From NCBI RefSeq assembly GCF_004357905.1, contig NZ_SMTT01000004.1, forward strand, positions 62,001 to 126,000: a stretch of DNA of 64,000 bases, given 5' to 3'. A program made the translations under genes and the position numbers. The notes beneath the pieces were generated by a model. It had not been told where the DNA came from. It did not search any database and was given only the letters and a program-made list of their open reading frames with translations. Source of the stretch: Campylobacter lari. GTDB lineage: Bacteria > Campylobacterota > Campylobacteria > Campylobacterales > Campylobacteraceae. Within the stretch, counting starts at the first letter, position 1, and every line of letters begins with the position of its first letter. This document shows positions 1-64,000 of this stretch, in pieces.

Positions 1-295
1 ATCTATCTTCACTATCAAGCATAAATTTAAACTCATTTGCTAGTTTTTTCTTAATCATCCAAAACATACTTTTTCTATCTATTTGCATAAACTCAATTTC
101 ATCTTCTTGGCTTTCTAAAATTTCTTTTGCTTTTTCATCAAGTTTACGCTCATTTAAAACATCTATTTCTATAATTTCTTTTGCTGTTTTTAAAAGTTTT
201 TGACTATCATCTTTAATTTTAACAAAAGAAGAATGCATTAAATCAAGTATTATTTTATTTGCTATATAAGGTATATGAGCTGGTTTGATACGCAT
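1..295 (-). CDS. DUF507 family protein, 3' part outside window
   Basis: This is the N-terminal part of a protein of unknown function; the gene starts at 295 and runs off the left edge with no stop. The visible 98 residues begin MRIKPAHIPYIANKI, which I recognise as the start of the DUF507 family found in epsilonproteobacteria (Cj1495c-like). The rest is charged and helical with no signal peptide or membrane segment. A GGTG ribosome site lies just upstream of the ATG. It follows the motility-type genes on the same strand, as in C. jejuni, where carA comes next. Function is unknown. Confidence 0.75.
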   Translation of the reverse strand, partial: MRIKPAHIPYIANKIILDLMHSSFVKIKDDSQKLLKTAKEIIEIDVLNERKLDEKAKEILESQEDEIEFMQIDRKSMFWMIKKKLANEFKFMLDSEDR

Positions 296-358
296 TTATT
301 CACCTTTTTATTTTTATTTTGAAATAATACTAAAAAAAAGGTAAAAACTGCTTAAAAC

Positions 359-873
359 TTACTGCGAACTTGCATTTTGATCTAAATTTTTCAAAAGTAG
401 TGTTAAATCGGAAGCTTTTTTTGGATCCATCTTGGCCATAATGGATGAAATTTTTCTAGGGTCTAGCGAAAGTAGAATTTTTGAAGCCTCATCCGGTTCC
501 ATTTCGCTTAATATACCTGCTACAGCCACATCTTTCATTTTAGCATAAATTTCTGTGATACGCCCCATAGTTTTATCATTAATAACTTGAAGATTTTGTT
601 TAGTCGCTTCTAATATACGCTCATTTTGCTCTTTTAAACTTTTTATTTGCTCTAAACTTGCATTAACATCAGCTTCTTTTTGCTCCAAAGCTTGCATTTT
701 TTCTTTTTGCAAAGCTTCAAAAGAAGCTCTATAAGCCTCTAAACTTTGTCTTGCTTCATCATATTCTCTAATTTGCTCTTGCATTTGCTCTTTTCTTGCT
801 TCAAAATACTGCTCGCAATTTTGCTGTGCATTTACAAAATTTAAGAAAATCAATAAAAATATTATTTTTTTCA

Positions 874-877
<4 letters not shown>
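359..877 (-). CDS. MotE-like periplasmic coiled-coil protein with two N-glycosylation sequons
   Basis: A 172-residue exported protein (Cj1496c-like). Residues 1-17 form a signal peptide ending VNA-QQN. Residues 25-105 are a charged coiled coil rich in E, Q and K. Residues 120-165 contain two DP-K repeats (LDPRKISSIMAKMDPKK), as in the MgtE N-terminal domain and in MotE, the chaperone of the stator protein MotC. Two bacterial N-glycosylation sequons (D-x-N-x-S) are visible: DVNAS with N72, and DQNAS with N168. The C. jejuni homologue is, as I recall, a known PglB glycoprotein. The gene overlaps the upstream FliJ-like gene by 4 bases (ATGA) and may start one codon later, at 874. A role in motor or stator assembly is inferred. 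Confidence 0.8.
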
Positions 878-2664
<1,787 letters not shown>

Positions 2665-2673
2665 AAAAATGAT

Positions 2674-2679
2674 ATTATA
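2674..2679 (-). promoter_or_regulatory. -10 box for tRNA-Sec and purA
   Basis: On the minus strand TATAAT is followed after 9 bases by the first base of tRNA-Sec. The upstream side is AT-rich without a clear -35, as is usual for Campylobacter sigma-70 promoters. It probably drives selC and may read on into purA. Confidence 0.6.
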
Positions 2680-2763
2680 TCTTAATATTTTTAATTGAAA
2701 CAAAAATTAAACATATGAAATTATAAGCGCGTAAAAATACTTTGAAATATTATATTTTTTAGT

Positions 2764-2769
2764 TATAAT
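2764..2769 (+). promoter_or_regulatory. -10 box for fdhT
   Basis: TATAAT preceded by a T-rich stretch (ATTATATTTTTTAGT) stands about 50 bases before the likely fdhT start. It points away from the selC promoter, so the two transcripts diverge from this 155-base gap. Confidence 0.55.
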
Positions 2770-2819
2770 GTTTGTTTTTCAGTGTCAAGTTTTGACAATT
2801 ACAATTTTTGGATATATCA

Positions 2820-4028
2820 ATGCATTCTTTCAAACAATCTTTTTTTATAAATTTTTGGGATAATTCCAAAGGCATGATTATACTTGGAATTTTAAGTGCT
2901 ATTTATTTTGGAATTTTTGGCAGTGTTTGGGCTGTTACAGGTGAAATGACACGCTGGGGTGGAGAAATTTTAGAATTTTTTGGTATGGATTTAAGCTCCT
3001 ACACTTACTACCAAAAGCAAAATTTAAGTGGCAGTCCCTTAACAAGAATTGATGGTATCATGCTCATAGGTATGTTTATAGGATGCTTAGTAGCTGCATT
3101 TTTAGCAAATAAATTTAAATGGCGTTTGCCTGCTAGCAAAATTCGAATTTTTCAAGCTATTATAGGAGGAATTTTATCAGGCTTTGGTGCAAGACTTGCT
3201 TTTGGTTGTAATTTAGCAAATTTCTTTACAGGTTTACCTTATTTTTCTTTACATACTTGGGTTTTTACTTTATTTATGATTTTAGGAATTTATCTAGGTG
3301 TTAAGGTTTGCAATCTTGCCTTATTTAAGCCAAAAGCAAAGTTACAACGCGTTTGCAAAGAAAATCAAAAATTAAAAACACAAAATAAAATTTCAAAAAT
3401 ATATTTTTACATAGGACTTGGTGTATTTATAATTTTTATAATTTATGTTGTATTTATACTACAAAAACAAAATATTGATATTAAAAACAAAGAAAGTTTT
3501 TTTCCTTTAGCGTTAATATTTGGTTTTGTTTTTGGTTTTATCATTTCTAGGGCTCAAATTTGCTTCACTTCTTGCTTTAGAGATTTATTTTTATTTGGTA
3601 GAGACAATGCTATAAAAGGCGCTTTAATAGGTATGATCATAGCTTGTTTAATAGCTTTTGCTTTTATATTACAAGGGCATACTAGTAAAGTAATAGAAAT
3701 ATCACCAAACCTTGCTATAGGTGCTTTTTTATTTGGATTTGGAATAGTTTTTGCCGGAGGATGCGAGTGTGGTTGGATGTATAGAGCTTGCGAGGGACAA
3801 AGTCATTTTATTATAGTGGGTATTGCCAATATCATCGGTACTATGATCTTAGCTTTAAATTATGATCATTTCCCAAAAATACTAACAAATGGTATAAAAA
3901 TTCATCTTTTAAATGATTTTAGTTATTTTAATGGCTTATTAATCAATTTAGCTTTGTTTGCTATTTTATTTTTGTTTGTTTTAAAATTTAAAAGATTATT
4001 CTTCCAACACAACAAAGGAAAATTATGA
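2820..4028 (+). CDS. fdhT: YeeE/YedE family membrane protein FdhT
   Basis: A 402-residue integral membrane protein with about ten hydrophobic segments in two halves (Cj1500-like). Each half has conserved Cys/Gly motifs: FGARLAFGCNLANFFTG in the first, ISRAQICFTSCFRD and GGCECGWMYRACEG in the second, typical of YeeE/YedE transporters of sulfur or selenium species. In C. jejuni, FdhT and FdhU are known to be needed for selenium-dependent formate dehydrogenase formation, which fits selC, selD and fdhA nearby. The frame also allows a TTG start at 2808; I prefer the ATG at 2820 because TTGGA lies 8 bases before it. It overlaps fdhU by 4 bases (ATGA). Confidence 0.88.
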   Translation: MHSFKQSFFINFWDNSKGMIILGILSAIYFGIFGSVWAVTGEMTRWGGEILEFFGMDLSSYTYYQKQNLSGSPLTRIDGIMLIGMFIGCLVAAFLANKFKWRLPASKIRIFQAIIGGILSGFGARLAFGCNLANFFTGLPYFSLHTWVFTLFMILGIYLGVKVCNLALFKPKAKLQRVCKENQKLKTQNKISKIYFYIGLGVFIIFIIYVVFILQKQNIDIKNKESFFPLALIFGFVFGFIISRAQICFTSCFRDLFLFGRDNAIKGALIGMIIACLIAFAFILQGHTSKVIEISPNLAIGAFLFGFGIVFAGGCECGWMYRACEGQSHFIIVGIANIIGTMILALNYDHFPKILTNGIKIHLLNDFSYFNGLLINLALFAILFLFVLKFKRLFFQHNKGKL

Positions 4029-4252
4029 TTATTCATTATAGTTTAAATTTAGAAGGTGAGGCATGCCCATATCCTGCTATAGCTACCATTGATGCATTAA
4101 AAGAATTAAAATCAGGTGAAGTCTTAGAAATTTTATGTGATTGCCCACAAAGTATTAATTCTATACCTCAAGATGCGAAAAATCGCGGATTTGAAATTTT
4201 AGAGATAGATCAAGATGGACCAACGCTTAGATTTTTAATTCAAAAACCTTAA
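4025..4252 (+). CDS. fdhU: TusA/SirA-like protein FdhU
   Basis: A 75-residue TusA-fold protein (Cj1501-like). The active-site motif is CPYP in LEGEACPYPAIATIDAL; family members pass sulfur, or in this setting probably selenium, on the Cys. A further CDCPQS motif lies around residue 40. It is coupled to fdhT by a 4-base overlap, the usual YedE plus TusA pairing. FdhU is established in C. jejuni as an accessory factor for formate dehydrogenase; handing selenium from FdhT towards SelD is inference. Confidence 0.88.
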   Translation: MIIHYSLNLEGEACPYPAIATIDALKELKSGEVLEILCDCPQSINSIPQDAKNRGFEILEIDQDGPTLRFLIQKP

Positions 4253-4256
4253 AATT

Positions 4257-4280
4257 AGATTTGAGTATTTACTCAAATCT
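4257..4280. terminator. bidirectional hairpin between fdhU and the enolase-superfamily gene
   Basis: AGATTTGAGTA, a 2-base centre, then TACTCAAATCT: an 11-base perfect inverted repeat between convergent genes. It overlaps the last codons of the minus-strand gene. Flanking T-rich bases are short on both sides, so termination is likely but not certain. Confidence 0.65.
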
Positions 4281-5400
4281 TTATATTTATACGATATTTT
4301 TCTATTAAATTTTCATCCAATATCACTCCTATACCCACAGCATCATTGACTTCAACTATACCATCTTTGCAAGGGATTAAATTTTTCACCAAATGAGTAA
4401 AAAGCACACTTGTTGATTGAGAATACTCTATCAAATTACAATATTTAGTACTTGCTAGAAACTGCACCGTAGCAGCAAGTAAAATTCCTGTAGAAAAACC
4501 ATGCGGGACTAAATCACAACCATATTTTAAAGATATTTTTTCAATTTCTAACATAGTGTCAAAACCACCGCATCTAGTAATATCAGGTTGCACAATAGAA
4601 ACTTTTGACTTTTTAATAAAATTTTCAAACTCATTTAGCGTGTAAAAACTCTCTCCACCCGTAATCTTACAAGGTAAGTGTTCGCTAAGTCTTGCATAAT
4701 CATAAAAATTATTTGCACTAACTGGTTCTTCTATCCACTCTAAGTTATATTCTTCAATTTCCAAAAATCTTTCTCTTGCATAAGAAAAATTTTTCCAAAG
4801 CCCTACTAAGTCAATACTAAGTTTAATATCATCACCCACTGCACCTCTAATATTCTTGATAATCTCTTTATCAGCTAATGCATTATTACCAAAGCCTGCA
4901 CCACCAAATTTTAATAGTTTAAAACCTTCTTCTTTTAAGTATTTTACTCTAGAAATATTTTCTTCCATATTTTCACTCGGAATAAAAGTAGCGTATGCAT
5001 TTAAAAAGTCTTTTCTTTTTCCACCAAGTATAGTAGCTACACTTACACCATAAATTTTTCCAAGTAAATCATATAAAGCAATATTTATTGCACTTAAAGC
5101 ACAAATTAATGCTCCGCTAAGTCCATAATACGCACTTCCCTCAATCAAATCATCCATAATCTTCTTAATATTTCTTGGATCTTGTCCTATTAAAATTTCA
5201 CTTAAATTTCTGCAAGATCCATGAGTACTAGGTTGCTCAAACATTATCTTTAAAACTGCCGCAGCACTATCACTTTCTCCTATTCCATAAAGATTATTAT
5301 CTGTATAAATTCTTAATATAAAGGCATCTTCACCCCACTCACAAGACTCATCAAAAGTTTTTGTCCTTAACCATATAGGTTCAACCTTTGTAATTTTCAT
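4273..5400 (-). CDS. mandelate racemase / muconate lactonizing enzyme family (MR subgroup)
   Basis: A 375-residue enolase-superfamily enzyme. Metal ligands on successive strands are visible: D in LSIDLVG, E in WIEEPV and E in TGGESF. A Lys sits in LLKFGGAG at the second strand, and a Asp/His pair is present in VQPDITRCGG and LVPHGFSTG, which places it in the mandelate racemase subgroup (acid-sugar dehydratases and racemases). The exact substrate cannot be read. Its first 20 bases overlap the end of the BCCT transporter gene, so enzyme and transporter are one unit; the transporter probably imports its substrate. I do not recognise this pair from the C. jejuni gene order. Confidence 0.8.
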   Translation of the reverse strand: MKITKVEPIWLRTKTFDESCEWGEDAFILRIYTDNNLYGIGESDSAAAVLKIMFEQPSTHGSCRNLSEILIGQDPRNIKKIMDDLIEGSAYYGLSGALICALSAINIALYDLLGKIYGVSVATILGGKRKDFLNAYATFIPSENMEENISRVKYLKEEGFKLLKFGGAGFGNNALADKEIIKNIRGAVGDDIKLSIDLVGLWKNFSYARERFLEIEEYNLEWIEEPVSANNFYDYARLSEHLPCKITGGESFYTLNEFENFIKKSKVSIVQPDITRCGGFDTMLEIEKISLKYGCDLVPHGFSTGILLAATVQFLASTKYCNLIEYSQSTSVLFTHLVKNLIPCKDGIVEVNDAVGIGVILDENLIEKYRINIKI

Positions 5401-6898
5401 TATCCATCCTTTTTATCCATTTAATAAGCCCATAAAAGCTAATAGCAAGTATTACCAAAAAAGGAGCAGCACTCAAAACAACTGCAACTTTTAAGGTATT
5501 TAAATCTGCATTTATATAAAGCATTGCTAGAGGAATTAATCCAAGCATAATACACCAAAAAACTTTTAAATATTTACTAGGATTTTCACTATCTATTTTT
5601 GTGCTTACACAAGAAATAGTAAATGCAGTAGCATCCATATGAGAAGCCAAAAATACCATCATAAGCAGGAAATAAAAAAGAGCAAAAATAGTACCAAATG
5701 GTAGTGTTTTTACCAATGCTACCACTCCAGCTTCTCCAGCATTTGAACTAATAAAATTTGGAACATCTAAGATTCCACTTTGAAAAATATCTATTGCATA
5801 TGAACTCAAAACTCCAAAGAAAAACCAAGTCCCAATACATCCACCCACAATAAGACCAAAAATTACTTGACGAATGGTCCTTCCTTTAGAAATTTTTGTC
5901 ACAAAAATACTAACAGCAGGAGTGTAAGTAATCCAATAAAGCCAATAAAAAACTGTCCAATCAGAATTAAAGCTACTTACACCAGTAATATCATTATATA
6001 AGCTCATTGAAACATAATTACTAAAAAATACCCCTATACTATTTATTATATTATTTAATATAAATACACTATCTCCTAAAATAAATACCAATATTGCAAA
6101 CACAAAACACAAGATACAAGATATTTTAGCAAGTTTTGCCATACCACTTGATAATCCAACAAAACTAGAAAAGGTAAAAACAGCTGTAACAATAGCTAAA
6201 AGAATAAATTTTAAATAAAAACCATCATTAATATCAAAAATTCCAGAAAGTCCAGCACTAATTGTAATTATAGAAAGGGTTGTAGTAAGCACAAGTCCAC
6301 CAAAAGTACTAAATAAAAACACAACATCGATGATTTTATCAAGCACTATATTTTGATTAATATGCAAGATATTTGCTATTAAACTTGAAATTTTTAAATT
6401 TTTATTTTTAAAAATATAAAAATGAAAACACATTGCAATAGAACTTAAAGCATATACAGCCCAAGGCGTAATACCCCAATGCAAATACACAAAAGAAGTT
6501 GCACTTCTTAAAGCTTCTGTAGATTTTGGAGTAATATTTAATCCAGGTGCTAAATAATAATATGCCCATTCCATAAATGCCCAATACATAGTAGCAGATC
6601 CAAGTCCTGCACAAATAAACATAAAAATCCAAGCAGTATTTGAATAAGGATTTATCCCATCGCCTAATTTAATATTACCTATTTTAGAAAAAGCCAAGTA
6701 GAAAATAAAAACTACACAAATAAACTCAAAAAGTTGAACAAATGAGCCAAACATATGTGTAAGCTTGCTAAAAAGAAAATTTGCTACTTCTAAAGCTTTA
6801 CTAGGATTTATAAGTAAAATTACAATCACCATAAAAACCGCCAAAATAGATGTCACTATCAAAAATAAATCATAAGTTTTTTGATTATTTTTTTGCAT
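5381..6898 (-). CDS. BCCT family transporter
   Basis: A 505-residue membrane protein with about twelve helices. The BCCT signature is clear: DWTVFYWLYWITYTPAVSIF then ISKGRTIRQVI, where the family norm is FYWAWWISWSPFVG. Members take up betaine, carnitine, choline or similar compounds with sodium or protons. One of the aromatic residues of the signature box is changed (Tyr for Trp in ITYTP), so the substrate may be unusual. The start MQKNNQKTYDL at 6898 has AGGAG upstream. It is co-transcribed with the enolase-superfamily gene, which it overlaps. No osmotic-stress context is visible; a catabolic uptake role is inferred. Confidence 0.85.
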   Translation of the reverse strand: MQKNNQKTYDLFLIVTSILAVFMVIVILLINPSKALEVANFLFSKLTHMFGSFVQLFEFICVVFIFYLAFSKIGNIKLGDGINPYSNTAWIFMFICAGLGSATMYWAFMEWAYYYLAPGLNITPKSTEALRSATSFVYLHWGITPWAVYALSSIAMCFHFYIFKNKNLKISSLIANILHINQNIVLDKIIDVVFLFSTFGGLVLTTTLSIITISAGLSGIFDINDGFYLKFILLAIVTAVFTFSSFVGLSSGMAKLAKISCILCFVFAILVFILGDSVFILNNIINSIGVFFSNYVSMSLYNDITGVSSFNSDWTVFYWLYWITYTPAVSIFVTKISKGRTIRQVIFGLIVGGCIGTWFFFGVLSSYAIDIFQSGILDVPNFISSNAGEAGVVALVKTLPFGTIFALFYFLLMMVFLASHMDATAFTISCVSTKIDSENPSKYLKVFWCIMLGLIPLAMLYINADLNTLKVAVVLSAAPFLVILAISFYGLIKWIKRMDNENYKG

Positions 6899-7144
6899 AA
6901 ATCTCCTTTTTGTTTCAAGTAGTAAATATATAGTATTTTCTTATTTTAAAATAAAACTTAAAGAAACTTTTATCATAAATGCATTAAAAGCCATACCTTA
7001 GTATTTGCAAATATTTTTTACTATAATAAAAAATTATTTAATCAATAAATTATTGCTACTAAAATACACAAATAAATAATGTTATTTCTCAAAATACAAA
7101 AATATTTAAAAAAATATCTTACATTGAAATTAAACACAAAAAAA

Positions 7145-7149
7145 GGAGG
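7145..7149 (+). promoter_or_regulatory. strong ribosome binding site of the hutG-like gene
   Basis: GGAGG preceded by an A-run lies 5 bases before the ATG at 7155 and is among the best Shine-Dalgarno matches in the window. The 256 bases between the two divergent genes (6899-7154) are very AT-rich; I see TATAAT-like strings but no single convincing promoter. Confidence 0.6.
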
Positions 7150-7154
7150 AATAC

Positions 7155-8027
7155 ATGTGGCAAGGGAGAAATGATGGTGATGAAATTATCCATAAACGAT
7201 TATTTAAATGTTTAAATCACTCTTCAAATAATAAATTATTAGGCTTTTGTTCATCATTGGGTGTGCAGAGAAATAATGGTAGAATTGGAAGTGAATTAGC
7301 ACCAAAAATTATAAGAAAGAATATGGCAAATTTTGCTATACATGATGATTTTGATTTTGATGATTTAGGAGATATTGAAAATTTTGATACCCTAGAATTA
7401 GGCGATGAACTACTTTATCACAAGTGCTTAGAAATTTTACATAATAATCATTATGGTGTAATTTTAGGAGGTGGACACGAAACATCTTTAGCTTGTATCA
7501 AAGCGCTTTTAGATTACAAAAAAAGTGTAGGAGTTATAAATTTTGATGCACATTTTGATGTAAGAATTCAGGAGTTACATACTTCTGGAAATTCTTTTTA
7601 CAAAGCTTATGAATATGCAAAAGAAAATAATTATAATTTTTCTTATCTTTGCTTGGGTGCAAGTAAATTATCTAACACAAAAGCACTTTTTCAAACTATG
7701 GATAATATGAAAGCAAGTTATGTTTTAGATACTGAATTTGAAAAATGTATAGAAGTCATTAAAAATTTCTTAAAACAAAATGAAGTTGTTTATTTAAGTA
7801 TTGATATGGATGTATTTTCACAAAGCGTAGCTCCTGCTGTAAGCGCCCCTGCTGTTTTTGGTATCAATTTAAAAGAAATTTTAACTCCGATAAAAATTAT
7901 TTTTGAAAGCAAAAAAGTTGCTTTAGCAGATATTTGTGAATTTAATCCTAAATTTGATATAGACAATCACACTGCAAAAATCGCTGCTTATCTAGCATAT
8001 TTTTTATTAAGTAAAGGAATGATATGA
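7155..8027 (+). CDS. hutG: formimidoylglutamase-like ureohydrolase
   Basis: A 290-residue ureohydrolase. The start MWQGRNDGDE matches the WQGR-D opening typical of HutG. The manganese ligands are present: H in GGGHETS, D-H-D in NFDAHFDVR and D-D in LSIDMDVFSQSVAPAVSAPA; the last motif has the HutG form rather than the arginase form. HutG splits N-formimino-L-glutamate into L-glutamate and formamide, the last step of histidine breakdown. No hutH, hutU or hutI is in the window. It overlaps gltS by 4 bases, so substrate or product probably crosses the membrane through that transporter. Agmatinase or arginase activity is less likely by motif. Confidence 0.78.
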   Translation: MWQGRNDGDEIIHKRLFKCLNHSSNNKLLGFCSSLGVQRNNGRIGSELAPKIIRKNMANFAIHDDFDFDDLGDIENFDTLELGDELLYHKCLEILHNNHYGVILGGGHETSLACIKALLDYKKSVGVINFDAHFDVRIQELHTSGNSFYKAYEYAKENNYNFSYLCLGASKLSNTKALFQTMDNMKASYVLDTEFEKCIEVIKNFLKQNEVVYLSIDMDVFSQSVAPAVSAPAVFGINLKEILTPIKIIFESKKVALADICEFNPKFDIDNHTAKIAAYLAYFLLSKGMI

Positions 8028-9214
8028 AATTTGATAGTTTAAGTGTATTAGCTATTAGTATCGGGGTTTTATTGTTTGGTATGTTTTTGAAAAAACGTTT
8101 TTTAATCTTAGAAAAATTTTGCATTCCCGCACCAGTTATAGGTGGATTTTTAATCAGTATAATCATTTGGATTTTAAGTTTTATTGAGATTAAAGTTGAT
8201 TTTGATACAAGTTTACAAACTCCTTTAATGGTAGCTTTTTTTACCGTAATAGGATTAAGTGGAAGTTTTAAACTCTTAAAAGTAGGAGGAAAAGTACTTT
8301 TAATCTATCTAGGTTGTTGCTGGTTTATGGCTTTAATGCAAAATTTTATCGGCATTTCCATGATGAGTTTATTCGATTTAAATAAACTATATGGAATTTT
8401 ATGTGGTGCTGTTTCTTTGGAAGGAGGACATGGAAATGCTATAGCTTTTGGAGGTATGGTTGAAGAATTAAGTGGCTTAAATAACGCTAAAGTTTTAGCA
8501 GTGGCAGCAGCAACCTTTGGACTGATTTCAGGGTCTTTGCTCGGAGGTCCTGTAGCAAAATATCTTATAAATAAACACAAATTAAAAATCACAACTAATC
8601 AAGATATTAAAGATATAGATCCTCTAAAGCATGAAATTCACAATGCAAATTATAAAGATTTTTTAAAATCTTTATTTTTAATATTATGTATTATGTGTAT
8701 TGGATTTTTTTTAAGTTCCAAATTTACACAATATAGCGGCTATTCTTTGCCTAGTTATGTTGGTGCCATGCTTGTTGCTATTGTTGTAAGAAATATTAAT
8801 GATTCTTTTAATATTTTCAAGCTAAATCAATATACAATAGATACTATAAGTGAATTAAGCCTTGGTATTTTTTTAACTATGGCTATGATAAATTTAAAAA
8901 TAAACGAACTAAGTGCTGTTGCTACACCTCTTTTTATTACTTTGATTGTGCAAGTTTTAGCTTTACTATTCTTTACAATTTTTATAGTTTTTAGATTATG
9001 CGGAAAAAATTATGATAGTGCGATTATGTGTGCCGGACTTATGGGACATGGTCTAGGTGCAACACCAAATGCAGTAGCAAATATGAATGCAGTTTGTTCT
9101 AGATATAATTTAACTTCAAGACAAGCTTTTTTAATAGTACCTTTATGCGGTGCTGTTTTAATTGATATTGTTGCAATACCTTTAAATACTTATTTGATTA
9201 ATATTTTTTCATAG
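8024..9214 (+). CDS. gltS: GltS-type sodium/glutamate symporter family
   Basis: A 396-residue membrane protein with about ten to twelve helices. The GltS fold motifs are present: CGAVSLEGGHGNAIAFGG in the first half and AGLMGHGLGATPNAVANM in the second, the two inverted re-entrant glycine-rich segments. Family members import glutamate with sodium. It starts within the stop codon of the hutG-like gene. Together they suggest either uptake of formiminoglutamate followed by cleavage inside, or exchange of glutamate; the choice cannot be made from sequence. Confidence 0.85.
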   Translation: MKFDSLSVLAISIGVLLFGMFLKKRFLILEKFCIPAPVIGGFLISIIIWILSFIEIKVDFDTSLQTPLMVAFFTVIGLSGSFKLLKVGGKVLLIYLGCCWFMALMQNFIGISMMSLFDLNKLYGILCGAVSLEGGHGNAIAFGGMVEELSGLNNAKVLAVAAATFGLISGSLLGGPVAKYLINKHKLKITTNQDIKDIDPLKHEIHNANYKDFLKSLFLILCIMCIGFFLSSKFTQYSGYSLPSYVGAMLVAIVVRNINDSFNIFKLNQYTIDTISELSLGIFLTMAMINLKINELSAVATPLFITLIVQVLALLFFTIFIVFRLCGKNYDSAIMCAGLMGHGLGATPNAVANMNAVCSRYNLTSRQAFLIVPLCGAVLIDIVAIPLNTYLINIFS

Positions 9215-9216
9215 TT

Positions 9217-9237
9217 ACTCTCGCATATTGCGAGAGT
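9217..9237. terminator. hairpin between gltS and putP
   Basis: ACTCTCGCA, loop TAT, TGCGAGAGT: a 9-base stem between convergent gltS and putP, just short of the putP stop. It can serve both strands. T-runs at its ends are weak. Confidence 0.65.
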
Positions 9238-9238
9238 A

Positions 9239-10720
9239 TTAGAGATATTTTAGCATTGTTTCATAAGCTGCTTTAGTTCCTGGGCGAACTTTAGTTACCA
9301 TGCTCACTAAAATAATCACAACAGAAGCAGCTAAAAATCCTGGAATGATTTCATAAATAGGAAAATCAAGCCACTCTGCTAAGAAATTTTTATATGCTAC
9401 AACCACAACTGCACCAGTAATCATACCTGCAATAGCAGCATATCTAGTCATTTTTGACCAAAATAACGAAAAGAGCATTACAGAACCAAAACTTGCTCCA
9501 AACCCTGCCCAAGCATAAGCTACTATACTTAATACGCTCGAGTTTTTATCAGTAGAAATAATAAAAGCTATCACAGCTACTGCTAAAACACCAAATCTAC
9601 CCAAAGTCATCACTGTTTTATTGGACGCTTCTTTGTTAAAAATTCTTTTATAAAAATCTTCTGCTATAGTTGAACTTGAAACAAGTAATTGCGAACTTGC
9701 TGTGCTCATAATAGCTGCCAAAATAGCACTTAATAAAACACCTGCTATCCAAGGATTGAAAAGCAATTGCGACATTACGATAAAAATCTTTTCAGGATCT
9801 TGCAAACTAAGCTCAAATTTACTCACATAAGCTATACCTAAAATACCTATCAAACAAGCTCCAATTAAAGATATAACCATCCAAGAAATTCCTACAAAAG
9901 TAGCAGTTGGAATATCTTTAGTTGATCTTATAGACATAAAACGCACCAAAATATGTGGCTGACCAAAATACCCAAGCCCCCAAGAAAGCGCTGAAACTAT
10001 ACCCAAAAAGCTTAATCCTTCCCCCATAGAAAAAGTATTTGGCTTAATTTCTTTGACTATATTAACAGCTTCACTAAAGCCACCCAAATGATAAATCATC
10101 ACTATAGGTACGATAATCAAGGCACTCATCATTAATAAACCCTGAATTAAATCCGTCCAACAAACTGCCTTATATCCACCCAAAAATGTATAAGCAACTA
10201 TAATCACAGTTCCTGTAGTAAGTGCATAATCATATTGGATTCCAAAAGTTGCTTCAAAAAGCTTTGCTCCACCTACAAGTCCTGAAGAAACATAAAAAGT
10301 AAAGAATATCAAAATAACAATAGCACAAACCACTCTTAATATATGCTTATCATCATCAAATCTTGTTTCAAAATAATCTGGAATTGTAATAGAATTTGCA
10401 ATCACACTAGTATAAATTCTAAGTCTTTTTGCTACAAAAGCCCAGTTTAAAAATGCTCCTATACTAAGACCTATTGCAATATAGCTTTCAGCTAAACCAC
10501 TTACATATAAAGCTCCCGGTAAACCCATTAAAAGCCAACCGCTCATATCAGAAGCTCCAGCACTAAGTGCTGAAACTACCGGCCCCATAGAACGACCACC
10601 TAAAAAATAATCCTCTGAATTTTTATTTTGTTTATAAAAATAAAATCCAATAAAAAGCATTAATGCTGAATATGCGACAAACATTATCGCAATTTGAGTA
10701 TTAATGTGCACAACCTCCAT
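9239..10720 (-). CDS. putP: sodium/proline symporter
   Basis: PutP imports proline with sodium. The protein is 493 residues with about thirteen helices of the sodium:solute symporter family. Recognisable parts are [32 protein letters not shown] near residues 38-68 (the conserved loop with the ASDMSGW motif) and the later [12 protein letters not shown] and [18 protein letters not shown] segments. It follows putA by 12 bases and must share its transcript. Proline, with other amino acids, is a main carbon source of Campylobacter. GGAG precedes the start at 10720. Confidence 0.93.
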
Positions 10721-10732
10721 TTTTTCTCCTTT

Positions 10733-13700
10733 TTATTTTAAAGCACGAATGCCTAAATTTCCATAACGGTGGAAAGATATACTTAAAGCTTTTTCATTAT
10801 GATATAAAAGCAACTCAAAACGTCCGTTCATTAAAGGCTTAGCATTGGCAATGATTTTTGCACAACTTGCTGCTTTTATGAAAATTTCATCATTAATATC
10901 TAATGGAGCAAAATAACGAATTCTTTCATAATCAGCTATTTTGCTAATGAAATTTTCTTTACTTTCTTTAAGGAATAAAGTTTTTGAACTAATTTTTTGA
11001 TTAATCTTTTGCACAAGATCTATTTTTTCATGCTCATCATAACTTAAAATAAGATCAATATTTAGCACACTAGCTGCTAAAATAACTCCTAAAATATCTT
11101 TTAAACTATCATCTTTATGTACTCTATAAGCAATATTTTTAACCTTTGTATAAGAGAAAATATTATCCTCGCCTCTTATATTGACATAATCTTTTGCACT
11201 TGCAAATTCATGTTTTGCATGATAAGCATAGCTTCTTGCCATAGCTTTAATGACTTCAAAATCAGCTTTATCTTTTTCATTTAAATCCAAGCTTAAAGCA
11301 TTTAAATTTGATACTAATTCATTATCTAAGACATTTTGATCAACTTGACTTTGCTCTATATCTAAAAATTGAGTGATGTAATTATAAATTCCAACTTTTC
11401 TACCAAAACCAATGGCTGATTTTTTAATACCACCAAAAGGTTGTCTAAGAACTATAGCTCCTGTTGTTGGTTTATTGATGTAAATATTTCCTGCCTCTAT
11501 GTGAGTGTGGAAGTATTCCCATTCTCTCTCATCTAAACTTTCAAATCCTGCTGTAAGTCCATAGCCTGTAGAATTTACTATATCAATAGCTTCTTTTAAA
11601 TCTTTTGCTTTCATTACAGTTAAGATTGGTGCAAAAAGCTCATTCATGTGCGTAAAATCACCTTTTTTAGTACCATATTTAATCCCTGGAGTTAAAAGAT
11701 AAGGATTATCATCTACAAATTTAGGTTTTAAAGCCCAACTTTCATATGGAGCTAACTCATCTAATGCTTTTTGCAGTTTTACATCTGGTTTATCTGCTAA
11801 AGCTCCAAGTTTATTTTTAAATACAAATGGATTTCCAACCGCCATAGAACTAGCAGCATCTACTAAGGTCTTTTTAAATTCCTCATCTTCATAAACTTCT
11901 TCTTCTAAAACAAGTAAAGAAGTAGCAGAGCATTTTTGACCTGAATTTGAAAATGCTGAATGAATGATATTTTTAATCGCACTATCACGATCAGCAAATT
12001 TAGAAACAATAGTTGCATTTTTACCGCCTGTTTCAGCACTTAAAAGTAAGGTTGGATTAGCTTTGAGCATTGCATAAGCAGTTTCTTCTCCACCGGTTAA
12101 TACTGAAAATTTCACACTTTGATCAACAAGCAAGTATTTTGATATATCGCTACCTTTAGCAGGTAAGAAAATCAAAGCATCTTTAGGAATTCCTGCATCC
12201 CAAAAGCATTTACAAAGCATATAACCTGTTAGCATAGATAAAGATGATGGCTTATATATTACTTTATTGCCTGCAGCCAAAGGTGCTGCTATGGTTCCTA
12301 CTGAAATACCTACTGGAAAATTCCATGGTGCAATTACCACACCTATGCCTTTTGCTTTAAAAGTAGTATTTGGATTTTGCTCTTTTAGTTTTTCCAAAGA
12401 ATGTGGGTAAAATTCTAAAAAGTCTATAGCCTCACTAACTTCAGGATCAATTTCTAAGAAAGTTTTTCCTACTTCTAAAGCTGCTATACCTATTAAATCT
12501 CCTCTACGATCTCTAACAAGTTGAGCAGTTTTTGCTAAAATTTTATAAATTTCATCATGACTTAAATCACTAAAATTTGAGCTCTTAGCTACATCTAAAG
12601 CATATTTAATCTCTTTTTGGCCTGCTAAATGTGCTTTACCTATAGTGCGATTTTTGATTTTATCTTTAACTTCTATTACTTGTAAATTTTCATTTTTAAT
12701 TTCTTCTTTTGCAACCGGATACACATCGTAATTTTCTAAATTTTCATATTTAGTTCTTATATTTTTAGCCCATTCTCTATTTGCTTTTAAGATAAAATCT
12801 GTATCAGGTTCATTTTTAAATTCTTTACTCTCATAAGAACTAATAGCCTTTGTCTCATTATTTCTATCTTGAGTTCTATGAGTAGAATTATCCAAACTAG
12901 CAACGCCTTCTAAAGATTTTATAAATAATTCTTTTTGCATTTGCCAATTTTTATCATTGATTTTAAGGTTGAAAAAATATCTCATGAAATTGTCTTCACT
13001 AGTATTTTCATCAAGTCTTCTTACTAAGTAAGCAATGGCATTATTAAAATGCGCTTCATCGCACACCGGTGCATAAAGTATAAGATCATGCATTTTAGAA
13101 AGCTCATAAGAGCATTGCAAGCTCATACCTTCAAGCATTTCAAAAGTAAAAGATGATAAAGCTCCTGCTTGTGAAATTCTAGTATAAGCATAAGCAATTT
13201 CAAATAAATTGTGACTCGCAATACCTACATTAATATATTTATAATTATCACCCTCTAAGACAAAATCGAGCATTTTCTTATAATTACTATCTGTGTCAAT
13301 TTTTTTATAAAAAGTAGGTAAAGCCCAACCTCTTTGTGAAGCTATAGTTTCTTCACTTTCCATATTCGCTCCTTTAACAAAGCGAATTTTTATAGGCTTC
13401 ATACCTTTTAAAACTCTTTCTTTTGAAAAAGCAAAAAGTTTTTTCAAATATTCATAAGAATCAGGAAGATAAGCTTGTAAAACGATACCTGCTTTAATAT
13501 TATACTTTGCAATACTTTCCATAAAAGCTTCAACGGTTAATTCTAAATCTCTAAATTCCTCCATATCAAGATTGATAAATTTAGACACACCTTGCTTTTT
13601 TTCTTCTTCTAAAGCAAGAGCATATAATTTATCCAATCTTTTTACCACTTCATCTTTAGAGTATTCAAAATCAATGATATTAATTTGAGAAAAAATGGTA

Positions 13701-14230
13701 GTGATTTTAATTGAAATATAAGTAATATAGCTTGTTTTTAATGCTTCTTCATATTTTTTTACTCTATAAGCACTCTCAGCCTCACCCAAAACCTCTTCAC
13801 CAATTAAATTTACATTTAAGGTAATTTTATCTTCATCTTTTCTTTTACGCATATGAGGCTCTAAAACACTAGGGTTTGCATCTAAAACCATAGCTTTAGT
13901 ATCTTCTCTTAAATGCTTAATGAAAAATGGCACACTAAGAGTTGGTGCAAATTTTCCAAAATTTAAAAATGAAAAAAGCAAAAATTTTTCAAAAGCACTA
14001 AAAAAATCTGCTATACCATATTTGTTTAAAGTATGCTCTATAAGCTCAAAACTCGCACTTTTATCTTTACATCTAAAAGAGCGATCTAAAAGTTCAATCA
14101 ACATCACTTTATTTTTAGGATTGTTTAAAAGTTTTTGCATTTTGGCGTGAAATTCTTTTTCACTTTGAGAGATATTACTTTCTATTTTTCTTTGTAATTC
14201 TTCAGCTAATTGCAAAGCTTTTTGTATCAT
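10733..14230 (-). CDS. putA: bifunctional proline dehydrogenase / P5C dehydrogenase
   Basis: PutA oxidises proline to glutamate in two steps, passing the first electrons to quinone. The protein is 1165 residues. The N-terminal half is the FAD-binding proline dehydrogenase barrel (IRFVKGANMESE around 285, then FEMLEGMS). The middle is the aldehyde dehydrogenase domain with VIAPWNFPVGI, the Glu motif LSAETGGKNA and the catalytic Cys in NSGQKCSATS. No ribbon-helix-helix DNA-binding domain precedes the barrel, so it is not the self-repressing E. coli type. I choose the start at 14230 because GGAGGAAGAA sits directly before it; the frame reaches 14242. It is followed by putP. Confidence 0.93.
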   Translation of the reverse strand: MIQKALQLAEELQRKIESNISQSEKEFHAKMQKLLNNPKNKVMLIELLDRSFRCKDKSASFELIEHTLNKYGIADFFSAFEKFLLFSFLNFGKFAPTLSVPFFIKHLREDTKAMVLDANPSVLEPHMRKRKDEDKITLNVNLIGEEVLGEAESAYRVKKYEEALKTSYITYISIKITTIFSQINIIDFEYSKDEVVKRLDKLYALALEEEKKQGVSKFINLDMEEFRDLELTVEAFMESIAKYNIKAGIVLQAYLPDSYEYLKKLFAFSKERVLKGMKPIKIRFVKGANMESEETIASQRGWALPTFYKKIDTDSNYKKMLDFVLEGDNYKYINVGIASHNLFEIAYAYTRISQAGALSSFTFEMLEGMSLQCSYELSKMHDLILYAPVCDEAHFNNAIAYLVRRLDENTSEDNFMRYFFNLKINDKNWQMQKELFIKSLEGVASLDNSTHRTQDRNNETKAISSYESKEFKNEPDTDFILKANREWAKNIRTKYENLENYDVYPVAKEEIKNENLQVIEVKDKIKNRTIGKAHLAGQKEIKYALDVAKSSNFSDLSHDEIYKILAKTAQLVRDRRGDLIGIAALEVGKTFLEIDPEVSEAIDFLEFYPHSLEKLKEQNPNTTFKAKGIGVVIAPWNFPVGISVGTIAAPLAAGNKVIYKPSSLSMLTGYMLCKCFWDAGIPKDALIFLPAKGSDISKYLLVDQSVKFSVLTGGEETAYAMLKANPTLLLSAETGGKNATIVSKFADRDSAIKNIIHSAFSNSGQKCSATSLLVLEEEVYEDEEFKKTLVDAASSMAVGNPFVFKNKLGALADKPDVKLQKALDELAPYESWALKPKFVDDNPYLLTPGIKYGTKKGDFTHMNELFAPILTVMKAKDLKEAIDIVNSTGYGLTAGFESLDEREWEYFHTHIEAGNIYINKPTTGAIVLRQPFGGIKKSAIGFGRKVGIYNYITQFLDIEQSQVDQNVLDNELVSNLNALSLDLNEKDKADFEVIKAMARSYAYHAKHEFASAKDYVNIRGEDNIFSYTKVKNIAYRVHKDDSLKDILGVILAASVLNIDLILSYDEHEKIDLVQKINQKISSKTLFLKESKENFISKIADYERIRYFAPLDINDEIFIKAASCAKIIANAKPLMNGRFELLLYHNEKALSISFHRYGNLGIRALK

Positions 14231-14368
14231 TTCTTCCTCCATTTAGTAATTAATATCTTTTATGATACAAAAATAGCCACAAAAATCAACATATATTTAT
14301 TTATAATTTATTTTTTTATGTAAAAAAGTAACAAATATAAACATATATTTTTAATTGTAAATAAAATA

Positions 14369-15400
14369 TTAGCGTAATAATAAATAATTATGAGTATTTC
14401 TTACACATCTAGCAATAATCTTTGCCTCTATATTGTAATCTTTCAAAATTTTCAAAGCCTCATTTGCATCTTTTTCACTCATTGCAGCTAAAAGTCCACC
14501 TGAAGTTTGAGGATCAAAATACACTATATCCTCATCTTTTTCATTTAAATTATCAACCCAAATTTTTAGGCTATCTTTATTTTTATAAGCTCCTGCTGGG
14601 ATTATCCCCATATTAGCCATTGGCAAAACTCCATCCATTAAAGGAATTTCATTTTTATACACTTCTATCATAATCTCTTCATTTAACATTTCTTTTAAAT
14701 GTCCCAAAAGACCAAAACCAGTAACATCACTTAAAGCACTAAGACTTTTAAACCCCTTTAAAATACGACTTGCGTAAAGATTTAAAAAACTCATTTGCTT
14801 TATTGCTTTTAAAATCTTTGCTTTTTCTAGCAAACCAGCCTTGATAGCAGTGCTAATAATGCCACTACCTATAGGCTTAGTAAGTAAAATCACATCACCA
14901 TCTTTTGCACTATTATTAGCTATAAATTTCTTAGGATGAACTACACCTGTCACACTAAGACCAAAAATAAATTCATCATTTTCTATAGTATGGCCACCTA
15001 CTAGCACAGCACCAGCTTCTTCAACCTTAGCTCTAGCACCTTCTAAAACTTCAAGTAAAATTTCATTGTTAAAATGACAAGTATCAAAGCCTACAATATT
15101 TAAGGCATTAATCACCTCAGCACCCATAGCAAATACATCACTTAAAGCATTGGCAGCAGCTATAGCACCAAAATGATACGCACTATCAACCACAGGTGTG
15201 ATAAAATCAAGTGTTTGCACTAAAGCTAAATCTTCATTTAGCTTATAAACACTTGCATCTTCGTTATTATCAATACCACTTAAAATGTTTTCATGCGGTT
15301 TTAAAATGCCAAGAATTTTGTCAAGACCCACCGAGTCTAGTTTGGCAGCTCAACCCGCAGCTTTTACATATTGAGTTAGTTTTTGGTCTTTATATATCAT
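14369..15400 (-). CDS. selD: selenide, water dikinase (selenoprotein, Sec17)
   Basis: SelD makes selenophosphate from selenide and ATP, the selenium donor for selenocysteine. Reading from the ATG at 15398-15400 gives MIYKDQKLTQYVKAAG, then an in-frame TGA (15350-15352), then AAKLDSVGLDKILG. The TGA stands at codon 17, exactly where E. coli SelD has its catalytic Cys17, and Lys20 follows, so it is selenocysteine and the full protein is 343 residues. The ATP site GGHTIEND and DVTGFGLLGH are present. A downstream-only start would remove the active site. The start overlaps the yedF stop (ATGA). SelD needs its own product here, a self-feeding circuit known in other selenoprotein SelD enzymes. Confidence 0.95.
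15324..15338 (-). promoter_or_regulatory. SECIS-like hairpin of selD
   Basis: On the minus strand AGACTC, loop GGT, GGGTCT forms a 6-pair stem (one G-U) starting 11 bases after the UGA. The distance and the GGU in the apical loop resemble the E. coli fdhF SECIS element that binds SelB. Found by eye; no folding was run. Confidence 0.65.
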
Positions 15401-15975
15401 AAAGAAATAATCTTTGCCTTTCCAAAAAGTTCATTTAAAATTTCATAAGCATTACCTATTTTGCCTATTTTAAGCTCTTTAGTTTTACCAAAAAATTCCA
15501 AACATGCCCCACAACTATAAATTTCAACCCCTAAATTTTCAAGCTCTTTCATAGCTTCAAAAGCCATATGAGAACAATCAGTATTCATTAAAACACTATC
15601 ATTAACGCAAAGGATTTTTACAGGTTTATTAGGTAAATCTTTTAAGGTTTTTAAAAAACCTAGCATTAGATTTTTCCCAAGCTCCCCTTCACCTACTTTA
15701 TCGCTTTTTAAAAACAACACATTATATTCTTGCAAATTTTGTTCTTGAATTTGAACTATATCACCATCTTTTATAATACTAATAATACTTTCATCATTTA
15801 CATCTTTCACACTAAAGTTCAAATTTAAAGATTTTAAAAACCTCATTACATTTTCTTTAGAAGCTTGAGAATTTAAAAGAATTTCTAAATTTTCATTTTC
15901 TTTTAACTCTTCTAAAGCCTTTTTTGTCTCTATCACAGGACGCGGACAAGCTAAATCTCTACAATCAATTTTCAT
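15397..15975 (-). CDS. yedF: selenium metabolism protein YedF (TusA plus DsrE-like)
   Basis: A 192-residue two-domain protein. Residues 1-70 are a TusA domain with the motif DCRDLACPRPVIETKKAL (CPxP). Residues 85-190 are DsrE-like, with VLFLKSDKVGEGELG and a Cys-containing IYSCGACLEF. This fusion is known as YedF and commonly sits beside selD; Cj1505c is the C. jejuni counterpart. Its stop overlaps the selD start by 4 bases, so the two are coupled. A role in delivering selenium to SelD is inferred from this linkage. It follows the modE-like gene by 48 bases and may share its transcript. Confidence 0.88.
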   Translation of the reverse strand: MKIDCRDLACPRPVIETKKALEELKENENLEILLNSQASKENVMRFLKSLNLNFSVKDVNDESIISIIKDGDIVQIQEQNLQEYNVLFLKSDKVGEGELGKNLMLGFLKTLKDLPNKPVKILCVNDSVLMNTDCSHMAFEAMKELENLGVEIYSCGACLEFFGKTKELKIGKIGNAYEILNELFGKAKIISL

Positions 15976-16023
15976 TTTTTACCTTTTTTACTTAATGATA
16001 TATTTTTATAACTTGTATTCAAA

Positions 16024-16752
16024 TTAAGTTTTATCTTTTTCTTGATTTTTCTTGAAAAATAATTCTTTAAAGCGCTTATTAGTGTATTCTTCTACATCTT
16101 GTTGTAAAATTTTAAAATTTTGAATTAGCTCATAAGCTCTAGGAGTAAGCTTACTACCTGATTGACTTCCTCTTCCTTTTTTAGCAATGAGCAATTCTTC
16201 TTTCATATTTTTTTCTAAATCCTGTATATAAAGCCAAGCTTTTTTATAATTCATCCCTAGTTGTTTAGCCGCTTGGGAAATACTTCCGCATTCTCCAACT
16301 AATTCTAAAATATCTGTTTTCCCTTTACCAAAAAGTAATTCTCCATCAGGATTTTCTACCCAAATTTTGCTTTTTATATGAAATTTTTTACCTTTTTTTT
16401 CTTCAAAACAACCAAGTTCGCAGTATTTAACATCAATTTTATAAGTTTTAAGCGTAGCTCTCATATCAGCCATATTAAAGTTTTTAGCACATTCTAAAGC
16501 ATCTTTACATGATATGCGACGCTTAGAATCTAGTTTTGTTTCTAATTTTTCTAAAATTTCACTTTTTGCTATATTTTTATTTAACTTTCCAAATTGACCT
16601 AACTCGCAATCTGAAATTTTTACATCCATTTTTTTTATACTAGCTTGAAAATCTTCTTTGGAGTATTGTTTTAAAAGCTCTAGTGCTTTTTTACAAGTAA
16701 GTTTATTATTTTCATCAAGATTTTTTTGAATTTGCAAATTTAATTCTTCCAT
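16024..16752 (-). CDS. modE: ModE-like molybdenum/tungsten-responsive regulator
   Basis: A 242-residue regulator. Residues about 125-230 are the ModE winged-helix domain (GECGSISQAAKQLGMNYKKAWLYIQDLEK, then KGRGSQSGSKLT). The usual C-terminal molybdate-binding domains are missing. Instead the N-terminus carries two related units of about 50 residues, each ending in a Cys motif: ISDCELGQFGK and VKYCELGCFEEKK. The C. jejuni protein Cj1507c is reported as an unusual ModE controlling molybdate and tungstate uptake. The gene lies between the fdh terminator and yedF-selD and probably heads that small operon. What the CELG units sense is unknown. Confidence 0.85.
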   Translation of the reverse strand: MEELNLQIQKNLDENNKLTCKKALELLKQYSKEDFQASIKKMDVKISDCELGQFGKLNKNIAKSEILEKLETKLDSKRRISCKDALECAKNFNMADMRATLKTYKIDVKYCELGCFEEKKGKKFHIKSKIWVENPDGELLFGKGKTDILELVGECGSISQAAKQLGMNYKKAWLYIQDLEKNMKEELLIAKKGRGSQSGSKLTPRAYELIQNFKILQQDVEEYTNKRFKELFFKKNQEKDKT

Positions 16753-16780
16753 GAATTAACCTTGGATTATAAGTAGTAAA

Positions 16781-16804
16781 AAAGGGTGCCTGTAAACACC
16801 CTTT
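16781..16804 (-). terminator. terminator after fdhB
   Basis: On the minus strand AAAGGGTG, an 8-base loop, CACCCTTT, running into TTTTTTACT (T6). It lies just after the fdhB stop and before modE, so it closes the formate dehydrogenase transcript. Confidence 0.8.
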
Positions 16805-16807
16805 GGG

Positions 16808-17377
16808 TTATTTTGCATCAAGTCCTAAATTTTGGCCCTTAAGCAAAACTCTTTTTCTATACATTGCACTAACTTCAGCTGCATCACCAACCAAAAGTGC
16901 ATTTGTAGAACAAACCGCAGCACACATAGGCACTTTACCTTCTGCAATACGATTTTGTCCATAAAGTTCTCTTTCTTCATGAGAGTTAGTAGGTTCAGGA
17001 CCACCTGCACACATAGTACATTTATCCATTTGACCTTTAATACCAAAAGCACCATCTCTTGGAAATTGTGGAGCACCAAAAGGACATGCATAAAGACAAT
17101 ACCCACAACCTATACAAGTTTTTTTATCATGTAAAACAATACCATCAGCTCTAATATAAAAGCATTTTACAGGACAAACTTGCTCACATGGAGCGTCTGT
17201 GCAGTGTTGGCAGGCAAGAGTTGTTGAAAACTCTTTTCCTTCTATGCCTTCATTTAGAGTGATTACCTTTCTTCTATTAATCCCCACTGGCACTTCGTGC
17301 GCACTTGAACAAGCCACTTGACAAGCAAAGCAAGAAATACAGCGATTATTATCTACATAAAATTTCATTCTAGCCAT
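16808..17377 (-). CDS. fdhB: formate dehydrogenase iron-sulfur subunit
   Basis: FdhB carries electrons from FdhA to the membrane cytochrome. The 189-residue protein has four [4Fe-4S] cysteine groups: CISCFACQVAC, CQHCTDAPCEQVCPVKC, CIGCGYCLYACPFG and CTMCAGG with CAAVCSTNA. It is shorter than E. coli FdnH and lacks a C-terminal membrane helix. No Tat signal is present, so it is probably exported bound to FdhA. It follows fdhA by 10 bases and is the last gene of the operon. Confidence 0.93.
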   Translation of the reverse strand: MARMKFYVDNNRCISCFACQVACSSAHEVPVGINRRKVITLNEGIEGKEFSTTLACQHCTDAPCEQVCPVKCFYIRADGIVLHDKKTCIGCGYCLYACPFGAPQFPRDGAFGIKGQMDKCTMCAGGPEPTNSHEERELYGQNRIAEGKVPMCAAVCSTNALLVGDAAEVSAMYRKRVLLKGQNLGLDAK

Positions 17378-17387
17378 AACTTACCCC

Positions 17388-20210
17388 TTAAGCCTTTTCA
17401 AGTCTGCAAAGTCCTGCATTAAATTCAGAAATTTGCGTATTTATATCAAAACCATAGTTAGTAACCGTGTTAGAACTTTCACCTATAGTATAAGGTCTAG
17501 TGCCTTCAGGATAATTATAACTTAAATCCACTCCTTGCATAATACCCGCAAAGTTATAAGGCAAGCAAATTCTATCCGGTGTAACAGAATGATTATGCAC
17601 ACATTTTACTTTAATCTTAGTACCTTGCGGTGAATGAATCCACATCATATCTCCATCATTTATACCATATTTTAAGGCAAGTTCAGGGTGAACATTAGCA
17701 AACATTTCAGGTGTGATTGCAGCAAGATATTTACTAGTTCTCTCAAGCATACCTGCACCACTTAAATTTACTAAACGCATACTTGAAATGATAGTTGGAA
17801 ACTCTTTGCTCCAATCTTTCTTTTGTTGCTCGCTGATAAATTTACTCTCAACTCTGAAGTTTTTCTCTTGATCGCCCCAAGTAGGATATTTTTTAACCAA
17901 ATCCCAACGAGGTGAGTGAATAGGCTCTCTATGTAACGGAATAGGATCGGCAAATTCCCAAACTTTCATTCTAGCTCTTGCATTACCTAAACAGCAAGCA
18001 CTCTTTTCTCTACATTTTTCTAAAATAATACCTGAAATATCTGTACTCCAGCTAGCGCCCATTAATTCTTTTTCGCTATCACTTAGTTTGATATTAAATA
18101 CTTTTTCAATATTTGCCTTAGTGATTTGTGGGTAACCACCTTTAACTTTACATCCTTTTGGAGTAAAGGCATCATCCGCTAATTGAGAATGTCCTTCATG
18201 CTCCAAACCAAAGCGGTTTCTAAAGCCCATACCGCCTTCTTCATAAGGCACATCAGTATTCCATAATATAGAAGTTCCCGGATGTTGTTCATCCCAACAA
18301 GGCCAAGGTAAGCCATAGTATTCGCCTTTAACTTCACCACCAAGACCTCTTTGAGTATCAGGATCAAAATGTTCCCAATTTTGTTGGTGTTTTCTTAAGC
18401 GTTCAGCTGAAATACCTCTTAAGCCTATACTTAAAAGACCATTACTCATTTCTCTTGTAGCATCATCAGGCCATATAAAATTATCATCATTGTCATCTCT
18501 TGTTTGTACAAGCTTATGATCTTTCAATTCCATTTTCATACCGCGAGTGTATTCTTTATAAAAACCGAATTTTTTAGCAAAAGCAAACATAATCTCTTGA
18601 TCTTCTTTGCTTTCATAAATTGGTTTTACTACTTGAGAACGCCATTGCATAGCACGATTAGTCGCAGTGACATAACCTTCTGTTTCAAATTGAGTACAAG
18701 CAGGGATAATATAAATACCATCAGAACGATCTGCTAAAACTGCTACTTCATTTACAAAAGGTTCAGCGATTACAATCATATCAAGTTTTTTAAGCGCTTC
18801 TTGAATTTTTACCGTATGCGCCATAGAAGTAATACCCGTTCCTTGCACCCAAAGCACACGGATAGGTGAGTTAGAATAAGTTTTTTCTTCATGTAAAACG
18901 CCTTGCCACCATTTTGCTAGTGAAAAACCTTTTTCATGCATCCATTCTTTAGAATAAAATCTTGAATTTAAATATTCTCTATCTACATTCCAAAAATTAG
19001 CAAAATGATTCCACGCATTATCATCAAGCCCATAATAAGCTGGTAAAGTATCAGCCAAACAGCCCATATCAGTAGCACCTTGAACATTATCATGACCTCT
19101 AATGATGTTTGTTCCTGCACCTGGTTTGCCTATATTACCAAGAACGAGTTGTAAGATAGCTAGAATTCTTGTGTTGGAGCTACCTACCGAGTGTTGAGTA
19201 ATACCTAAAGCCCAAAATAGCGTAGCAGGTTTGATTGTAGCTAACATTCTTGTGATTTTTTCAAGTTGAGCAGCTGGAACGCCTGTTACATCTTCTACAA
19301 CTTCAGGAGTCCATTTAGCAGCCTCTGCTTTTATTTCTTCAACACCATAAGTTCTAGTTTTGATTAATTCTTTATCTTCCCAACCGTTTTTGAAGATCAA
19401 ATGAAGCATACCATAAACTAAAGCTATATCTGTGCCTGGACGAATTCTTACATATTCATCAGCATGTACTGCAGTTTTTGTAAATACAGGATCTACAACT
19501 ACCAATTTAGCATTATTACGATCTTTTGCTTGTAATAAGTGTTTAAATCCGATAGGATTTGCCACAGCAGTATTTGCACCAAAAATAATCATCATTTTTG
19601 AGTGTTTAGTCACATCACCAAAATGATTTGTCATAGCGCCATAACCCCATGTATTCGCCACACCGGCGACTGTTGCGCTGTGTCAAATTCTAGCAACGTG
19701 GTCTATATTGTTAGTACCCCAAAATGCTGCAAATTTTCTAAAATAATAAGCTTGTTGGTTATTAAATTTAGCCGAACCTAAAAACATAACGCTATCAGGT
19801 CCATTTTCTTTACGGATTTCAAGCATTTTATCACCAATTTCATTGATAGCTTGTTCCCAAGTTAAACGTACCCATTTGCCATTTTCTTTTTTCATAGGAT
19901 ATTTAATACGCTGCTTTGATTTAGTAAGATCGATTTGATCTATCCCTTTACAGCAGTGTGATCCTTGAGAAATAGGATGTTCTATAGCGTTTTCCTGACG
20001 CACCCAAACTCCATCTTGCACTTCTGCTTTAATTCCACAGCCTGCACTACAGATACTACAGATTGTTCTAACAATCTTAGAATCTGGATAAGGATTTGCT
20101 ACTTCTTGTTCACTTGCAGCTCTAATAGCTTTGTTTTCACTACCAAAAGCCGCACTTCCAAGACCAGCAATACCAGCAAGCTTAAGAAAATTTCTTCTTG
20201 CTAATGCCAT
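17388..20210 (-). CDS. fdhA: formate dehydrogenase catalytic subunit (selenoprotein, Sec176)
   Basis: FdhA oxidises formate to CO2 at a molybdenum or tungsten bis-MGD site in the periplasm and feeds electrons to the respiratory chain. The 940-residue protein starts with a Tat signal (ARRNFLKLAG), then a [4Fe-4S] group (CSICSAGCG, CCKG). The TGA at 19683-19685 is codon 176 in HVARI-U-HSATVAGVANTWG, the position of selenocysteine in E. coli FdnG, so the two open halves (17388-19661 and 19683-20210) are one gene. Later molybdopterin motifs include GHDNVQGATDMG and NLSGAGMLERTSKYL. It lies between a small Tat protein and fdhB. Confidence 0.96.
19655..19669 (-). promoter_or_regulatory. SECIS-like hairpin of fdhA
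   Basis: On the minus strand TCGCC, loop GGTGT, GGCGA forms a perfect 5-pair GC-rich stem starting 13 bases after the UGA. GC-rich stems are rare in this genome, and the loop has the GGU seen in the selD element. Found by eye. Confidence 0.7.
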
Positions 20211-20226
20211 CTTCTTCCTTTCTTAA

Positions 20227-20430
20227 TTAATAAGCTATTTTGTAGTATTTTTCCCAATGCATAGTTTTTCTATAAAGCACTTCTTTTTTAGTACTTTTTC
20301 CTAAAACTACGGTATTTTGCTCTTGGTAATCATCTTTAGCTAAAGCATTCACACTTGCCCCAGCTACTACCCCTAAAGCACCAATTTTCAAAGATTTTTT
20401 TAAAAAATCCCTTCTTTGATTGGCCTCCAT
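20227..20430 (-). CDS. small Tat-signal protein of the formate dehydrogenase locus
   Basis: A 67-residue protein (Cj1513c-like). It begins with a twin-arginine signal, NQRRDFLKKSLKIGALG, followed by a hydrophobic stretch and cleavage-like NALA-KDD. The mature part is only about 35 residues (KEVLYRKTMHWEKYYKIAY). Small proteins of this type precede FdhA in many epsilonproteobacteria and are described as formate dehydrogenase-region Tat targets. It lies 16 bases before fdhA and is surely co-transcribed. A structural or maturation role is likely but not shown. Confidence 0.82.
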   Translation of the reverse strand: MEANQRRDFLKKSLKIGALGVVAGASVNALAKDDYQEQNTVVLGKSTKKEVLYRKTMHWEKYYKIAY

Positions 20431-20605
20431 GTTCTCTCCTTTGAAATAAAAGTAAAGAATAACTATAAATACTTATTTTCAAAGTATTTATACACTTAAC
20501 AAAATAAATTTTGCATATTTTCACTTAAGATTTTATTTAATTTCTATTTTCATAAAAAGATGATTTTGATAATATGTATTTTGGTAACAAAATACATATT
20601 AATTT

Positions 20606-21286
20606 CTATAATTTACTAAGTTCTTCTATATTTGTTTTGCTAAATTTAGTAGGAAGTCTTGGCTCATAAGGAAGTCTTTGTAAAGCCTCATCTGCTATAC
20701 TTTTACCTTCTTTTTTTATAGGTGCTTGTACTTCCAAATAAGCTCTTTCATTTGCAAAAAAGACTTTCATAATATTGGCAATAGCAATGTAAAAATTTGA
20801 GTTTTTGTGGATTTGTAATTTTTCTATAAACTCATCTATTACAGGGTTTATCACAAAACGAAATAATTGCTGTGCAACTTTTAAATCATGCTCAATAATA
20901 CTTGCCATAAAAGCAAACAAAAAGCCAAATTCATCTTCACTTTGCCTACAATCTTCTTTTTTTCTAAATTTGGTTTTTCTAATGATTTCACAGGCTTGAA
21001 GCTTCATTTTGCCATCATCTCTACCCTCATCATAAAAAGAAGCACTAATAGGCACATTCACATAAGAAAAATCAAAAAACACTCCATTTTGTTCTTCTTT
21101 AAAACTTGCAAAATCACATACACTAAGTTTTTCAAAATCAAATTTTAAACTATCATCTAAAGGACTTTGAGCTAAAACTAAAACTTGCTCATGCCAAATT
21201 TTAAACTCATTTTCATCAATAAAATTAAAAGCTTTTGAAAAAAATTCATAAAAATATTTACGCGAAAGATCAATATCTTGTATCAT
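20606..21286 (-). CDS. TorD/DmsD-like chaperone for FdhA
   Basis: A 226-residue soluble, all-helical protein (Cj1514c-like). The family hallmark region is visible as EDEFGFLFAFMASIIEHDLKVAQQLF followed by FVINPVIDEFIEKLQ, the E-Y/F-x-x-L and PDH-like helices of TorD proteins. Such chaperones bind the Tat signal of a molybdoenzyme until the cofactor is inserted; here the client should be FdhA. Its ribosome site (AAGGA) lies in the right arm of a 15-base inverted repeat directly upstream, which suggests regulation at this point of the operon. 175 bases separate it from the small Tat gene. Confidence 0.8.
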   Translation of the reverse strand: MIQDIDLSRKYFYEFFSKAFNFIDENEFKIWHEQVLVLAQSPLDDSLKFDFEKLSVCDFASFKEEQNGVFFDFSYVNVPISASFYDEGRDDGKMKLQACEIIRKTKFRKKEDCRQSEDEFGFLFAFMASIIEHDLKVAQQLFRFVINPVIDEFIEKLQIHKNSNFYIAIANIMKVFFANERAYLEVQAPIKKEGKSIADEALQRLPYEPRLPTKFSKTNIEELSKL

Positions 21287-21287
21287 T

Positions 21288-21329
21288 AATTTTCCTTGTT
21301 ATTTTTATTTGATTATAACAAGGAAAATT
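21288..21329 (-). promoter_or_regulatory. 15-base inverted repeat spanning an internal promoter and the torD-like ribosome site
   Basis: AATTTTCCTTGTTAT at 21288-21302 and its exact complement at 21315-21329 are separated by 12 bases. On the minus strand the upstream arm contains TGTTATAAT (an extended -10, TATAAT at 21312-21317) and the downstream arm contains AAGGAAAATT, the ribosome site of the gene starting at 21286. No T-run follows on the gene side. It may be an operator over a promoter, or, in read-through RNA from fdhC, a hairpin hiding the ribosome site. Confidence 0.7.
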
Positions 21330-21349
21330 TAAAAAAATCAAGTGAGATT

Positions 21350-22279
21350 TTAAAATTTTGTTTTAGAATCGTAAGTAAACGATGGATTGATTTGTTTTTT
21401 ATCGCTTAGTTCTTTATACCAATAAGAATGTAAAATATAAACTTCCTCTTCTTCTTTATAACCACTAATCATAGAGTGGATACTTCCTTTAATAGCAAAT
21501 ACGGCCATATAAATATGAATAGCAAAAAATACTGCACATAAAATACCCAAAATATTATGGATGATAGCTGAAGCTCTTAAAATATCTATATGAGAAATGC
21601 CAAAAATAGATTGCAAAGAAGTAGAATTAAAATCAAGGAAAAACATAAACGCACCGGTGATTATCATCAAAAAGCCACCAAAAACAGCTATATAATACCA
21701 AGATTTTTGACCAAAGTTAAACTTACCCGCAGGCACAGGTTTTTTCTCTTTGCTTAAATATCCACCTACTATCATCATCCATCTTAAATCATAACTTGCA
21801 GGAAGCATTCTTTTAATCCAACACAAAAGCATAGGAATGATGGAAATGATAAATAAAATAGTAGCAATACCATGTAAGTTTTTACACATTCTTACAAAAA
21901 ATCCACCGCCAAAATACGATCCAAAAATCATAATAAGTCCGGTTGGTACAAGGATAATCCAAGAGATTGCTGCTACAAAATGAAACAATCTTTCAAATAC
22001 TGAAAAAGCGTAAATTTTCTTACCATCATGAGAAAATTTCTTTGGACCTATGACCATATAATGCAAAGCAAAAGCTGAAATTACCACTATAAGTATAATC
22101 AAAACAGCACTTGCAATATACTCACCTTGCAGTTTAGTCCACAAAGCACCAAAATTTTGATAACTTTCTATATTCATCACTCTTTGCACATCCCAAATTT
22201 GAGTATTTTTAACTTCAAAATTTTCTTGAGCAAATAGAAAGTTAAAACAGGCTAAAAGAGCTAGTATAACTCTATGCAT
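21350..22279 (-). CDS. fdhC: formate dehydrogenase cytochrome b subunit
   Basis: FdhC anchors the enzyme and passes electrons to the menaquinone pool through two b hemes. The 309-residue protein has a signal peptide (residues 1-17, LLACFNFLFA) and about five membrane helices. Candidate heme His residues are in VFERLFHFVAAISW, NLHGIATILF and IIHNILGILCAVFFAIHIYMAVF. Here fdhC comes before the chaperone gene and fdhA, while from memory C. jejuni has it after fdhB, so the operon is rearranged. It is separated from the next gene by the inverted repeat at 21288-21329. Confidence 0.88.
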   Translation of the reverse strand: MHRVILALLACFNFLFAQENFEVKNTQIWDVQRVMNIESYQNFGALWTKLQGEYIASAVLIILIVVISAFALHYMVIGPKKFSHDGKKIYAFSVFERLFHFVAAISWIILVPTGLIMIFGSYFGGGFFVRMCKNLHGIATILFIISIIPMLLCWIKRMLPASYDLRWMMIVGGYLSKEKKPVPAGKFNFGQKSWYYIAVFGGFLMIITGAFMFFLDFNSTSLQSIFGISHIDILRASAIIHNILGILCAVFFAIHIYMAVFAIKGSIHSMISGYKEEEEVYILHSYWYKELSDKKQINPSFTYDSKTKF

Positions 22280-22415
22280 AAATTACTCCTAAACATTACA
22301 CGCTAGAAAAAGCTTAGCATTGTAGTTTTGTTAATTTTCAGTTTCCATTTTTATTTTAAAAAAAGTTTTATTTAAAAAACATAAATTTGCAAAAAACTAC
22401 AAAAAAACTCAATTT

Positions 22416-23579
22416 TTAGTTTCTTTTTGAATAATTTTCATAACAAAACTCTCTTATCATAGATAAATTTTCATTCTTATCTAAGAACATTAAATTTGGA
22501 AGTCTTACTCCATTAAAAGTAGTGTTTTTAACTATGGAATAATGAATTTGATCTAAAAATACTATTTTTTGTCCTATTTTTAACTCTTGTTTAAAAGCAT
22601 ACTCGCCCATGATATCCCCTGCTAAGCAAGTATTACCACCAAGTAAATAAGCAAATTCGTTTTCTTTTAACTCGCTGTAATTTTGTCCATCACGACTTGA
22701 TAAAATTCTAGCATTTAAAACCTCGCTTGTATAAGGCATAATGATAGTATCTGGCATATGAGCTTCACTTGAAGTATCTAAAATAGCTATTTTTTTCTCA
22801 TTTTCTACTATATCTATCACACTTGCAACTAAAGTCCCACACTGCCAACCCACAGCCTCACCTGGCTCAAGATACACTTGCACACCGTATTTATCGCTAA
22901 ATTTTTTACAAAGATCAATTAGTTTTTGCGTGTCATAACCTTCTTTAGTAATATGATGACCTCCACCAAAATTAACCCATTTTATATTTTTAATAAATTT
23001 TGAAAATTTAGCCTCAAAAGCATTTAACACAAGCTCTAAAGAATACGCACTTTCTTCACACAAAGCATGAAAATGAAGCCCACTTAAAGCACTTAAATCT
23101 TCATTTTCAAAATCAATCGCACGAATTCCTAATCTTGAAAATCTACCACAAGGATTATAAAGTTCTTTTGGAGCCACTGATAGCTCTGGATTACAACGCA
23201 AACCAAGAGACTTGTGGCTTGCTTTATCTTTAAATTTTTTAAACTGATTAAAAGAATTAAATACTATATGGTGTGAAAGATCTATGATTTCATCTATTTC
23301 ATCATCTTTAAAAGCAGGTGAAAAAGTATGAATTTCTTTGTTCATATATTCTTTTGCGAATTTAGCTTCCCAAAGCCCACTGCAAGTACAACCTGATAGA
23401 TACTCACCCACTATATCCATAGCACCTGAAAAAGCAAAACCCTTTAGAGCAAGCAAGACTTTTGCTCCACTTTGCTCACTCACTTTAGCCAAAAGCTCAC
23501 AATTTTTTCTAAGCTTGTCTTCTTCTAAAATATAAGCAGGGGTTTGAAAGTCTTTATCTAAATGATTTTTAATTAGCAT
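22416..23579 (-). CDS. nspC: carboxynorspermidine decarboxylase
   Basis: NspC removes CO2 from carboxy(nor)spermidine in the polyamine route that Campylobacter uses instead of SpeE. The 387-residue protein is a PLP enzyme of the alanine racemase-fold decarboxylase group. The PLP Lys is in VLLALKGFAFSG near residue 46. Other conserved parts are GLRCNPELS, NFGGGHHIT and the VYLEPGEAVGW phosphate-binding region, with DSSEAHMPD-like DTSSEAHMPD. AAGGA precedes the start. It stands alone between fdhC and the divergent copper oxidase (Cj1515c position). Confidence 0.92.
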   Translation of the reverse strand: MLIKNHLDKDFQTPAYILEEDKLRKNCELLAKVSEQSGAKVLLALKGFAFSGAMDIVGEYLSGCTCSGLWEAKFAKEYMNKEIHTFSPAFKDDEIDEIIDLSHHIVFNSFNQFKKFKDKASHKSLGLRCNPELSVAPKELYNPCGRFSRLGIRAIDFENEDLSALSGLHFHALCEESAYSLELVLNAFEAKFSKFIKNIKWVNFGGGHHITKEGYDTQKLIDLCKKFSDKYGVQVYLEPGEAVGWQCGTLVASVIDIVENEKKIAILDTSSEAHMPDTIIMPYTSEVLNARILSSRDGQNYSELKENEFAYLLGGNTCLAGDIMGEYAFKQELKIGQKIVFLDQIHYSIVKNTTFNGVRLPNLMFLDKNENLSMIREFCYENYSKRN

Positions 23580-23680
23580 TATTTGTCCTTAATTTTTTGA
23601 TTTAAAACCACTTGTATAACAAATCATATTAAAATTATATCTTGTTTTTATAATTTACAATCATTAATCAAATAATAGCT

Positions 23681-23686
23681 ATAATC
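23681..23686 (+). promoter_or_regulatory. -10 box for the multicopper oxidase
   Basis: TATAAT with an AT-rich upstream side, 38 bases before the start at 23725. GGAG at 23711-23714 is the ribosome site. No operator is recognised. Confidence 0.5.
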
Positions 23687-23724
23687 AAAATCCAAATCAA
23701 AATTAATTTAGGAGTAAAAATTTA

Positions 23725-25269
23725 ATGGATAGAAGGTTATTTTTAAAATTTAATGCTTTAGGTTTAGCAAGTATTAGCAGTGCTTATGCAATGGGGGATC
23801 ATTCTCATCATAATATGCACTCAAAACATACACAAAAAGATACAAAAGAAATCGATACTTCTTTTATCAAACTAGAAAATCCAAACATTAAACTACTCGA
23901 TGAAAAAGACTTTCCTAGCGGACAAACATTAGCAAATTTAAAACTTCTAAAAAACACAAGTGCAAAGAAAAATTTCTTTAGATCAAGTATAGAAATCAAA
24001 GAAAGTCAAATAGAGCTTGTTAAAGGTAAAAAAACAAAATGCTTCACTTACAATGGCTCTATACCTGGACCCAAAATAGAAGTTTATGAAGGTGACACTG
24101 TAGAAATTTTGGTAAAAAATAGTTTAAAAGAACCAACTACAATCCACTGGCATGGACTTGACATACCACCTGAGCAAGATGGCAACCCACACGATCCTAT
24201 CATGCCTGGTAGAGAAAGAATTTATCGCTTTAAACTTGGAGAAAATTCAGCAGGAACTTACTGGTATCATCCGCACCCACACTACACCACAGCAAAGCAA
24301 GTTTATAAAGGCTTAGCAGGGGTATTTGTAGTAAAAGCTAAAAAAGATGCGTTGTCGCATTTACAAGAACAAGATTGGGTGATTAGTGATCTGCGTTTAG
24401 ATAAAAACGCACAAATTCCTGATAATAATTTATTTGATTGGCTAAATGGTAGAGAAGGAAATTTAGTTCTTATCAATGGACAATTAAAACCAAAAATAAC
24501 ACTTGACAAAGCTCAAAGAATTCGTATTTATAATTTTTGTGCGGCAAGATATTTAAATTTACGCATTAAAGGTGCTAAATTTATTTTAGTAGGAACTGAT
24601 GGAGGGCTTATAGAAAAAGGTGTTGAATTAGATGAATTATTTTTAAGTCCTGCTTCAAGAGTAGAAGTGCTAATCAAAGCAAGTAAGGGTGAATTTAAAC
24701 TTGAAAGTACTTATTATGACCGCGATAAAATGCTTGTTAAAGAAGAACCTTACACTCTTATGTTGGCTGATCTTAAAGTAGAAAAAACTATAGAAAACAT
24801 ACCTGAAAAGCTACGAGAATTTTCACCTTTAAAAGAAGCTACAAGCTTTAAAGAAGTGATTATGAGCGAAGATCATATGCAAATGCATGGTATTAGTAAA
24901 AAAAGTGAAGAAGAAATCAAAAAAAGCCTTGCCTCTATGTTTTTAATCAATGGTAAAACATTTGATATGAATAGAACGGATTTAACCTCAAAATTAAATG
25001 AAGTAGAAGAATGGGTAATAAAAAACAAATCGCATATGGATCATCCTTTCCATATACATGGAACACAATTTGAACTCATATCTTCTAAATTTAAGGGTAA
25101 AATAACAAAAGCAAAATTCAGAGCATTGCAAGATACGATTAATGTAAGACCTGGAGAAGAATTAAGACTTAGAATGAGTCAAAAATTTACCGGTATTAGA
25201 ATGTTTCACTGCCATATTTTAGAGCATGAAGATCTTGGAATGATGGGAATTTTAGAAATCAAAGAATAA
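23725..25269 (+). CDS. cueO: multicopper oxidase, CueO-like
   Basis: A 514-residue periplasmic copper oxidase (Cj1516-like) likely to protect against Cu(I) by oxidising it. It starts with an RR-containing Tat-like signal (DRRLFLKFNALGLA). All four copper motifs are visible: HWHGLDIPPEQDG, YWYHPHPH, HPFHIHGTQFE and FHCHILEHEDLGMMG. A Met/His-rich stretch (MSEDHMQMHGI, about 390-400) may bind substrate copper. A sequon DMNRT places a possible N-glycan at N416. It stands just before moaD but has its own likely promoter. Confidence 0.9.
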   Translation: MDRRLFLKFNALGLASISSAYAMGDHSHHNMHSKHTQKDTKEIDTSFIKLENPNIKLLDEKDFPSGQTLANLKLLKNTSAKKNFFRSSIEIKESQIELVKGKKTKCFTYNGSIPGPKIEVYEGDTVEILVKNSLKEPTTIHWHGLDIPPEQDGNPHDPIMPGRERIYRFKLGENSAGTYWYHPHPHYTTAKQVYKGLAGVFVVKAKKDALSHLQEQDWVISDLRLDKNAQIPDNNLFDWLNGREGNLVLINGQLKPKITLDKAQRIRIYNFCAARYLNLRIKGAKFILVGTDGGLIEKGVELDELFLSPASRVEVLIKASKGEFKLESTYYDRDKMLVKEEPYTLMLADLKVEKTIENIPEKLREFSPLKEATSFKEVIMSEDHMQMHGISKKSEEEIKKSLASMFLINGKTFDMNRTDLTSKLNEVEEWVIKNKSHMDHPFHIHGTQFELISSKFKGKITKAKFRALQDTINVRPGEELRLRMSQKFTGIRMFHCHILEHEDLGMMGILEIKE

Positions 25270-25278
25270 AGGTAAAAA

Positions 25279-25500
25279 ATGGTAAAAGTTGAATTTCTAG
25301 GGCCAATTAACAAAGAAAGCTTAGAGCTAAATGTAAATAATCTTAAAGAATTAAAAGCAATTTTAGGACAAGATGAAAGCTTAAAAGAATGGCTTGAGCT
25401 TTGTGCAGTTGCCTTAAACGATGAAATGGTTTTTAATGATGAAACTACCTTAAAAGATGGGGATAAAATTTGTTTATTACCACCGGTTTGTGGAGGATGA
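25279..25500 (+). CDS. moaD: molybdopterin synthase small subunit
   Basis: MoaD is the ubiquitin-like sulfur carrier for molybdopterin. The 73-residue protein ends LLPPVCGG, the Gly-Gly tail that is thiocarboxylated. AAAGG precedes the start. It is followed 3 bases later by moaE and forms one unit with moaE and moeA; the cofactor is needed by FdhA upstream. Confidence 0.92.
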   Translation: MVKVEFLGPINKESLELNVNNLKELKAILGQDESLKEWLELCAVALNDEMVFNDETTLKDGDKICLLPPVCGG

Positions 25501-25503
25501 GTT

Positions 25504-25950
25504 ATGTTTGAATTACATCAAGGAGCCTTAGAAATTCCTAGCATTTATGCTAGATGGTATGAATATGCTAAAGATAAAAACTGCGGAGCTTTGATCACAT
25601 TTTGCGGTATAGTGAGGGCTGAAGATGAGATTGAGGCTTTGAGTTTTGATATATATGAGCCTTTATTAAAAACTTGGTTTGAAAAATGGTGCCAAAAACT
25701 TGCAAATGAAAATGTAAGCTTGATGTTTGCTCACTCTATCGGCGAGGTTAAGGTGCATGAGAGTTCTTATTTTGCTGGGGTTTTAAGCAAGCAAAGAAAA
25801 TTAGGACTTAAGTTAATTAATGATTTTGTAGAAGATTTTAAAGCAAGCGCACCTATATGGAAATATGATATCATTAATGGCAAAAAAATTTATGCCAAAG
25901 AACGCTCTTTGAAACTTCAAGGAGCAGGAATTTTAAGCACTAAGGACTAA
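25504..25950 (+). CDS. moaE: molybdopterin synthase large subunit
   Basis: MoaE, with MoaD, converts precursor Z (cPMP) to molybdopterin. The 148-residue protein has the family features GALITFCGIVRAED near residues 27-40, the Arg/His region HSIGEVKVHESSYFAGVLS and a Lys pair near AKERSLKLQG. It lies directly between moaD and moeA with almost no spacing (Cj1518 position). Confidence 0.92.
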   Translation: MFELHQGALEIPSIYARWYEYAKDKNCGALITFCGIVRAEDEIEALSFDIYEPLLKTWFEKWCQKLANENVSLMFAHSIGEVKVHESSYFAGVLSKQRKLGLKLINDFVEDFKASAPIWKYDIINGKKIYAKERSLKLQGAGILSTKD

Positions 25951-25951
25951 A

Positions 25952-27133
25952 ATGCTAACTTCTTATAGTCAAAGTTTAGACATACTTCATTCACACATAC
26001 AAACATATGAAAAAATAGAAAACATCGCTTTAACACAGTGCTTAGATAGAATTTTAGCCATAGATATCAAAGCTTCTACTAACAACCCTCAATTTCCCAC
26101 AGCCTCTATGGATGGTTATGCGATCAAATTTAGCGAACAAGATGAGCCTTTGTCTATCATAGGCGAAGTACCTGCTGGAATTTTCCCAAGCTTTAAAATA
26201 CAAAATAAAGAATGTGTTAAAACCTTTACAGGCTCTTTGATGAGTGAAGGTTGTGATACCTTAGTGCCTGTGGAAAAAGTTGAGGTTAAAAACGGTGTGG
26301 TTTATATAAAAGAAAAAGTTCCACAAGGCTTTGCTGTGAGAAAGGTGGGCGAAAGCTACACCAAGGGCGAAATTTTACTCACTAAAGGCACAAAACTAGG
26401 TTATAGCGAGATAGCACTTTTAGCTGAGCTTGGATATTTTCACATTAGTGTTTTTGCTAAACCTATCATAGGCGTGCTAAGTAGCGGAAGTGAGATCAAA
26501 GACTTAGGCGAAAGCTTAGAACACCCTGCACAAATTCGCTCATCAAACCATGTAGCCATAGCTAATATGGCAAAAAAACTTGGTGCTGAAGCTAGAATTT
26601 TTCCACTTTTAAAAGATGATATGCAAAAAACCCCAAGTGTTTTAAAACAAGCACTTAATGCGTGTGATATTTTAGTTACCACTGGTGGAGTTTCCATGGG
26701 GGATTTTGACTTTTTAAAGCAAGCTGTTAAAGAGTATGAAATCATCATAGATAAAGTCGATGTAAAACCTGGCAAACACATCAAAATAGCCAAATTTGAA
26801 GATAAATTCATCTTTGCTCTACCGGGTTTTCCATACTCGGCTATGGTGATGTTTAATTTATATGTAAGAGAACTTTTAAATGCTTGGCTTTTACAAGAAA
26901 AAGACTATATATTTAAAGCATTTGCAAATACTGACTATAAGAAAAAAAGTCCGCATTTAGAATTTGTAGCTTGTAATGTAGAATTTAAAGATGGAAAAAT
27001 TTATGCCAATTTAAAAGGCAAAAAACAAGGCTCAAGTGCTATCATCAACAACCTTAACCACAAAGCTGCATTAATGATAGCAAATGATGATATAAAAGAA
27101 AATGATTTGGTTGATATAATTTTTATGCCTTGA
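25952..27133 (+). CDS. moeA: molybdopterin molybdenumtransferase
   Basis: MoeA inserts molybdenum into molybdopterin-AMP. The 393-residue protein shows MDGYAIKF (the conserved DGYA near residue 54), FTGSLMSEGCDTLVPVE, GVLSSGSEI and the MPT-binding TTGGVSMGDFDFLK, then KPGKHIKIAKF and ALPGFPYSAMV. It follows moaE by one base. In C. jejuni a CRISPR-Cas locus follows this gene; here a short convergent gene does. Confidence 0.93.
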   Translation: MLTSYSQSLDILHSHIQTYEKIENIALTQCLDRILAIDIKASTNNPQFPTASMDGYAIKFSEQDEPLSIIGEVPAGIFPSFKIQNKECVKTFTGSLMSEGCDTLVPVEKVEVKNGVVYIKEKVPQGFAVRKVGESYTKGEILLTKGTKLGYSEIALLAELGYFHISVFAKPIIGVLSSGSEIKDLGESLEHPAQIRSSNHVAIANMAKKLGAEARIFPLLKDDMQKTPSVLKQALNACDILVTTGGVSMGDFDFLKQAVKEYEIIIDKVDVKPGKHIKIAKFEDKFIFALPGFPYSAMVMFNLYVRELLNAWLLQEKDYIFKAFANTDYKKKSPHLEFVACNVEFKDGKIYANLKGKKQGSSAIINNLNHKAALMIANDDIKENDLVDIIFMP

Positions 27134-27134
27134 T

Positions 27135-27335
27135 TTACGCTGGATGAGAGCTTATGCGTTGTCCTTTTTCATCATAAGTTACAATCCAACTACCTTCTTT
27201 TATACTAACACTAGAACCTGTAAATCCTATCAAAGTATCACCTTTGTTTGTATTTACTGGCTTACTATAAAGCCTCCTATTTCCATCATAAACTTCTACC
27301 CACGAACCACTAACTTTAGCCAAAGTAATAGCCAT
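27135..27335 (-). CDS. small protein with an internal repeat, function unknown
   Basis: A 66-residue protein I do not recognise by name. Its two halves match each other: SGSWVEVYDGNRRLYSKPV and EGSWIVTYDEKGQRISSHPA share GSW...YD......S.P. No signal peptide or membrane segment is seen. GGAG lies before the ATG, and a T14 tract followed by TATTAT is upstream, so it is probably expressed and possibly tuned by tract length. It is convergent with moeA, two bases apart. Confidence 0.65.
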   Translation of the reverse strand: MAITLAKVSGSWVEVYDGNRRLYSKPVNTNKGDTLIGFTGSSVSIKEGSWIVTYDEKGQRISSHPA

Positions 27336-27373
27336 TTTTTCTCCTTTAATTAAAATCGAAGGACGATAATATC

Positions 27374-27387
27374 AAAAAAAAAAAAAA
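27374..27387. repeat. A14 homopolymer tract
   Basis: Fourteen A on the plus strand (T14 on the minus strand) lying about 40 bases before the start of the 66-residue gene and directly next to GATATTAT, a possible -10. Tracts of this length vary by slippage and could change promoter strength. Confidence 0.75.
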
Positions 27388-27453
27388 ACGCAAGAGCCAA
27401 TTAGTCATTTTTAAAAATTGATGATTTAAAGCAAAATTTAACAAGGATGTAAA

Positions 27454-27690
27454 ATAGATAAAAAATTAAATGATTTTTTTAAATTAAGAAAAGAATTTTA
27501 TACTTTCTTTGATGAACACATACCAAAAATGGAAAAAGTTGATATTTTTGATTTTTCTAAAGCAAAAACTATGGGATGTAAAGGAAGTTTATAATCATTT
27601 TATAAATTCGACTATGCTATAAAAAAATGCTCGCTTGATATTTATAGAGCTTTTGATATTAGCTATAACAAAGATATAAAAAAATTTTAA
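27454..27690 (+). pseudogene. decayed small gene, function unknown
   Basis: A reading frame of 79 codons with an AAGGA ribosome site at 27442-27446 but ATA (27454-27456) where an ATG would be expected, and an in-frame TAA at 27592-27594. The frame reads IDKKLNDFFKLRKEFYTFF near the start and SFYKFDYAIKKCSLDIYRAF after the stop, ending at a second TAA. Composition is protein-like on both sides of the stop. I do not recognise the family. It fills most of the roughly 400-base gap between the 66-residue gene and the hsd locus; the remainder of that gap shows nothing beyond the A14 tract and a weak terminator. Confidence 0.45.
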
Positions 27691-27730
27691 TGACAAGGTA
27701 TAAATTTTTAACTTTTATTAAATTTTAAAA

Positions 27731-27746
27731 AAGATTTTTTAATCTT
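27731..27746 (-). terminator. weak terminator after the hsd operon
   Basis: On the minus strand AAGATT, loop AAAA, AATCTT followed by further T (TTTT). The stem is short and AT-only and overlaps the end of the 182-residue gene, so efficiency is doubtful. Confidence 0.4.
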
Positions 27747-28287
27747 GATTTTTAATAAATTCGCTTTTATTAAATTCTTTAAAATTATACCAAGCTAAGA
27801 CATTATAAACAAATCCTATAACAAAAAATACAAATCCTATTAAAATAGGCAATGTTAAAAAACCATAAAAATACATTTTACAAACTTTTATAAAATAAAA
27901 CTGATTAGCTACTCTAGCTATCTCATAAAAAATTCTTTTTAAGAATTTAAAATATAGCAAACAAAATAAAATATGTATAGCCAACAAAAACGGAGTAAAA
28001 AACATTAATAAAAAATATTCTTCATTTAAAAAAACATAATAAAAAAATAAAATCATAAAATAAAGTAAAATAAAATAAAAAAATAAAATAAAAAGTGTTA
28101 TAAAATAATTCTTGAATAAATTCTTAGCACTAGTATAAGTTTTTAATTGATATAAAACTATCATATATAATGTCGCGCTAATTACACTTAAAAAACCCAT
28201 ATAAGGCATAAAAGAACATAAATAAAAAGTTAAATAAAAAAGGGCTATAACCCTCACATTTTTAGATTTCTTTTTTATATCTATCAT
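27739..28287 (-). CDS. integral membrane protein of the hsd locus, function unknown
   Basis: A 182-residue protein with about five hydrophobic segments (IALFYLTFYLCSFMPYMGFL, a long aromatic stretch at 65-85, LLMFFTPFLLAIHILFCLL, LPILIGFVFFVIGFVY). It is rich in Phe and Tyr and has no motif I recognise. Its start overlaps the hsdM stop by 4 bases, so it is translated with hsdM and is the last gene of the restriction locus. Membrane proteins are sometimes linked to defence effectors, but nothing in the sequence shows such a role. Confidence 0.7.
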   Translation of the reverse strand: MIDIKKKSKNVRVIALFYLTFYLCSFMPYMGFLSVISATLYMIVLYQLKTYTSAKNLFKNYFITLFILFFYFILLYFMILFFYYVFLNEEYFLLMFFTPFLLAIHILFCLLYFKFLKRIFYEIARVANQFYFIKVCKMYFYGFLTLPILIGFVFFVIGFVYNVLAWYNFKEFNKSEFIKNQD

Positions 28288-29786
28288 TTATTACCTCTTA
28301 AACTAGCTTGAATTTTTTCAAAAAGCATTTTTGCTTGTTTTTGATTTTGCTCTAACTCGCTTAAAATTTCCTCTACTTCACGCAAAGTTTTTTCTTCTTT
28401 TACGTTTGGGTTTTTAGCACTTAAATCATAATTTCTTTCTTCAAGTTCTTTTTTACTTACCAAATAAGAATTAGCCGTGATTTTTCTTTCTTTATAACAT
28501 TTTAAAAATTCTTGCAAATGCGTGTATTCTAAAGGTTTGTTTTTAGTCAATTTAAAAGGTGGCACAAGCTCATAGTAATATACACTTTCATCATTTTCAC
28601 CACAAATACTTCTTTGTCCTTTAGAAAAAAAAAGCACATTAGTTTTTACCGCACTATAAGGCAAAAACACCCCACTTGGCAAGCTTAAAACACATTCAAG
28701 ATTAAAATTTTCTAGCAAGTCTTTTTTTACACTCACAAAGGCATTTGAATTTTGAAAAAGCACTCCTTCAGGCACTACTATGGCACACCTTCCATTGTTT
28801 TTCAAAGACTTTAAAATATGTTGTAAAAACAAAAGCTCAGTAGCGTTTGATTTTACAGGAAAGTTATTTTGAATTTGATCTTTTTCTTTACCACCAAAAG
28901 GAGGATTTGCCAAAATCACTTCGTATTTTTCATTTTCAGTTATGTCTGTGATTTTTTTATTTAGAGTATTGGTTTTGATGATATTTGGGGACTTAACCTC
29001 ATGTAAAATCATATTCATCACACCCATTGCATAACTAAGTGGAGTTTTTTCTTTACCGAACAAGGCATCATTTTGTAAAAATTCAAGTTCTTCCACACTC
29101 AAATTTGCTTTTTTCTTTTTTGCCCTATCTTCATAAAGAATATGCAAAAAACTCTCTACTAAAAACCCACAACTCCCACACGCAGGATCATAAATTCTCT
29201 CTTTTGCTTTAGGGTCTAGCACCTCCACCATGGCTCTAACCAAAGGTCTTGGGGTATAAAACTCCCCACTATTTCCCCCATCGCTTCCCATGTCTTTTAA
29301 AAGCTTTTCATAAACCTCACCTAAAGCAAACACATCACTTTCTTTGCTAAAACTTAGCTCATCGACTAAATTTATAACTTCTCTTAAAGTATGGCCATTA
29401 GCTATGCGGTTGTCTATAAATTCAAAAATTCCACCTATCTTATACTCTATGCTTTTGAAATTTTCATTATCTTTAAAACTTTTTAGGTATGGAAAAAGCT
29501 CATCATTCACAAAGCTTAGCAAATCACTTCCACTTAAAGCATTTTTTACATCAAGCTTTCCTTCGCTTGTTTTAGGTGCTGCCCAAGCTCTCCAACTGAA
29601 TTTTTCTTGCAAAATAGCCTTATAAGGCTTTTCATCTAACTCAGCTTCTAGCTTTAGCTCTTCTTCATAATCATCTAAAAATTTCAAAAAAAGCACCCAA
29701 CTAATCTGCTCACTATAATGCATAGCACCGCTTATGCCATCATCTCTTCTTAGAATATCTGTGATTTTATCGATTTTACCTTGCAT
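28284..29786 (-). CDS. hsdM: type I restriction-modification methyltransferase subunit
   Basis: HsdM adds methyl groups to adenine in the target set by HsdS. The 500-residue protein has the N-terminal helical HsdM domain (DILRRDDGISGAMHYSEQIS), the AdoMet motif I region DPACGSCGFLVES and the catalytic NPPF in ILANPPFGGKEKD. A C-terminal coiled tail (EILSELEQNQKQ) is usual for contact with HsdS. The start ATG follows the fic stop codon with no gap, so fic and hsdM are tightly coupled. Unlike most type I loci, hsdM and hsdS are separated, here by fic. Confidence 0.93.
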   Translation of the reverse strand: MQGKIDKITDILRRDDGISGAMHYSEQISWVLFLKFLDDYEEELKLEAELDEKPYKAILQEKFSWRAWAAPKTSEGKLDVKNALSGSDLLSFVNDELFPYLKSFKDNENFKSIEYKIGGIFEFIDNRIANGHTLREVINLVDELSFSKESDVFALGEVYEKLLKDMGSDGGNSGEFYTPRPLVRAMVEVLDPKAKERIYDPACGSCGFLVESFLHILYEDRAKKKKANLSVEELEFLQNDALFGKEKTPLSYAMGVMNMILHEVKSPNIIKTNTLNKKITDITENEKYEVILANPPFGGKEKDQIQNNFPVKSNATELLFLQHILKSLKNNGRCAIVVPEGVLFQNSNAFVSVKKDLLENFNLECVLSLPSGVFLPYSAVKTNVLFFSKGQRSICGENDESVYYYELVPPFKLTKNKPLEYTHLQEFLKCYKERKITANSYLVSKKELEERNYDLSAKNPNVKEEKTLREVEEILSELEQNQKQAKMLFEKIQASLRGNK

Positions 29787-30857
29787 TTAAAAAATTCCCT
29801 TTCTAAAAAGTCTTAAAAGTTCTATATTAATATAATAATTATTTCTACCCATTTTAATGCACTCTAGCACCCCTAAATTTTCACAAATTTTAAGGTATTT
29901 TGAGGCACTTTGCCTAGAAATATCTAATTTATTTATCAAAAAGTCTATCTTTGTATAAGGATGAGAAAACAAAAGCTCCACAAAGTCTTTGCTGTAAAAA
30001 TTCGTTTTATTTTGCAAAATTTCACCTACATTAGACATCATTTTTTCTATTATAGTAATGGTTTTTATCGTTTTTATAGCAGTTTGCTCTACACCTTTGA
30101 GTATATATTCTATCCATTCTAAAATTGCACCTTCATCACGTACTTTTTGTAAAAGATTGTAATACTCTTCTTTGTTATTTACTATATAAGCGCTTAAATA
30201 CAAGATAGGCAAATCAAGCAAGCCTTTATAAACTAAATAAAGTATATTGATAATCCTGCCTGTTCTACCATTACCATCGTAAAATGGATGTATGCTTTCA
30301 AACTGATAATGAATGATTGCCATTTTTACCAAAAAATCAAGTTCATCTAAAGTATCATCGTTGATGTATCGCTCCAAATTTCCCATAAGTTCTTGTATAT
30401 CACTAGGATTTTGCGGGGGTGTGTGTTTGATTTCTCCTGTGGTAGGATTTATCAGCGTAGTTCCGCTTTGTTTTCTAAAACCTGCATTATTTCTTTCTAG
30501 TCTTTTTTGAATTTCTAAAATATGTGCATTTCTTAATAATTGCTCTTTTTTTAAAAGCTCATATCCTTTTTTTAAAGCATTTTCATAGTCTTTTACTTCT
30601 TTTACCGCTCTTGTAAGTTTACTTTCATCGATTTGAGATAAAAAAAGTTCATCGTGAGTGGTAATAATATTTTCTATCTCGCTAGAATCTTTAGCTTCTT
30701 GCAAGATCAAAGCATTGATTAATATATTTGGATTAGGCATGCTTTTGCTAAATCCATTTAACTCCGCTAATTTTCTCGAAGCCCTAATGATGAGACCATA
30801 AATATTTGCATTTAATTCTATATCTAAAGGAAGTTTTGGTGGTATGAATTCTTTCAT
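29787..30857 (-). CDS. Fic-domain protein with winged-helix C-terminus
   Basis: Fic proteins usually transfer AMP from ATP to a protein hydroxyl. The 356-residue protein has the intact motif HPFYDGNGRTGR at 190-201, with the catalytic His. The inhibitory motif SSEIEN (S58, E62, N63) precedes the core, the class II arrangement in which Glu blocks ATP until released. The last 70 residues look like a winged helix (KIDFLINKLDISRQSASKYLKICENLGV), so it may bind DNA. The start at 30857 has GGAAAAATT before it; the longer frame to 30938 would run through the repeat array and is unlikely. It lies between hsdS and hsdM. Target protein unknown. Confidence 0.88.
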   Translation of the reverse strand: MKEFIPPKLPLDIELNANIYGLIIRASRKLAELNGFSKSMPNPNILINALILQEAKDSSEIENIITTHDELFLSQIDESKLTRAVKEVKDYENALKKGYELLKKEQLLRNAHILEIQKRLERNNAGFRKQSGTTLINPTTGEIKHTPPQNPSDIQELMGNLERYINDDTLDELDFLVKMAIIHYQFESIHPFYDGNGRTGRIINILYLVYKGLLDLPILYLSAYIVNNKEEYYNLLQKVRDEGAILEWIEYILKGVEQTAIKTIKTITIIEKMMSNVGEILQNKTNFYSKDFVELLFSHPYTKIDFLINKLDISRQSASKYLKICENLGVLECIKMGRNNYYINIELLRLFRKGIF

Positions 30858-30866
30858 AATTTTTCC

Positions 30867-30980
30867 ATATGTTAAAATTTTTTTAAAATTTTTAACATTA
30901 TAAAAAAATATGTTAAAAAAATCAAAAATTTTTAACATATCTAGTCTTTATGTTAAAATTTGATAAAAATTTTAACATTT
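30867..30980. repeat. array of three evenly spaced inverted repeats
   Basis: Six half-sites: ATGTTAAAA at 30869, 30910 and 30950, each answered by TTTTAACAT ending at 30898, 30938 and 30978. Each pair forms a palindrome of 29-30 bases, and the pairs recur every 40-41 bases. The array fills the whole gap between the hsdS stop and the fic start. This looks like a multi-site operator; the winged helix of the neighbouring Fic protein is a candidate binder. Confidence 0.8.
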
Positions 30981-32211
30981 ATAATCTTCCTTGAAAAGCT
31001 TTATCTAGCAAGGATTTTTTAAGCTCTTGTAGATTTTTTATCTGTGCTTGATAGTTTTGCTTTAAATTTTTTACATGAGAAGAAAGCTCATCTAAATGCG
31101 AAGCGATTTGCTCTTGTTCTTTGAGTGGGGGTAGTGGGATTTGTAGAGATTTGATAAAGTCTACTGATACACCCTTGACAGTAGCACCTATACCGTTTTC
31201 TATTAAAAAATCTTTGTTTTTCTTAAAAAAATAAAATAAATATTTTTTATTCAGTGATTTGTGTGGTAATATTCCCTTTAAGTCTTGATTAATAGCTAAA
31301 GTGTCTTTTACTAAACAAACTTTCCCTAATCCAACCCTAGTTGCAATTAATATAAAATCCTGATTAATAATATTTGTAGAACTATTGTCTAAGCCTAAGT
31401 TTGTAATACGAAATTCTGTATCTTCAATAGTTTCTGTATTCATGTCTCTTACAGTAGCCCATTTAATCGTTCCATTTTCCCAATATTGTTTTATTTGTTT
31501 CGATGGAGTGCCGCCACCTATAATTTCGCAAATCTCCCCTAAGCTTTTCCATTCCCAACCTTGCGGGAGTTTGTAGTTTTCCTTAGTATTATCCTTTAAA
31601 GGGTTAAAAGCTTTTTGCAAGGCACTTTGCATTAACTCATCTAAATTTAGTAAATTCTGCTCTAAGATTTTTATACTCTCATCTATCTTTGCAAAACTTT
31701 CATCTAAAATCCCCACTATCCTTTCTTGCTCTTTGAGCGGCGGCAACGGAATTTGAAATTTCTCTAAATCTACAAACCTTAAATTATTTATGTTAGAACC
31801 TTTAGAAATATTGAAAATATAATTTTTATAAGAATCGCTTCTTAAATAATAAGCTATAAATTTATGGCAAATATTTAGATTGATAATTCTAAATAATCCA
31901 CAAAAAGCCCCAAAAGTAAAATCATTTAAATTGTTTAAAAGTATATTTTTGCCTACAATATGTTTACTACCGCTACTCATTGCAAATAATATATCATTGT
32001 TTTGAATAATCTTATCAACTACTAATTCTTTGGGAATGATTTGTAGTTCATCTAAATTCAATTCATTTTGAATATTATTTGCTCTTAACAAATAAACAGA
32101 TTTTTCATTCTTTGTGGATAATAGTTGCTCTTTTTTGTAAGAAACGCCCCTTATAAAAAAACCTATCTCACCAAGCTTTTTAACTTCCCAACCCTGCGGT
32201 AATTTTATCAT
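30979..32211 (-). CDS. hsdS: type I restriction-modification specificity subunit
   Basis: HsdS recognises the DNA target of the methyltransferase and nuclease. The 410-residue protein has the two-fold plan of the family: each half opens with LPQGWE (residues 4 and about 217) and closes with a conserved helix start, IPLPPLKEQERIVGILDE and IPLPPLKEQEQIASHLDE. The two target-recognition domains between them differ from each other, so the site is bipartite. It ends KSLLDKAFQGRL. The ATG overlaps the stop of the ATPase gene by one base. No truncated second hsdS or inversion partner is in the window. Confidence 0.93.
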   Translation of the reverse strand: MIKLPQGWEVKKLGEIGFFIRGVSYKKEQLLSTKNEKSVYLLRANNIQNELNLDELQIIPKELVVDKIIQNNDILFAMSSGSKHIVGKNILLNNLNDFTFGAFCGLFRIINLNICHKFIAYYLRSDSYKNYIFNISKGSNINNLRFVDLEKFQIPLPPLKEQERIVGILDESFAKIDESIKILEQNLLNLDELMQSALQKAFNPLKDNTKENYKLPQGWEWKSLGEICEIIGGGTPSKQIKQYWENGTIKWATVRDMNTETIEDTEFRITNLGLDNSSTNIINQDFILIATRVGLGKVCLVKDTLAINQDLKGILPHKSLNKKYLFYFFKKNKDFLIENGIGATVKGVSVDFIKSLQIPLPPLKEQEQIASHLDELSSHVKNLKQNYQAQIKNLQELKKSLLDKAFQGRL

Positions 32212-33944
32212 TATTTTTTTACCTTGCTTTTCAAAAAATTAAACATCGTTACTATATCTTCTGAAATTTCTTCTTTTGGAATACTAAAAATAACTTGTCT
32301 CATTTTGTTTATATCATCTCCATTATCATCACTATACAATCCTTGAATAATATCCTTGCAATCTAATTCTTTTAAAGAATTAATATTATCCAAGTTATCA
32401 TCTTTTTTTATATGATCATTTTTAGCTAGATTATCATTATTTATCAAATTTAAAACATTGTATTTTTCTAGCATAGTATATGAGAGTAAATAATTTTCTA
32501 TTTCTCTTCTTTTCCAGACTCTCAAATAAAAACAATTTGCATAATCATTAAGACTTTTTAGGAGTGATTTTAAGCCAGATGGTTTTAATTCGTTATCTAT
32601 TGAACTTAATATATAATTATCCTTATCACATATTATAAAAATATTTTTACTATTAAAATGTTTATTTTCTAATATTTTAATATAATCCTTACACCATTCA
32701 AGTTTTTTATTTCCAATAGTATCAGTATTTCTACTATATCCAGAAGGACACTTAAAAGGTTGTATTTGATTTAATATTTTCAAATCATCTTCATTATCAA
32801 TTTTAATTTCACATAACATTTTAAAAATCTCCCAATCATTCAAATCATCTATCAAAACAATATTTTCACATTTTGATGCTATTTGATATTGATACATTTT
32901 ATTTGATGTGAAATTATCTAGCCTTTTGCATAATTCATTAAAAATATCTTTACTTTGTAATTTTCCATTGTCAACCAAATAAATATCTTCTATATTTTTT
33001 CTCACAATACTTTCTGTAATATGTGATGTAGATATACAATAACCTTTAATGTCTTCCAATCGACTCCATAATTTTTCAATATTTTTATAATGTACATGTG
33101 AATCAATCTCATCAAATAAAAAAAGAGTATTTTCTTTATCGAAAATATCTAAAATAGCATAAATAGCTAAAAGCTGATACTCGCCATCACTTAAATCATC
33201 AAATTTAAGGTCGTTATCCAAAGTAAGTGTTACTGTGTTTATATCAATATTTCTATCATTTTGAGTTGCATTACTTAAAAAAGTAAAAATTTCAGAGCTA
33301 TCTTTGCCAAAAATTTCATTAGCTTGATTTATGGAAAAATTTATACCTCGCTTTATTATAGGATAAGGTTCACTATTGAAATCTTCATAGTAATGTTGAT
33401 CAAATTTTTTTTCAGCTATCTTCTCTAGTATTTTATAATCTATAGTATCTCTTATAATTCTTTTTACAACGCCTTTTGCTTCTTGCATCAATTCAATTTC
33501 AAGTCTTCGAATATAATCAGATAGAATTCTGAATTTAAAATATAAACTTATATTCTCAATATTTATATTTTTTTCCATTAAAAAGCTTTTTACCAAAGAG
33601 TCTTGCTTTGTAGAGATGGAAAAAAATACTAATAAAATTATCCAATTTTTATCAAAATAAAAAGAATGAACAACTTTTCGATTATTATCGTAGTTCTTTT
33701 TATTTCGCATCTTTTCTTTTTTATGTTTTTTAAAAATTTCAGTAAATTTTTCATTTTGTCCAGAAGAAAAACAAATCACATTAAAATTGTCATCTTGTAT
33801 ATATTTTTCAAAAATAGATTCTAGAATTCTTGACTTCCCACAACCATTTTCACCAACTAGCAAAATATTTGCACTATTTTCCAAATCTATATGCTGCGAA
33901 ACTATACCTTTATACTCACCTATTTCTATTCTTTTATCCTGCAT
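32211..33944 (-). CDS. AAA (ABC-type) ATPase with TOPRIM/DUF4435-like C-terminus
   Basis: A 577-residue protein in the place of the rlo genes of C. jejuni type I loci. The N-terminal part is an SMC/OLD-type ATPase: Walker A GENGCGKS at 31-38, signature LSDGEYQ near 255, Walker B TLFLFDEID near 275 and a switch His in CISTSH. From about 355 on, IVLIDDLNDWEIF, FIICDKDNY and WKRREIENYLL resemble a TOPRIM-like DUF4435 domain, though the usual first catalytic Glu is Asp. This order occurs in OLD nucleases and in fused forms of the PARIS defence system. I start it at 33944, where GGGAGA precedes ATG; the frame reaches 33968. It overlaps hsdR by 11 bases. Confidence 0.78.
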   Translation of the reverse strand: MQDKRIEIGEYKGIVSQHIDLENSANILLVGENGCGKSRILESIFEKYIQDDNFNVICFSSGQNEKFTEIFKKHKKEKMRNKKNYDNNRKVVHSFYFDKNWIILLVFFSISTKQDSLVKSFLMEKNINIENISLYFKFRILSDYIRRLEIELMQEAKGVVKRIIRDTIDYKILEKIAEKKFDQHYYEDFNSEPYPIIKRGINFSINQANEIFGKDSSEIFTFLSNATQNDRNIDINTVTLTLDNDLKFDDLSDGEYQLLAIYAILDIFDKENTLFLFDEIDSHVHYKNIEKLWSRLEDIKGYCISTSHITESIVRKNIEDIYLVDNGKLQSKDIFNELCKRLDNFTSNKMYQYQIASKCENIVLIDDLNDWEIFKMLCEIKIDNEDDLKILNQIQPFKCPSGYSRNTDTIGNKKLEWCKDYIKILENKHFNSKNIFIICDKDNYILSSIDNELKPSGLKSLLKSLNDYANCFYLRVWKRREIENYLLSYTMLEKYNVLNLINNDNLAKNDHIKKDDNLDNINSLKELDCKDIIQGLYSDDNGDDINKMRQVIFSIPKEEISEDIVTMFNFLKSKVKK

Positions 33945-36246
33945 AAATCTCCCTTTGTAAATCATCAATGCATTGTTTTAAATTTTCCATACCTTCAAAT
34001 TCACTCACTAGCTCTTTTACACTACCTAAAGAGCTAAGATCTATAAGTGTTTTTAACCCACTATCAAAGTCTTTTATACCATACTCTTGATACCTATCTA
34101 GTAAAAATTCCACAAGCTTTAAGGCTTTTTCTTTTTGGAAGCGTTTTAAAAATGCACTATTTTTTACATTTAGCACGCGTTCATGGCGTGTTTTTATCTC
34201 GCTGTTAAAGCTTAAGTGTGCTAACACATCATACACATCGCAGTCTTTTTGCTCAAAAATCACTGTCAATTCTTCCAAAACCTGCTCGCTTATGCGGTCT
34301 TTTTCAAGTTTTTGTAAAAATTCTTTCCTACTTGCTTGGTTACTCCAAATCTCGCGTAACTTTACTTCATCATCATAAAATTCTGCTAGCTTTCCTACTA
34401 AAAATTCCAAAAATTCTTTTGTGCTAAGTGGCTTGTCGCTATCTCCTATGTAGCTTGTCGTTATATCAAGCACTTTTAGTTTTGTGCCTTTTAAATGCAC
34501 AGTGACTTCTTTTTGCTTGGTTGCTTCTTTAGGGTTGCTTTGCTCTCTTTTGTTTTGTATAGTTTTTACCTCGGTTTTTTCTTCATCTTTGATCTGCTCG
34601 CCATCCCATTTAGGATCATAAAAAAGTCTTGTTACTCCGGTAAAATCTAGTATAGTAAAAAAGTCTTTTCCCTCATACGCCCTAGTGCCTCTTCCGATGA
34701 TTTGCTTAAATTCTATGATAGAACCTATATTTGCCAAAAGCACTATGTTGCGGACATTTCTAGCATCTACTCCTGTGGTTAGCATTTTAGAACTAGTGAG
34801 TATTACAGGATAGCTTTTGTCATTATCTTGAAACTGCTTTAAGTATTCAAGCCCTATTTTACCCTCATCACTTGTAACCCTCACGCAGTAGTCATCTCTT
34901 TTTACACTTTTAAATTTATCAATGGCTCTTTTTACTTCACTTGCATGAGCTTGGTTAGCACAAAAGATGATGGTTTTGTCCATAGGGTTGATGAGCTTTA
35001 AAATTTCTTTAGCTAGAAAATCGTTGTATTGAGGTAAGTGAATATTTCTTTCAAATTCATTGATCTTATAAAAGCCTTTTTCTAACTCACCTTCTATGAT
35101 ATCATCAGGGTTATACACATAGCCTTCACTAAGCGTAGTCGTAACACGCTTAACTTTATAAGGAGTTAAAAAGCCATCTTCTATGCCATCTTTAAGACTA
35201 TACTCATACACACTCCCACCAAAATATCTATAAGTATCTACATTATCGCTTTTTTTAGGTGTAGCAGTAAGCCCTAAATGCGTAGCCGATGAAAAGTACT
35301 CTAGCACCCCTACCCAGCTACCTTCTTCATTCGCTCCACCTCTGTGACATTCATCGATGATGATAAGATCAAAAAAGTCTTTGGGGTATTGTAAGTAGAA
35401 TTTGCTTTCTTGCTCTTCATTAGCGTTTTCTTGTTCTTTTGAATTTGAAGCTAGACTTTGATAAATTCCAAAAAACACATTTGCACTTGTAGGTACTCTA
35501 CCATTATTTTTTCTCAACTCTTGCGCACTCACTGCCACGCAATCGCCCTCTATAGGATTAAACTCTCCTAAAGCTTGATCTCTTAAACTCACCCTATCAC
35601 ATAAAAATAATATCTTAGGTTTTTTGTCTTGATTTGTTTTATTCCACCTAGCTTCAAGCAAACGATAACACAAAGCAAAGGCTATAGTGGTTTTACCTGT
35701 GCCTGTAGCAAGAGTGAGTAAAATTCTATTTTTACCGTTAATCAAAGCTTCTATGACTTTATCAACTGCGATCTTTTGATAATATCTTAATTCTTTTTGG
35801 GGTATGTATAATTCTCGCTGTGATAAAAGCTTGTATTGCCATTCTTTTAAATTTCCATAAATCCTAGCAAAAAGCTCATTTGGGGTTGGAAATTTTTCTA
35901 TATACTCACCGCTTGAAGTTTTTAGGTTGTATTCGTAAATTTTATCGCCATTAGTGCTATATACAAATGCTACATTTAAAATTTTAGCATATTCTATGCC
36001 TTGAGATAAGCCATCTAAAGGATCTTTGCTTTGTTTTTTAGCTTCTATGATAGCAAGATTATTGTTTTGAAATTTCAACAAATAATCTGCAAATTTTCTT
36101 TCGCCTCTTTTATTTCCTATAAGCTTACGCCCATCGGTAAAATAATAATTTCTTATGATATTTTCTTCACTCCAAGAGCTAGTGTGAAGTTTTACATCTA
36201 TGAGTTTAACTCTAGTATCATCTTCTGAAAAATGCTTAAATTCCAT
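33934..36246 (-). CDS. hsdR: type I restriction endonuclease subunit
   Basis: HsdR moves DNA and cuts it at a distance from unmethylated sites. The 770-residue protein has an N-terminal nuclease domain (DYLLKFQNNNLAIIEAKKQ, the E-x-K core), then superfamily 2 helicase motifs: GTGKTTIAFALC, IIIDECHRGG (DEAH type), GLTATPKK and IIGRGTRAYEGKDFFTILDF. The length fits the shorter EcoEI/EcoR124-like R subunits. It is first in the operon hsdR, ATPase, hsdS, fic, hsdM, membrane protein. No break is seen. Confidence 0.93.
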   Translation of the reverse strand: MEFKHFSEDDTRVKLIDVKLHTSSWSEENIIRNYYFTDGRKLIGNKRGERKFADYLLKFQNNNLAIIEAKKQSKDPLDGLSQGIEYAKILNVAFVYSTNGDKIYEYNLKTSSGEYIEKFPTPNELFARIYGNLKEWQYKLLSQRELYIPQKELRYYQKIAVDKVIEALINGKNRILLTLATGTGKTTIAFALCYRLLEARWNKTNQDKKPKILFLCDRVSLRDQALGEFNPIEGDCVAVSAQELRKNNGRVPTSANVFFGIYQSLASNSKEQENANEEQESKFYLQYPKDFFDLIIIDECHRGGANEEGSWVGVLEYFSSATHLGLTATPKKSDNVDTYRYFGGSVYEYSLKDGIEDGFLTPYKVKRVTTTLSEGYVYNPDDIIEGELEKGFYKINEFERNIHLPQYNDFLAKEILKLINPMDKTIIFCANQAHASEVKRAIDKFKSVKRDDYCVRVTSDEGKIGLEYLKQFQDNDKSYPVILTSSKMLTTGVDARNVRNIVLLANIGSIIEFKQIIGRGTRAYEGKDFFTILDFTGVTRLFYDPKWDGEQIKDEEKTEVKTIQNKREQSNPKEATKQKEVTVHLKGTKLKVLDITTSYIGDSDKPLSTKEFLEFLVGKLAEFYDDEVKLREIWSNQASRKEFLQKLEKDRISEQVLEELTVIFEQKDCDVYDVLAHLSFNSEIKTRHERVLNVKNSAFLKRFQKEKALKLVEFLLDRYQEYGIKDFDSGLKTLIDLSSLGSVKELVSEFEGMENLKQCIDDLQREIYAG

Positions 36247-36399
36247 GGCTTCCTTATGGATAAAAAATTTAAATAATTATACCATAAAAATCAAACCAAA
36301 ACCCACAAACGCACCTTTAGTATAGTATCTTACTTTATTTTCCCTATTGCAATAAAAACCTAGCTTTAATATAATTTCAAAAACCACAAAGGAGAGAAA

Positions 36400-37482
36400 A
36401 TGGACTCAAAAATCTTTTTAGAAAATGGTCGTGTTAAAAGTAAAGGTTATGCCATGCTTAGCAAAGATTCTAAATTCACACCTTTTGAATTTACACGCCA
36501 TAAAGTAGGCAAAAACGATATCTTAATCGCTATCAAGTACGCAGGAATTTGCCATAGCGACATACACACTGCAAGAAGCGAATGGGGTAAGGCAACCTAC
36601 CCTTGCGTACCTGGCCATGAAATAGCAGGAGAAGTTATCGCGGTGGGTGAAAATGTGAGTAAATTTAAAGTAGGTGATTATGCTGGGGTTGGGTGCATGG
36701 TAAACTCATGCGGAGAGTGCGAAGCATGCAAAAAATCTCAAGAGCAATTTTGCGAAAATGGTAAAACCATCTACACTTATAACTGCAAAGATGTATTTCA
36801 TGATAATGAAAACACCTATGGAGGCTACTCAAACAACATCGTAGTAAGTGAAAAATTTGCTATCAATGTGCCAAAAAATGCACCACTTGACAAAGTAGCG
36901 CCTTTACTTTGTGCGGGTATTACTACCTATTCACCGCTTAAATTTTCAAACATCAAAGAAGGCTCAAGTGTAGCCGTAGCAGGATTTGGTGGACTTGGTA
37001 TGATGGCAGTAAAATATGCTGTGAAAATGGGTGCAAAAGTAAGTGTTTTTGCAAGAAATGAAAACAAAAAATCAGAAGCTCTAGCTATGGGTGTGAGTAA
37101 TTTTTATACTAGTACAGATAAAAGTGCGGTAAAAGAAAGATTTGACCTCATCATCTCTACCATACCAACCCTTTATGATCCGCTAGCTTATATGGATTTA
37201 TTAAAATTTGGTGGTGAGATGGCTATAGTAGGATTACCTCCACATGAAGTAAGTCCTAGCATTAACATCATTCACTTTGTACATAAAGCAGGTAAAAAAG
37301 TATATGGCTCGCTTATTGGGGGCATTAAAGAAACTCAAGAAATGCTTGATTTTTCTTTAGAACATGGAATTTATCCTGAAATTGAACTCATCAAACCAAG
37401 CGAGATTGACAAAGCTTATGAAAATCTCACTTCAGGAAAAGCCAAATTCCGCTATGTAATCGATATGAGCGCAGAGGATTAA
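36400..37482 (+). CDS. zinc-dependent NADP alcohol dehydrogenase
   Basis: A 360-residue medium-chain dehydrogenase (Cj1548c-like), cinnamyl-alcohol/YahK type, that probably reduces aldehydes. Catalytic zinc ligands are C in AGICHSDIH and H in CVPGHEIAGE. Four structural zinc Cys lie in GCMVNSCGECEACKKSQEQFC. The nucleotide fold motif is AGFGGLGMMAVKYA. GGAGAG precedes the ATG. It is convergent with the lipocalin gene, the stops overlapping by 4 bases. In C. jejuni the same gene also borders the hsd locus. Confidence 0.9.
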   Translation: MDSKIFLENGRVKSKGYAMLSKDSKFTPFEFTRHKVGKNDILIAIKYAGICHSDIHTARSEWGKATYPCVPGHEIAGEVIAVGENVSKFKVGDYAGVGCMVNSCGECEACKKSQEQFCENGKTIYTYNCKDVFHDNENTYGGYSNNIVVSEKFAINVPKNAPLDKVAPLLCAGITTYSPLKFSNIKEGSSVAVAGFGGLGMMAVKYAVKMGAKVSVFARNENKKSEALAMGVSNFYTSTDKSAVKERFDLIISTIPTLYDPLAYMDLLKFGGEMAIVGLPPHEVSPSINIIHFVHKAGKKVYGSLIGGIKETQEMLDFSLEHGIYPEIELIKPSEIDKAYENLTSGKAKFRYVIDMSAED

Positions 37483-37931
37483 TACTCATCAAAAATCACA
37501 TCGCTAGTGTCAAAACCTCTTTGTTTGGCTATTTCAAGCAAAGAGGTTATTTGCTCTTTTGCTAAAATCTCTCTTGATAAAATCCAAAGATATTTTTTAT
37601 CAGGACTACCTACGATAGAAACTTGATAATTTGTATCAATGTAAACAATCTCATAATTTGGCTTGTTAAAAACATTCATAAAAATACTAAATTTAACCGC
37701 TAAAGATCTTGGTGATTTTACCCTAGCTTTGCCATTTGCTTGAGAGATTTCTCCATTTTCTTTAGTGCATATATTTTTGACTTTGATTATAGGCGTAGAG
37801 CCTTCATACTCTAGCTCATATTCTGCCTTAGCACTTTTGCAAGTTTTTTGAAAAAATGCAGGTTTTCTAGCCATTTCTAACCATGTGCCCATGTATTTTT
37901 CTAAATTTATACCATCTAATAATTCTATCAT
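37479..37931 (-). CDS. Blc-like lipocalin
   Basis: A 150-residue lipocalin (Cj1547-like). The start MIELLDGINLEKYMGTWLEMARKPAFFQKTC holds the lipocalin GTW motif, and QVSIVGSPDKKYLWILSR matches the second conserved strand region with its Arg. No signal peptide or lipobox is present, unlike E. coli Blc, so it is cytoplasmic or exported otherwise. I take the start at 37931, which overlaps the stop of the HxlR gene (ATGA); the frame upstream reads into that gene. Ligand unknown. Confidence 0.82.
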   Translation of the reverse strand: MIELLDGINLEKYMGTWLEMARKPAFFQKTCKSAKAEYELEYEGSTPIIKVKNICTKENGEISQANGKARVKSPRSLAVKFSIFMNVFNKPNYEIVYIDTNYQVSIVGSPDKKYLWILSREILAKEQITSLLEIAKQRGFDTSDVIFDEY

Positions 37932-38257
37932 TTTTCTTCCTTTTGATTTGCCTCGCCCCAATCACACATCGCTTGTAAAATAGGAATTAAACTTTGACCT
38001 TTTTTAGCAAGACGGTATTCTACTTTTGGAGGGATTTGTGGGTATTCTTTACGCGTGATTAAATCATCATTTTCAAGCTCTCTTAAAGTATGTGTTAAAG
38101 TCTTAAAAGAAATATTACCAAGATATCTTTTAAGTTCATTATATCTTACTACTTCATAGCGAAATAAACAGTACAAAACGCTCATCTTATACTTTCCCGA
38201 AATCAAAGATAAAGTATAATTAAATCCGCATTCCGTAAAATCGCACTTTTCTTCCAT
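37928..38257 (-). CDS. HxlR-family transcriptional regulator
   Basis: A 109-residue winged-helix regulator (Cj1546-like). The HxlR pattern is clear: CDFTECGFNYTLSLISGKYKMSVLYCL at the N-terminus, then ISFKTLTHTLRELENDDLI and the wing VEYRLAKKGQSL. Family members often sense aldehydes, quinones or redox state through the N-terminal Cys; two Cys (residues 5 and 10) are present. It is coupled to the lipocalin gene. The alcohol dehydrogenase and quinone reductase nearby are possible targets. Confidence 0.87.
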   Translation of the reverse strand: MEEKCDFTECGFNYTLSLISGKYKMSVLYCLFRYEVVRYNELKRYLGNISFKTLTHTLRELENDDLITRKEYPQIPPKVEYRLAKKGQSLIPILQAMCDWGEANQKEEK

Positions 38258-38338
38258 ATACTTTCCTTTTATATAGCATCATGCTTTTTTATATTATAAT
38301 CCAAAATCATTTTTTATCAAAATGAAAACAAATTAAAA

Positions 38339-38455
38339 ATGGTTTCGATGTATTTCATCACAAATCTTATCATTGCTGCTATTGTTGGTGGGGCATGCAG
38401 GGCTGCGCTTCATTTATGGAAAAAGAAAAAAGAAAAAGATAGTAGTGAAAAATAA
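38339..38455 (+). CDS. possible 38-residue single-helix membrane protein
   Basis: ATG to TAA encoding MVSMYFITNLIIAAIVGGAC, then RAALHLWKKKKEKDSSEK. One hydrophobic helix with a Gly-Gly-Ala-Cys, followed by a strongly basic tail, is a credible small membrane protein. A TATAAT lies at 38295-38300, but there is no clear ribosome site before either ATG (38339 or 38348). Its stop overlaps the hairpin at 38455. It is alone on the plus strand between two minus-strand operons. Confidence 0.35.
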   Translation: MVSMYFITNLIIAAIVGGACRAALHLWKKKKEKDSSEK

Positions 38456-38481
38456 TATGTGAAGCAAAATGCTTCACATAT
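38455..38481 (-). terminator. terminator after the GMC oxidoreductase gene
   Basis: ATATGTGAAGCA, loop of 3, TGCTTCACATAT: a perfect 12-base stem. On the minus strand it is followed by TATTTTT, so it ends the dehydrogenase transcript; on the plus strand no T-run follows. Confidence 0.75.
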
Positions 38482-38483
38482 AT

Positions 38484-40205
38484 CTATACTAATTGTCTAT
38501 CATTTTTATGATATTTTAAAATACCCTCTGCACAACGATAAGCCAAAGCTCCAACTGTATCAGTAGGATTATATCCGCTATTGTGCTGAAAATTTCCTGC
38601 ACCCACAACAAAAAGATTATCCATATCCCAATGTTGCAAATAAGTATTAACAACACTTGTTCGAGGATCAGCACCCATAGTAGTTCCACCCGTATTATGT
38701 GTAGATTGATAAGGCACAATACTATAATCTTTTAAATAAGTTCCTTTTTTAATTGATCTCACTCCTTGCATTTTTTTAGCTACTTCAGCTGTTTTATCTG
38801 TTATAAATTTATGCAAAGCGCGATCTTGATCTGTAAAATTATAAGTAAGTCTTACGAGTGGCGTTCCAAAAGCATCTTTATAGGTTGGATCTAAACTCAA
38901 ATAGTTACTTTTATGTGGTAAAGATGCGCCTTGCCCTCCCACTGTAATGGCTCTTGTAAAATTATAGTTTAAAGCTTTTTTAAATTCAGCTCCCCAACTT
39001 GGAGTTCCTTTTGGCAGAGGAGCTGATTGGATAGGGCGATTTCCAAGTTGCACACTATAAATCATAGCTCCGTGTAAAAACTTCTCTTTTGAGTGATCAA
39101 AATTATCCCCATTATAATCATCGCAAGTTGTACCCAAAGCACCTGAACCCATATATGTATTAAATTGCTCATCAAAAAATGCTGTTGTTCCCATATTGAT
39201 TTGATAACAATAGTTTTTACCTAAAGTACCTTTGCCTGTATTTGGATCGTATTGCTCACCTATACCACTTACCATTAAAAGCTTAGCATTGTTAAACATA
39301 TAGCTTGTAAGCACTACAATATCTGCTGGCTGAATATACTCTTTCATAGTTCTAGTATCTACAAACCTAACTCCTGTAGCTTTGCCATCTTTTTTTAGTA
39401 TTTCTATAACATTACTATGAGTTCTTATAGTATATTTTCCTGTACTCATGGCTTTAGGTATGACAGTATTAATAGGACTAGCCTTAGCACCATACTCACA
39501 ACCAAAACGCTCACAATAAGCACAATATTGACATGGGGCTAGATCTTGACCATCTGGATTAGTATAACCGCCTTTTGAATTAGCCGCAGGTAATCTAAAT
39601 GGATGTAATTTCATTTCTTTTGCAGCTTTTTCGAAGCGTTTAAGCATTTTAGTATTTTCTAAAGGTTCTTGCGGATAAGGACTTGATCTAAACAAACCCA
39701 TTTTTTCAGCAAGTGGGTTTTCTTCTCCACAAATTCCACAGGTTTTTTCAAACTTATCATAATAAGGTTCCATATCTTTATAGGTTAAACCCCAATCTTG
39801 CAAGGTATAATCATTACCTAATTTATTACCATATCTTTCAAAACTTTTTGTTTTAATCTCAAAATCATAAGGTAAAAATCTAAAGGTCCAACCATTCCAA
39901 TGCACCCCTGCACCACCAACATTACTTCCAAGTAAAAAAGATCCCATTTTTCTATATGGTAAAGCTAAACCATTGACATTATGGCGAAAAGTTACTGTAT
40001 CTTTTGAGCAATCTTGCATTAAACCATAGTTAATACCATATCTCCACTCATCGTGAATCATTGCAAAATTTTCCGTAGTTTGCATCATACCACGCTCTAA
40101 GCTCAAGACAGTCAATCCAGCTTTGGTAAGTTCTGCTGCAACTATACCACCTGTCCAACCAGCTCCTACTGTTACCACATCTACTTTTTTTAATACTTCT
40201 ACCAT
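38484..40205 (-). CDS. GMC oxidoreductase, gluconate 2-dehydrogenase-like large subunit
   Basis: A 573-residue flavoprotein (Cj0415-like). The FAD Rossmann motif VVTVGAGWTGGIVAAELTKAGL is at residues 9-30, GSNVGGAGVHWNGWTFRF is the GMC region, and the C-terminus has THNTGGTTMGADP and NPTDTVGALAYR with the catalytic His/Asn. It has no signal of its own and is likely carried out by the Tat-signal partner encoded 3 bases upstream. In C. jejuni the pair acts as a periplasmic gluconate dehydrogenase feeding respiration; other sugar acids or alcohols are possible. No cytochrome c subunit gene is adjacent. Confidence 0.88.
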   Translation of the reverse strand: MVEVLKKVDVVTVGAGWTGGIVAAELTKAGLTVLSLERGMMQTTENFAMIHDEWRYGINYGLMQDCSKDTVTFRHNVNGLALPYRKMGSFLLGSNVGGAGVHWNGWTFRFLPYDFEIKTKSFERYGNKLGNDYTLQDWGLTYKDMEPYYDKFEKTCGICGEENPLAEKMGLFRSSPYPQEPLENTKMLKRFEKAAKEMKLHPFRLPAANSKGGYTNPDGQDLAPCQYCAYCERFGCEYGAKASPINTVIPKAMSTGKYTIRTHSNVIEILKKDGKATGVRFVDTRTMKEYIQPADIVVLTSYMFNNAKLLMVSGIGEQYDPNTGKGTLGKNYCYQINMGTTAFFDEQFNTYMGSGALGTTCDDYNGDNFDHSKEKFLHGAMIYSVQLGNRPIQSAPLPKGTPSWGAEFKKALNYNFTRAITVGGQGASLPHKSNYLSLDPTYKDAFGTPLVRLTYNFTDQDRALHKFITDKTAEVAKKMQGVRSIKKGTYLKDYSIVPYQSTHNTGGTTMGADPRTSVVNTYLQHWDMDNLFVVGAGNFQHNSGYNPTDTVGALAYRCAEGILKYHKNDRQLV

Positions 40206-40208
40206 AAT

Positions 40209-40937
40209 TCATCCCTCCATATCAGCTAAGCTCATAGGCTCTATGTCAAAAAACTCATCACTTGCAATTTTATCAATATAACTCATTTGAGCACCAGGAT
40301 ATTGCATCATTCTCCATCCATTTTTATTATCATTACCACCATAAATTGGATCAGACAAAACTCCAGCTATTGTCATATCCCTTAAAAGAGTAAAAAATTC
40401 AGAAGATTTAAATCCTATGAAATCGATTTTATTTTTTTCTAAATCAACTAAAATTTTATCCTGCTCAACTCCTTTTAAAGATGAAAAAGTTTTTTTATAA
40501 CGCTTTTGAGATATTATTTCCAAAGCTTTAACACCCTCTAAAAAAATCTCATTACGCTTCATTGGGGTTTGATAACCTTGCTCAGCAATTCCTTCTATAA
40601 ATGGTCCTTGTAAGTATTCTCTATCATTATAACCATAAGCTGAAGCTAATTGATTATCAATAAAATAAGGTACGCCTAAGCCTATAGCACCATCACCTTG
40701 CTCATCTTTTGGATAAATTCTCTCACATGCTGCACTTAGATTATCAAAATCGGTCTGCACTTGAAAAAACATTTTTCCTCTTATTTTATTTGAACCTCCT
40801 TGTGTTTTCTTATGCGCATGAGTTAATTCTGCAGCATGCAATATAGCTCCACCACTCATAGTACTAGCAGCAACCACGCCGCCACCTAAAAGACTTAATT
40901 TAAAAAAATTTCTACGATCAATGACATTATCTTGCAT
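40209..40937 (-). CDS. gluconate 2-dehydrogenase subunit 3 family protein (Tat signal)
   Basis: A 242-residue partner of the GMC dehydrogenase (Cj0414-like). It opens with a Tat signal, DRRNFFKLSLLGGGVVAAS. The body matches the subunit 3 family: IYPKDEQGDGAIGLGVPYFIDNQL, FFTLLRDMTIAGVLSDPIYGGNDNKNGWRMMQYPG. It lies 3 bases before the large subunit gene. The family is thought to guide export and assembly of the catalytic subunit. GGAGGA precedes the ATG. Confidence 0.88.
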   Translation of the reverse strand: MQDNVIDRRNFFKLSLLGGGVVAASTMSGGAILHAAELTHAHKKTQGGSNKIRGKMFFQVQTDFDNLSAACERIYPKDEQGDGAIGLGVPYFIDNQLASAYGYNDREYLQGPFIEGIAEQGYQTPMKRNEIFLEGVKALEIISQKRYKKTFSSLKGVEQDKILVDLEKNKIDFIGFKSSEFFTLLRDMTIAGVLSDPIYGGNDNKNGWRMMQYPGAQMSYIDKIASDEFFDIEPMSLADMEG

Positions 40938-41140
40938 ATCTTCCTCCTTTTTATTGACAATATCAAATCATATCAATTCTATTCCTTGATTTTTTAATAT
41001 AGTCTTAAATAAAAAAAATAATACTATTTTTGTATTATTTTAAAAAAATCAATCATAAAAAGTAACATATTTGTTTTAAACTTTCTTATAATATAGTATC
41101 TTACATAAACTTCGGCATTGAAATATAGTTATAGTTAAAT

Positions 41141-41146
41141 TATAAT
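41141..41146 (+). promoter_or_regulatory. -10 box for the quinone reductase gene
   Basis: TATAAT 26 bases before the ATG at 41172, with AAAGGA as ribosome site. A second TATAAT is near 41091. The 234 bases between the divergent genes (40938-41171) hold promoters for both directions and nothing else I can name. Confidence 0.5.
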
Positions 41147-41171
41147 TTTAAAAAACATAAAAAGGAAAAAT

Positions 41172-41756
41172 ATGCAAAAAGTATTATTATTAAATGGTGC
41201 AAAAGAATTTGGACACTCCAAAGGAAGACTAAACACAAGCTTGCATGAGCTTGCACTTAAGACTTTACAAGAACTTGGTTTACAAACCCAACAAACACAC
41301 ATAGATCAAGGCTATAACACAAACGATGAGGTAGAAAAAATTCTAAATGCTGATGTTTTGATTTGGCAAATGCCTGGTTGGTGGATGGGAGAGCCTTGGA
41401 TAGTGAAAAAATACATTGACGATGTTTTCACAGCAGGACATGGAGTATTTTATAAAAACGATGGTAGAAGTCATAATGAACCTACTAAGAATTATGGCAC
41501 AGGTGGGCTTTTAAAAAATAAAAAATACATGCTTTCGCTAACTTGGAATGCTCCAATGCAAGCTTTTGATGATGAGAATGAATTCTTTAATGGAGCCGGA
41601 GTTGATGGAGTGTATTTACACTTTCACAAAGCACATGAGTTTTTAGGAATGAGTGCTTTGCCTACTTTCATAGCAAATGATGTAATCAAAAATCCTCAAG
41701 TACAAGAATATTTCACAAATTATAAAGCGCACTTAGAAAAAATTTTTAAAGCTTAG
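41172..41756 (+). CDS. mdaB: MdaB-like NAD(P)H quinone oxidoreductase
   Basis: A 194-residue flavodoxin-fold enzyme (Cj1545c-like) reducing quinones by two electrons and so limiting oxidative stress. MdaB features are KVLLLNGAKEFGHSKGRLN at the N-terminus, QMPGWWMGEPWIVKKYID near residue 75 and the GTGGLLKNKKYMLSLTWNAP flavin region. Its end overlaps the convergent dynamin-like gene by 11 bases. Confidence 0.9.
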   Translation: MQKVLLLNGAKEFGHSKGRLNTSLHELALKTLQELGLQTQQTHIDQGYNTNDEVEKILNADVLIWQMPGWWMGEPWIVKKYIDDVFTAGHGVFYKNDGRSHNEPTKNYGTGGLLKNKKYMLSLTWNAPMQAFDDENEFFNGAGVDGVYLHFHKAHEFLGMSALPTFIANDVIKNPQVQEYFTNYKAHLEKIFKA

Positions 41757-43563
41757 AAATTTGGGATTTGATGCTAGAAATCATTGATTTTTTAGCCTCA
41801 AATTCACTTTTTAAATTCAAAATAATCTGTCTTTTAGTCTCAATAAAATCAACAAAACTTTGCATATAATTTTTATAAATTTTTAAAACTACAGGCTTAT
41901 TTAAAAGCAAATCTTCAAATTCATATACATTAAGCTCGGTTAATACTCTTTGATGTACTTCACTTGCTTTAGGATGATACAAGCTAAACTCAGTGCTATC
42001 AAGCTCGTAAAATTCTTTACTTGCATTCATTTTAGTACTAAAAAATCCCAAAGTAAGTTTAGTAGCACTTTCATAATTTGCCAAAGCCTTTAGATTAAGC
42101 TTTTCTAAAAATAAATCAAGTTCAAGTTGGCTTTTAAACAATAATTGTTTAAAATCTTTTAAAAAAAGTTCTTCACTAGCACTAGCAAAGCTTCTAAAAC
42201 TAGCAAATTCTTTTTCACTTTCTAAGGCATTTTCTTTTTGTAAATTTGAAAATTGAGCCTTAAAAAGCAAAATTTGCTCTTCTAAATGAGTAAAAAATAA
42301 GGAAAAATCATCTTTAATTTGACTAAATTCTAAAGCGATTTCATTTTTTAATCTTTTAAATTCCTTATTCATTGCTTCAGAGTTATAAAACATAGCCAAA
42401 AATGCATCATCACTTGAAAGATATGGTGCTTTATAAGCAACTTTTTCATAAAGATTTTTCTTAAATAAACCCTTAGCTTCTTTATAATAACTACTATCTT
42501 TTTCTTTGATAAATTTTAAAATTTCTTGAGCAATTTTTTCTCCAACAAGTTTTAATTTATCTAAACAATTATGATTTAAAATTTTGATTTTTTGCTCTAG
42601 TTTGCTTGCTTTGAAAGTTTGCAAAACAGTATTAAATTTAAGCTCTAATTGCTCTAGCGCATTTTGAAACAAATCATATTGATTTGACAAAAGTTCACAT
42701 AAATTACTAAGTTTTTCTTTAATAAAATCTTTTTTAATGCACTCATAATCAAGTTTTTTTAAATACTCATAAAGTAAAGGTAAATTTGACTTTTGCAAAT
42801 CAAATTTTGCCTCTTTGCATGAAATTGCGATGATTTTTTCAAAATACTTATCAAAAACTAAATGTGCATAATTTAAAACATTTTCTAGCTCATCTTGACT
42901 TAACTTATCTTTTTGATTAAGTACACAAATTCCACCACGCTCTAAAAGCTTAGTATTTGCCTTTATGGCTTCTTCTTCACTTTTTTTGCCTGCATTATCA
43001 ATCAAACTAAGCCAAATAGCACTATGCATAAAAGAAAGCTCTTTAAAAGTAGTTAGCGTATCGGTGGTGTTTGCATTTAAACCCGGGGTATCTATAAGTG
43101 TGATATCTTTTAAAAGCTCAATAGGTGCAAAAAGGTGCAAACTTTTAGTTTCTTTTAGCTCATTTCTTTGATCGCTAAATTTAGAAAGTTCGTCTATATC
43201 AACAATCTCATCACTGCCATCTTCATATTCAACTCTTAAAAAATACTCCTTAGCATAGCGTAAAAAAGTGGGCTTAAAAGTCACTGGCACCACGCCTGTT
43301 GGCAGGCATTCTTTTTGTAAAATTAAATTTAAAAGCGTGGATTTACCACTGGAAAATTGCCCTATAATGGCCACATTAATGGCTCTTTTATAGCTAGCTA
43401 TAATCATTTCAAGATCTTTTAAAAACACATCATTTAAATGCAAACTTGGTTCTAAAAATGCATTCTTGATTGCTAAAATCTTTCCTTCAAAACTATCATC
43501 AAAGCTTTTACAATAAGCATTTTCATAAGCTTTTAAAAAATCATTAATCAAATCATTTTGCAT
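41746..43563 (-). CDS. dynamin-like GTPase (second of pair)
   Basis: A 605-residue bacterial dynamin-like protein (Cj0412-like). The GTPase motifs are IGQFSSGKSTLLN near residue 62, TFKPT as switch I, LIDTPGLNANTTD and NQKD. Long helical stalk and coiled regions follow, and a hydrophobic patch near ALANYESATKLTLGFFST may be the membrane tip. It overlaps the preceding dynamin-like gene by 11 bases. In C. jejuni the two products form an asymmetric assembly able to tether membranes, from published structural work. Confidence 0.87.
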   Translation of the reverse strand: MQNDLINDFLKAYENAYCKSFDDSFEGKILAIKNAFLEPSLHLNDVFLKDLEMIIASYKRAINVAIIGQFSSGKSTLLNLILQKECLPTGVVPVTFKPTFLRYAKEYFLRVEYEDGSDEIVDIDELSKFSDQRNELKETKSLHLFAPIELLKDITLIDTPGLNANTTDTLTTFKELSFMHSAIWLSLIDNAGKKSEEEAIKANTKLLERGGICVLNQKDKLSQDELENVLNYAHLVFDKYFEKIIAISCKEAKFDLQKSNLPLLYEYLKKLDYECIKKDFIKEKLSNLCELLSNQYDLFQNALEQLELKFNTVLQTFKASKLEQKIKILNHNCLDKLKLVGEKIAQEILKFIKEKDSSYYKEAKGLFKKNLYEKVAYKAPYLSSDDAFLAMFYNSEAMNKEFKRLKNEIALEFSQIKDDFSLFFTHLEEQILLFKAQFSNLQKENALESEKEFASFRSFASASEELFLKDFKQLLFKSQLELDLFLEKLNLKALANYESATKLTLGFFSTKMNASKEFYELDSTEFSLYHPKASEVHQRVLTELNVYEFEDLLLNKPVVLKIYKNYMQSFVDFIETKRQIILNLKSEFEAKKSMISSIKSQISKL

Positions 43564-45778
43564 TTAAAAGCTCCGTTTTTAAAGTCTTTAAACTTTGTAA
43601 TTTTGTATTGTTTTTTTCTAAAAACTCTTTGGAGTTTTGCTCGTTTTGTTCTATTTGCAAAATCAAGTCTTTTAAGTCTTTGATTTGCTCTTCTTGCTCT
43701 TTTTCATATAAATTCAAACTAAGCTCTAAATTAGTAAAAAATTCTTGATTATTTTTTAAATCTAGTGCGATTTTTTCTATATTAAATGTTTGTAATTTTT
43801 CTAAAATTTGATTTTCTAAAGAGCTTTCTAGTTTATAAATATCTTGCGTGGATTCTAAATTTTTTAAAAGTCCTGCTTTTAATGCCATAAAAAGATCATT
43901 GGTAAAAATGCTTTCTATTTTTGTTTCAACCTTACTTTTAAAATCATCACAATTTTGCTCTAAAATAGCTTTTAAAAAATCATATTTCACACTTAGTGTG
44001 GTTTTAAGCTCATTAACCTTATACTCACTTTGCTGTTTTAACTCTCTTAAAAGATCAAAAATTCCATCTTTTAAAGTCGTATCAATGATAATATTTAGTC
44101 TTTGAGTGTTGTTTTTGATTTTATTATTTTGATTATATTTTAACTCATCTATAAGTTTTTCTTTTAATTTTTTAGCTAGTAAATGCAAAAGTGTTAAAAT
44201 TTCTTGAGTATTTTCATCTTTTGTGTTAAAAATAGCACTTAGTTCTGCTTTTACTTGCATTAATTTTTCTTTTTTTGCTTTAAAATCGTTGATAATAGTT
44301 TGATTTTGCTTATCAAGCTCAAAGCTTTCATAATTTAGCATTTTATTAGAAAATTTAATTTTTTCTTCTATTTTTTCTAAATGTAATAATAATTCTTTTT
44401 TATAAGCACTTAGAGCAATTTTGTTTTTATCATATAAGCTTTTAGCTATAAGTTCTTCTAGTGTTAAAATATTACTTTGTTCTAAATTCCCACCTTTTTT
44501 TTGATAAAAATCATTAGCTAATTTTGAAGAAATACACACAAAATCTAAATTATTTAATAATTCTTGGCTAAGCTGCTTTTGTGCTAAATTTTCTTTGAGT
44601 CTATTTTTAGTATAGCTAATTACTTCTTGCAAGTCTTTTTGACTAAGCAAGTCAGCCTTAGTAAGCACAATTAAAAGCTTACTTACCCTTGAAGTTAACA
44701 AACATTCTATAATAAAATCACAATCTTTTTGACTAAGACTTTGAGAAGCATTCATAAGGTGGATTAAAAAGTCAGCCTTGCTTATATACGCTTTTGTTAA
44801 AAGTTCTCTTTGGATAATAACATCATCAAGTCCTGGAGTATCAACTATACAAACATTATCTTTTAAAAAATCAAGCGATGAAAAAAGTTCTATTTTTTTA
44901 ATAAGTGCTGAGATTTTGTTTTTTGCACTAGTGTAATTTTTTAATTCTTCAATTTTTATTTCTATATTTTTATTTTCTTTTTCAAGATATTCATTTAGAT
45001 TAAAATTTTGCTCTAATTGTTTTATAAGTTCTTGCATGTCTTGATTATCTTTAGAGCTTTTTAAAATATCTTGCCATTCTTCATCACTCCAAAAATATAT
45101 CTTAGCTTTTTGATCTTTGCCGTATTTTAAAACACTCAAATTTGCAGTTTCAGGCACATTAGATACACCTAAAAAATCTTTTTTTAAAAGCGCATTTAGC
45201 ATGCTTGATTTACCTGCATTTACCACACCCGTTACCGCGATAGAAAAATCAATATTACTAAATTTAACCAAAGCTTCTTGTAAGAGTTTTTGAGCTTTTT
45301 CATCCTCGCAAAGCTCTTGTAAGTTTTGATTAATGAGATCTAGTGTTTGATGTGAGTTTTTAACTTCTTGCTTGTAATCTTTTTGAATAACTTTTTGCCT
45401 AGATACAAAAGCACATATTAAAGTATTATTGGTGATTTTTTGAAGTTTTTCCAAAGCTTTTAAAAGCTCGTTTTTGTCTAAAATTCCCAAATTTAAAGCA
45501 TTAATAAAACAAACCTGTGCATACTGTATACCATAAAGATCTAAGCGTAAATTTAAACTTTTCATCAAATTTTTAAATTCATTTAAAGCGCTAAATCTTT
45601 CATAATTATCAAGATTAGTACTTAAAAGAATTGCTGCTTTTTGAGCATCAATTAAACTTTCATCAAAAAGTGTATTTGTATCAAGATAAACACTATGATT
45701 TTGCCAAATTTGTTTTAGTAAGGTTTTAAGTGCCCCCTTTTCTTGGGGGCTAGGATTATTTGTTTCTTTGAGCGACAA
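43553..45778 (-). CDS. dynamin-like GTPase (first of pair)
   Basis: A 741-residue dynamin-like protein (Cj0411-like). An N-terminal helical region of about 165 residues precedes the GTPase domain: [18 protein letters not shown], switch [18 protein letters not shown] and VLTKADL. Two long coiled-coil stretches follow. The frame starts at 45778, overlapping frdB by 23 bases, and its first codons contain a strong GC hairpin (45732-45750); a later start is possible. Position after frdCAB is as in C. jejuni. Role in membrane tethering or repair is inferred from the family. Confidence 0.85.
45732..45750 (-). promoter_or_regulatory. GC hairpin just after frdB
   Basis: GCCCCC, 7-base loop, GGGGGC: a 6-pair all-GC stem 6 bases beyond the frdB stop, inside codons 10-16 of the dynamin-like gene. 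No T-run follows on the minus strand, so it is more likely an mRNA-stabilising end or attenuator than a full terminator. Confidence 0.6.
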
Positions 45779-46481
45779 GCTGTCTTCTCATATAAGCAAT
45801 TTTACTTTGTAAAGGTAGTTCTTTTGGACAATTATCTTCACATGCAAGTAAAGACATACATCCAAATACACCATCATCATCGCCCACTAATTCATAAAAA
45901 TCCTCTATAGTTCTGTGATCATGTGGATCTTGTAAATATCTAGCTGTTCTTAAAAGCCCAGTAGCTGCGATAAAGTCAGGTCTCATCAACTTAGTCGCAC
46001 AAGAAGCAACACAAATTCCACACTCTATACAACGATCAAGTTCAAAAGTCTCATCAGCAACTTCTGGCTCAATACGCTCTTCAAGTTTAGAAATATCTGT
46101 TTCTTTTTCATTATGCACCCAGCTTTCAACGCGCTTACACATACCATCAAACCACTCACCTGTATTAACACTCAAATCTTTAATATGTCTAAATGCAGGC
46201 AAAGGCATAAGCTCTATAACGCCATCTGGATAGTCTTTTGTCAATGTTTTACAAGCAAGTTTTGGCTTACCATTGATCATCATAGCACAGCTTCCACAAA
46301 TCCCTGCTCTACATACAAAGTCAAAACTCAAATCCGCATCCATTTTTTCTCTGATTTGAGTTAAGCACACAAAAATCGTCATAAATGGAGTTTCTTCAAG
46401 CTCATAAGTAACAAAATGAGGCTTAGAAATTTTACTTAATGGATTATATTTAAATGCTCTTATTGTTAATTTTCTACTCAT
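45756..46481 (-). CDS. frdB: fumarate reductase iron-sulfur subunit
   Basis: FrdB passes electrons from the cytochrome b subunit to FrdA. The 241-residue protein has the [2Fe-2S] group [15 protein letters not shown], then [11 protein letters not shown] and [10 protein letters not shown] for the other two clusters. I take the ATG at 46481, six bases after GGAG; a TTG two codons upstream is the alternative. The enzyme reduces fumarate with menaquinol and also serves as succinate dehydrogenase in Campylobacter. Confidence 0.95.
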
Positions 46482-48465
46482 AATCAACTCCTATTCTTTG
46501 ATTTGGCGCTTTAAATTTAGCTTGCAATTCATAAGGCATTAAAGCATGTTGAATTTCATATCTACCTTTGCCTTCTGCTTCCATTTTTTCACGGATCGCA
46601 TCAACTTCAGCTTGGCGTTTTTCACTTAATGGGTTTTCAATGATATTTCCTTTAGCACCATAACCTCTAAATGCAGGTGGGATTTCCATTTTCATAATGT
46701 CAAGATCTTCATACTCAACTCTAGGCATACTTTCACCTTCTACCCAGTAAGTATTTGTTCTTTTCATCCAATTTAAGTCATCTCTTTTTGGATAATCTTC
46801 TCTATAATGAGCCCCACGGCTTTCTGTTCTTAAAAGTGCACCATAAGCAACACATAAAGCAATTTTTAGCATTCTTGGAACCCTGTAAGCTTCTTCAAGT
46901 TCTGGATTTGCACATTTTAATTCTTTATCATGTACTTTTAAATCAAGTGATTTTTGATACAATTCTTCAAGCTCTTTAACCGCTTCTTCAAGACCTTGAC
47001 CTGTTCTAAAGATAGCTACTTTTTCCCACATAATGTCTTTCATTCTGTTTTTGATTTCAAAGACATCATGCTTTCCTTCTTTACTTACAAGAGATTTTAA
47101 GTAATCATACTCTTTAGAAAGGAAAGATTTAACGATGTTTGTATCAATTTCTGAACCATTTTCTTTACAATATTGTGCAAAATAATCCCCTACGATCATA
47201 CCTGCAACAACAGTTTCTGAACATGAATTTCCACCCAAGCGGTTAAATCCGTGCATGTCCCAACAAGCTGCCTCACCACATGCAAAAAGACCATTTAGCC
47301 ATTGACTTTCACCGGTTGGTTTTGTTCTAATACCACCCATTGAGTAATGTTGCATAGGTAAAACTGGCGCCCAGCCTTTTGGACCCTCATCAGCAGGATC
47401 AATACCATTAAATGTTTTACAAATATCTTGAACATCACGAAGATTTTTTTCAACATGAGCACGACCAAGGATAGAAATATCAAGCCATAAATGATCTCCA
47501 TAAGGGCTTTTTACTCCTTTTCCTTTTCTAATATGCTCCATCATTCTACGACTTACAACATCCCTACTTGCAAGTTCTTTTTTCTCAGGTTCATAATCAG
47601 GCATGAAGCGGTAACCATCAACATCTCTTAAGATACCACCATCACCTCTACAACCTTCAGTTAGTAAGATACCACTTGGCACGATTGGAGTTGGATGAAA
47701 TTGCACTGCTTCCATATTTGAAAGTCTGCAAAGTCCAGTTTCAAGTGCAATAGCAGCTCCCGTACCTTCACAAATAACAGCATTTGTAGTTTGTTTATAA
47801 ATTCTACCATAACCACCTGTTGCAATCATAGTTCCTCTAGCAACATAAGCAATTAATTCTCCATTAGTTAAATCTCTAGCAATAGCTCCTAAACATTTTT
47901 TACCATCATGAATTAATCTTACTGCTTCCATTCTATCAATGATTTTCACTTGATGTTTAATCGCTTCATTTGCCACACCATATAACATACAATGCCCTGT
48001 TGCATCAGCTATATAACATGTTCTCCATTTTTTAGTACCACCAAAGTCTCTTGCATTTATAAGACCATGCGCTTCTTCTTTTTCTTCGATAGTAGTTTTT
48101 TGAGCGTTTATAACAACAGTTCTAGGTCCTTTTGTAACTCTAGTCCAAGGCACACCCCAAGCAGCAAGCTCACGAACCGCTTTTGGAGCAGTTTGCGCAA
48201 ACATTCTAGCTACTTCTTGATCACAGCCCCAATCAGATCCTTTTACTGTGTCAGCAAAATGCACATCTTCATTATCACCTTCGCCTTTTACACTATTTCC
48301 TAAACTTGCTTGCATACCACCTTGTACAGCAGCTGAGTGAGATCTTTTAACTGGACAAATACTTAATAAAGTTACACTCTGACCACTTTTTGCAACTTCA
48401 ATAGCAGCTCTTAAACCTGCAAGACCACCACCAATAACTAAAGCATCACTATATTGTATGTTCAT
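46474..48465 (-). CDS. frdA: fumarate reductase flavoprotein subunit
   Basis: FrdA holds the active site. The 663-residue protein starts [20 protein letters not shown] (FAD dinucleotide fold), with the covalent-FAD His in [24 protein letters not shown] and [16 protein letters not shown] are substrate and FAD regions. Start at 48465 chosen for the GGAGC site 5 bases upstream; the frame continues 15 bases further into frdC. It overlaps frdB and frdC slightly. Confidence 0.95.
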
Positions 48466-49228
48466 ATTTAGCTCCATCATAAGTTTTTACTATTTGTGCT
48501 ACAGAGTTGTTTTGGTAATTATTAAGACCTATTTTTGCAAAAGCAGCTAAGCTTAATACACCTAAAACTAAGAAGAAAATACTAATAAACCATTTTGCTT
48601 TTTTAAGTTTTTTACGACTTTCTTTTGCATCTTTACCTTCAAACCAACCCCATTTTACACATAATCTATATAAACCAATACTTCCATGCAACTCAACACA
48701 GATTAATAAGGCAATATAAAATAACCACATAAAATGACTTACCACTCTATCGCCTGACATATCAGCACTGATTTTATCTGCATTAGTTATAACAAAAATC
48801 AAATGCGCTGAACCTAGGAAAAACATTACAAAACCAGTTGCAGCTTGAACCCACCATAAAGAAGAATCACCATGATTCATATATTTTAAGTGTGTTCTAC
48901 AAAGTTGATATTGTCTAAAATTGATAGGAAATTTTCTCATTGCAAGACCTGCATGCACAAAGAAAATCACTAAAACACAGGCGGCTAAAAAAGAAGTGAT
49001 GTAGCTCATCATAGGGCTATCAATGATAAATTTTAGTTCCAAAAAGTGAACTACCGAATCAAAAAAATCATCACTAACCAAAATGGTAGAAACGAAAAAC
49101 ATATGTGCCCACATAAACAAGCCTAAAATCAAGCCTGTTGCACTTTGAATATAGTCAAGTTTTGCTGGCATTTTGCTTTTTTTGCCATCAACACTCTTGC
49201 CTAAAAAACCTTCAATGAGTTGGCTCAT
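48449..49228 (-). CDS. frdC: fumarate reductase cytochrome b subunit
   Basis: FrdC is the diheme membrane anchor of Wolinella-type quinol:fumarate reductase. The 259-residue protein has five membrane helices and His residues in the expected helices: [25 protein letters not shown] and [12 protein letters not shown] precedes the start. First gene of frdCAB; the dynamin-like genes follow. Confidence 0.93.
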
Positions 49229-49305
49229 ATTTACTCCTTTAAAAAGTTGATAATTTATAATATCGGAGCAATTATAGAACTTTTATTCTTAAAAAAAATA
49301 AAAAT

Positions 49306-50121
49306 TTATAAATTTTTTTTAATATTTCTTAAATAAAAAGATAAAATTAGTCCTAATAAAAACATTATAATACTTAAAATTTGGCCCATACTCATACCAA
49401 AAGCAACAAAGCCTATACCAAAGTCAGGCTCTCTATAAAACTCACAAACAAAACGCGCTAAAGCATAAAAAATTGTATAATAAGCAATAAGCTCTCCATT
49501 GTATTTTTTATATTTTTTTATCAATAATAAAATAATAAAAACTATAAAACCTTCTAAAAATGCTTCATAAAGTTGCGAAGGATGACGCAATACCCCATCT
49601 ACATAAATACCCCAAGGTACATCCGTAGCTCTACCAAATAGCTCTTGATTTAAAAAATTTCCAATACGCCCAAAAATATAACCACATGGCACACTAATAG
49701 CAACCAAATCTAAATATTTCCATAAATTTTGTTTATTTTTTTTACAAAAAGCATAAGTTGCTATTAAAAATCCTATAACAGCACCATGGTAACTCATACC
49801 TCTAATTCCTACAAATTCTCCATTATAAAAAGGATTAAAAATTTGCCAAGGATGCGTAAGATACCATAAAGTATTTGCATCATAAATTAAAATATAACCC
49901 AATCTTGCACCTAAAATTACACCAATTTCCACCCATATAAAATAACTATCAAGCATAGCTTTTGAAATTCCCATATTGTCTTTAATAGCATAGTATTTTG
50001 CAACCATTAAAGCAACAAGTAAGGCTAATACATACATAATACCATACCAATGCACTTTTAAACCAAAAATTTCAAAAGCCACTACATCAAAATTTGCATA
50101 AATATTTTGCCAAAATTCCAT
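49306..50121 (-). CDS. lgt: prolipoprotein diacylglyceryl transferase
   Basis: Lgt adds diacylglycerol to the lipobox Cys of lipoproteins at the inner membrane. The 271-residue protein has about seven helices, the signature [14 protein letters not shown] and the essential His-containing [12 protein letters not shown] start it at 50121 (MEFWQNIYA), with AAAGG upstream; the frame reaches 50157. A lipoprotein gene diverges from it. Confidence 0.93.
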
Positions 50122-50193
50122 AAAAAAGCCTTTATAATAAAACACATAATATAGCAAAAAATTGTATAATTATAAAAATAACAAGGAGAGAAA

Positions 50194-50991
50194 ATGAAAA
50201 AAATATTATTATTTTTTAGCATAATTTTATTTTTAAGTGCTTGCACTGGTAATCAAAAAACTTATTATATTTCTATGCCAAGTTTTAAAAGTTCTTTTGA
50301 AAAACATAACAATACAAAAGAAAATAGCCCAAAAGTTAAAATCAATGAAATAGAAATTATTAAAAATACTTTTTATAGTTCTTATTTTGAACAATCTACC
50401 CTAAATCAAAGAATCAATAAAAGCCTAGAATTACTAAAAAAACAGCTATTTAAAGATAGTAAAGCACTATTAGAAAGTAAAGGATATACTATAGATAATG
50501 AAAATCCTGATTATGCTTTTAATATTACCATCAGTGCTAACTTATATGAGGATAAAGTTACAAGAAATTCAAGTCTTGGAGGCGATAGTGTAGAATCTTC
50601 TTTTATGATTATTTTAGAAGCTCAAAGTCATTTAAATAATTTGCATCAAGAAGATACCTTCCAAAGCACAACAAGCTCTGCAAAATTAAATGATCCTATT
50701 ATTTTAAACTATCCTATAAAAGGTCAAGCAAGTATAGAAAGTTTTAGACAAGTTTATAGTGCTGTCCCAACCCAAGTAAATGAAAGTCTTGCAGCTAGTG
50801 CTTTGGAAATTGATAAAGTTTTTATTGCTTTTTACAAAGAAATCACTTCTAGTTTAAAAACCAATATAAAAGAAATCAAGGAAGAATCAAAAGCACAAGA
50901 AAATTTAGAAGCTCAAGATATAAAACAAGATAGTAAAAAGGAAGAAAAAATCTCTCCTTATCAAAATAATGAAGTAATTATTTTTGAATAG
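50194..50991 (+). CDS. lipoprotein, distantly HpaA-like
   Basis: A 265-residue lipoprotein (Cj0406c-like). The signal ends in the lipobox LSAC with Cys17. The body, with LLKKQLFKDSKALLESKGYTI and a later SALEIDKVFIAFYKEI, has the layout of the H. pylori HpaA group, but the match is weak. The last 35 residues are charged and repetitive in E, K and Q. AAGGAG precedes the start. It diverges from lgt and ends overlapping the PilO-like gene by 14 bases. Confidence 0.75.
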   Translation: MKKILLFFSIILFLSACTGNQKTYYISMPSFKSSFEKHNNTKENSPKVKINEIEIIKNTFYSSYFEQSTLNQRINKSLELLKKQLFKDSKALLESKGYTIDNENPDYAFNITISANLYEDKVTRNSSLGGDSVESSFMIILEAQSHLNNLHQEDTFQSTTSSAKLNDPIILNYPIKGQASIESFRQVYSAVPTQVNESLAASALEIDKVFIAFYKEITSSLKTNIKEIKEESKAQENLEAQDIKQDSKKEEKISPYQNNEVIIFE

Positions 50992-51517
50992 CTAAAGCAT
51001 GAAACACTTTGATTCTAAATTTAAGATCAATGTGTTTTTCTTCTGATTTAAATTCAACAGGCGTACTTATTTCTATTAAATTTTTATATCTTTGTAAATC
51101 ATTTAAAAAAGAATAAAAAGCTTGTGGATTTTTCATCTTTACGCTAACTCCAAATTGATATTTTAAATATTCTTGTCTTTTTTTAATAGGAATAAGATTT
51201 ATTTTGACATCATCAAAATAATTTTTCATAAAATCCATTAATTCTTTTTGAGAAAATTCCGCATTGATTTGAGCTAAATTTTGCGCGTTTGTACTTTGAA
51301 AATCTCTAATAACCTTTTCCAAAGCTTGTAATTCATTTAATGCTTTGGTGTTTTGAATTTGTTGAGCGGCTAATCTGGAATGTTCGATTTTATAATCCTT
51401 CAAAAAGGGTACAATTAAGAATAAAATCAATATTGCACAAAGTGCAACAAATGAAAAAGAGTAAATCAATATCTTTAATATATCAGCTTCTTCTAAGCTC
51501 TTATCTTTTTTGTTCAT
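50978..51517 (-). CDS. PilO-like inner-membrane protein
   Basis: A 179-residue protein (Cj0454c-like) with one helix at about 16-38 (IYSFSFVALCAILILFLIV), then a coiled coil (HSRLAAQQIQNTKALNELQALEK) and a compact alpha/beta C-terminal domain (FYSFLNDLQRYKNLIEISTPVEF). This is the plan of PilO/GspM, and YSFLNDLQR recalls the PilO core. It overlaps the PilN-like gene by 17 bases and ends the operon. Assignment rests on architecture and neighbours only. Confidence 0.68.
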   Translation of the reverse strand: MNKKDKSLEEADILKILIYSFSFVALCAILILFLIVPFLKDYKIEHSRLAAQQIQNTKALNELQALEKVIRDFQSTNAQNLAQINAEFSQKELMDFMKNYFDDVKINLIPIKKRQEYLKYQFGVSVKMKNPQAFYSFLNDLQRYKNLIEISTPVEFKSEEKHIDLKFRIKVFHALAIQK

Positions 51518-52055
51518 ACATTTCCTCTGGTATAGTAATATTTACACTAACAAAGCGATACCACCCATTTTCTAATTGATAATAGCTTGTTTGAGAATTT
51601 GAAAAAATACTTCTTAATGGGGCTTCCAACAACAAGGCAAACATTTCTTTAGTAGGTGTAATACCTCTTAAAATAAGCGACCTATCTTCCATTAAAACCT
51701 CATCTAAAGATATATTTTTAGGCACTAAAGTAAAAAGGTTTTGAATACTTTTTAATAAAACTTTATTTTTACCATTCTCTCGTTCTTGTTCTAAATCCCC
51801 TAAAATCATTTCTGCTTTATTATTTTGTTTTACTAATTCTTGATATTTAAGTTTATTGGAATTAATTTGAGCTATGATTTGAGCCAATTCTTTTTTCTTA
51901 TCATCAAGTTGCACAGATGCATAGTAGCTTTTAAAAACAACAACAATAAACACCACAAAAATCAAAGACACACTAATACTAGTAAAATAAATCCAAATTC
52001 TAGTAAAAAGATTAAAAACTGGTTTTATCTTAGGCTTTATTAAACTATATCTCAT
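51501..52055 (-). CDS. PilN-like inner-membrane protein
   Basis: A 184-residue protein (Cj0455c-like). A short cytoplasmic start (SLIKPKIKPVFNLFTR), one helix at 22-46, a coiled coil (KKKELAQIIAQINSNKLKYQELVKQ) and a C-terminal domain with NLFTLVPKNISLDEVLMEDRSLILRGITPT. The last stretch matches the PilN pattern of a post-coil strand reading L-x-G. Genes before and after fit PilM and PilO. No secretin, pilin or ATPase gene is in the window. Confidence 0.68.
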   Translation of the reverse strand: MRYSLIKPKIKPVFNLFTRIWIYFTSISVSLIFVVFIVVVFKSYYASVQLDDKKKELAQIIAQINSNKLKYQELVKQNNKAEMILGDLEQERENGKNKVLLKSIQNLFTLVPKNISLDEVLMEDRSLILRGITPTKEMFALLLEAPLRSIFSNSQTSYYQLENGWYRFVSVNITIPEEMYEQKR

Positions 52056-53017
52056 AGCTTCAAATCCTTAACTACAAGCTCATTCATCAAATTTAAAGTA
52101 TCTATAAGCTCTACTTTTGGCTTTATAAAAAGCTCATTTTCTAAATAATCTAGCGAGGTTGCACTAAAACTTTCCTCATCAAAAATTACAATTTCTTCTA
52201 AAAAACTATTATCATACAAAGGATTATGATAAAATTCTTTTACACTTGAAATGATGTATTCTATCATTTTCATATCTGAACTAAAATTTTCTAAAGATTC
52301 CATAGGAAGCTGCTCTTCATTCTCATCTAAATCTTCAAGCTTATCAAGTTCTTTACTCATCTCTTCTAAACTTTTTAAATCATAATTTTGTTCATTTTCT
52401 TCTTCTTGGCTTTCATCATCAATTTGCAAATCAAATTCTTCTTTAATGTCATCAAAAAAATCAACTTCGTCATAATTTTGACTAGCTATATTAAAATAAC
52501 TTCCAAATAATATAATCTCATTTTTACAAATTAACATCGCAACAAAATCATGATATCTATACACATAAAGGCCTATTTTTTCTTCAAAACCTCTATTTGC
52601 TATACAATGATAAAGCAAAGAAAAAGGTGAGTAAAGCAAATCTAAACCACCAAAAGCTTCATAATCTTCTTTGTAAGAACTCAAAGATTGATTGGAAACA
52701 TACAACAAAGCATTATTAAAAGGAATACATTTAACATTATTTGCTTCTACTCCAAAATTAGAAAGCTCTTTGAAATTTGAACTTGGCACTACACCTTGAG
52801 CAATAGGTGTAAAAAAAGTACAAATATAATAAATTTGAAAGTCTTTACTTAAATTTTTAACATATTCTATTGCTTTTTCTTTATCTTCAAAACTTTTTTC
52901 AAAAGTATCAACTGGTTGAGATTTTTTCCAAGTATGACATCTTATAATGTATTGTTTTTCATCATAACAAATACAAATTAAAAGCTGTAAAATATACTTT
53001 CTAAAAAAAGATAACAT
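52052..53017 (-). CDS. PilM-like cytoplasmic protein
   Basis: A 321-residue acidic protein (Cj0456c-like) without a signal peptide. Parts resemble the actin-like fold of PilM/GspL: GLYVYRYHDFVAMLICKNEIILFGS as a phosphate-loop-like hairpin and a late IVIFDEESF...NELFIKPKVELIDTL. A long acidic insert (about 200-245, DDESQEEENEQN) is unusual. It overlaps the PilN-like gene by 4 bases. The assignment is tentative. Confidence 0.6.
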   Translation of the reverse strand: MLSFFRKYILQLLICICYDEKQYIIRCHTWKKSQPVDTFEKSFEDKEKAIEYVKNLSKDFQIYYICTFFTPIAQGVVPSSNFKELSNFGVEANNVKCIPFNNALLYVSNQSLSSYKEDYEAFGGLDLLYSPFSLLYHCIANRGFEEKIGLYVYRYHDFVAMLICKNEIILFGSYFNIASQNYDEVDFFDDIKEEFDLQIDDESQEEENEQNYDLKSLEEMSKELDKLEDLDENEEQLPMESLENFSSDMKMIEYIISSVKEFYHNPLYDNSFLEEIVIFDEESFSATSLDYLENELFIKPKVELIDTLNLMNELVVKDLKL

Positions 53018-53022
53018 GGTGT

Positions 53023-53646
53023 TTATCCTTTATCTATTTGACTTATCATATCAAATTTTTCTTTTATCAATACTTTAGCTTCTTCTAAATTTAAATTTTG
53101 TATTTTGATTTCTTCACTTAATCTATAAGTAATCTTAGAAAAAGGCTTAGGTAAGATCATTTTATCCCAACTTTTAAATTCCCAAAAAGAACTTGCTTCA
53201 TAATTTAGCAAAAAAAGTGGAGCATTTTTTTTTAAAGCTATCATCACAGAACCATCTGAAACACTATGATAAGGTCCTCTTGGCCCATCTGGAGTGATAA
53301 TCACATCATCGCCTTGATCTAAAATTTTAAAAGATTGTTTCAATAAAGCCAAGGCACCTTTGCTTGTGCTACCTCTTAAAGCATCCAAACCAAAAAAAGC
53401 AATATTTCTAGCAATGATTTCTCCATCTTTATGGTGTGAAATCATCACATAAGCTTTTTTTCCTTTAATACCCATTTTACGATAAGCAAAAGGCATTAGA
53501 GCAAGACGCCCATGCCAAAAAAGTATCACACATGATCTTTTTGGAAGCTTTTGCCCTAAATAAACCTTTCTACAAGTTAAAAAAATTAGCCATTGTAATA
53601 AAAAAATTCCAAAAGCTAAAAGATTAATCTTAAAGGATTTCACCAT
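53023..53646 (-). CDS. DUF374 lysophospholipid acyltransferase-like protein
   Basis: A 207-residue protein (Cj0457c-like) with an N-terminal hydrophobic segment. The family motifs [35 protein letters not shown] and [16 protein letters not shown] are clear, the last typical of DUF374. Members are linked to lipid A or phospholipid acylation. Overlaps miaB by 17 bases. Confidence 0.83.
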
Positions 53647-54928
53647 TTAACACCATACGCCTAGGATTGGTGATTTTTACTTTTTTCATTTGTCCTAATA
53701 GCTCTTCACTGCCTTTAACTTGAATCAAAAAATTATTATCACTTCTACCTGCTACAAAACCTTCACTTCTTAATTCTTCAAATAAAACTTCAAATTCTTT
53801 ATCTTTTTGTTTTACAACAATTTCATCTAAAATTTCTGTATGTCTTGCTTGTAAAACACTCAAGCGTTTTGAAGCTATATCATCAGGAATTTGATTTGGC
53901 ATAGTTGCAGCTTTAGTTAATGGTCTTTTAGAGTATTTAAAAGAAAACATTTGCTCAAATCGCACTTTTTCAAGCACATCCATGGTATCTTCAAAGTCTT
54001 TATCACTCTCACCTGGAAAAGCCACAATCACATCAGTAGAAATACTCACATCTTTACACATAGAACGAAGTTTCAATGCTCTATCTAAATACCACTCTTT
54101 AGTATATCCGCGTTTCATAGCCTTTAAAATTTCACTTGAACCACTTTGCAAAGGCATATGCATAGACTTACAAACTTTAGGATTTTTAGAAAAAACCTCT
54201 AAAAATCTATCGTCCATATGCAATGGATGTGGGCTTGTAAAGCGGATACGCTCTAAACCTTCAATTTCACTTAACTTTTCCAAAAGATCTGAAAAATTAA
54301 TCTTTTCATGTGCATTAGAAAATCTTTTGCCGTAATTGTTAACATTTTGTCCTAGCAAAAAAATCTCTTTAGCACCCTTAGAAACAGCTTTTAATGCTTC
54401 ATTTTTAATAATCTCAAAAGGTATAGAAATTTCATCTCCTCTTGTGTGAGGCACTATACAATAAGTACAATGCTTATCACAACCTATGGAGATGTTAATA
54501 TAGGTCTTATAAAGGCTATTTCTAAAATCTGCAAAAGCATAATTACTCTCATCAAAATCTATATCATTACCTAAAAATTTTGGAGTATTTACGGCCTTTG
54601 TGATTTTAGAAACATTTCTAGCACCCAAAACAAAATCCACATTAGGAGCACGCTTGAAAATCTCATCTCCCAAATGTGAAGCAGTACAACCACAAACTCC
54701 TATTTTAGCTCCATTTTTTTTGATTTTTTCAAAACTTCCAACTTCTGAAAAAAGCTTATGCACAGGCTTTTCACGCACCGAGCAAGTATTGATTAAAATC
54801 AAATCTGCTTCTTTTGCATCTTGAGTTAATTCATAATTTTCTTTTTCTTTAAGTTCAGCTATCATGTGCTCTGAATCACGCACATTCATAGCACAACCTA
54901 AAGTTTGTATAAAAAGTTTTTTACTCAA
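53630..54928 (-). CDS. miaB: tRNA-2-methylthio-N6-dimethylallyladenosine synthase
   Basis: MiaB adds a methylthio group to i6A37 in tRNAs reading codons that start with U. The 432-residue protein has the N-terminal cluster Cys ([22 protein letters not shown]), the radical-SAM motif [17 protein letters not shown] and a C-terminal TRAM domain. It overlaps the HP0268-like gene by 4 bases. Confidence 0.94.
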
Positions 54929-55167
54929 AGAATATGTACCTCATACATAAAATCTGCATCATCTAAACCATATTTGATTGTTCTATGATAAACACATTTT
55001 CCTTTTTTTTCAAAATGCTCCACCAAAGCGATTAATTGCTTATGGGCATTATCTTTATCGAAATAGAAAAATTTTTGACCTTCTTTATCCACAGCCTTTT
55101 CAATACTTTCTAAACTTATACTTTTTGGCTTTTCATCAACAGAGGTTCTTGCTATTTTTAAGTCCAT
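54925..55167 (-). CDS. HP0268-like small protein
   Basis: An 80-residue protein (Cj0459c-like). From [20 protein letters not shown] to [20 protein letters not shown] and [11 protein letters not shown] it lines up with H. pylori HP0268, a small Smr-like-fold protein reported to have nicking nuclease activity. The ATG at 55167 follows GAGG by 8 bases; the frame to 55269 reaches back over the promoter and is not used. First gene of the miaB operon. Confidence 0.83.
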
Positions 55168-55197
55168 ATCATCATCCTCAAGTTTTTTTAATCTGAA

Positions 55198-55206
55198 ATT
55201 ATAGCA
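55198..55206 (-). promoter_or_regulatory. extended -10 promoter of the HP0268-miaB operon
   Basis: On the minus strand TGCTATAAT, an extended -10, about 30 bases before the start at 55167. It diverges from the nusA promoter. Confidence 0.65.
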
Positions 55207-55236
55207 AATTTTACTTTTAATTAAACTTATTAAAGA

Positions 55237-55242
55237 TATAAT
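55237..55242 (+). promoter_or_regulatory. -10 box for nusA
   Basis: TATAAT after an AT-rich stretch, 48 bases before the nusA ATG at 55291. Confidence 0.55.
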
Positions 55243-55290
55243 TTTATTCTTCAAACTTTTAAAATCCAAAATTAAGGTTGTATTGTCATT

Positions 55291-56382
55291 ATGGAAAAAA
55301 TCACAGATATAATTGAATCCATTGCTAATGAGAAAAATTTACAAATAGAAGATGTAAGAGAAAGAGTTAAAAAAGCACTTATTAATACTGCTAAGAAAAT
55401 TTATGGCGATAAGTATGAATTTTTTGTTGATTCAGGTAAAAATTTACAACTTTATCAAAAAATCATCGTAGTAGCTGATAATGATGAAAGATTAGAAAAT
55501 GAAAATGAGCATTTTATCGCTTTAAGTAAAGCAAGGGCAGAGGCTAAAGATATAGAAATTGGTGATGAGCTAACTTATGAATGTTCTTTAGAAAATTTAG
55601 GTCGTACTGCTGTAAATATCTTACATAAAGAATTAGAATATAACATTCAAAAACTCTTAGAAGAAAAAATCTATGAAAAATACCAAAAAATGGTAGGACA
55701 TATGGTTTTTGGTAGCGTAGTAAGAGTAGATAGTGAAGAAAATACTTATGTAGAAATTGATGAGTTTCGTGCATATTTACCTAGAAAAAATCGTATCAAA
55801 GGTGAAAAATTTAAAGTTGGCGATGTGATTAAAGCTGTTATTAGACATGTATATATTGATAAATCAGGTATGAGAATGGAGCTTAGTAGAACTAGTCCTA
55901 AATTTTTAGAAGCTTTATTAAAAGCTGAAGTTCCTGAAATCAAAGATGACCTTATAAATATTTATGCAAGTGCAAGAATTCCAGGCGAGAGAGCAAAAAT
56001 CATCTTACAAGCTAATAGCCCGAGTGTTGATGCAGTAGGAGCAACTGTAGGCATAAAAGGAGTTAGAATTAATGCTGTAAGCAAAGAATTAAAAAATGAA
56101 AATATCGACTGCATTGAGTATTCTAATGAAATGGCAATTTTAATCACAAGAAGCTTAGCTCCAGCCATTATAAACTCAGTTAGTATCGAAGATAAAAAAG
56201 CCATTGTAACGCTAAATAGCGAGCAAAAAAGCAAAGCCATAGGAAAAAGTGGTATTAATATACGCTTAGCTAGCATGCTTCTTGGATATGAGATAGAGCT
56301 TAATGAAGTAAATAATGAGGATAAAACTAATAACCAAGAAGAAGCATTTAAAAATCTTAAAGCTTTATTTGGAGAAAATTAA
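55291..56382 (+). CDS. nusA: transcription termination/antitermination factor NusA
   Basis: NusA binds RNA polymerase and nascent RNA. The 363-residue protein has the N-terminal polymerase-binding domain, an S1 domain (VGHMVFGSVVRVDSEEN near 135) and two KH domains (GERAKIILQANSPSVDAVGATVG and SKAIGKSGINIRLASMLLG). The acidic C-terminal repeats of E. coli NusA are absent, as in other epsilonproteobacteria. Its terminator lies in the convergent gene. Confidence 0.95.
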   Translation: MEKITDIIESIANEKNLQIEDVRERVKKALINTAKKIYGDKYEFFVDSGKNLQLYQKIIVVADNDERLENENEHFIALSKARAEAKDIEIGDELTYECSLENLGRTAVNILHKELEYNIQKLLEEKIYEKYQKMVGHMVFGSVVRVDSEENTYVEIDEFRAYLPRKNRIKGEKFKVGDVIKAVIRHVYIDKSGMRMELSRTSPKFLEALLKAEVPEIKDDLINIYASARIPGERAKIILQANSPSVDAVGATVGIKGVRINAVSKELKNENIDCIEYSNEMAILITRSLAPAIINSVSIEDKKAIVTLNSEQKSKAIGKSGINIRLASMLLGYEIELNEVNNEDKTNNQEEAFKNLKALFGEN

Positions 56383-56732
56383 AGTTGCTTACCGACAGTT
56401 TGTTCGGTAAGTTTTTTCTTTAAAACCAAATCCACAACCTCTTGCTCTCTTTTATTTGCCTTTTGGCAGTGATTTTTATCAAAAAAATCTGTAATTTTAA
56501 TAACTATTTTAGCCCATCTTTTATCGCGTTCTCTCCAAGCATGAGATGATAAAGACTCCCAAGCATAACCATTAAACAAAGTAGCATTGACAAAATGATC
56601 AAGCGCTCTCACACCTTGTCTAACCCTAGCAGGATTGCCAAAAGTACCCACTATAACAATAAAAAGATAACTAATCACCGCTAAAGGAACGATAGCGCAA
56701 AGTAGTATAGTTCCTGCTAATTTTTCTTTCAT
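56379..56732 (-). CDS. small membrane protein downstream of P450
   Basis: A 117-residue protein (Cj1410c-like) with one N-terminal membrane helix (GTILLCAIVPLAVISYLFIVIVGTFG) and a basic, Trp-containing soluble part (HAWRERDKRWAKIVIK). No known motif. It overlaps the P450 stop by 4 bases (ATGA), so the two are translated together. Its last ten codons are also the nusA terminator. Confidence 0.75.
   Translation of the reverse strand: MKEKLAGTILLCAIVPLAVISYLFIVIVGTFGNPARVRQGVRALDHFVNATLFNGYAWESLSSHAWRERDKRWAKIVIKITDFFDKNHCQKANKREQEVVDLVLKKKLTEQTVGKQL
56388..56416 (+). terminator. nusA terminator
   Basis: CTTACCGA, an 8-base loop, TCGGTAAG and T6. A clear rho-independent terminator on the plus strand, entirely inside the coding end of the convergent gene. 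Confidence 0.88.
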
Positions 56733-58102
56733 TTTTGCCTTTTTATAAATCTTATATTCATACCATTTGCTGATCTTATAGTTAATCTTCCTACTATATC
56801 AGGTACAAAATTTTCTTCTAATTCTAACTTATAAGTCCTTAAAATATTAGCTAAAATCAAAACAGCCTCTTGCATAGCAAAGCCCTGCCCTATACACACA
56901 CGCTCTCCCATACCAAAAGGCATATAAGTGTCTTTTTTAATCTTGCTTTTATCTTCATGGCGACTTGGATCAAACTCATGTGGATTTTCCCAAAAACTAT
57001 CATGTCTATGGATAAGCCATGGAGCCACTACTACACCTGAGCCTTTTTTGATGAGCTTATCTCTCATTTTGTTATCATTTCTTGCTTCTCTAGCAAAAAA
57101 GCCAACTGGCGGATAAAGTCTTAAACTTTCTTTAAACACATTTGTAAGATATTTCATCGCTCTAATATACTCTATTTTAAACTCCTCATCGCCTGCAACT
57201 TGCATGATTTCTTCATAAGCTTTTTGCTGCTCATTTGGAGAAATACTTAAAATATATAGTGTCCAAGTTAGCGAGCTTGCAGTAGTTTCATGGCCTGCTA
57301 AGAAAAGCATGGCAACTTGGTCTAAAATTTCATTAAAAGAAAATCTCTCATTAGTATCTGCATCTACTACCATAAGCAATGATGATAAAATATCTTCATA
57401 TTTTCCTTGATCATTTAGGGCATTATCATATCTTGGCTTTATAATATCTGATAAAACCTTGCGTATAACTCCACCCGCTTTAAGTCTTTTTCTCTCACCT
57501 AAAAGATTTGAAAGCCAAGTTGGGAAGCGAAACATTCTTCGCATAGCTGTTTTAACTGTTTCTTCTTGCACAGTTACAAAAGCATCTAAAACAAGTTTGC
57601 CTTTTTGCTCATCAAGTTTTGATGACATGATAGTTCTAAAAATCACATCTGCAGTCACAAAAGTCATAGCTTCATCTACTTCTATAATCGCTTTATCTTC
57701 ATACTTTGCAAATCTTGCCATCATATCAGAAGCTGCTTCACTCATCAAATCAAAAACTTTAGAAATCCTTGTCATTTCAAAAGAAGGTCTTAAAAGTTCT
57801 CTTTGTTTTTCCCATACTCTATCGTTAGTTGTAAAAATACTTATACCCAAAAGTGGCTCCAAAAGCTCATGTAAAAGTTGGCTTTTTGGATATTCTCTAA
57901 CCTCATCTACCATAATGCGTCTAACTTCTTTTGGATCATTTACTACATATAGATCAAATCCGGGCATTTTTACTCTACCCATCATCATTTTATAGCTTCG
58001 CTCATAAAGTCCATCAAGCCAAGATCTTCTTTTTAGTAAAAAAGTAGTTAATGTAGAAGCTTTATTTTTATAAGGCTTTGGATGAAAAGGACACTGACCC
58101 AT
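56729..58102 (-). CDS. cytochrome P450 (CYP172-like)
   Basis: A 457-residue P450 (Cj1411c-like, the single Campylobacter P450). The I-helix AGHETTASSLTW, the K-helix E-x-x-R in KESLRLYPP and the heme-binding FGMGERVCIGQGFA are intact, so it should be active. No signal peptide; no ferredoxin or reductase gene is near, so its electron partner is unknown. It sits between a serine-hydrolase-like gene and a small membrane protein at the edge of the capsule locus, which hints at lipid or capsule-linked chemistry. Confidence 0.92.
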   Translation of the reverse strand: MGQCPFHPKPYKNKASTLTTFLLKRRSWLDGLYERSYKMMMGRVKMPGFDLYVVNDPKEVRRIMVDEVREYPKSQLLHELLEPLLGISIFTTNDRVWEKQRELLRPSFEMTRISKVFDLMSEAASDMMARFAKYEDKAIIEVDEAMTFVTADVIFRTIMSSKLDEQKGKLVLDAFVTVQEETVKTAMRRMFRFPTWLSNLLGERKRLKAGGVIRKVLSDIIKPRYDNALNDQGKYEDILSSLLMVVDADTNERFSFNEILDQVAMLFLAGHETTASSLTWTLYILSISPNEQQKAYEEIMQVAGDEEFKIEYIRAMKYLTNVFKESLRLYPPVGFFAREARNDNKMRDKLIKKGSGVVVAPWLIHRHDSFWENPHEFDPSRHEDKSKIKKDTYMPFGMGERVCIGQGFAMQEAVLILANILRTYKLELEENFVPDIVGRLTIRSANGMNIRFIKRQK

Positions 58103-58111
58103 TTTTTCCTC

Positions 58112-59242
58112 CTATTTGATTTTTTCTTCTAATTTATTTTTACCTATGACAAATTCAAAAAAGTTATATACTCCTTGAATTTGTGTGGCAAATAAATATA
58201 AAAAATGTGCTTTATATTTTTCTTTTTTGATTTTTTTATAATCTTTGTTTTTATATAAGGTATGAAATTTAGCCGAAAGGTATTTTGGACTAAATTGTGC
58301 TTTTACTCCGCTTGTGCGTATAAAATCAACTTGTGCAAAACAAGCCCCATCAATAATAGAAGTAAAATCATACCATATTAAATTCTTACTTCCTAAATAC
58401 TCTAAGTCTTTTCTAAACTCAAAAGATCTTTTTTGATAGCTTACCAAAGGTATACACTCACCTAAAGTTAAAACCTTTAAATTTTCAAAAGAAACATTTT
58501 CTTTTTCACATTTTCTAAACACTTTTGCTAAAACATTTATGCAAAGCACCGTTCCTACGCTATGTGCGCTTAAGATGAGCTCATAGTTTTTATCATTTGC
58601 ATTTTCTTTTAGTTTTTCAAAAATAACTCTAGCAAAATCATCTATTCTTAACTCAAGTTCACCTTGAGAATTTTTCTCCCAGTTTGCACAAAAAGAACAA
58701 ATTCTAGCTATCCAAAAAACAGCTAATTTCTTACCTAGTTTATAAAGCATTTTTGGTAAAAACACTAACGATAAAACAAAAGCTAAAATTCCTAAAATAA
58801 TATGAAAATTTTGCAAATAAAATAAACTTCCAAAAGCACAAACTAAAGTAAAAATCAAACTCAAAAGCACATAAAAAAATGGATAATAACCTGTGATAAG
58901 TTGATGTGGGGATTCTTTACCAAATTTTAAAAAAAGCCCTGTGATGGTATAAATTCTAAAAAAACTATAACAATCACTCAGAGCATCTTTTATACCCTCT
59001 GACCAGTTTTTTTTGACTATATCATTCCAGCTTAAAAAGGTATAAGAAGTGCTTGTATGTGGGGTTTGAATTTGCCAAAAAGGATAAATATTAACTTGAG
59101 CTTTTGATAAAGTATAATCATAATTTAAAAGTATATTCTGCTCAGCTAAATTTTTTTTAAACATAGCATAATAATGCCTATATCCTCTAGGATCATAACC
59201 AGCTATATAAAAAACATCTCTTTTTTGGCATATTTTTTTCAT
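58112..59242 (-). CDS. membrane protein with serine-hydrolase motif
   Basis: A 376-residue protein (Cj1412c-like). The N-terminus DVFYIAGYDPRGYRHYY looks like an alpha/beta-hydrolase first strand, and LSAHSVGTVLCINVLA contains the A-x-S-x-G nucleophile motif. Between them are two membrane helices (VLLSLIFTLVCAFGSLFYL, IILGILAFVLSLVFLP). The start at 59242 has AGGA upstream; the frame reaches 59305. It is 9 bases from the P450 gene. Lipase or esterase activity is inferred. Confidence 0.7.
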   Translation of the reverse strand: MKKICQKRDVFYIAGYDPRGYRHYYAMFKKNLAEQNILLNYDYTLSKAQVNIYPFWQIQTPHTSTSYTFLSWNDIVKKNWSEGIKDALSDCYSFFRIYTITGLFLKFGKESPHQLITGYYPFFYVLLSLIFTLVCAFGSLFYLQNFHIILGILAFVLSLVFLPKMLYKLGKKLAVFWIARICSFCANWEKNSQGELELRIDDFARVIFEKLKENANDKNYELILSAHSVGTVLCINVLAKVFRKCEKENVSFENLKVLTLGECIPLVSYQKRSFEFRKDLEYLGSKNLIWYDFTSIIDGACFAQVDFIRTSGVKAQFSPKYLSAKFHTLYKNKDYKKIKKEKYKAHFLYLFATQIQGVYNFFEFVIGKNKLEEKIK

Positions 59243-59407
59243 CAACATCCTAAATAAATTTAATACTGAATTTAAAAATATAGCTAAAGTTGTTATCTTT
59301 GTCAAATACCTATTTAAAGATAAAATGAGGGGTTTTTACTCTGAAATTATTCATTAAAAAATATTTTATAAAATAAATAAAAATTAAAAAAAATCAAGAA
59401 AGAACTT

Positions 59408-60916
59408 ATGGATGTAATCTTACTAGGTGGTAGTAATAGTGTAGTTAAAAATGGTCTTAGGATAGGTCTTGAAAATAAAGACATTACATTATATAATTAC
59501 GCTTTAGGGCTTAGCACTTCTTTACAAAATCTTTATGAATTAATACGCCATAAAAAAACTATAATCAACAGTGATTTTCTCATCAGCGAATCAAATATCA
59601 ATGATTATTTAAGCCCTATGAGCTTAAATATTATACTTAGAAATATTGATTATTTTTACGAAGAACTTTACAAAGCAAACAAAATTACTATAGTGCTTAT
59701 ACTCCCCATACCAGCTTGTAATGATAAATCAAAAGCTATCAATGAAGCTCATAGGAAAAATTGTACTCATTATGGTTTTAATCTAATCGATGTAGATCTT
59801 TACTACCAAAAAAATAATCTTTATGATTTTGATCAAAACTATAAATTCCACCCTATACCACTAGCTATGCAAGAGCTTGGTAAAAACATCATTAAAAATT
59901 TACACAGGTTTAAAAAATCTAAAGAAAATATCATTTGCTCAAAAAGAAAATTTCATATCTTTACGCCCTCAAATTCAACTAAAATAGAGCATAAAAACTC
60001 ATTTTTTTGTGAAAAAACTATAAATATCAAAGCTAATGAAAAAATCATTTTTCCAAAAGAGTTCAAAAATTATCAAATCTTAGGCATACACACTTGGAAT
60101 CACGCCAGTTCATTAACCCATGCTATATCATCTATAAGCATTGAAAACTCATCTTTTAAATTAGTAAAAAATTTTGGACTTATCAATACTTTTCAAGATA
60201 TACAAAATGAAAAAGCAATTTGTGATGAGCAAACCTTTTTGTATGTTAATACACAAATTATCAAGCAAAGTGAGGAAAGTTCGGGCTTAAGCATAGCAAA
60301 TGAAAAAACACCAAGACTTGATTATGTGGACTTAATAGGAATTTTACTTTTAGAAAAAGATGATGATAAAAAAATTGAATGTAAAATTCAACTTATAAAT
60401 GCTTATGAGCTTTTGATACCACCTATAGCATTTTATAAAGAATTAGTGCTAGAATACCATGAACTAAAAAAACTTGATATGCAAACATTTTTACAAAGTC
60501 AAAATCATAATCTTTTGCGTTTTTTAAATCATAAAGGCTTAAAAAATGAATATGAGATGTTTATCCACCAAAACAATAAACTTTATGGAGCTAGCTTAAG
60601 GATAAAAGAAAGATTAAGCTATAAGCTTGGAGAAGCTATCATGAAAAATAGCAAAAGTTATCTAGGGTATTTTAAAATACCCTTTGAACTAAGAAAAGTC
60701 AAAAAAGATCATTTTAAAAATCAAAAAGATCAAAAAAATCTACCACCACTAAAAGCCTATGCAGACTACAAACACGCTCAAATAGCCAAAACACACTTGC
60801 CTTATCTTTTAGGTAATGCACTTTTGCAAGCTTCAAGAACTCCTTTTAAAATAGGCTATTTAAGTTTACCTTTTAAACTAAAAAAAATTGCAAAAAACTA
60901 TAAAAAGAAAATTTAA
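59408..60916 (+). CDS. SGNH-like protein with capsule-locus C-terminal repeats
   Basis: A 502-residue protein inserted between the Cj1412c-like gene and kpsS on the opposite strand. The N-terminus MDVILLGGSNSV, then SESNINDY and NYKFHPIPLAMQELG near 150, resemble the GDS, N and D-x-H blocks of SGNH hydrolases. The middle (about 200-340) is beta-rich and unassigned. Two C-terminal units, LSYKLGEAIMKNSKSYLGYF and LPYLLGNALLQASRTPFKIG, each followed by a PFxL-K stretch, match a module I associate with Campylobacter capsule sugar transferases. No signal peptide is seen. Possibly it edits or adds capsule substituents. Confidence 0.65.
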   Translation: MDVILLGGSNSVVKNGLRIGLENKDITLYNYALGLSTSLQNLYELIRHKKTIINSDFLISESNINDYLSPMSLNIILRNIDYFYEELYKANKITIVLILPIPACNDKSKAINEAHRKNCTHYGFNLIDVDLYYQKNNLYDFDQNYKFHPIPLAMQELGKNIIKNLHRFKKSKENIICSKRKFHIFTPSNSTKIEHKNSFFCEKTINIKANEKIIFPKEFKNYQILGIHTWNHASSLTHAISSISIENSSFKLVKNFGLINTFQDIQNEKAICDEQTFLYVNTQIIKQSEESSGLSIANEKTPRLDYVDLIGILLLEKDDDKKIECKIQLINAYELLIPPIAFYKELVLEYHELKKLDMQTFLQSQNHNLLRFLNHKGLKNEYEMFIHQNNKLYGASLRIKERLSYKLGEAIMKNSKSYLGYFKIPFELRKVKKDHFKNQKDQKNLPPLKAYADYKHAQIAKTHLPYLLGNALLQASRTPFKIGYLSLPFKLKKIAKNYKKKI

Positions 60917-62091
60917 TCTAAACTAGTATTTTTGAAAAAATTTCCATTGACTTGGGTTTTATATATCACATAATTTCTAAATTTAGCGTGCAAAACAGCA
61001 TCAGGCTTATATGCCCTGCATTCTTTCCAAAAAGTATGCAAGCTTTTTTGATAAGTCAAACCTTCTATATCATAAAAAGCTTTTCCCATAACTTTTAAAG
61101 GGCTATTGTGATATAAAGCAGAAAGTCCTACTGTGCTATTTATAACTATAGCACCTCTTGCATTGATTAAGAGCGTAGGTAAGTGTAAGTCATGTATATA
61201 TAAAATTCTACCCTCGACATTGTATTTTAAGCTCAAATCTTCTATAAGTTTAATATAGTCCCTATAGCCACGATCCATAGGATGGTGCTTAAAAACTAAA
61301 TAAGACTTTGCTTTGGCATGATTAGCAAAAGAAATGATTACTTCTTCTATAAATTTTTCTGTAGTTTTTTTATAATGATGGGAGAGTTGAGTATCATTAT
61401 GCACTTGTAAAATAGCCAAAAAATACTTTTGCTTTAGGGAAAGAATTTTTTCGTTTAAACTTTTTTCTGTGATTTTGTATTTGTTTTTTCTATATACTGA
61501 GCAAAGCCAAGGTAAAAAGTCAAATAGTTTTAAACTTCTATGATGTAAAGAATTATTAAAATACCAAGAAAATAAAAAAGCAAAAAGCCAGTATAAAAAT
61601 GAAGCAAAGGCCATATTTCTAAAAGTGCTTGAGAAAGTTTTAAATTTAAAATCTTTATCAAATTTTTTCTGACTTAGATAAAATTCTTTTTCTCTTGGTA
61701 AAGTGGAGTTTGCATTTACTCCATCCTTTTCAAAAGTAATGAAGTTTGGTCTTATATAACCTTCTTCAAAAATCCATACTTCAATACCCATTTGCTTAGC
61801 AACATTAATGGCTATTTCATGCACTTTTCTACAATCATTATACATAATGATAACTTGAATTTGTTTTTCTTCAAAAAGCTTTTTATAAAAGTCTTCAAGA
61901 TCAGCTAAACTTTTAGTGTAATTAATGCTTTTAAAAGGATAAAAGAAAAAATCCCCTCCATTAAAATTTACTTTATAAACCTTAGCTTTTGGAATTTTTG
62001 TAGCAATTTTACGAAAAAACCCTCCCACAGGTCCTTGGAGTAATAAAACATTTTTACCAGAAAATTTTTTTAACTTTTTACTTAAATTCAT
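60913..62091 (-). CDS. kpsS: capsule beta-Kdo transferase KpsS
   Basis: KpsS places the first Kdo on the phosphatidylglycerol anchor of the capsule. The 392-residue protein shows VLLLQGPVGGFFRKIA at the start, WIFEEGYIRPNFITFE, LVFKHHPMDRGYRDY and INSTVGLSALYHNSPLKVMG, all family motifs. It overlaps kpsC by 4 bases and converges on the SGNH-like gene, stops overlapping by 4. Confidence 0.92.
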   Translation of the reverse strand: MNLSKKLKKFSGKNVLLLQGPVGGFFRKIATKIPKAKVYKVNFNGGDFFFYPFKSINYTKSLADLEDFYKKLFEEKQIQVIIMYNDCRKVHEIAINVAKQMGIEVWIFEEGYIRPNFITFEKDGVNANSTLPREKEFYLSQKKFDKDFKFKTFSSTFRNMAFASFLYWLFAFLFSWYFNNSLHHRSLKLFDFLPWLCSVYRKNKYKITEKSLNEKILSLKQKYFLAILQVHNDTQLSHHYKKTTEKFIEEVIISFANHAKAKSYLVFKHHPMDRGYRDYIKLIEDLSLKYNVEGRILYIHDLHLPTLLINARGAIVINSTVGLSALYHNSPLKVMGKAFYDIEGLTYQKSLHTFWKECRAYKPDAVLHAKFRNYVIYKTQVNGNFFKNTSLD

Positions 62092-64000
62092 CTAATCAAA
62101 ATAAATTCTACTAATCTTCTTATTTTTCTTAATATATAAATTCTTATATCCATAAACCAACGCAAATAAAATTTAGAAAAATAATCTTTTTGCATTTTTA
62201 GCATTATATCTAATGCAAGCTCAACTTCACATAAATTTTTACTTTTTGGATGGATGTATCTTGGATAAAGGATCAAAACCCCAGTAACAAGCTCTTCTAA
62301 GCTAAGCACTCTTGTGCGTCTTGGAATTTTATGTAAATCGCTTGTCAAACCCCAACCTGCATAAAAAGGCTTACCATACACCACTACTTTTTTACCACGC
62401 AAAAGAGCATCAAAACCGCTTGTAGAGGTTATAGTGTGGACTTCATCACTCGCATTGATAGCACTATCTATACTGACATTTTCTATAATCTCATCGCAAT
62501 ATTTTAAAATAATACTTTTATCTTTTAAACCCTTACGGTTACCGCTTAATACATCAGGATGAGGTTTAAAAACTATAAAGGCGTTTTCATTGGCCTTTCT
62601 TACGCTTTGTAAAAGTTTTAAGGTATCATAACCTGCACCACCTAAGATCATAGAAGCATCATCTTCTACTTGAGCAGGGATTAAAATGATTTTTTTATCG
62701 GTATTAAAATTTAGCTTTTCATGTTTTAAGCCATTATACTTTGAAAATTTATTTTGCGTGATAATAGTGATGAGTTTTTTAGCTCTTTGTTTTAAACTCT
62801 CATCAAATTCATGATTTTGTAAAATATCTTCTAAATCACTTGGCTTGTTTGGATCAACATACAAGCCTTTGCAATCTATTATCAAAGAAAAAGGACGTGT
62901 AAGATCTGAACCTAAAAAAACAGAGCGTAAAAAGCCATCTTCCACTAAGAAAATCTCATTATTAAAATCTTTAGCCAATAAAGTTTTATCATACTTTTTA
63001 CCCCAAATAAAAATTTTATCTTCAGGTTTTAAATTCGCTTTGTAAAGTTCATCAAGTGAGTTTAAAAAAATGATTTTATTATTCTTGGCTTTAAAAAATG
63101 GTCTCATAAACCAACGCTTCCACAAAGTAAAACCTAAAAAATACAAAGTATTTGAATTAGCTTGTTCTATCTTTTTATACTTTGCTAGGGTATGAACAGT
63201 ATCAAAAATATCACTTTTTTGATTTAAGTAAGGATTAAAATACTCACTATATAAAATATAAGCAGCACAAAAAACCTCTTCTAAACTTCTTTTTTTTAGC
63301 CTTCTTTTGCACACTTGTTTATCTTGAGTTAAACCCCAACCTGCATAAAAAGGCATACCATAACACACACATTCTCGCCCTAACATCAAAGCTTCAAAAC
63401 CCATACCAGAAGTCTTAGTATAGACTTTTTTAAAATAGCTTAATAACTCCATGGGATTATAATTTTCTTTTATAACTACACATTTGCTTGGTAAATCTTG
63501 TGCGTTAAAATCACTTTGTCTTTTACCACTTAATACATCAGGATGAATTTTAATGTATATTTTAGTATTTGGATTTTCTTTGATGGCTTCATTTATAATA
63601 TCTTGAGTTGAAAAATTATCAGCTAAACCAAATTTAAGAGAAGCATCATTTGCTATTTGAGTTATGATTAATACGCGTTCTTCATTGGCACTAAAAAGCT
63701 CTTTTGGTACGCAAAGATTATTATTATACTTGCTAAGTTTTTCTTTTTTTATAAGCTCTATAGCTTTTTTTGCTTGCTCTAACTCTTCTATATTAAACTC
63801 ATAAGTATTTAAAATATTTTCAAGTTTAGATGGTGCAGTCGCATCGTAATAAATTCCTACTTCATCTTTGACGATAGAAAAACTAGGGCTATTTTCTACA
63901 CCTAAATTTAACGAGCGTAAAAAGCCATCTTCTAAAAGCAAAAATTTTGCACTATATTTTTTAGCTAGTTCTACAGCTTTTAAACCTGACTTTTTTCTAC
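62088..64000 (-). CDS. kpsC: capsule beta-Kdo transferase KpsC, 5' part outside window
   Basis: KpsC extends the poly-Kdo linker. The visible 637 residues run off the right edge; the frame stays open to 64000, reading RKKSGLKAVELAKKYSAKF just before the first LLEDGFLRSLNLG. The protein is a duplicated enzyme: LLEDGFLRSLNLG and LVEDGFLRSVFLG, KIHPDVLSGKRQ and KPHPDVLSGNRK, and MPFYAGWGLTQD and KPFYAGWGLTSD are paired copies. The TTG at 63941 is only an internal codon. It is followed by kpsS. Confidence 0.93.
   Translation of the reverse strand, partial: RKKSGLKAVELAKKYSAKFLLLEDGFLRSLNLGVENSPSFSIVKDEVGIYYDATAPSKLENILNTYEFNIEELEQAKKAIELIKKEKLSKYNNNLCVPKELFSANEERVLIITQIANDASLKFGLADNFSTQDIINEAIKENPNTKIYIKIHPDVLSGKRQSDFNAQDLPSKCVVIKENYNPMELLSYFKKVYTKTSGMGFEALMLGRECVCYGMPFYAGWGLTQDKQVCKRRLKKRSLEEVFCAAYILYSEYFNPYLNQKSDIFDTVHTLAKYKKIEQANSNTLYFLGFTLWKRWFMRPFFKAKNNKIIFLNSLDELYKANLKPEDKIFIWGKKYDKTLLAKDFNNEIFLVEDGFLRSVFLGSDLTRPFSLIIDCKGLYVDPNKPSDLEDILQNHEFDESLKQRAKKLITIITQNKFSKYNGLKHEKLNFNTDKKIILIPAQVEDDASMILGGAGYDTLKLLQSVRKANENAFIVFKPHPDVLSGNRKGLKDKSIILKYCDEIIENVSIDSAINASDEVHTITSTSGFDALLRGKKVVVYGKPFYAGWGLTSDLHKIPRRTRVLSLEELVTGVLILYPRYIHPKSKNLCEVELALDIMLKMQKDYFSKFYLRWFMDIRIYILRKIRRLVEFILIR

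What the first reader, a model, noticed from the sequence alone, without database searches (positions are those of the whole stretch)
30867..30980. Three phased inverted repeats fill the hsdS-fic gap
Six half-sites ATGTTAAAA/TTTTAACAT form three 29-30 base palindromes at 40-41 base intervals, close to four helical turns, so bound proteins would face the same side of DNA. Such an array next to a Fic protein with a winged helix suggests cooperative self-repression of fic-hsdM, separate from hsdR-hsdS. A methyltransferase under array control would set the order in which modification and restriction appear.
Basis: partly seen in the sequence, partly recalled or inferred. Interest (0 to 1): 0.75.

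Follow-up and report, generated by a model that had tools for sequence, protein, structure and literature searches.

The report
Operator array of a SoFic defence toxin
The three repeats are very probably docking sites through which a phage-defence toxin (a SoFic-type Fic protein) controls its own gene and the DNA methylase gene behind it; such arrays, each in its own DNA "dialect", sit beside this toxin family across bacteria, which I did not find described.

Summary
Six half-sites ATGTTAAAA/TTTTAACAT alternate every 20-21 bp (palindromes every 40-41 bp) and fill the hsdS-fic gap. This genome has no other copy. The fic gene encodes a class II SoFic anti-phage AMPylator with a C-terminal winged helix. 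The only TTGATT-17-TATAAT promoter in the window lies inside the array, so bound protein would cover it.

Alternating arrays flank SoFic genes in Campylobacterota, Bacteroidota, Proteobacteria (including E. coli), an actinobacterium and phage contigs, and were near-absent beside control genes. The half-site changes with the recognition helix: S/T-RQ reads TGTTAAA, RK reads TGGGTA, RP reads TGTAAAG, K-RQ reads TGTCGA. Two Fic proteins 90% identical differ by Q to K there, and their arrays switch from TGTTAAA to TGGGTAAA.

Autorepression is inferred from promoter overlap and from CccR, a Fic-HTH protein shown to autorepress. Complications: in some genera the array lies 3' of fic; hsdS-array-hsdM loci exist in genomes without fic; Campylobacter prophages carry the same array. 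Verdict: new variant of a known kind (Fic-HTH autoregulation), with an apparently undescribed family-wide operator code.

The parts
30869..30978 (.). operator array: six alternating half-sites, three palindromes, filling the gap from the hsdS stop codon to near the fic start
   Evidence: conserved upstream of fic in relatives
30869..30898 (.). fic-proximal palindrome (ATGTTAAAA-N12-TTTTAACAT); its TTTTAACAT half-site overlaps the -10 box
30910..30938 (.). middle palindrome; its centre holds the -35 box
30950..30978 (.). hsdS-proximal palindrome, directly abutting the hsdS stop codon
30897..30925 (-). predicted promoter TTGATT(30920-30925)-17-TATAAT(30897-30902) reading into fic; the only match to this exact pattern in the 64-kb window
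   Evidence: TATAATG at -44 in 15 of 15 relatives with a 5' array, full TTGATT-16/17-TATAAT in 13 of 15, absent from the ten closest fic-less arrays
29787..30857 (-). fic: class II SoFic-type AMPylator (SSEIEN inhibitory motif, HPFYDGNGRTGR catalytic motif) with C-terminal winged helix
29877..29915 (-). codons of the predicted recognition helix (residues 315-327, RQSASKYLKICEN); R315 nearly invariant, residues 314 and 316 track the half-site
28284..29786 (-). hsdM, starting at the base after the fic stop codon; probably co-transcribed from the array promoter
30979..32211 (-). hsdS, ending at the array
32211..33968 (-). AAA ATPase between hsdR and hsdS
33934..36246 (-). hsdR (EcoAI/FtnUII family)
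27739..28287 (-). small membrane-like protein (weak DUF996 match), overlapping the end of hsdM

Best explanation
The array is the operator of the adjacent SoFic-type Fic protein. Shown by sequence: array geometry; promoter overlap; winged helix; association of arrays with SoFic genes across phyla; half-site sequence that changes with recognition-helix residues. Inferred: the SoFic dimer (dimerisation is published for SoFic/EcSofic) places its two winged helices on the two half-sites of a palindrome about two helical turns apart; neighbouring dimers line the same DNA face and cover the -35 (in the middle palindrome) and the -10 and start region (at the fic-proximal palindrome); this represses fic and the abutting hsdM. 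A toxic AMPylator would thus be kept scarce in uninfected cells by feedback, and would rise when the protein leaves the array, for example through loss of protein during infection or titration by other copies of the site.
For: Array real and unique in the genome. PADLOC SoFic E=2.7e-116; SoFic-like_C 1.2e-19; AlphaFold pLDDT 89.5 with recognition helix 315-327 and wing 332-343; Foldseek best hit 3zcn SoFic, TM 0.92. Alternating arrays beside SoFic genes: 9 of 19 plasmid/phage-record loci against 0 of 172 control flanks (score >=2.7); 22 of 25 Campylobacterota fic loci against 0 of 278 (score >=3); 7 of 16 IMG/VR loci against 2 of 58 (score >=2.7). Specificity covariation: K316 with >=2 GGGTA 4/5 against 3/37, p=0.0015; Q316 with TGTTAAA 15/30 against 0/12, p=0.003; P316 with TGTAAAG 2/4 against 1/38, p=0.02; within xRQ helices, x=K/R/Q/H with TGTCGA 8/8 against 0/21, p=2e-7. 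Two Fic proteins 90% identical (L131, L138) differ Q/K at 316 and TGTTAAA/TGGGTAAA in their arrays. Later loci fit earlier rules: L160 (RK, GGGTA count 11), L163 and L165 (RP, TGTAAAG), E. coli Sofic (KRQ, TGTCGA/TTTAAACA, about 590 bp, 70-bp period). Promoter inside the array; -10 overlaps a half-site in 15/15 relatives with 5' arrays. Spacing is equally rigid within (19.84 +/- 0.36) and between (20.08 +/- 0.35) palindromes, as for DNA-face phasing. Precedent: CccR represses its own promoter through an inverted repeat (PMC9755527).
Against: No binding or expression data. In several genera the array lies on the 3' side of fic, once between convergent genes, where promoter occlusion of fic is not obvious. 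Arrays persist in hsd loci of genomes with no fic and no SoFic winged helix. Some arrays upstream of hsdM are composites of several half-site types. The covariation tests were framed after seeing part of the data and the loci are phylogenetically related. Window genes are co-directional, so hsdM may also be read from upstream.
Confidence: 0.72

Rival explanations
1. The array is read by a different protein (a chromosomal regulator or something linked to the hsd genes), and fic merely sits beside it.
For: Arrays upstream of hsdM or rhuM-hsdM in genomes lacking fic and PF21248; arrays after yopX in Campylobacter prophages and at a few other sites; in G360 the hsdM array (CTATGTTAAA) does not match the half-site of that genome's own Fic (ATGGGTAAA).
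Against: Arrays accompany SoFic genes without any hsd genes and in other phyla; half-site sequence changes with the Fic recognition helix; the fic promoter is present only in fic-bearing arrays among close relatives; some fic-less arrays look decayed (G084, G125, G303).
Confidence: 0.14
2. The array is a DNA reservoir or silencer of the toxin rather than, or as well as, a promoter operator: many half-sites hold SoFic in a bound, inactive state.
For: Arrays occur 5' or 3' of fic and reach about 18 half-sites in L043 and about 590 bp in E. coli, more than promoter occlusion needs; in Coxiella CbFic2, DNA binding alters dimerisation and activity (PMC10628234); contacts of the C-terminal domain control EcSofic toxicity (PMC12249575).
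Against: Purely indirect; in CbFic2 DNA stimulated rather than inhibited activity; a promoter does lie in the window array.
Confidence: 0.08
3. The repeats act as RNA (hairpins, terminator or small RNA antitoxin), as repeat RNAs do ahead of toxins in type III toxin-antitoxin systems.
For: Palindromes can form hairpins; they start at or near stop codons of hsdS, fic or yopX in many loci.
Against: Spacing between palindromes is as rigid as within them, which RNA hairpins do not require; half-site letters track a protein DNA-recognition helix; stems are A+T-rich; the promoter lies inside the array.
Confidence: 0.04

Closest known systems
CccR of Yersinia pseudotuberculosis (Fic-HTH toxin and autorepressor, PMC9755527)
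   Same: Class II Fic with C-terminal HTH; inverted repeat in its own promoter; represses its own gene; dimer needed for DNA binding
   Different: One inverted repeat with a 26-bp spacer (AGATAATCAT-N26-ATGATAATCT) instead of an array of alternating half-sites every ~20 bp; low sequence identity to SoFic; secreted by a type VI system; not in a restriction-modification operon
SoFic / EcSofic anti-phage system (Shewanella SO_4266; E. coli, PMC12249575; PADLOC SoFic)
   Same: Same protein family and fold (E=2.7e-116; TM 0.92); inhibitory and catalytic motifs present; the E. coli locus also carries an upstream array
   Different: Published accounts found here do not mention an array or operator; PMC10628234 states that DNA binding by SoFic had not been shown. 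EcSofic was described with a downstream 47-aa antitoxin AS1; no AS1 search was made in the window, where hsdM follows directly
Phd-Doc and other autoregulated toxin-antitoxin operators
   Same: Feedback repression of a Fido-fold toxin gene through palindromes in its own promoter
   Different: There the separate antitoxin binds DNA; here the DNA-binding domain is part of the toxin itself
Controller (C) proteins of type II restriction-modification systems
   Same: Promoter-array control of a restriction-modification operon that could set expression order
   Different: C proteins are small, dedicated HTH regulators; here the candidate regulator is a Fic enzyme in a type I locus, and the controlled gene would be the methylase subunit

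Membership tests
SoFic (class II Fic AMPylator with C-terminal winged helix) | Fic_N + Fic + SoFic-like_C domains | tested here: met
   Pfam 6.8e-28, 1.3e-19, 1.2e-19; PADLOC SoFic 2.7e-116; below the NCBIfam SoFic equivalog cut-off (345 of 550 bits), so a divergent member
SoFic (class II Fic AMPylator with C-terminal winged helix) | catalytic HPFx[D/E]GNGRxGR and inhibitory [S/T]xxxE[G/N] motifs | tested here: met
   HPFYDGNGRTGR and SSEIEN
SoFic (class II Fic AMPylator with C-terminal winged helix) | SoFic fold | tested here: met
   AlphaFold model pLDDT 89.5; 3zcn TM 0.92
SoFic (class II Fic AMPylator with C-terminal winged helix) | anti-phage activity by AMPylation | not testable with these tools
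   needs phage challenge and AMPylation assay
Fic-HTH autorepressor (CccR type) | inverted repeats in own promoter | tested here: met
   array overlaps TTGATT-17-TATAAT ahead of fic
Fic-HTH autorepressor (CccR type) | direct, HTH-dependent binding to that repeat | not testable with these tools
   supported indirectly by helix/half-site covariation
Fic-HTH autorepressor (CccR type) | repeat geometry of CccR (10-bp arms, 26-bp spacer, single site) | tested here: not met
   9-bp arms, 11-12-bp spacers, three sites
Type I restriction-modification locus | hsdR, hsdM and hsdS | tested here: met
Type III toxin-antitoxin (repeat RNA upstream of toxin) | repeats function as RNA; spacing between repeats is free | tested here: not met
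   spacing between palindromes as rigid as within; toxin is Fic, not a ToxN-type RNase

The most novel reading that the evidence does not exclude
SoFic arrays are a sensor, not only an operator: the array keeps the toxin repressed and perhaps inactive, and foreign or replicating copies of the same half-sites titrate it. Campylobacter prophages carry the same four-half-site TGTTAAA array after yopX, and two genomes (G106, G115) hold both fic and such a prophage-type array. A phage could use it as a decoy that soaks up the toxin, or the cell could use phage copies as the trigger that frees the fic-hsdM promoter.
Probability: 0.12. Interest if true: 0.9.

Novelty: new variant of a known kind. Interest (0 to 1): 0.66.

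Why it matters
How SoFic toxins are kept quiet until phage infection is an open question in the published work, and DNA binding by SoFic was described as undemonstrated (PMC10628234, PMC12249575). The array gives a concrete, testable operator for the whole family, with a readable specificity code at residues 314 and 316, and it applies to the E. coli system already in laboratories. In this locus it also couples an abortive-infection toxin to a type I methylase gene under one promoter, linking two defence layers.

Tried and rejected
A convergent terminator role was rejected because of the rigid inter-palindrome spacing and the internal promoter. Three-half-site matches inside coding sequences of several unrelated viral contig groups (GC 0.34-0.56) are taken as chance or coding constraint. 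Distant Fic proteins of about 30% identity on plasmids (L154, L155, L157, L158) showed no array, although L061 at about 30% has TTAGTCAA arrays on both sides, so the family boundary of the feature is not sharp. A Yersinia virulence-plasmid stretch (L159) came back as a Fic hit and was left unused. The P316 rule on exact TGTAAAG counts is weak by itself (p=0.02), because the automatic count misses one-letter variants.

Full report
Observation. On the plus strand ATGTTAAAA starts at 30869, 30910 and 30950 and TTTTAACAT at 30890, 30930 and 30970. The genome (1.54 Mb, 50 contigs; Campylobacter by the identity of its relatives) has the palindrome only here. A three-half-site pattern occurs in 42 of 397 Campylobacterota genomes, and its reversed control in none.

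Setting. All genes lie on the minus strand: hsdR (33934-36246), an AAA ATPase (32211-33968), hsdS (30979-32211), the array, fic (29787-30857), hsdM (28284-29786) and a small membrane-like gene. hsdM starts at the base after the fic stop. The fic product is a SoFic-type class II Fic: Fic_N, Fic and SoFic-like_C domains, PADLOC SoFic at 2.7e-116, inhibitory SSEIEN and catalytic HPFYDGNGRTGR motifs. The AlphaFold model (pLDDT 89.5) shows a C-terminal winged helix with the predicted recognition helix at residues 315-327, and its best PDB match is Shewanella SoFic, 3zcn, TM 0.92. SoFic is a known abortive-infection, anti-phage AMPylator (PMC12249575).

Promoter. The only TTGATT-N17-TATAAT in the 64-kb window is on the minus strand at 30897-30925: -35 in the centre of the middle palindrome, -10 overlapping the first half-site of the fic-proximal palindrome as read towards fic. 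In 15 of 15 relatives with a 5' array the TATAATG stands at the same distance (-44) from the fic start, and 13 of 15 keep the full promoter with spacer 16-17. The ten closest arrays that lack fic do not have it. Two more distant fic-less arrays (L083, L084) contain a TATAAT but not the full promoter. This is the basis for proposing repression of fic-hsdM. Transcription was not measured.

The array follows fic. Relatives of fic at 87-99% identity have the array between hsdS and fic. One genome has nine palindromes, 18 half-sites (L043). One genome that has lost hsd keeps fic with two palindromes (L045). At 60-67% identity, fic in other genera still has the same half-sites, either 5' (L126, L127), on both sides (L048, L118), or 3' of the gene starting at or near the stop codon (L049-L058; degenerate in L054). 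A generic detector of alternating half-sites that does not know the motif scored arrays beside 22 of 25 Campylobacterota fic loci against 0 of 278 control gene flanks at the same cut-off, and beside 9 of 19 plasmid/phage-record SoFic loci (Persicobacter, Aureibacter, Asticcacaulis, Pantoea, Agrobacterium, Mesorhizobium, Ensifer, Nocardiopsis, a phage contig) against 0 of 172. In IMG/VR it scored 7 of 16 against 2 of 58.

The half-site follows the recognition helix. S/T-R-Q helices of Campylobacterota go with TGTTAAA; R-K helices with TGGGTA (L138, L160, L280, and L059 read as TGGGTACAT; L276 has mostly the related TGAGTA); R-P helices with TGTAAA(G) (L134, L147, L163, L165); K/R/Q/H-R-Q helices with TGTCGA. 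The rules for K and P were seen on two loci each; L160, L163 and L165 came later and fit. Counts: K316 with at least two GGGTA 4/5 against 3/37 (p=0.0015); Q316 with TGTTAAA 15/30 against 0/12 (p=0.003); P316 with exact TGTAAAG 2/4 against 1/38 (p=0.02); residue 314 K/R/Q/H against S/T/A among RQ helices with TGTCGA 8/8 against 0/21 (p=2e-7). The clearest natural pair is L131 and L138: Fic proteins 90% identical, Q to K at the second helix position, arrays TGTTAAA and TGGGTAAA. These tests were partly framed after seeing data and the loci share ancestry, so the p-values are indicative only.

E. coli. The E. coli Sofic gene (helix KRQTASTYL, L294 and L297) has an array of about 590 bp upstream, 7.4 copies of a 70-bp unit with TGTCGAT and TTTAAACAT half-sites, as expected from its helix. 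The locus is homologous to the Pantoea query, so this is conservation more than an independent test. Array-like matches were found in 280 of 5,426 complete genomes. Papers found here on SoFic/EcSofic do not mention such an array.

DNA or RNA. Within palindromes the half-site starts are 19.84 +/- 0.36 apart, between palindromes 20.08 +/- 0.35. Equal rigidity outside the palindromes suits proteins on one DNA face and is not expected for a row of RNA hairpins.

What does not fit. Arrays with the same half-site stand before hsdM or rhuM-hsdM in genomes with no fic and no PF21248 protein (G079, G080, G084, G089, G104, G113, G124, G125, G213, G219 and others), and before a 58-60% identical hsdM in other families (G290, G303, G360, G379; G360 does have a fic elsewhere). 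Some of these have lost half-sites (G084, G125, G303), which suits relics of a fic that comes and goes, but others are perfect. Several outgroup loci carry composite arrays with three or four half-site types between fic and hsdM, as if several Fic specificities had left their marks, or as if several readers share the region. Campylobacter prophages carry a two-palindrome array just after yopX and about 113 bp ahead of an ATPase gene. I leave these open.

Relation to known systems. A 2009 survey suggested that HTH domains fused to Fic may regulate fic expression and noted the winged helix of Shewanella Fic (PMC2686095). CccR, a more distant Fic-HTH, binds one inverted repeat in its own promoter and represses itself (PMC9755527). 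PMC10628234 states that DNA binding by SoFic had not been shown experimentally. So Fic-HTH autoregulation is a known kind. The alternating array, its spread through the SoFic family, its 3' placement and its specificity code appear new within the papers I could search.

Verdict. The proposed ordering of modification and restriction remains speculation.

Noticed in passing
L182, L183, L185, L187, L194, L195, L201, L202, L205, L206, L216, L217, L226, L230, L232, L235 (IMG/VR contigs): Campylobacter-like prophages carry a four-half-site TGTTAAA array just after a yopX-like gene and about 113 bp from an ATPase gene; a similar arrangement is in G089, G106, G115 and G121.
   Followed up: partly
L065 6899-7927, L070 6933-7961, L122 5269-6006, L125 4667-5704: A RhuM-like gene (identified by recall, not by a family search) takes the place of fic between the array and hsdM.
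   Followed up: partly
L043 about 6147-6490: Expanded array of nine palindromes (18 half-sites) between hsdS and fic, apparently by tandem duplication of an 80-bp pair of palindromes.
   Followed up: no
L274, L276, L278, L280, L282 (upstream of hsdM): Composite arrays in which neighbouring palindromes carry different half-sites (ATGTTA, ATGGGTA, ATGTATA, ATGTAAA, ATGTCGAAA).
   Followed up: partly
L071 5957-6003 and 6503-6549: Two copies of a three-half-site array inside a 2707-aa open reading frame of a genome without fic (G110).
   Followed up: no
L296 3001-3107: An E. coli genome has the SoFic-type array (TGTCGAT/TTTAAACAT) beside a MobH relaxase gene without fic, consistent with a relic.
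   Followed up: no
L037/L121 fic region (Helicobacter burdigaliensis): fic is broken by internal stops while the array upstream is largely intact.
   Followed up: no
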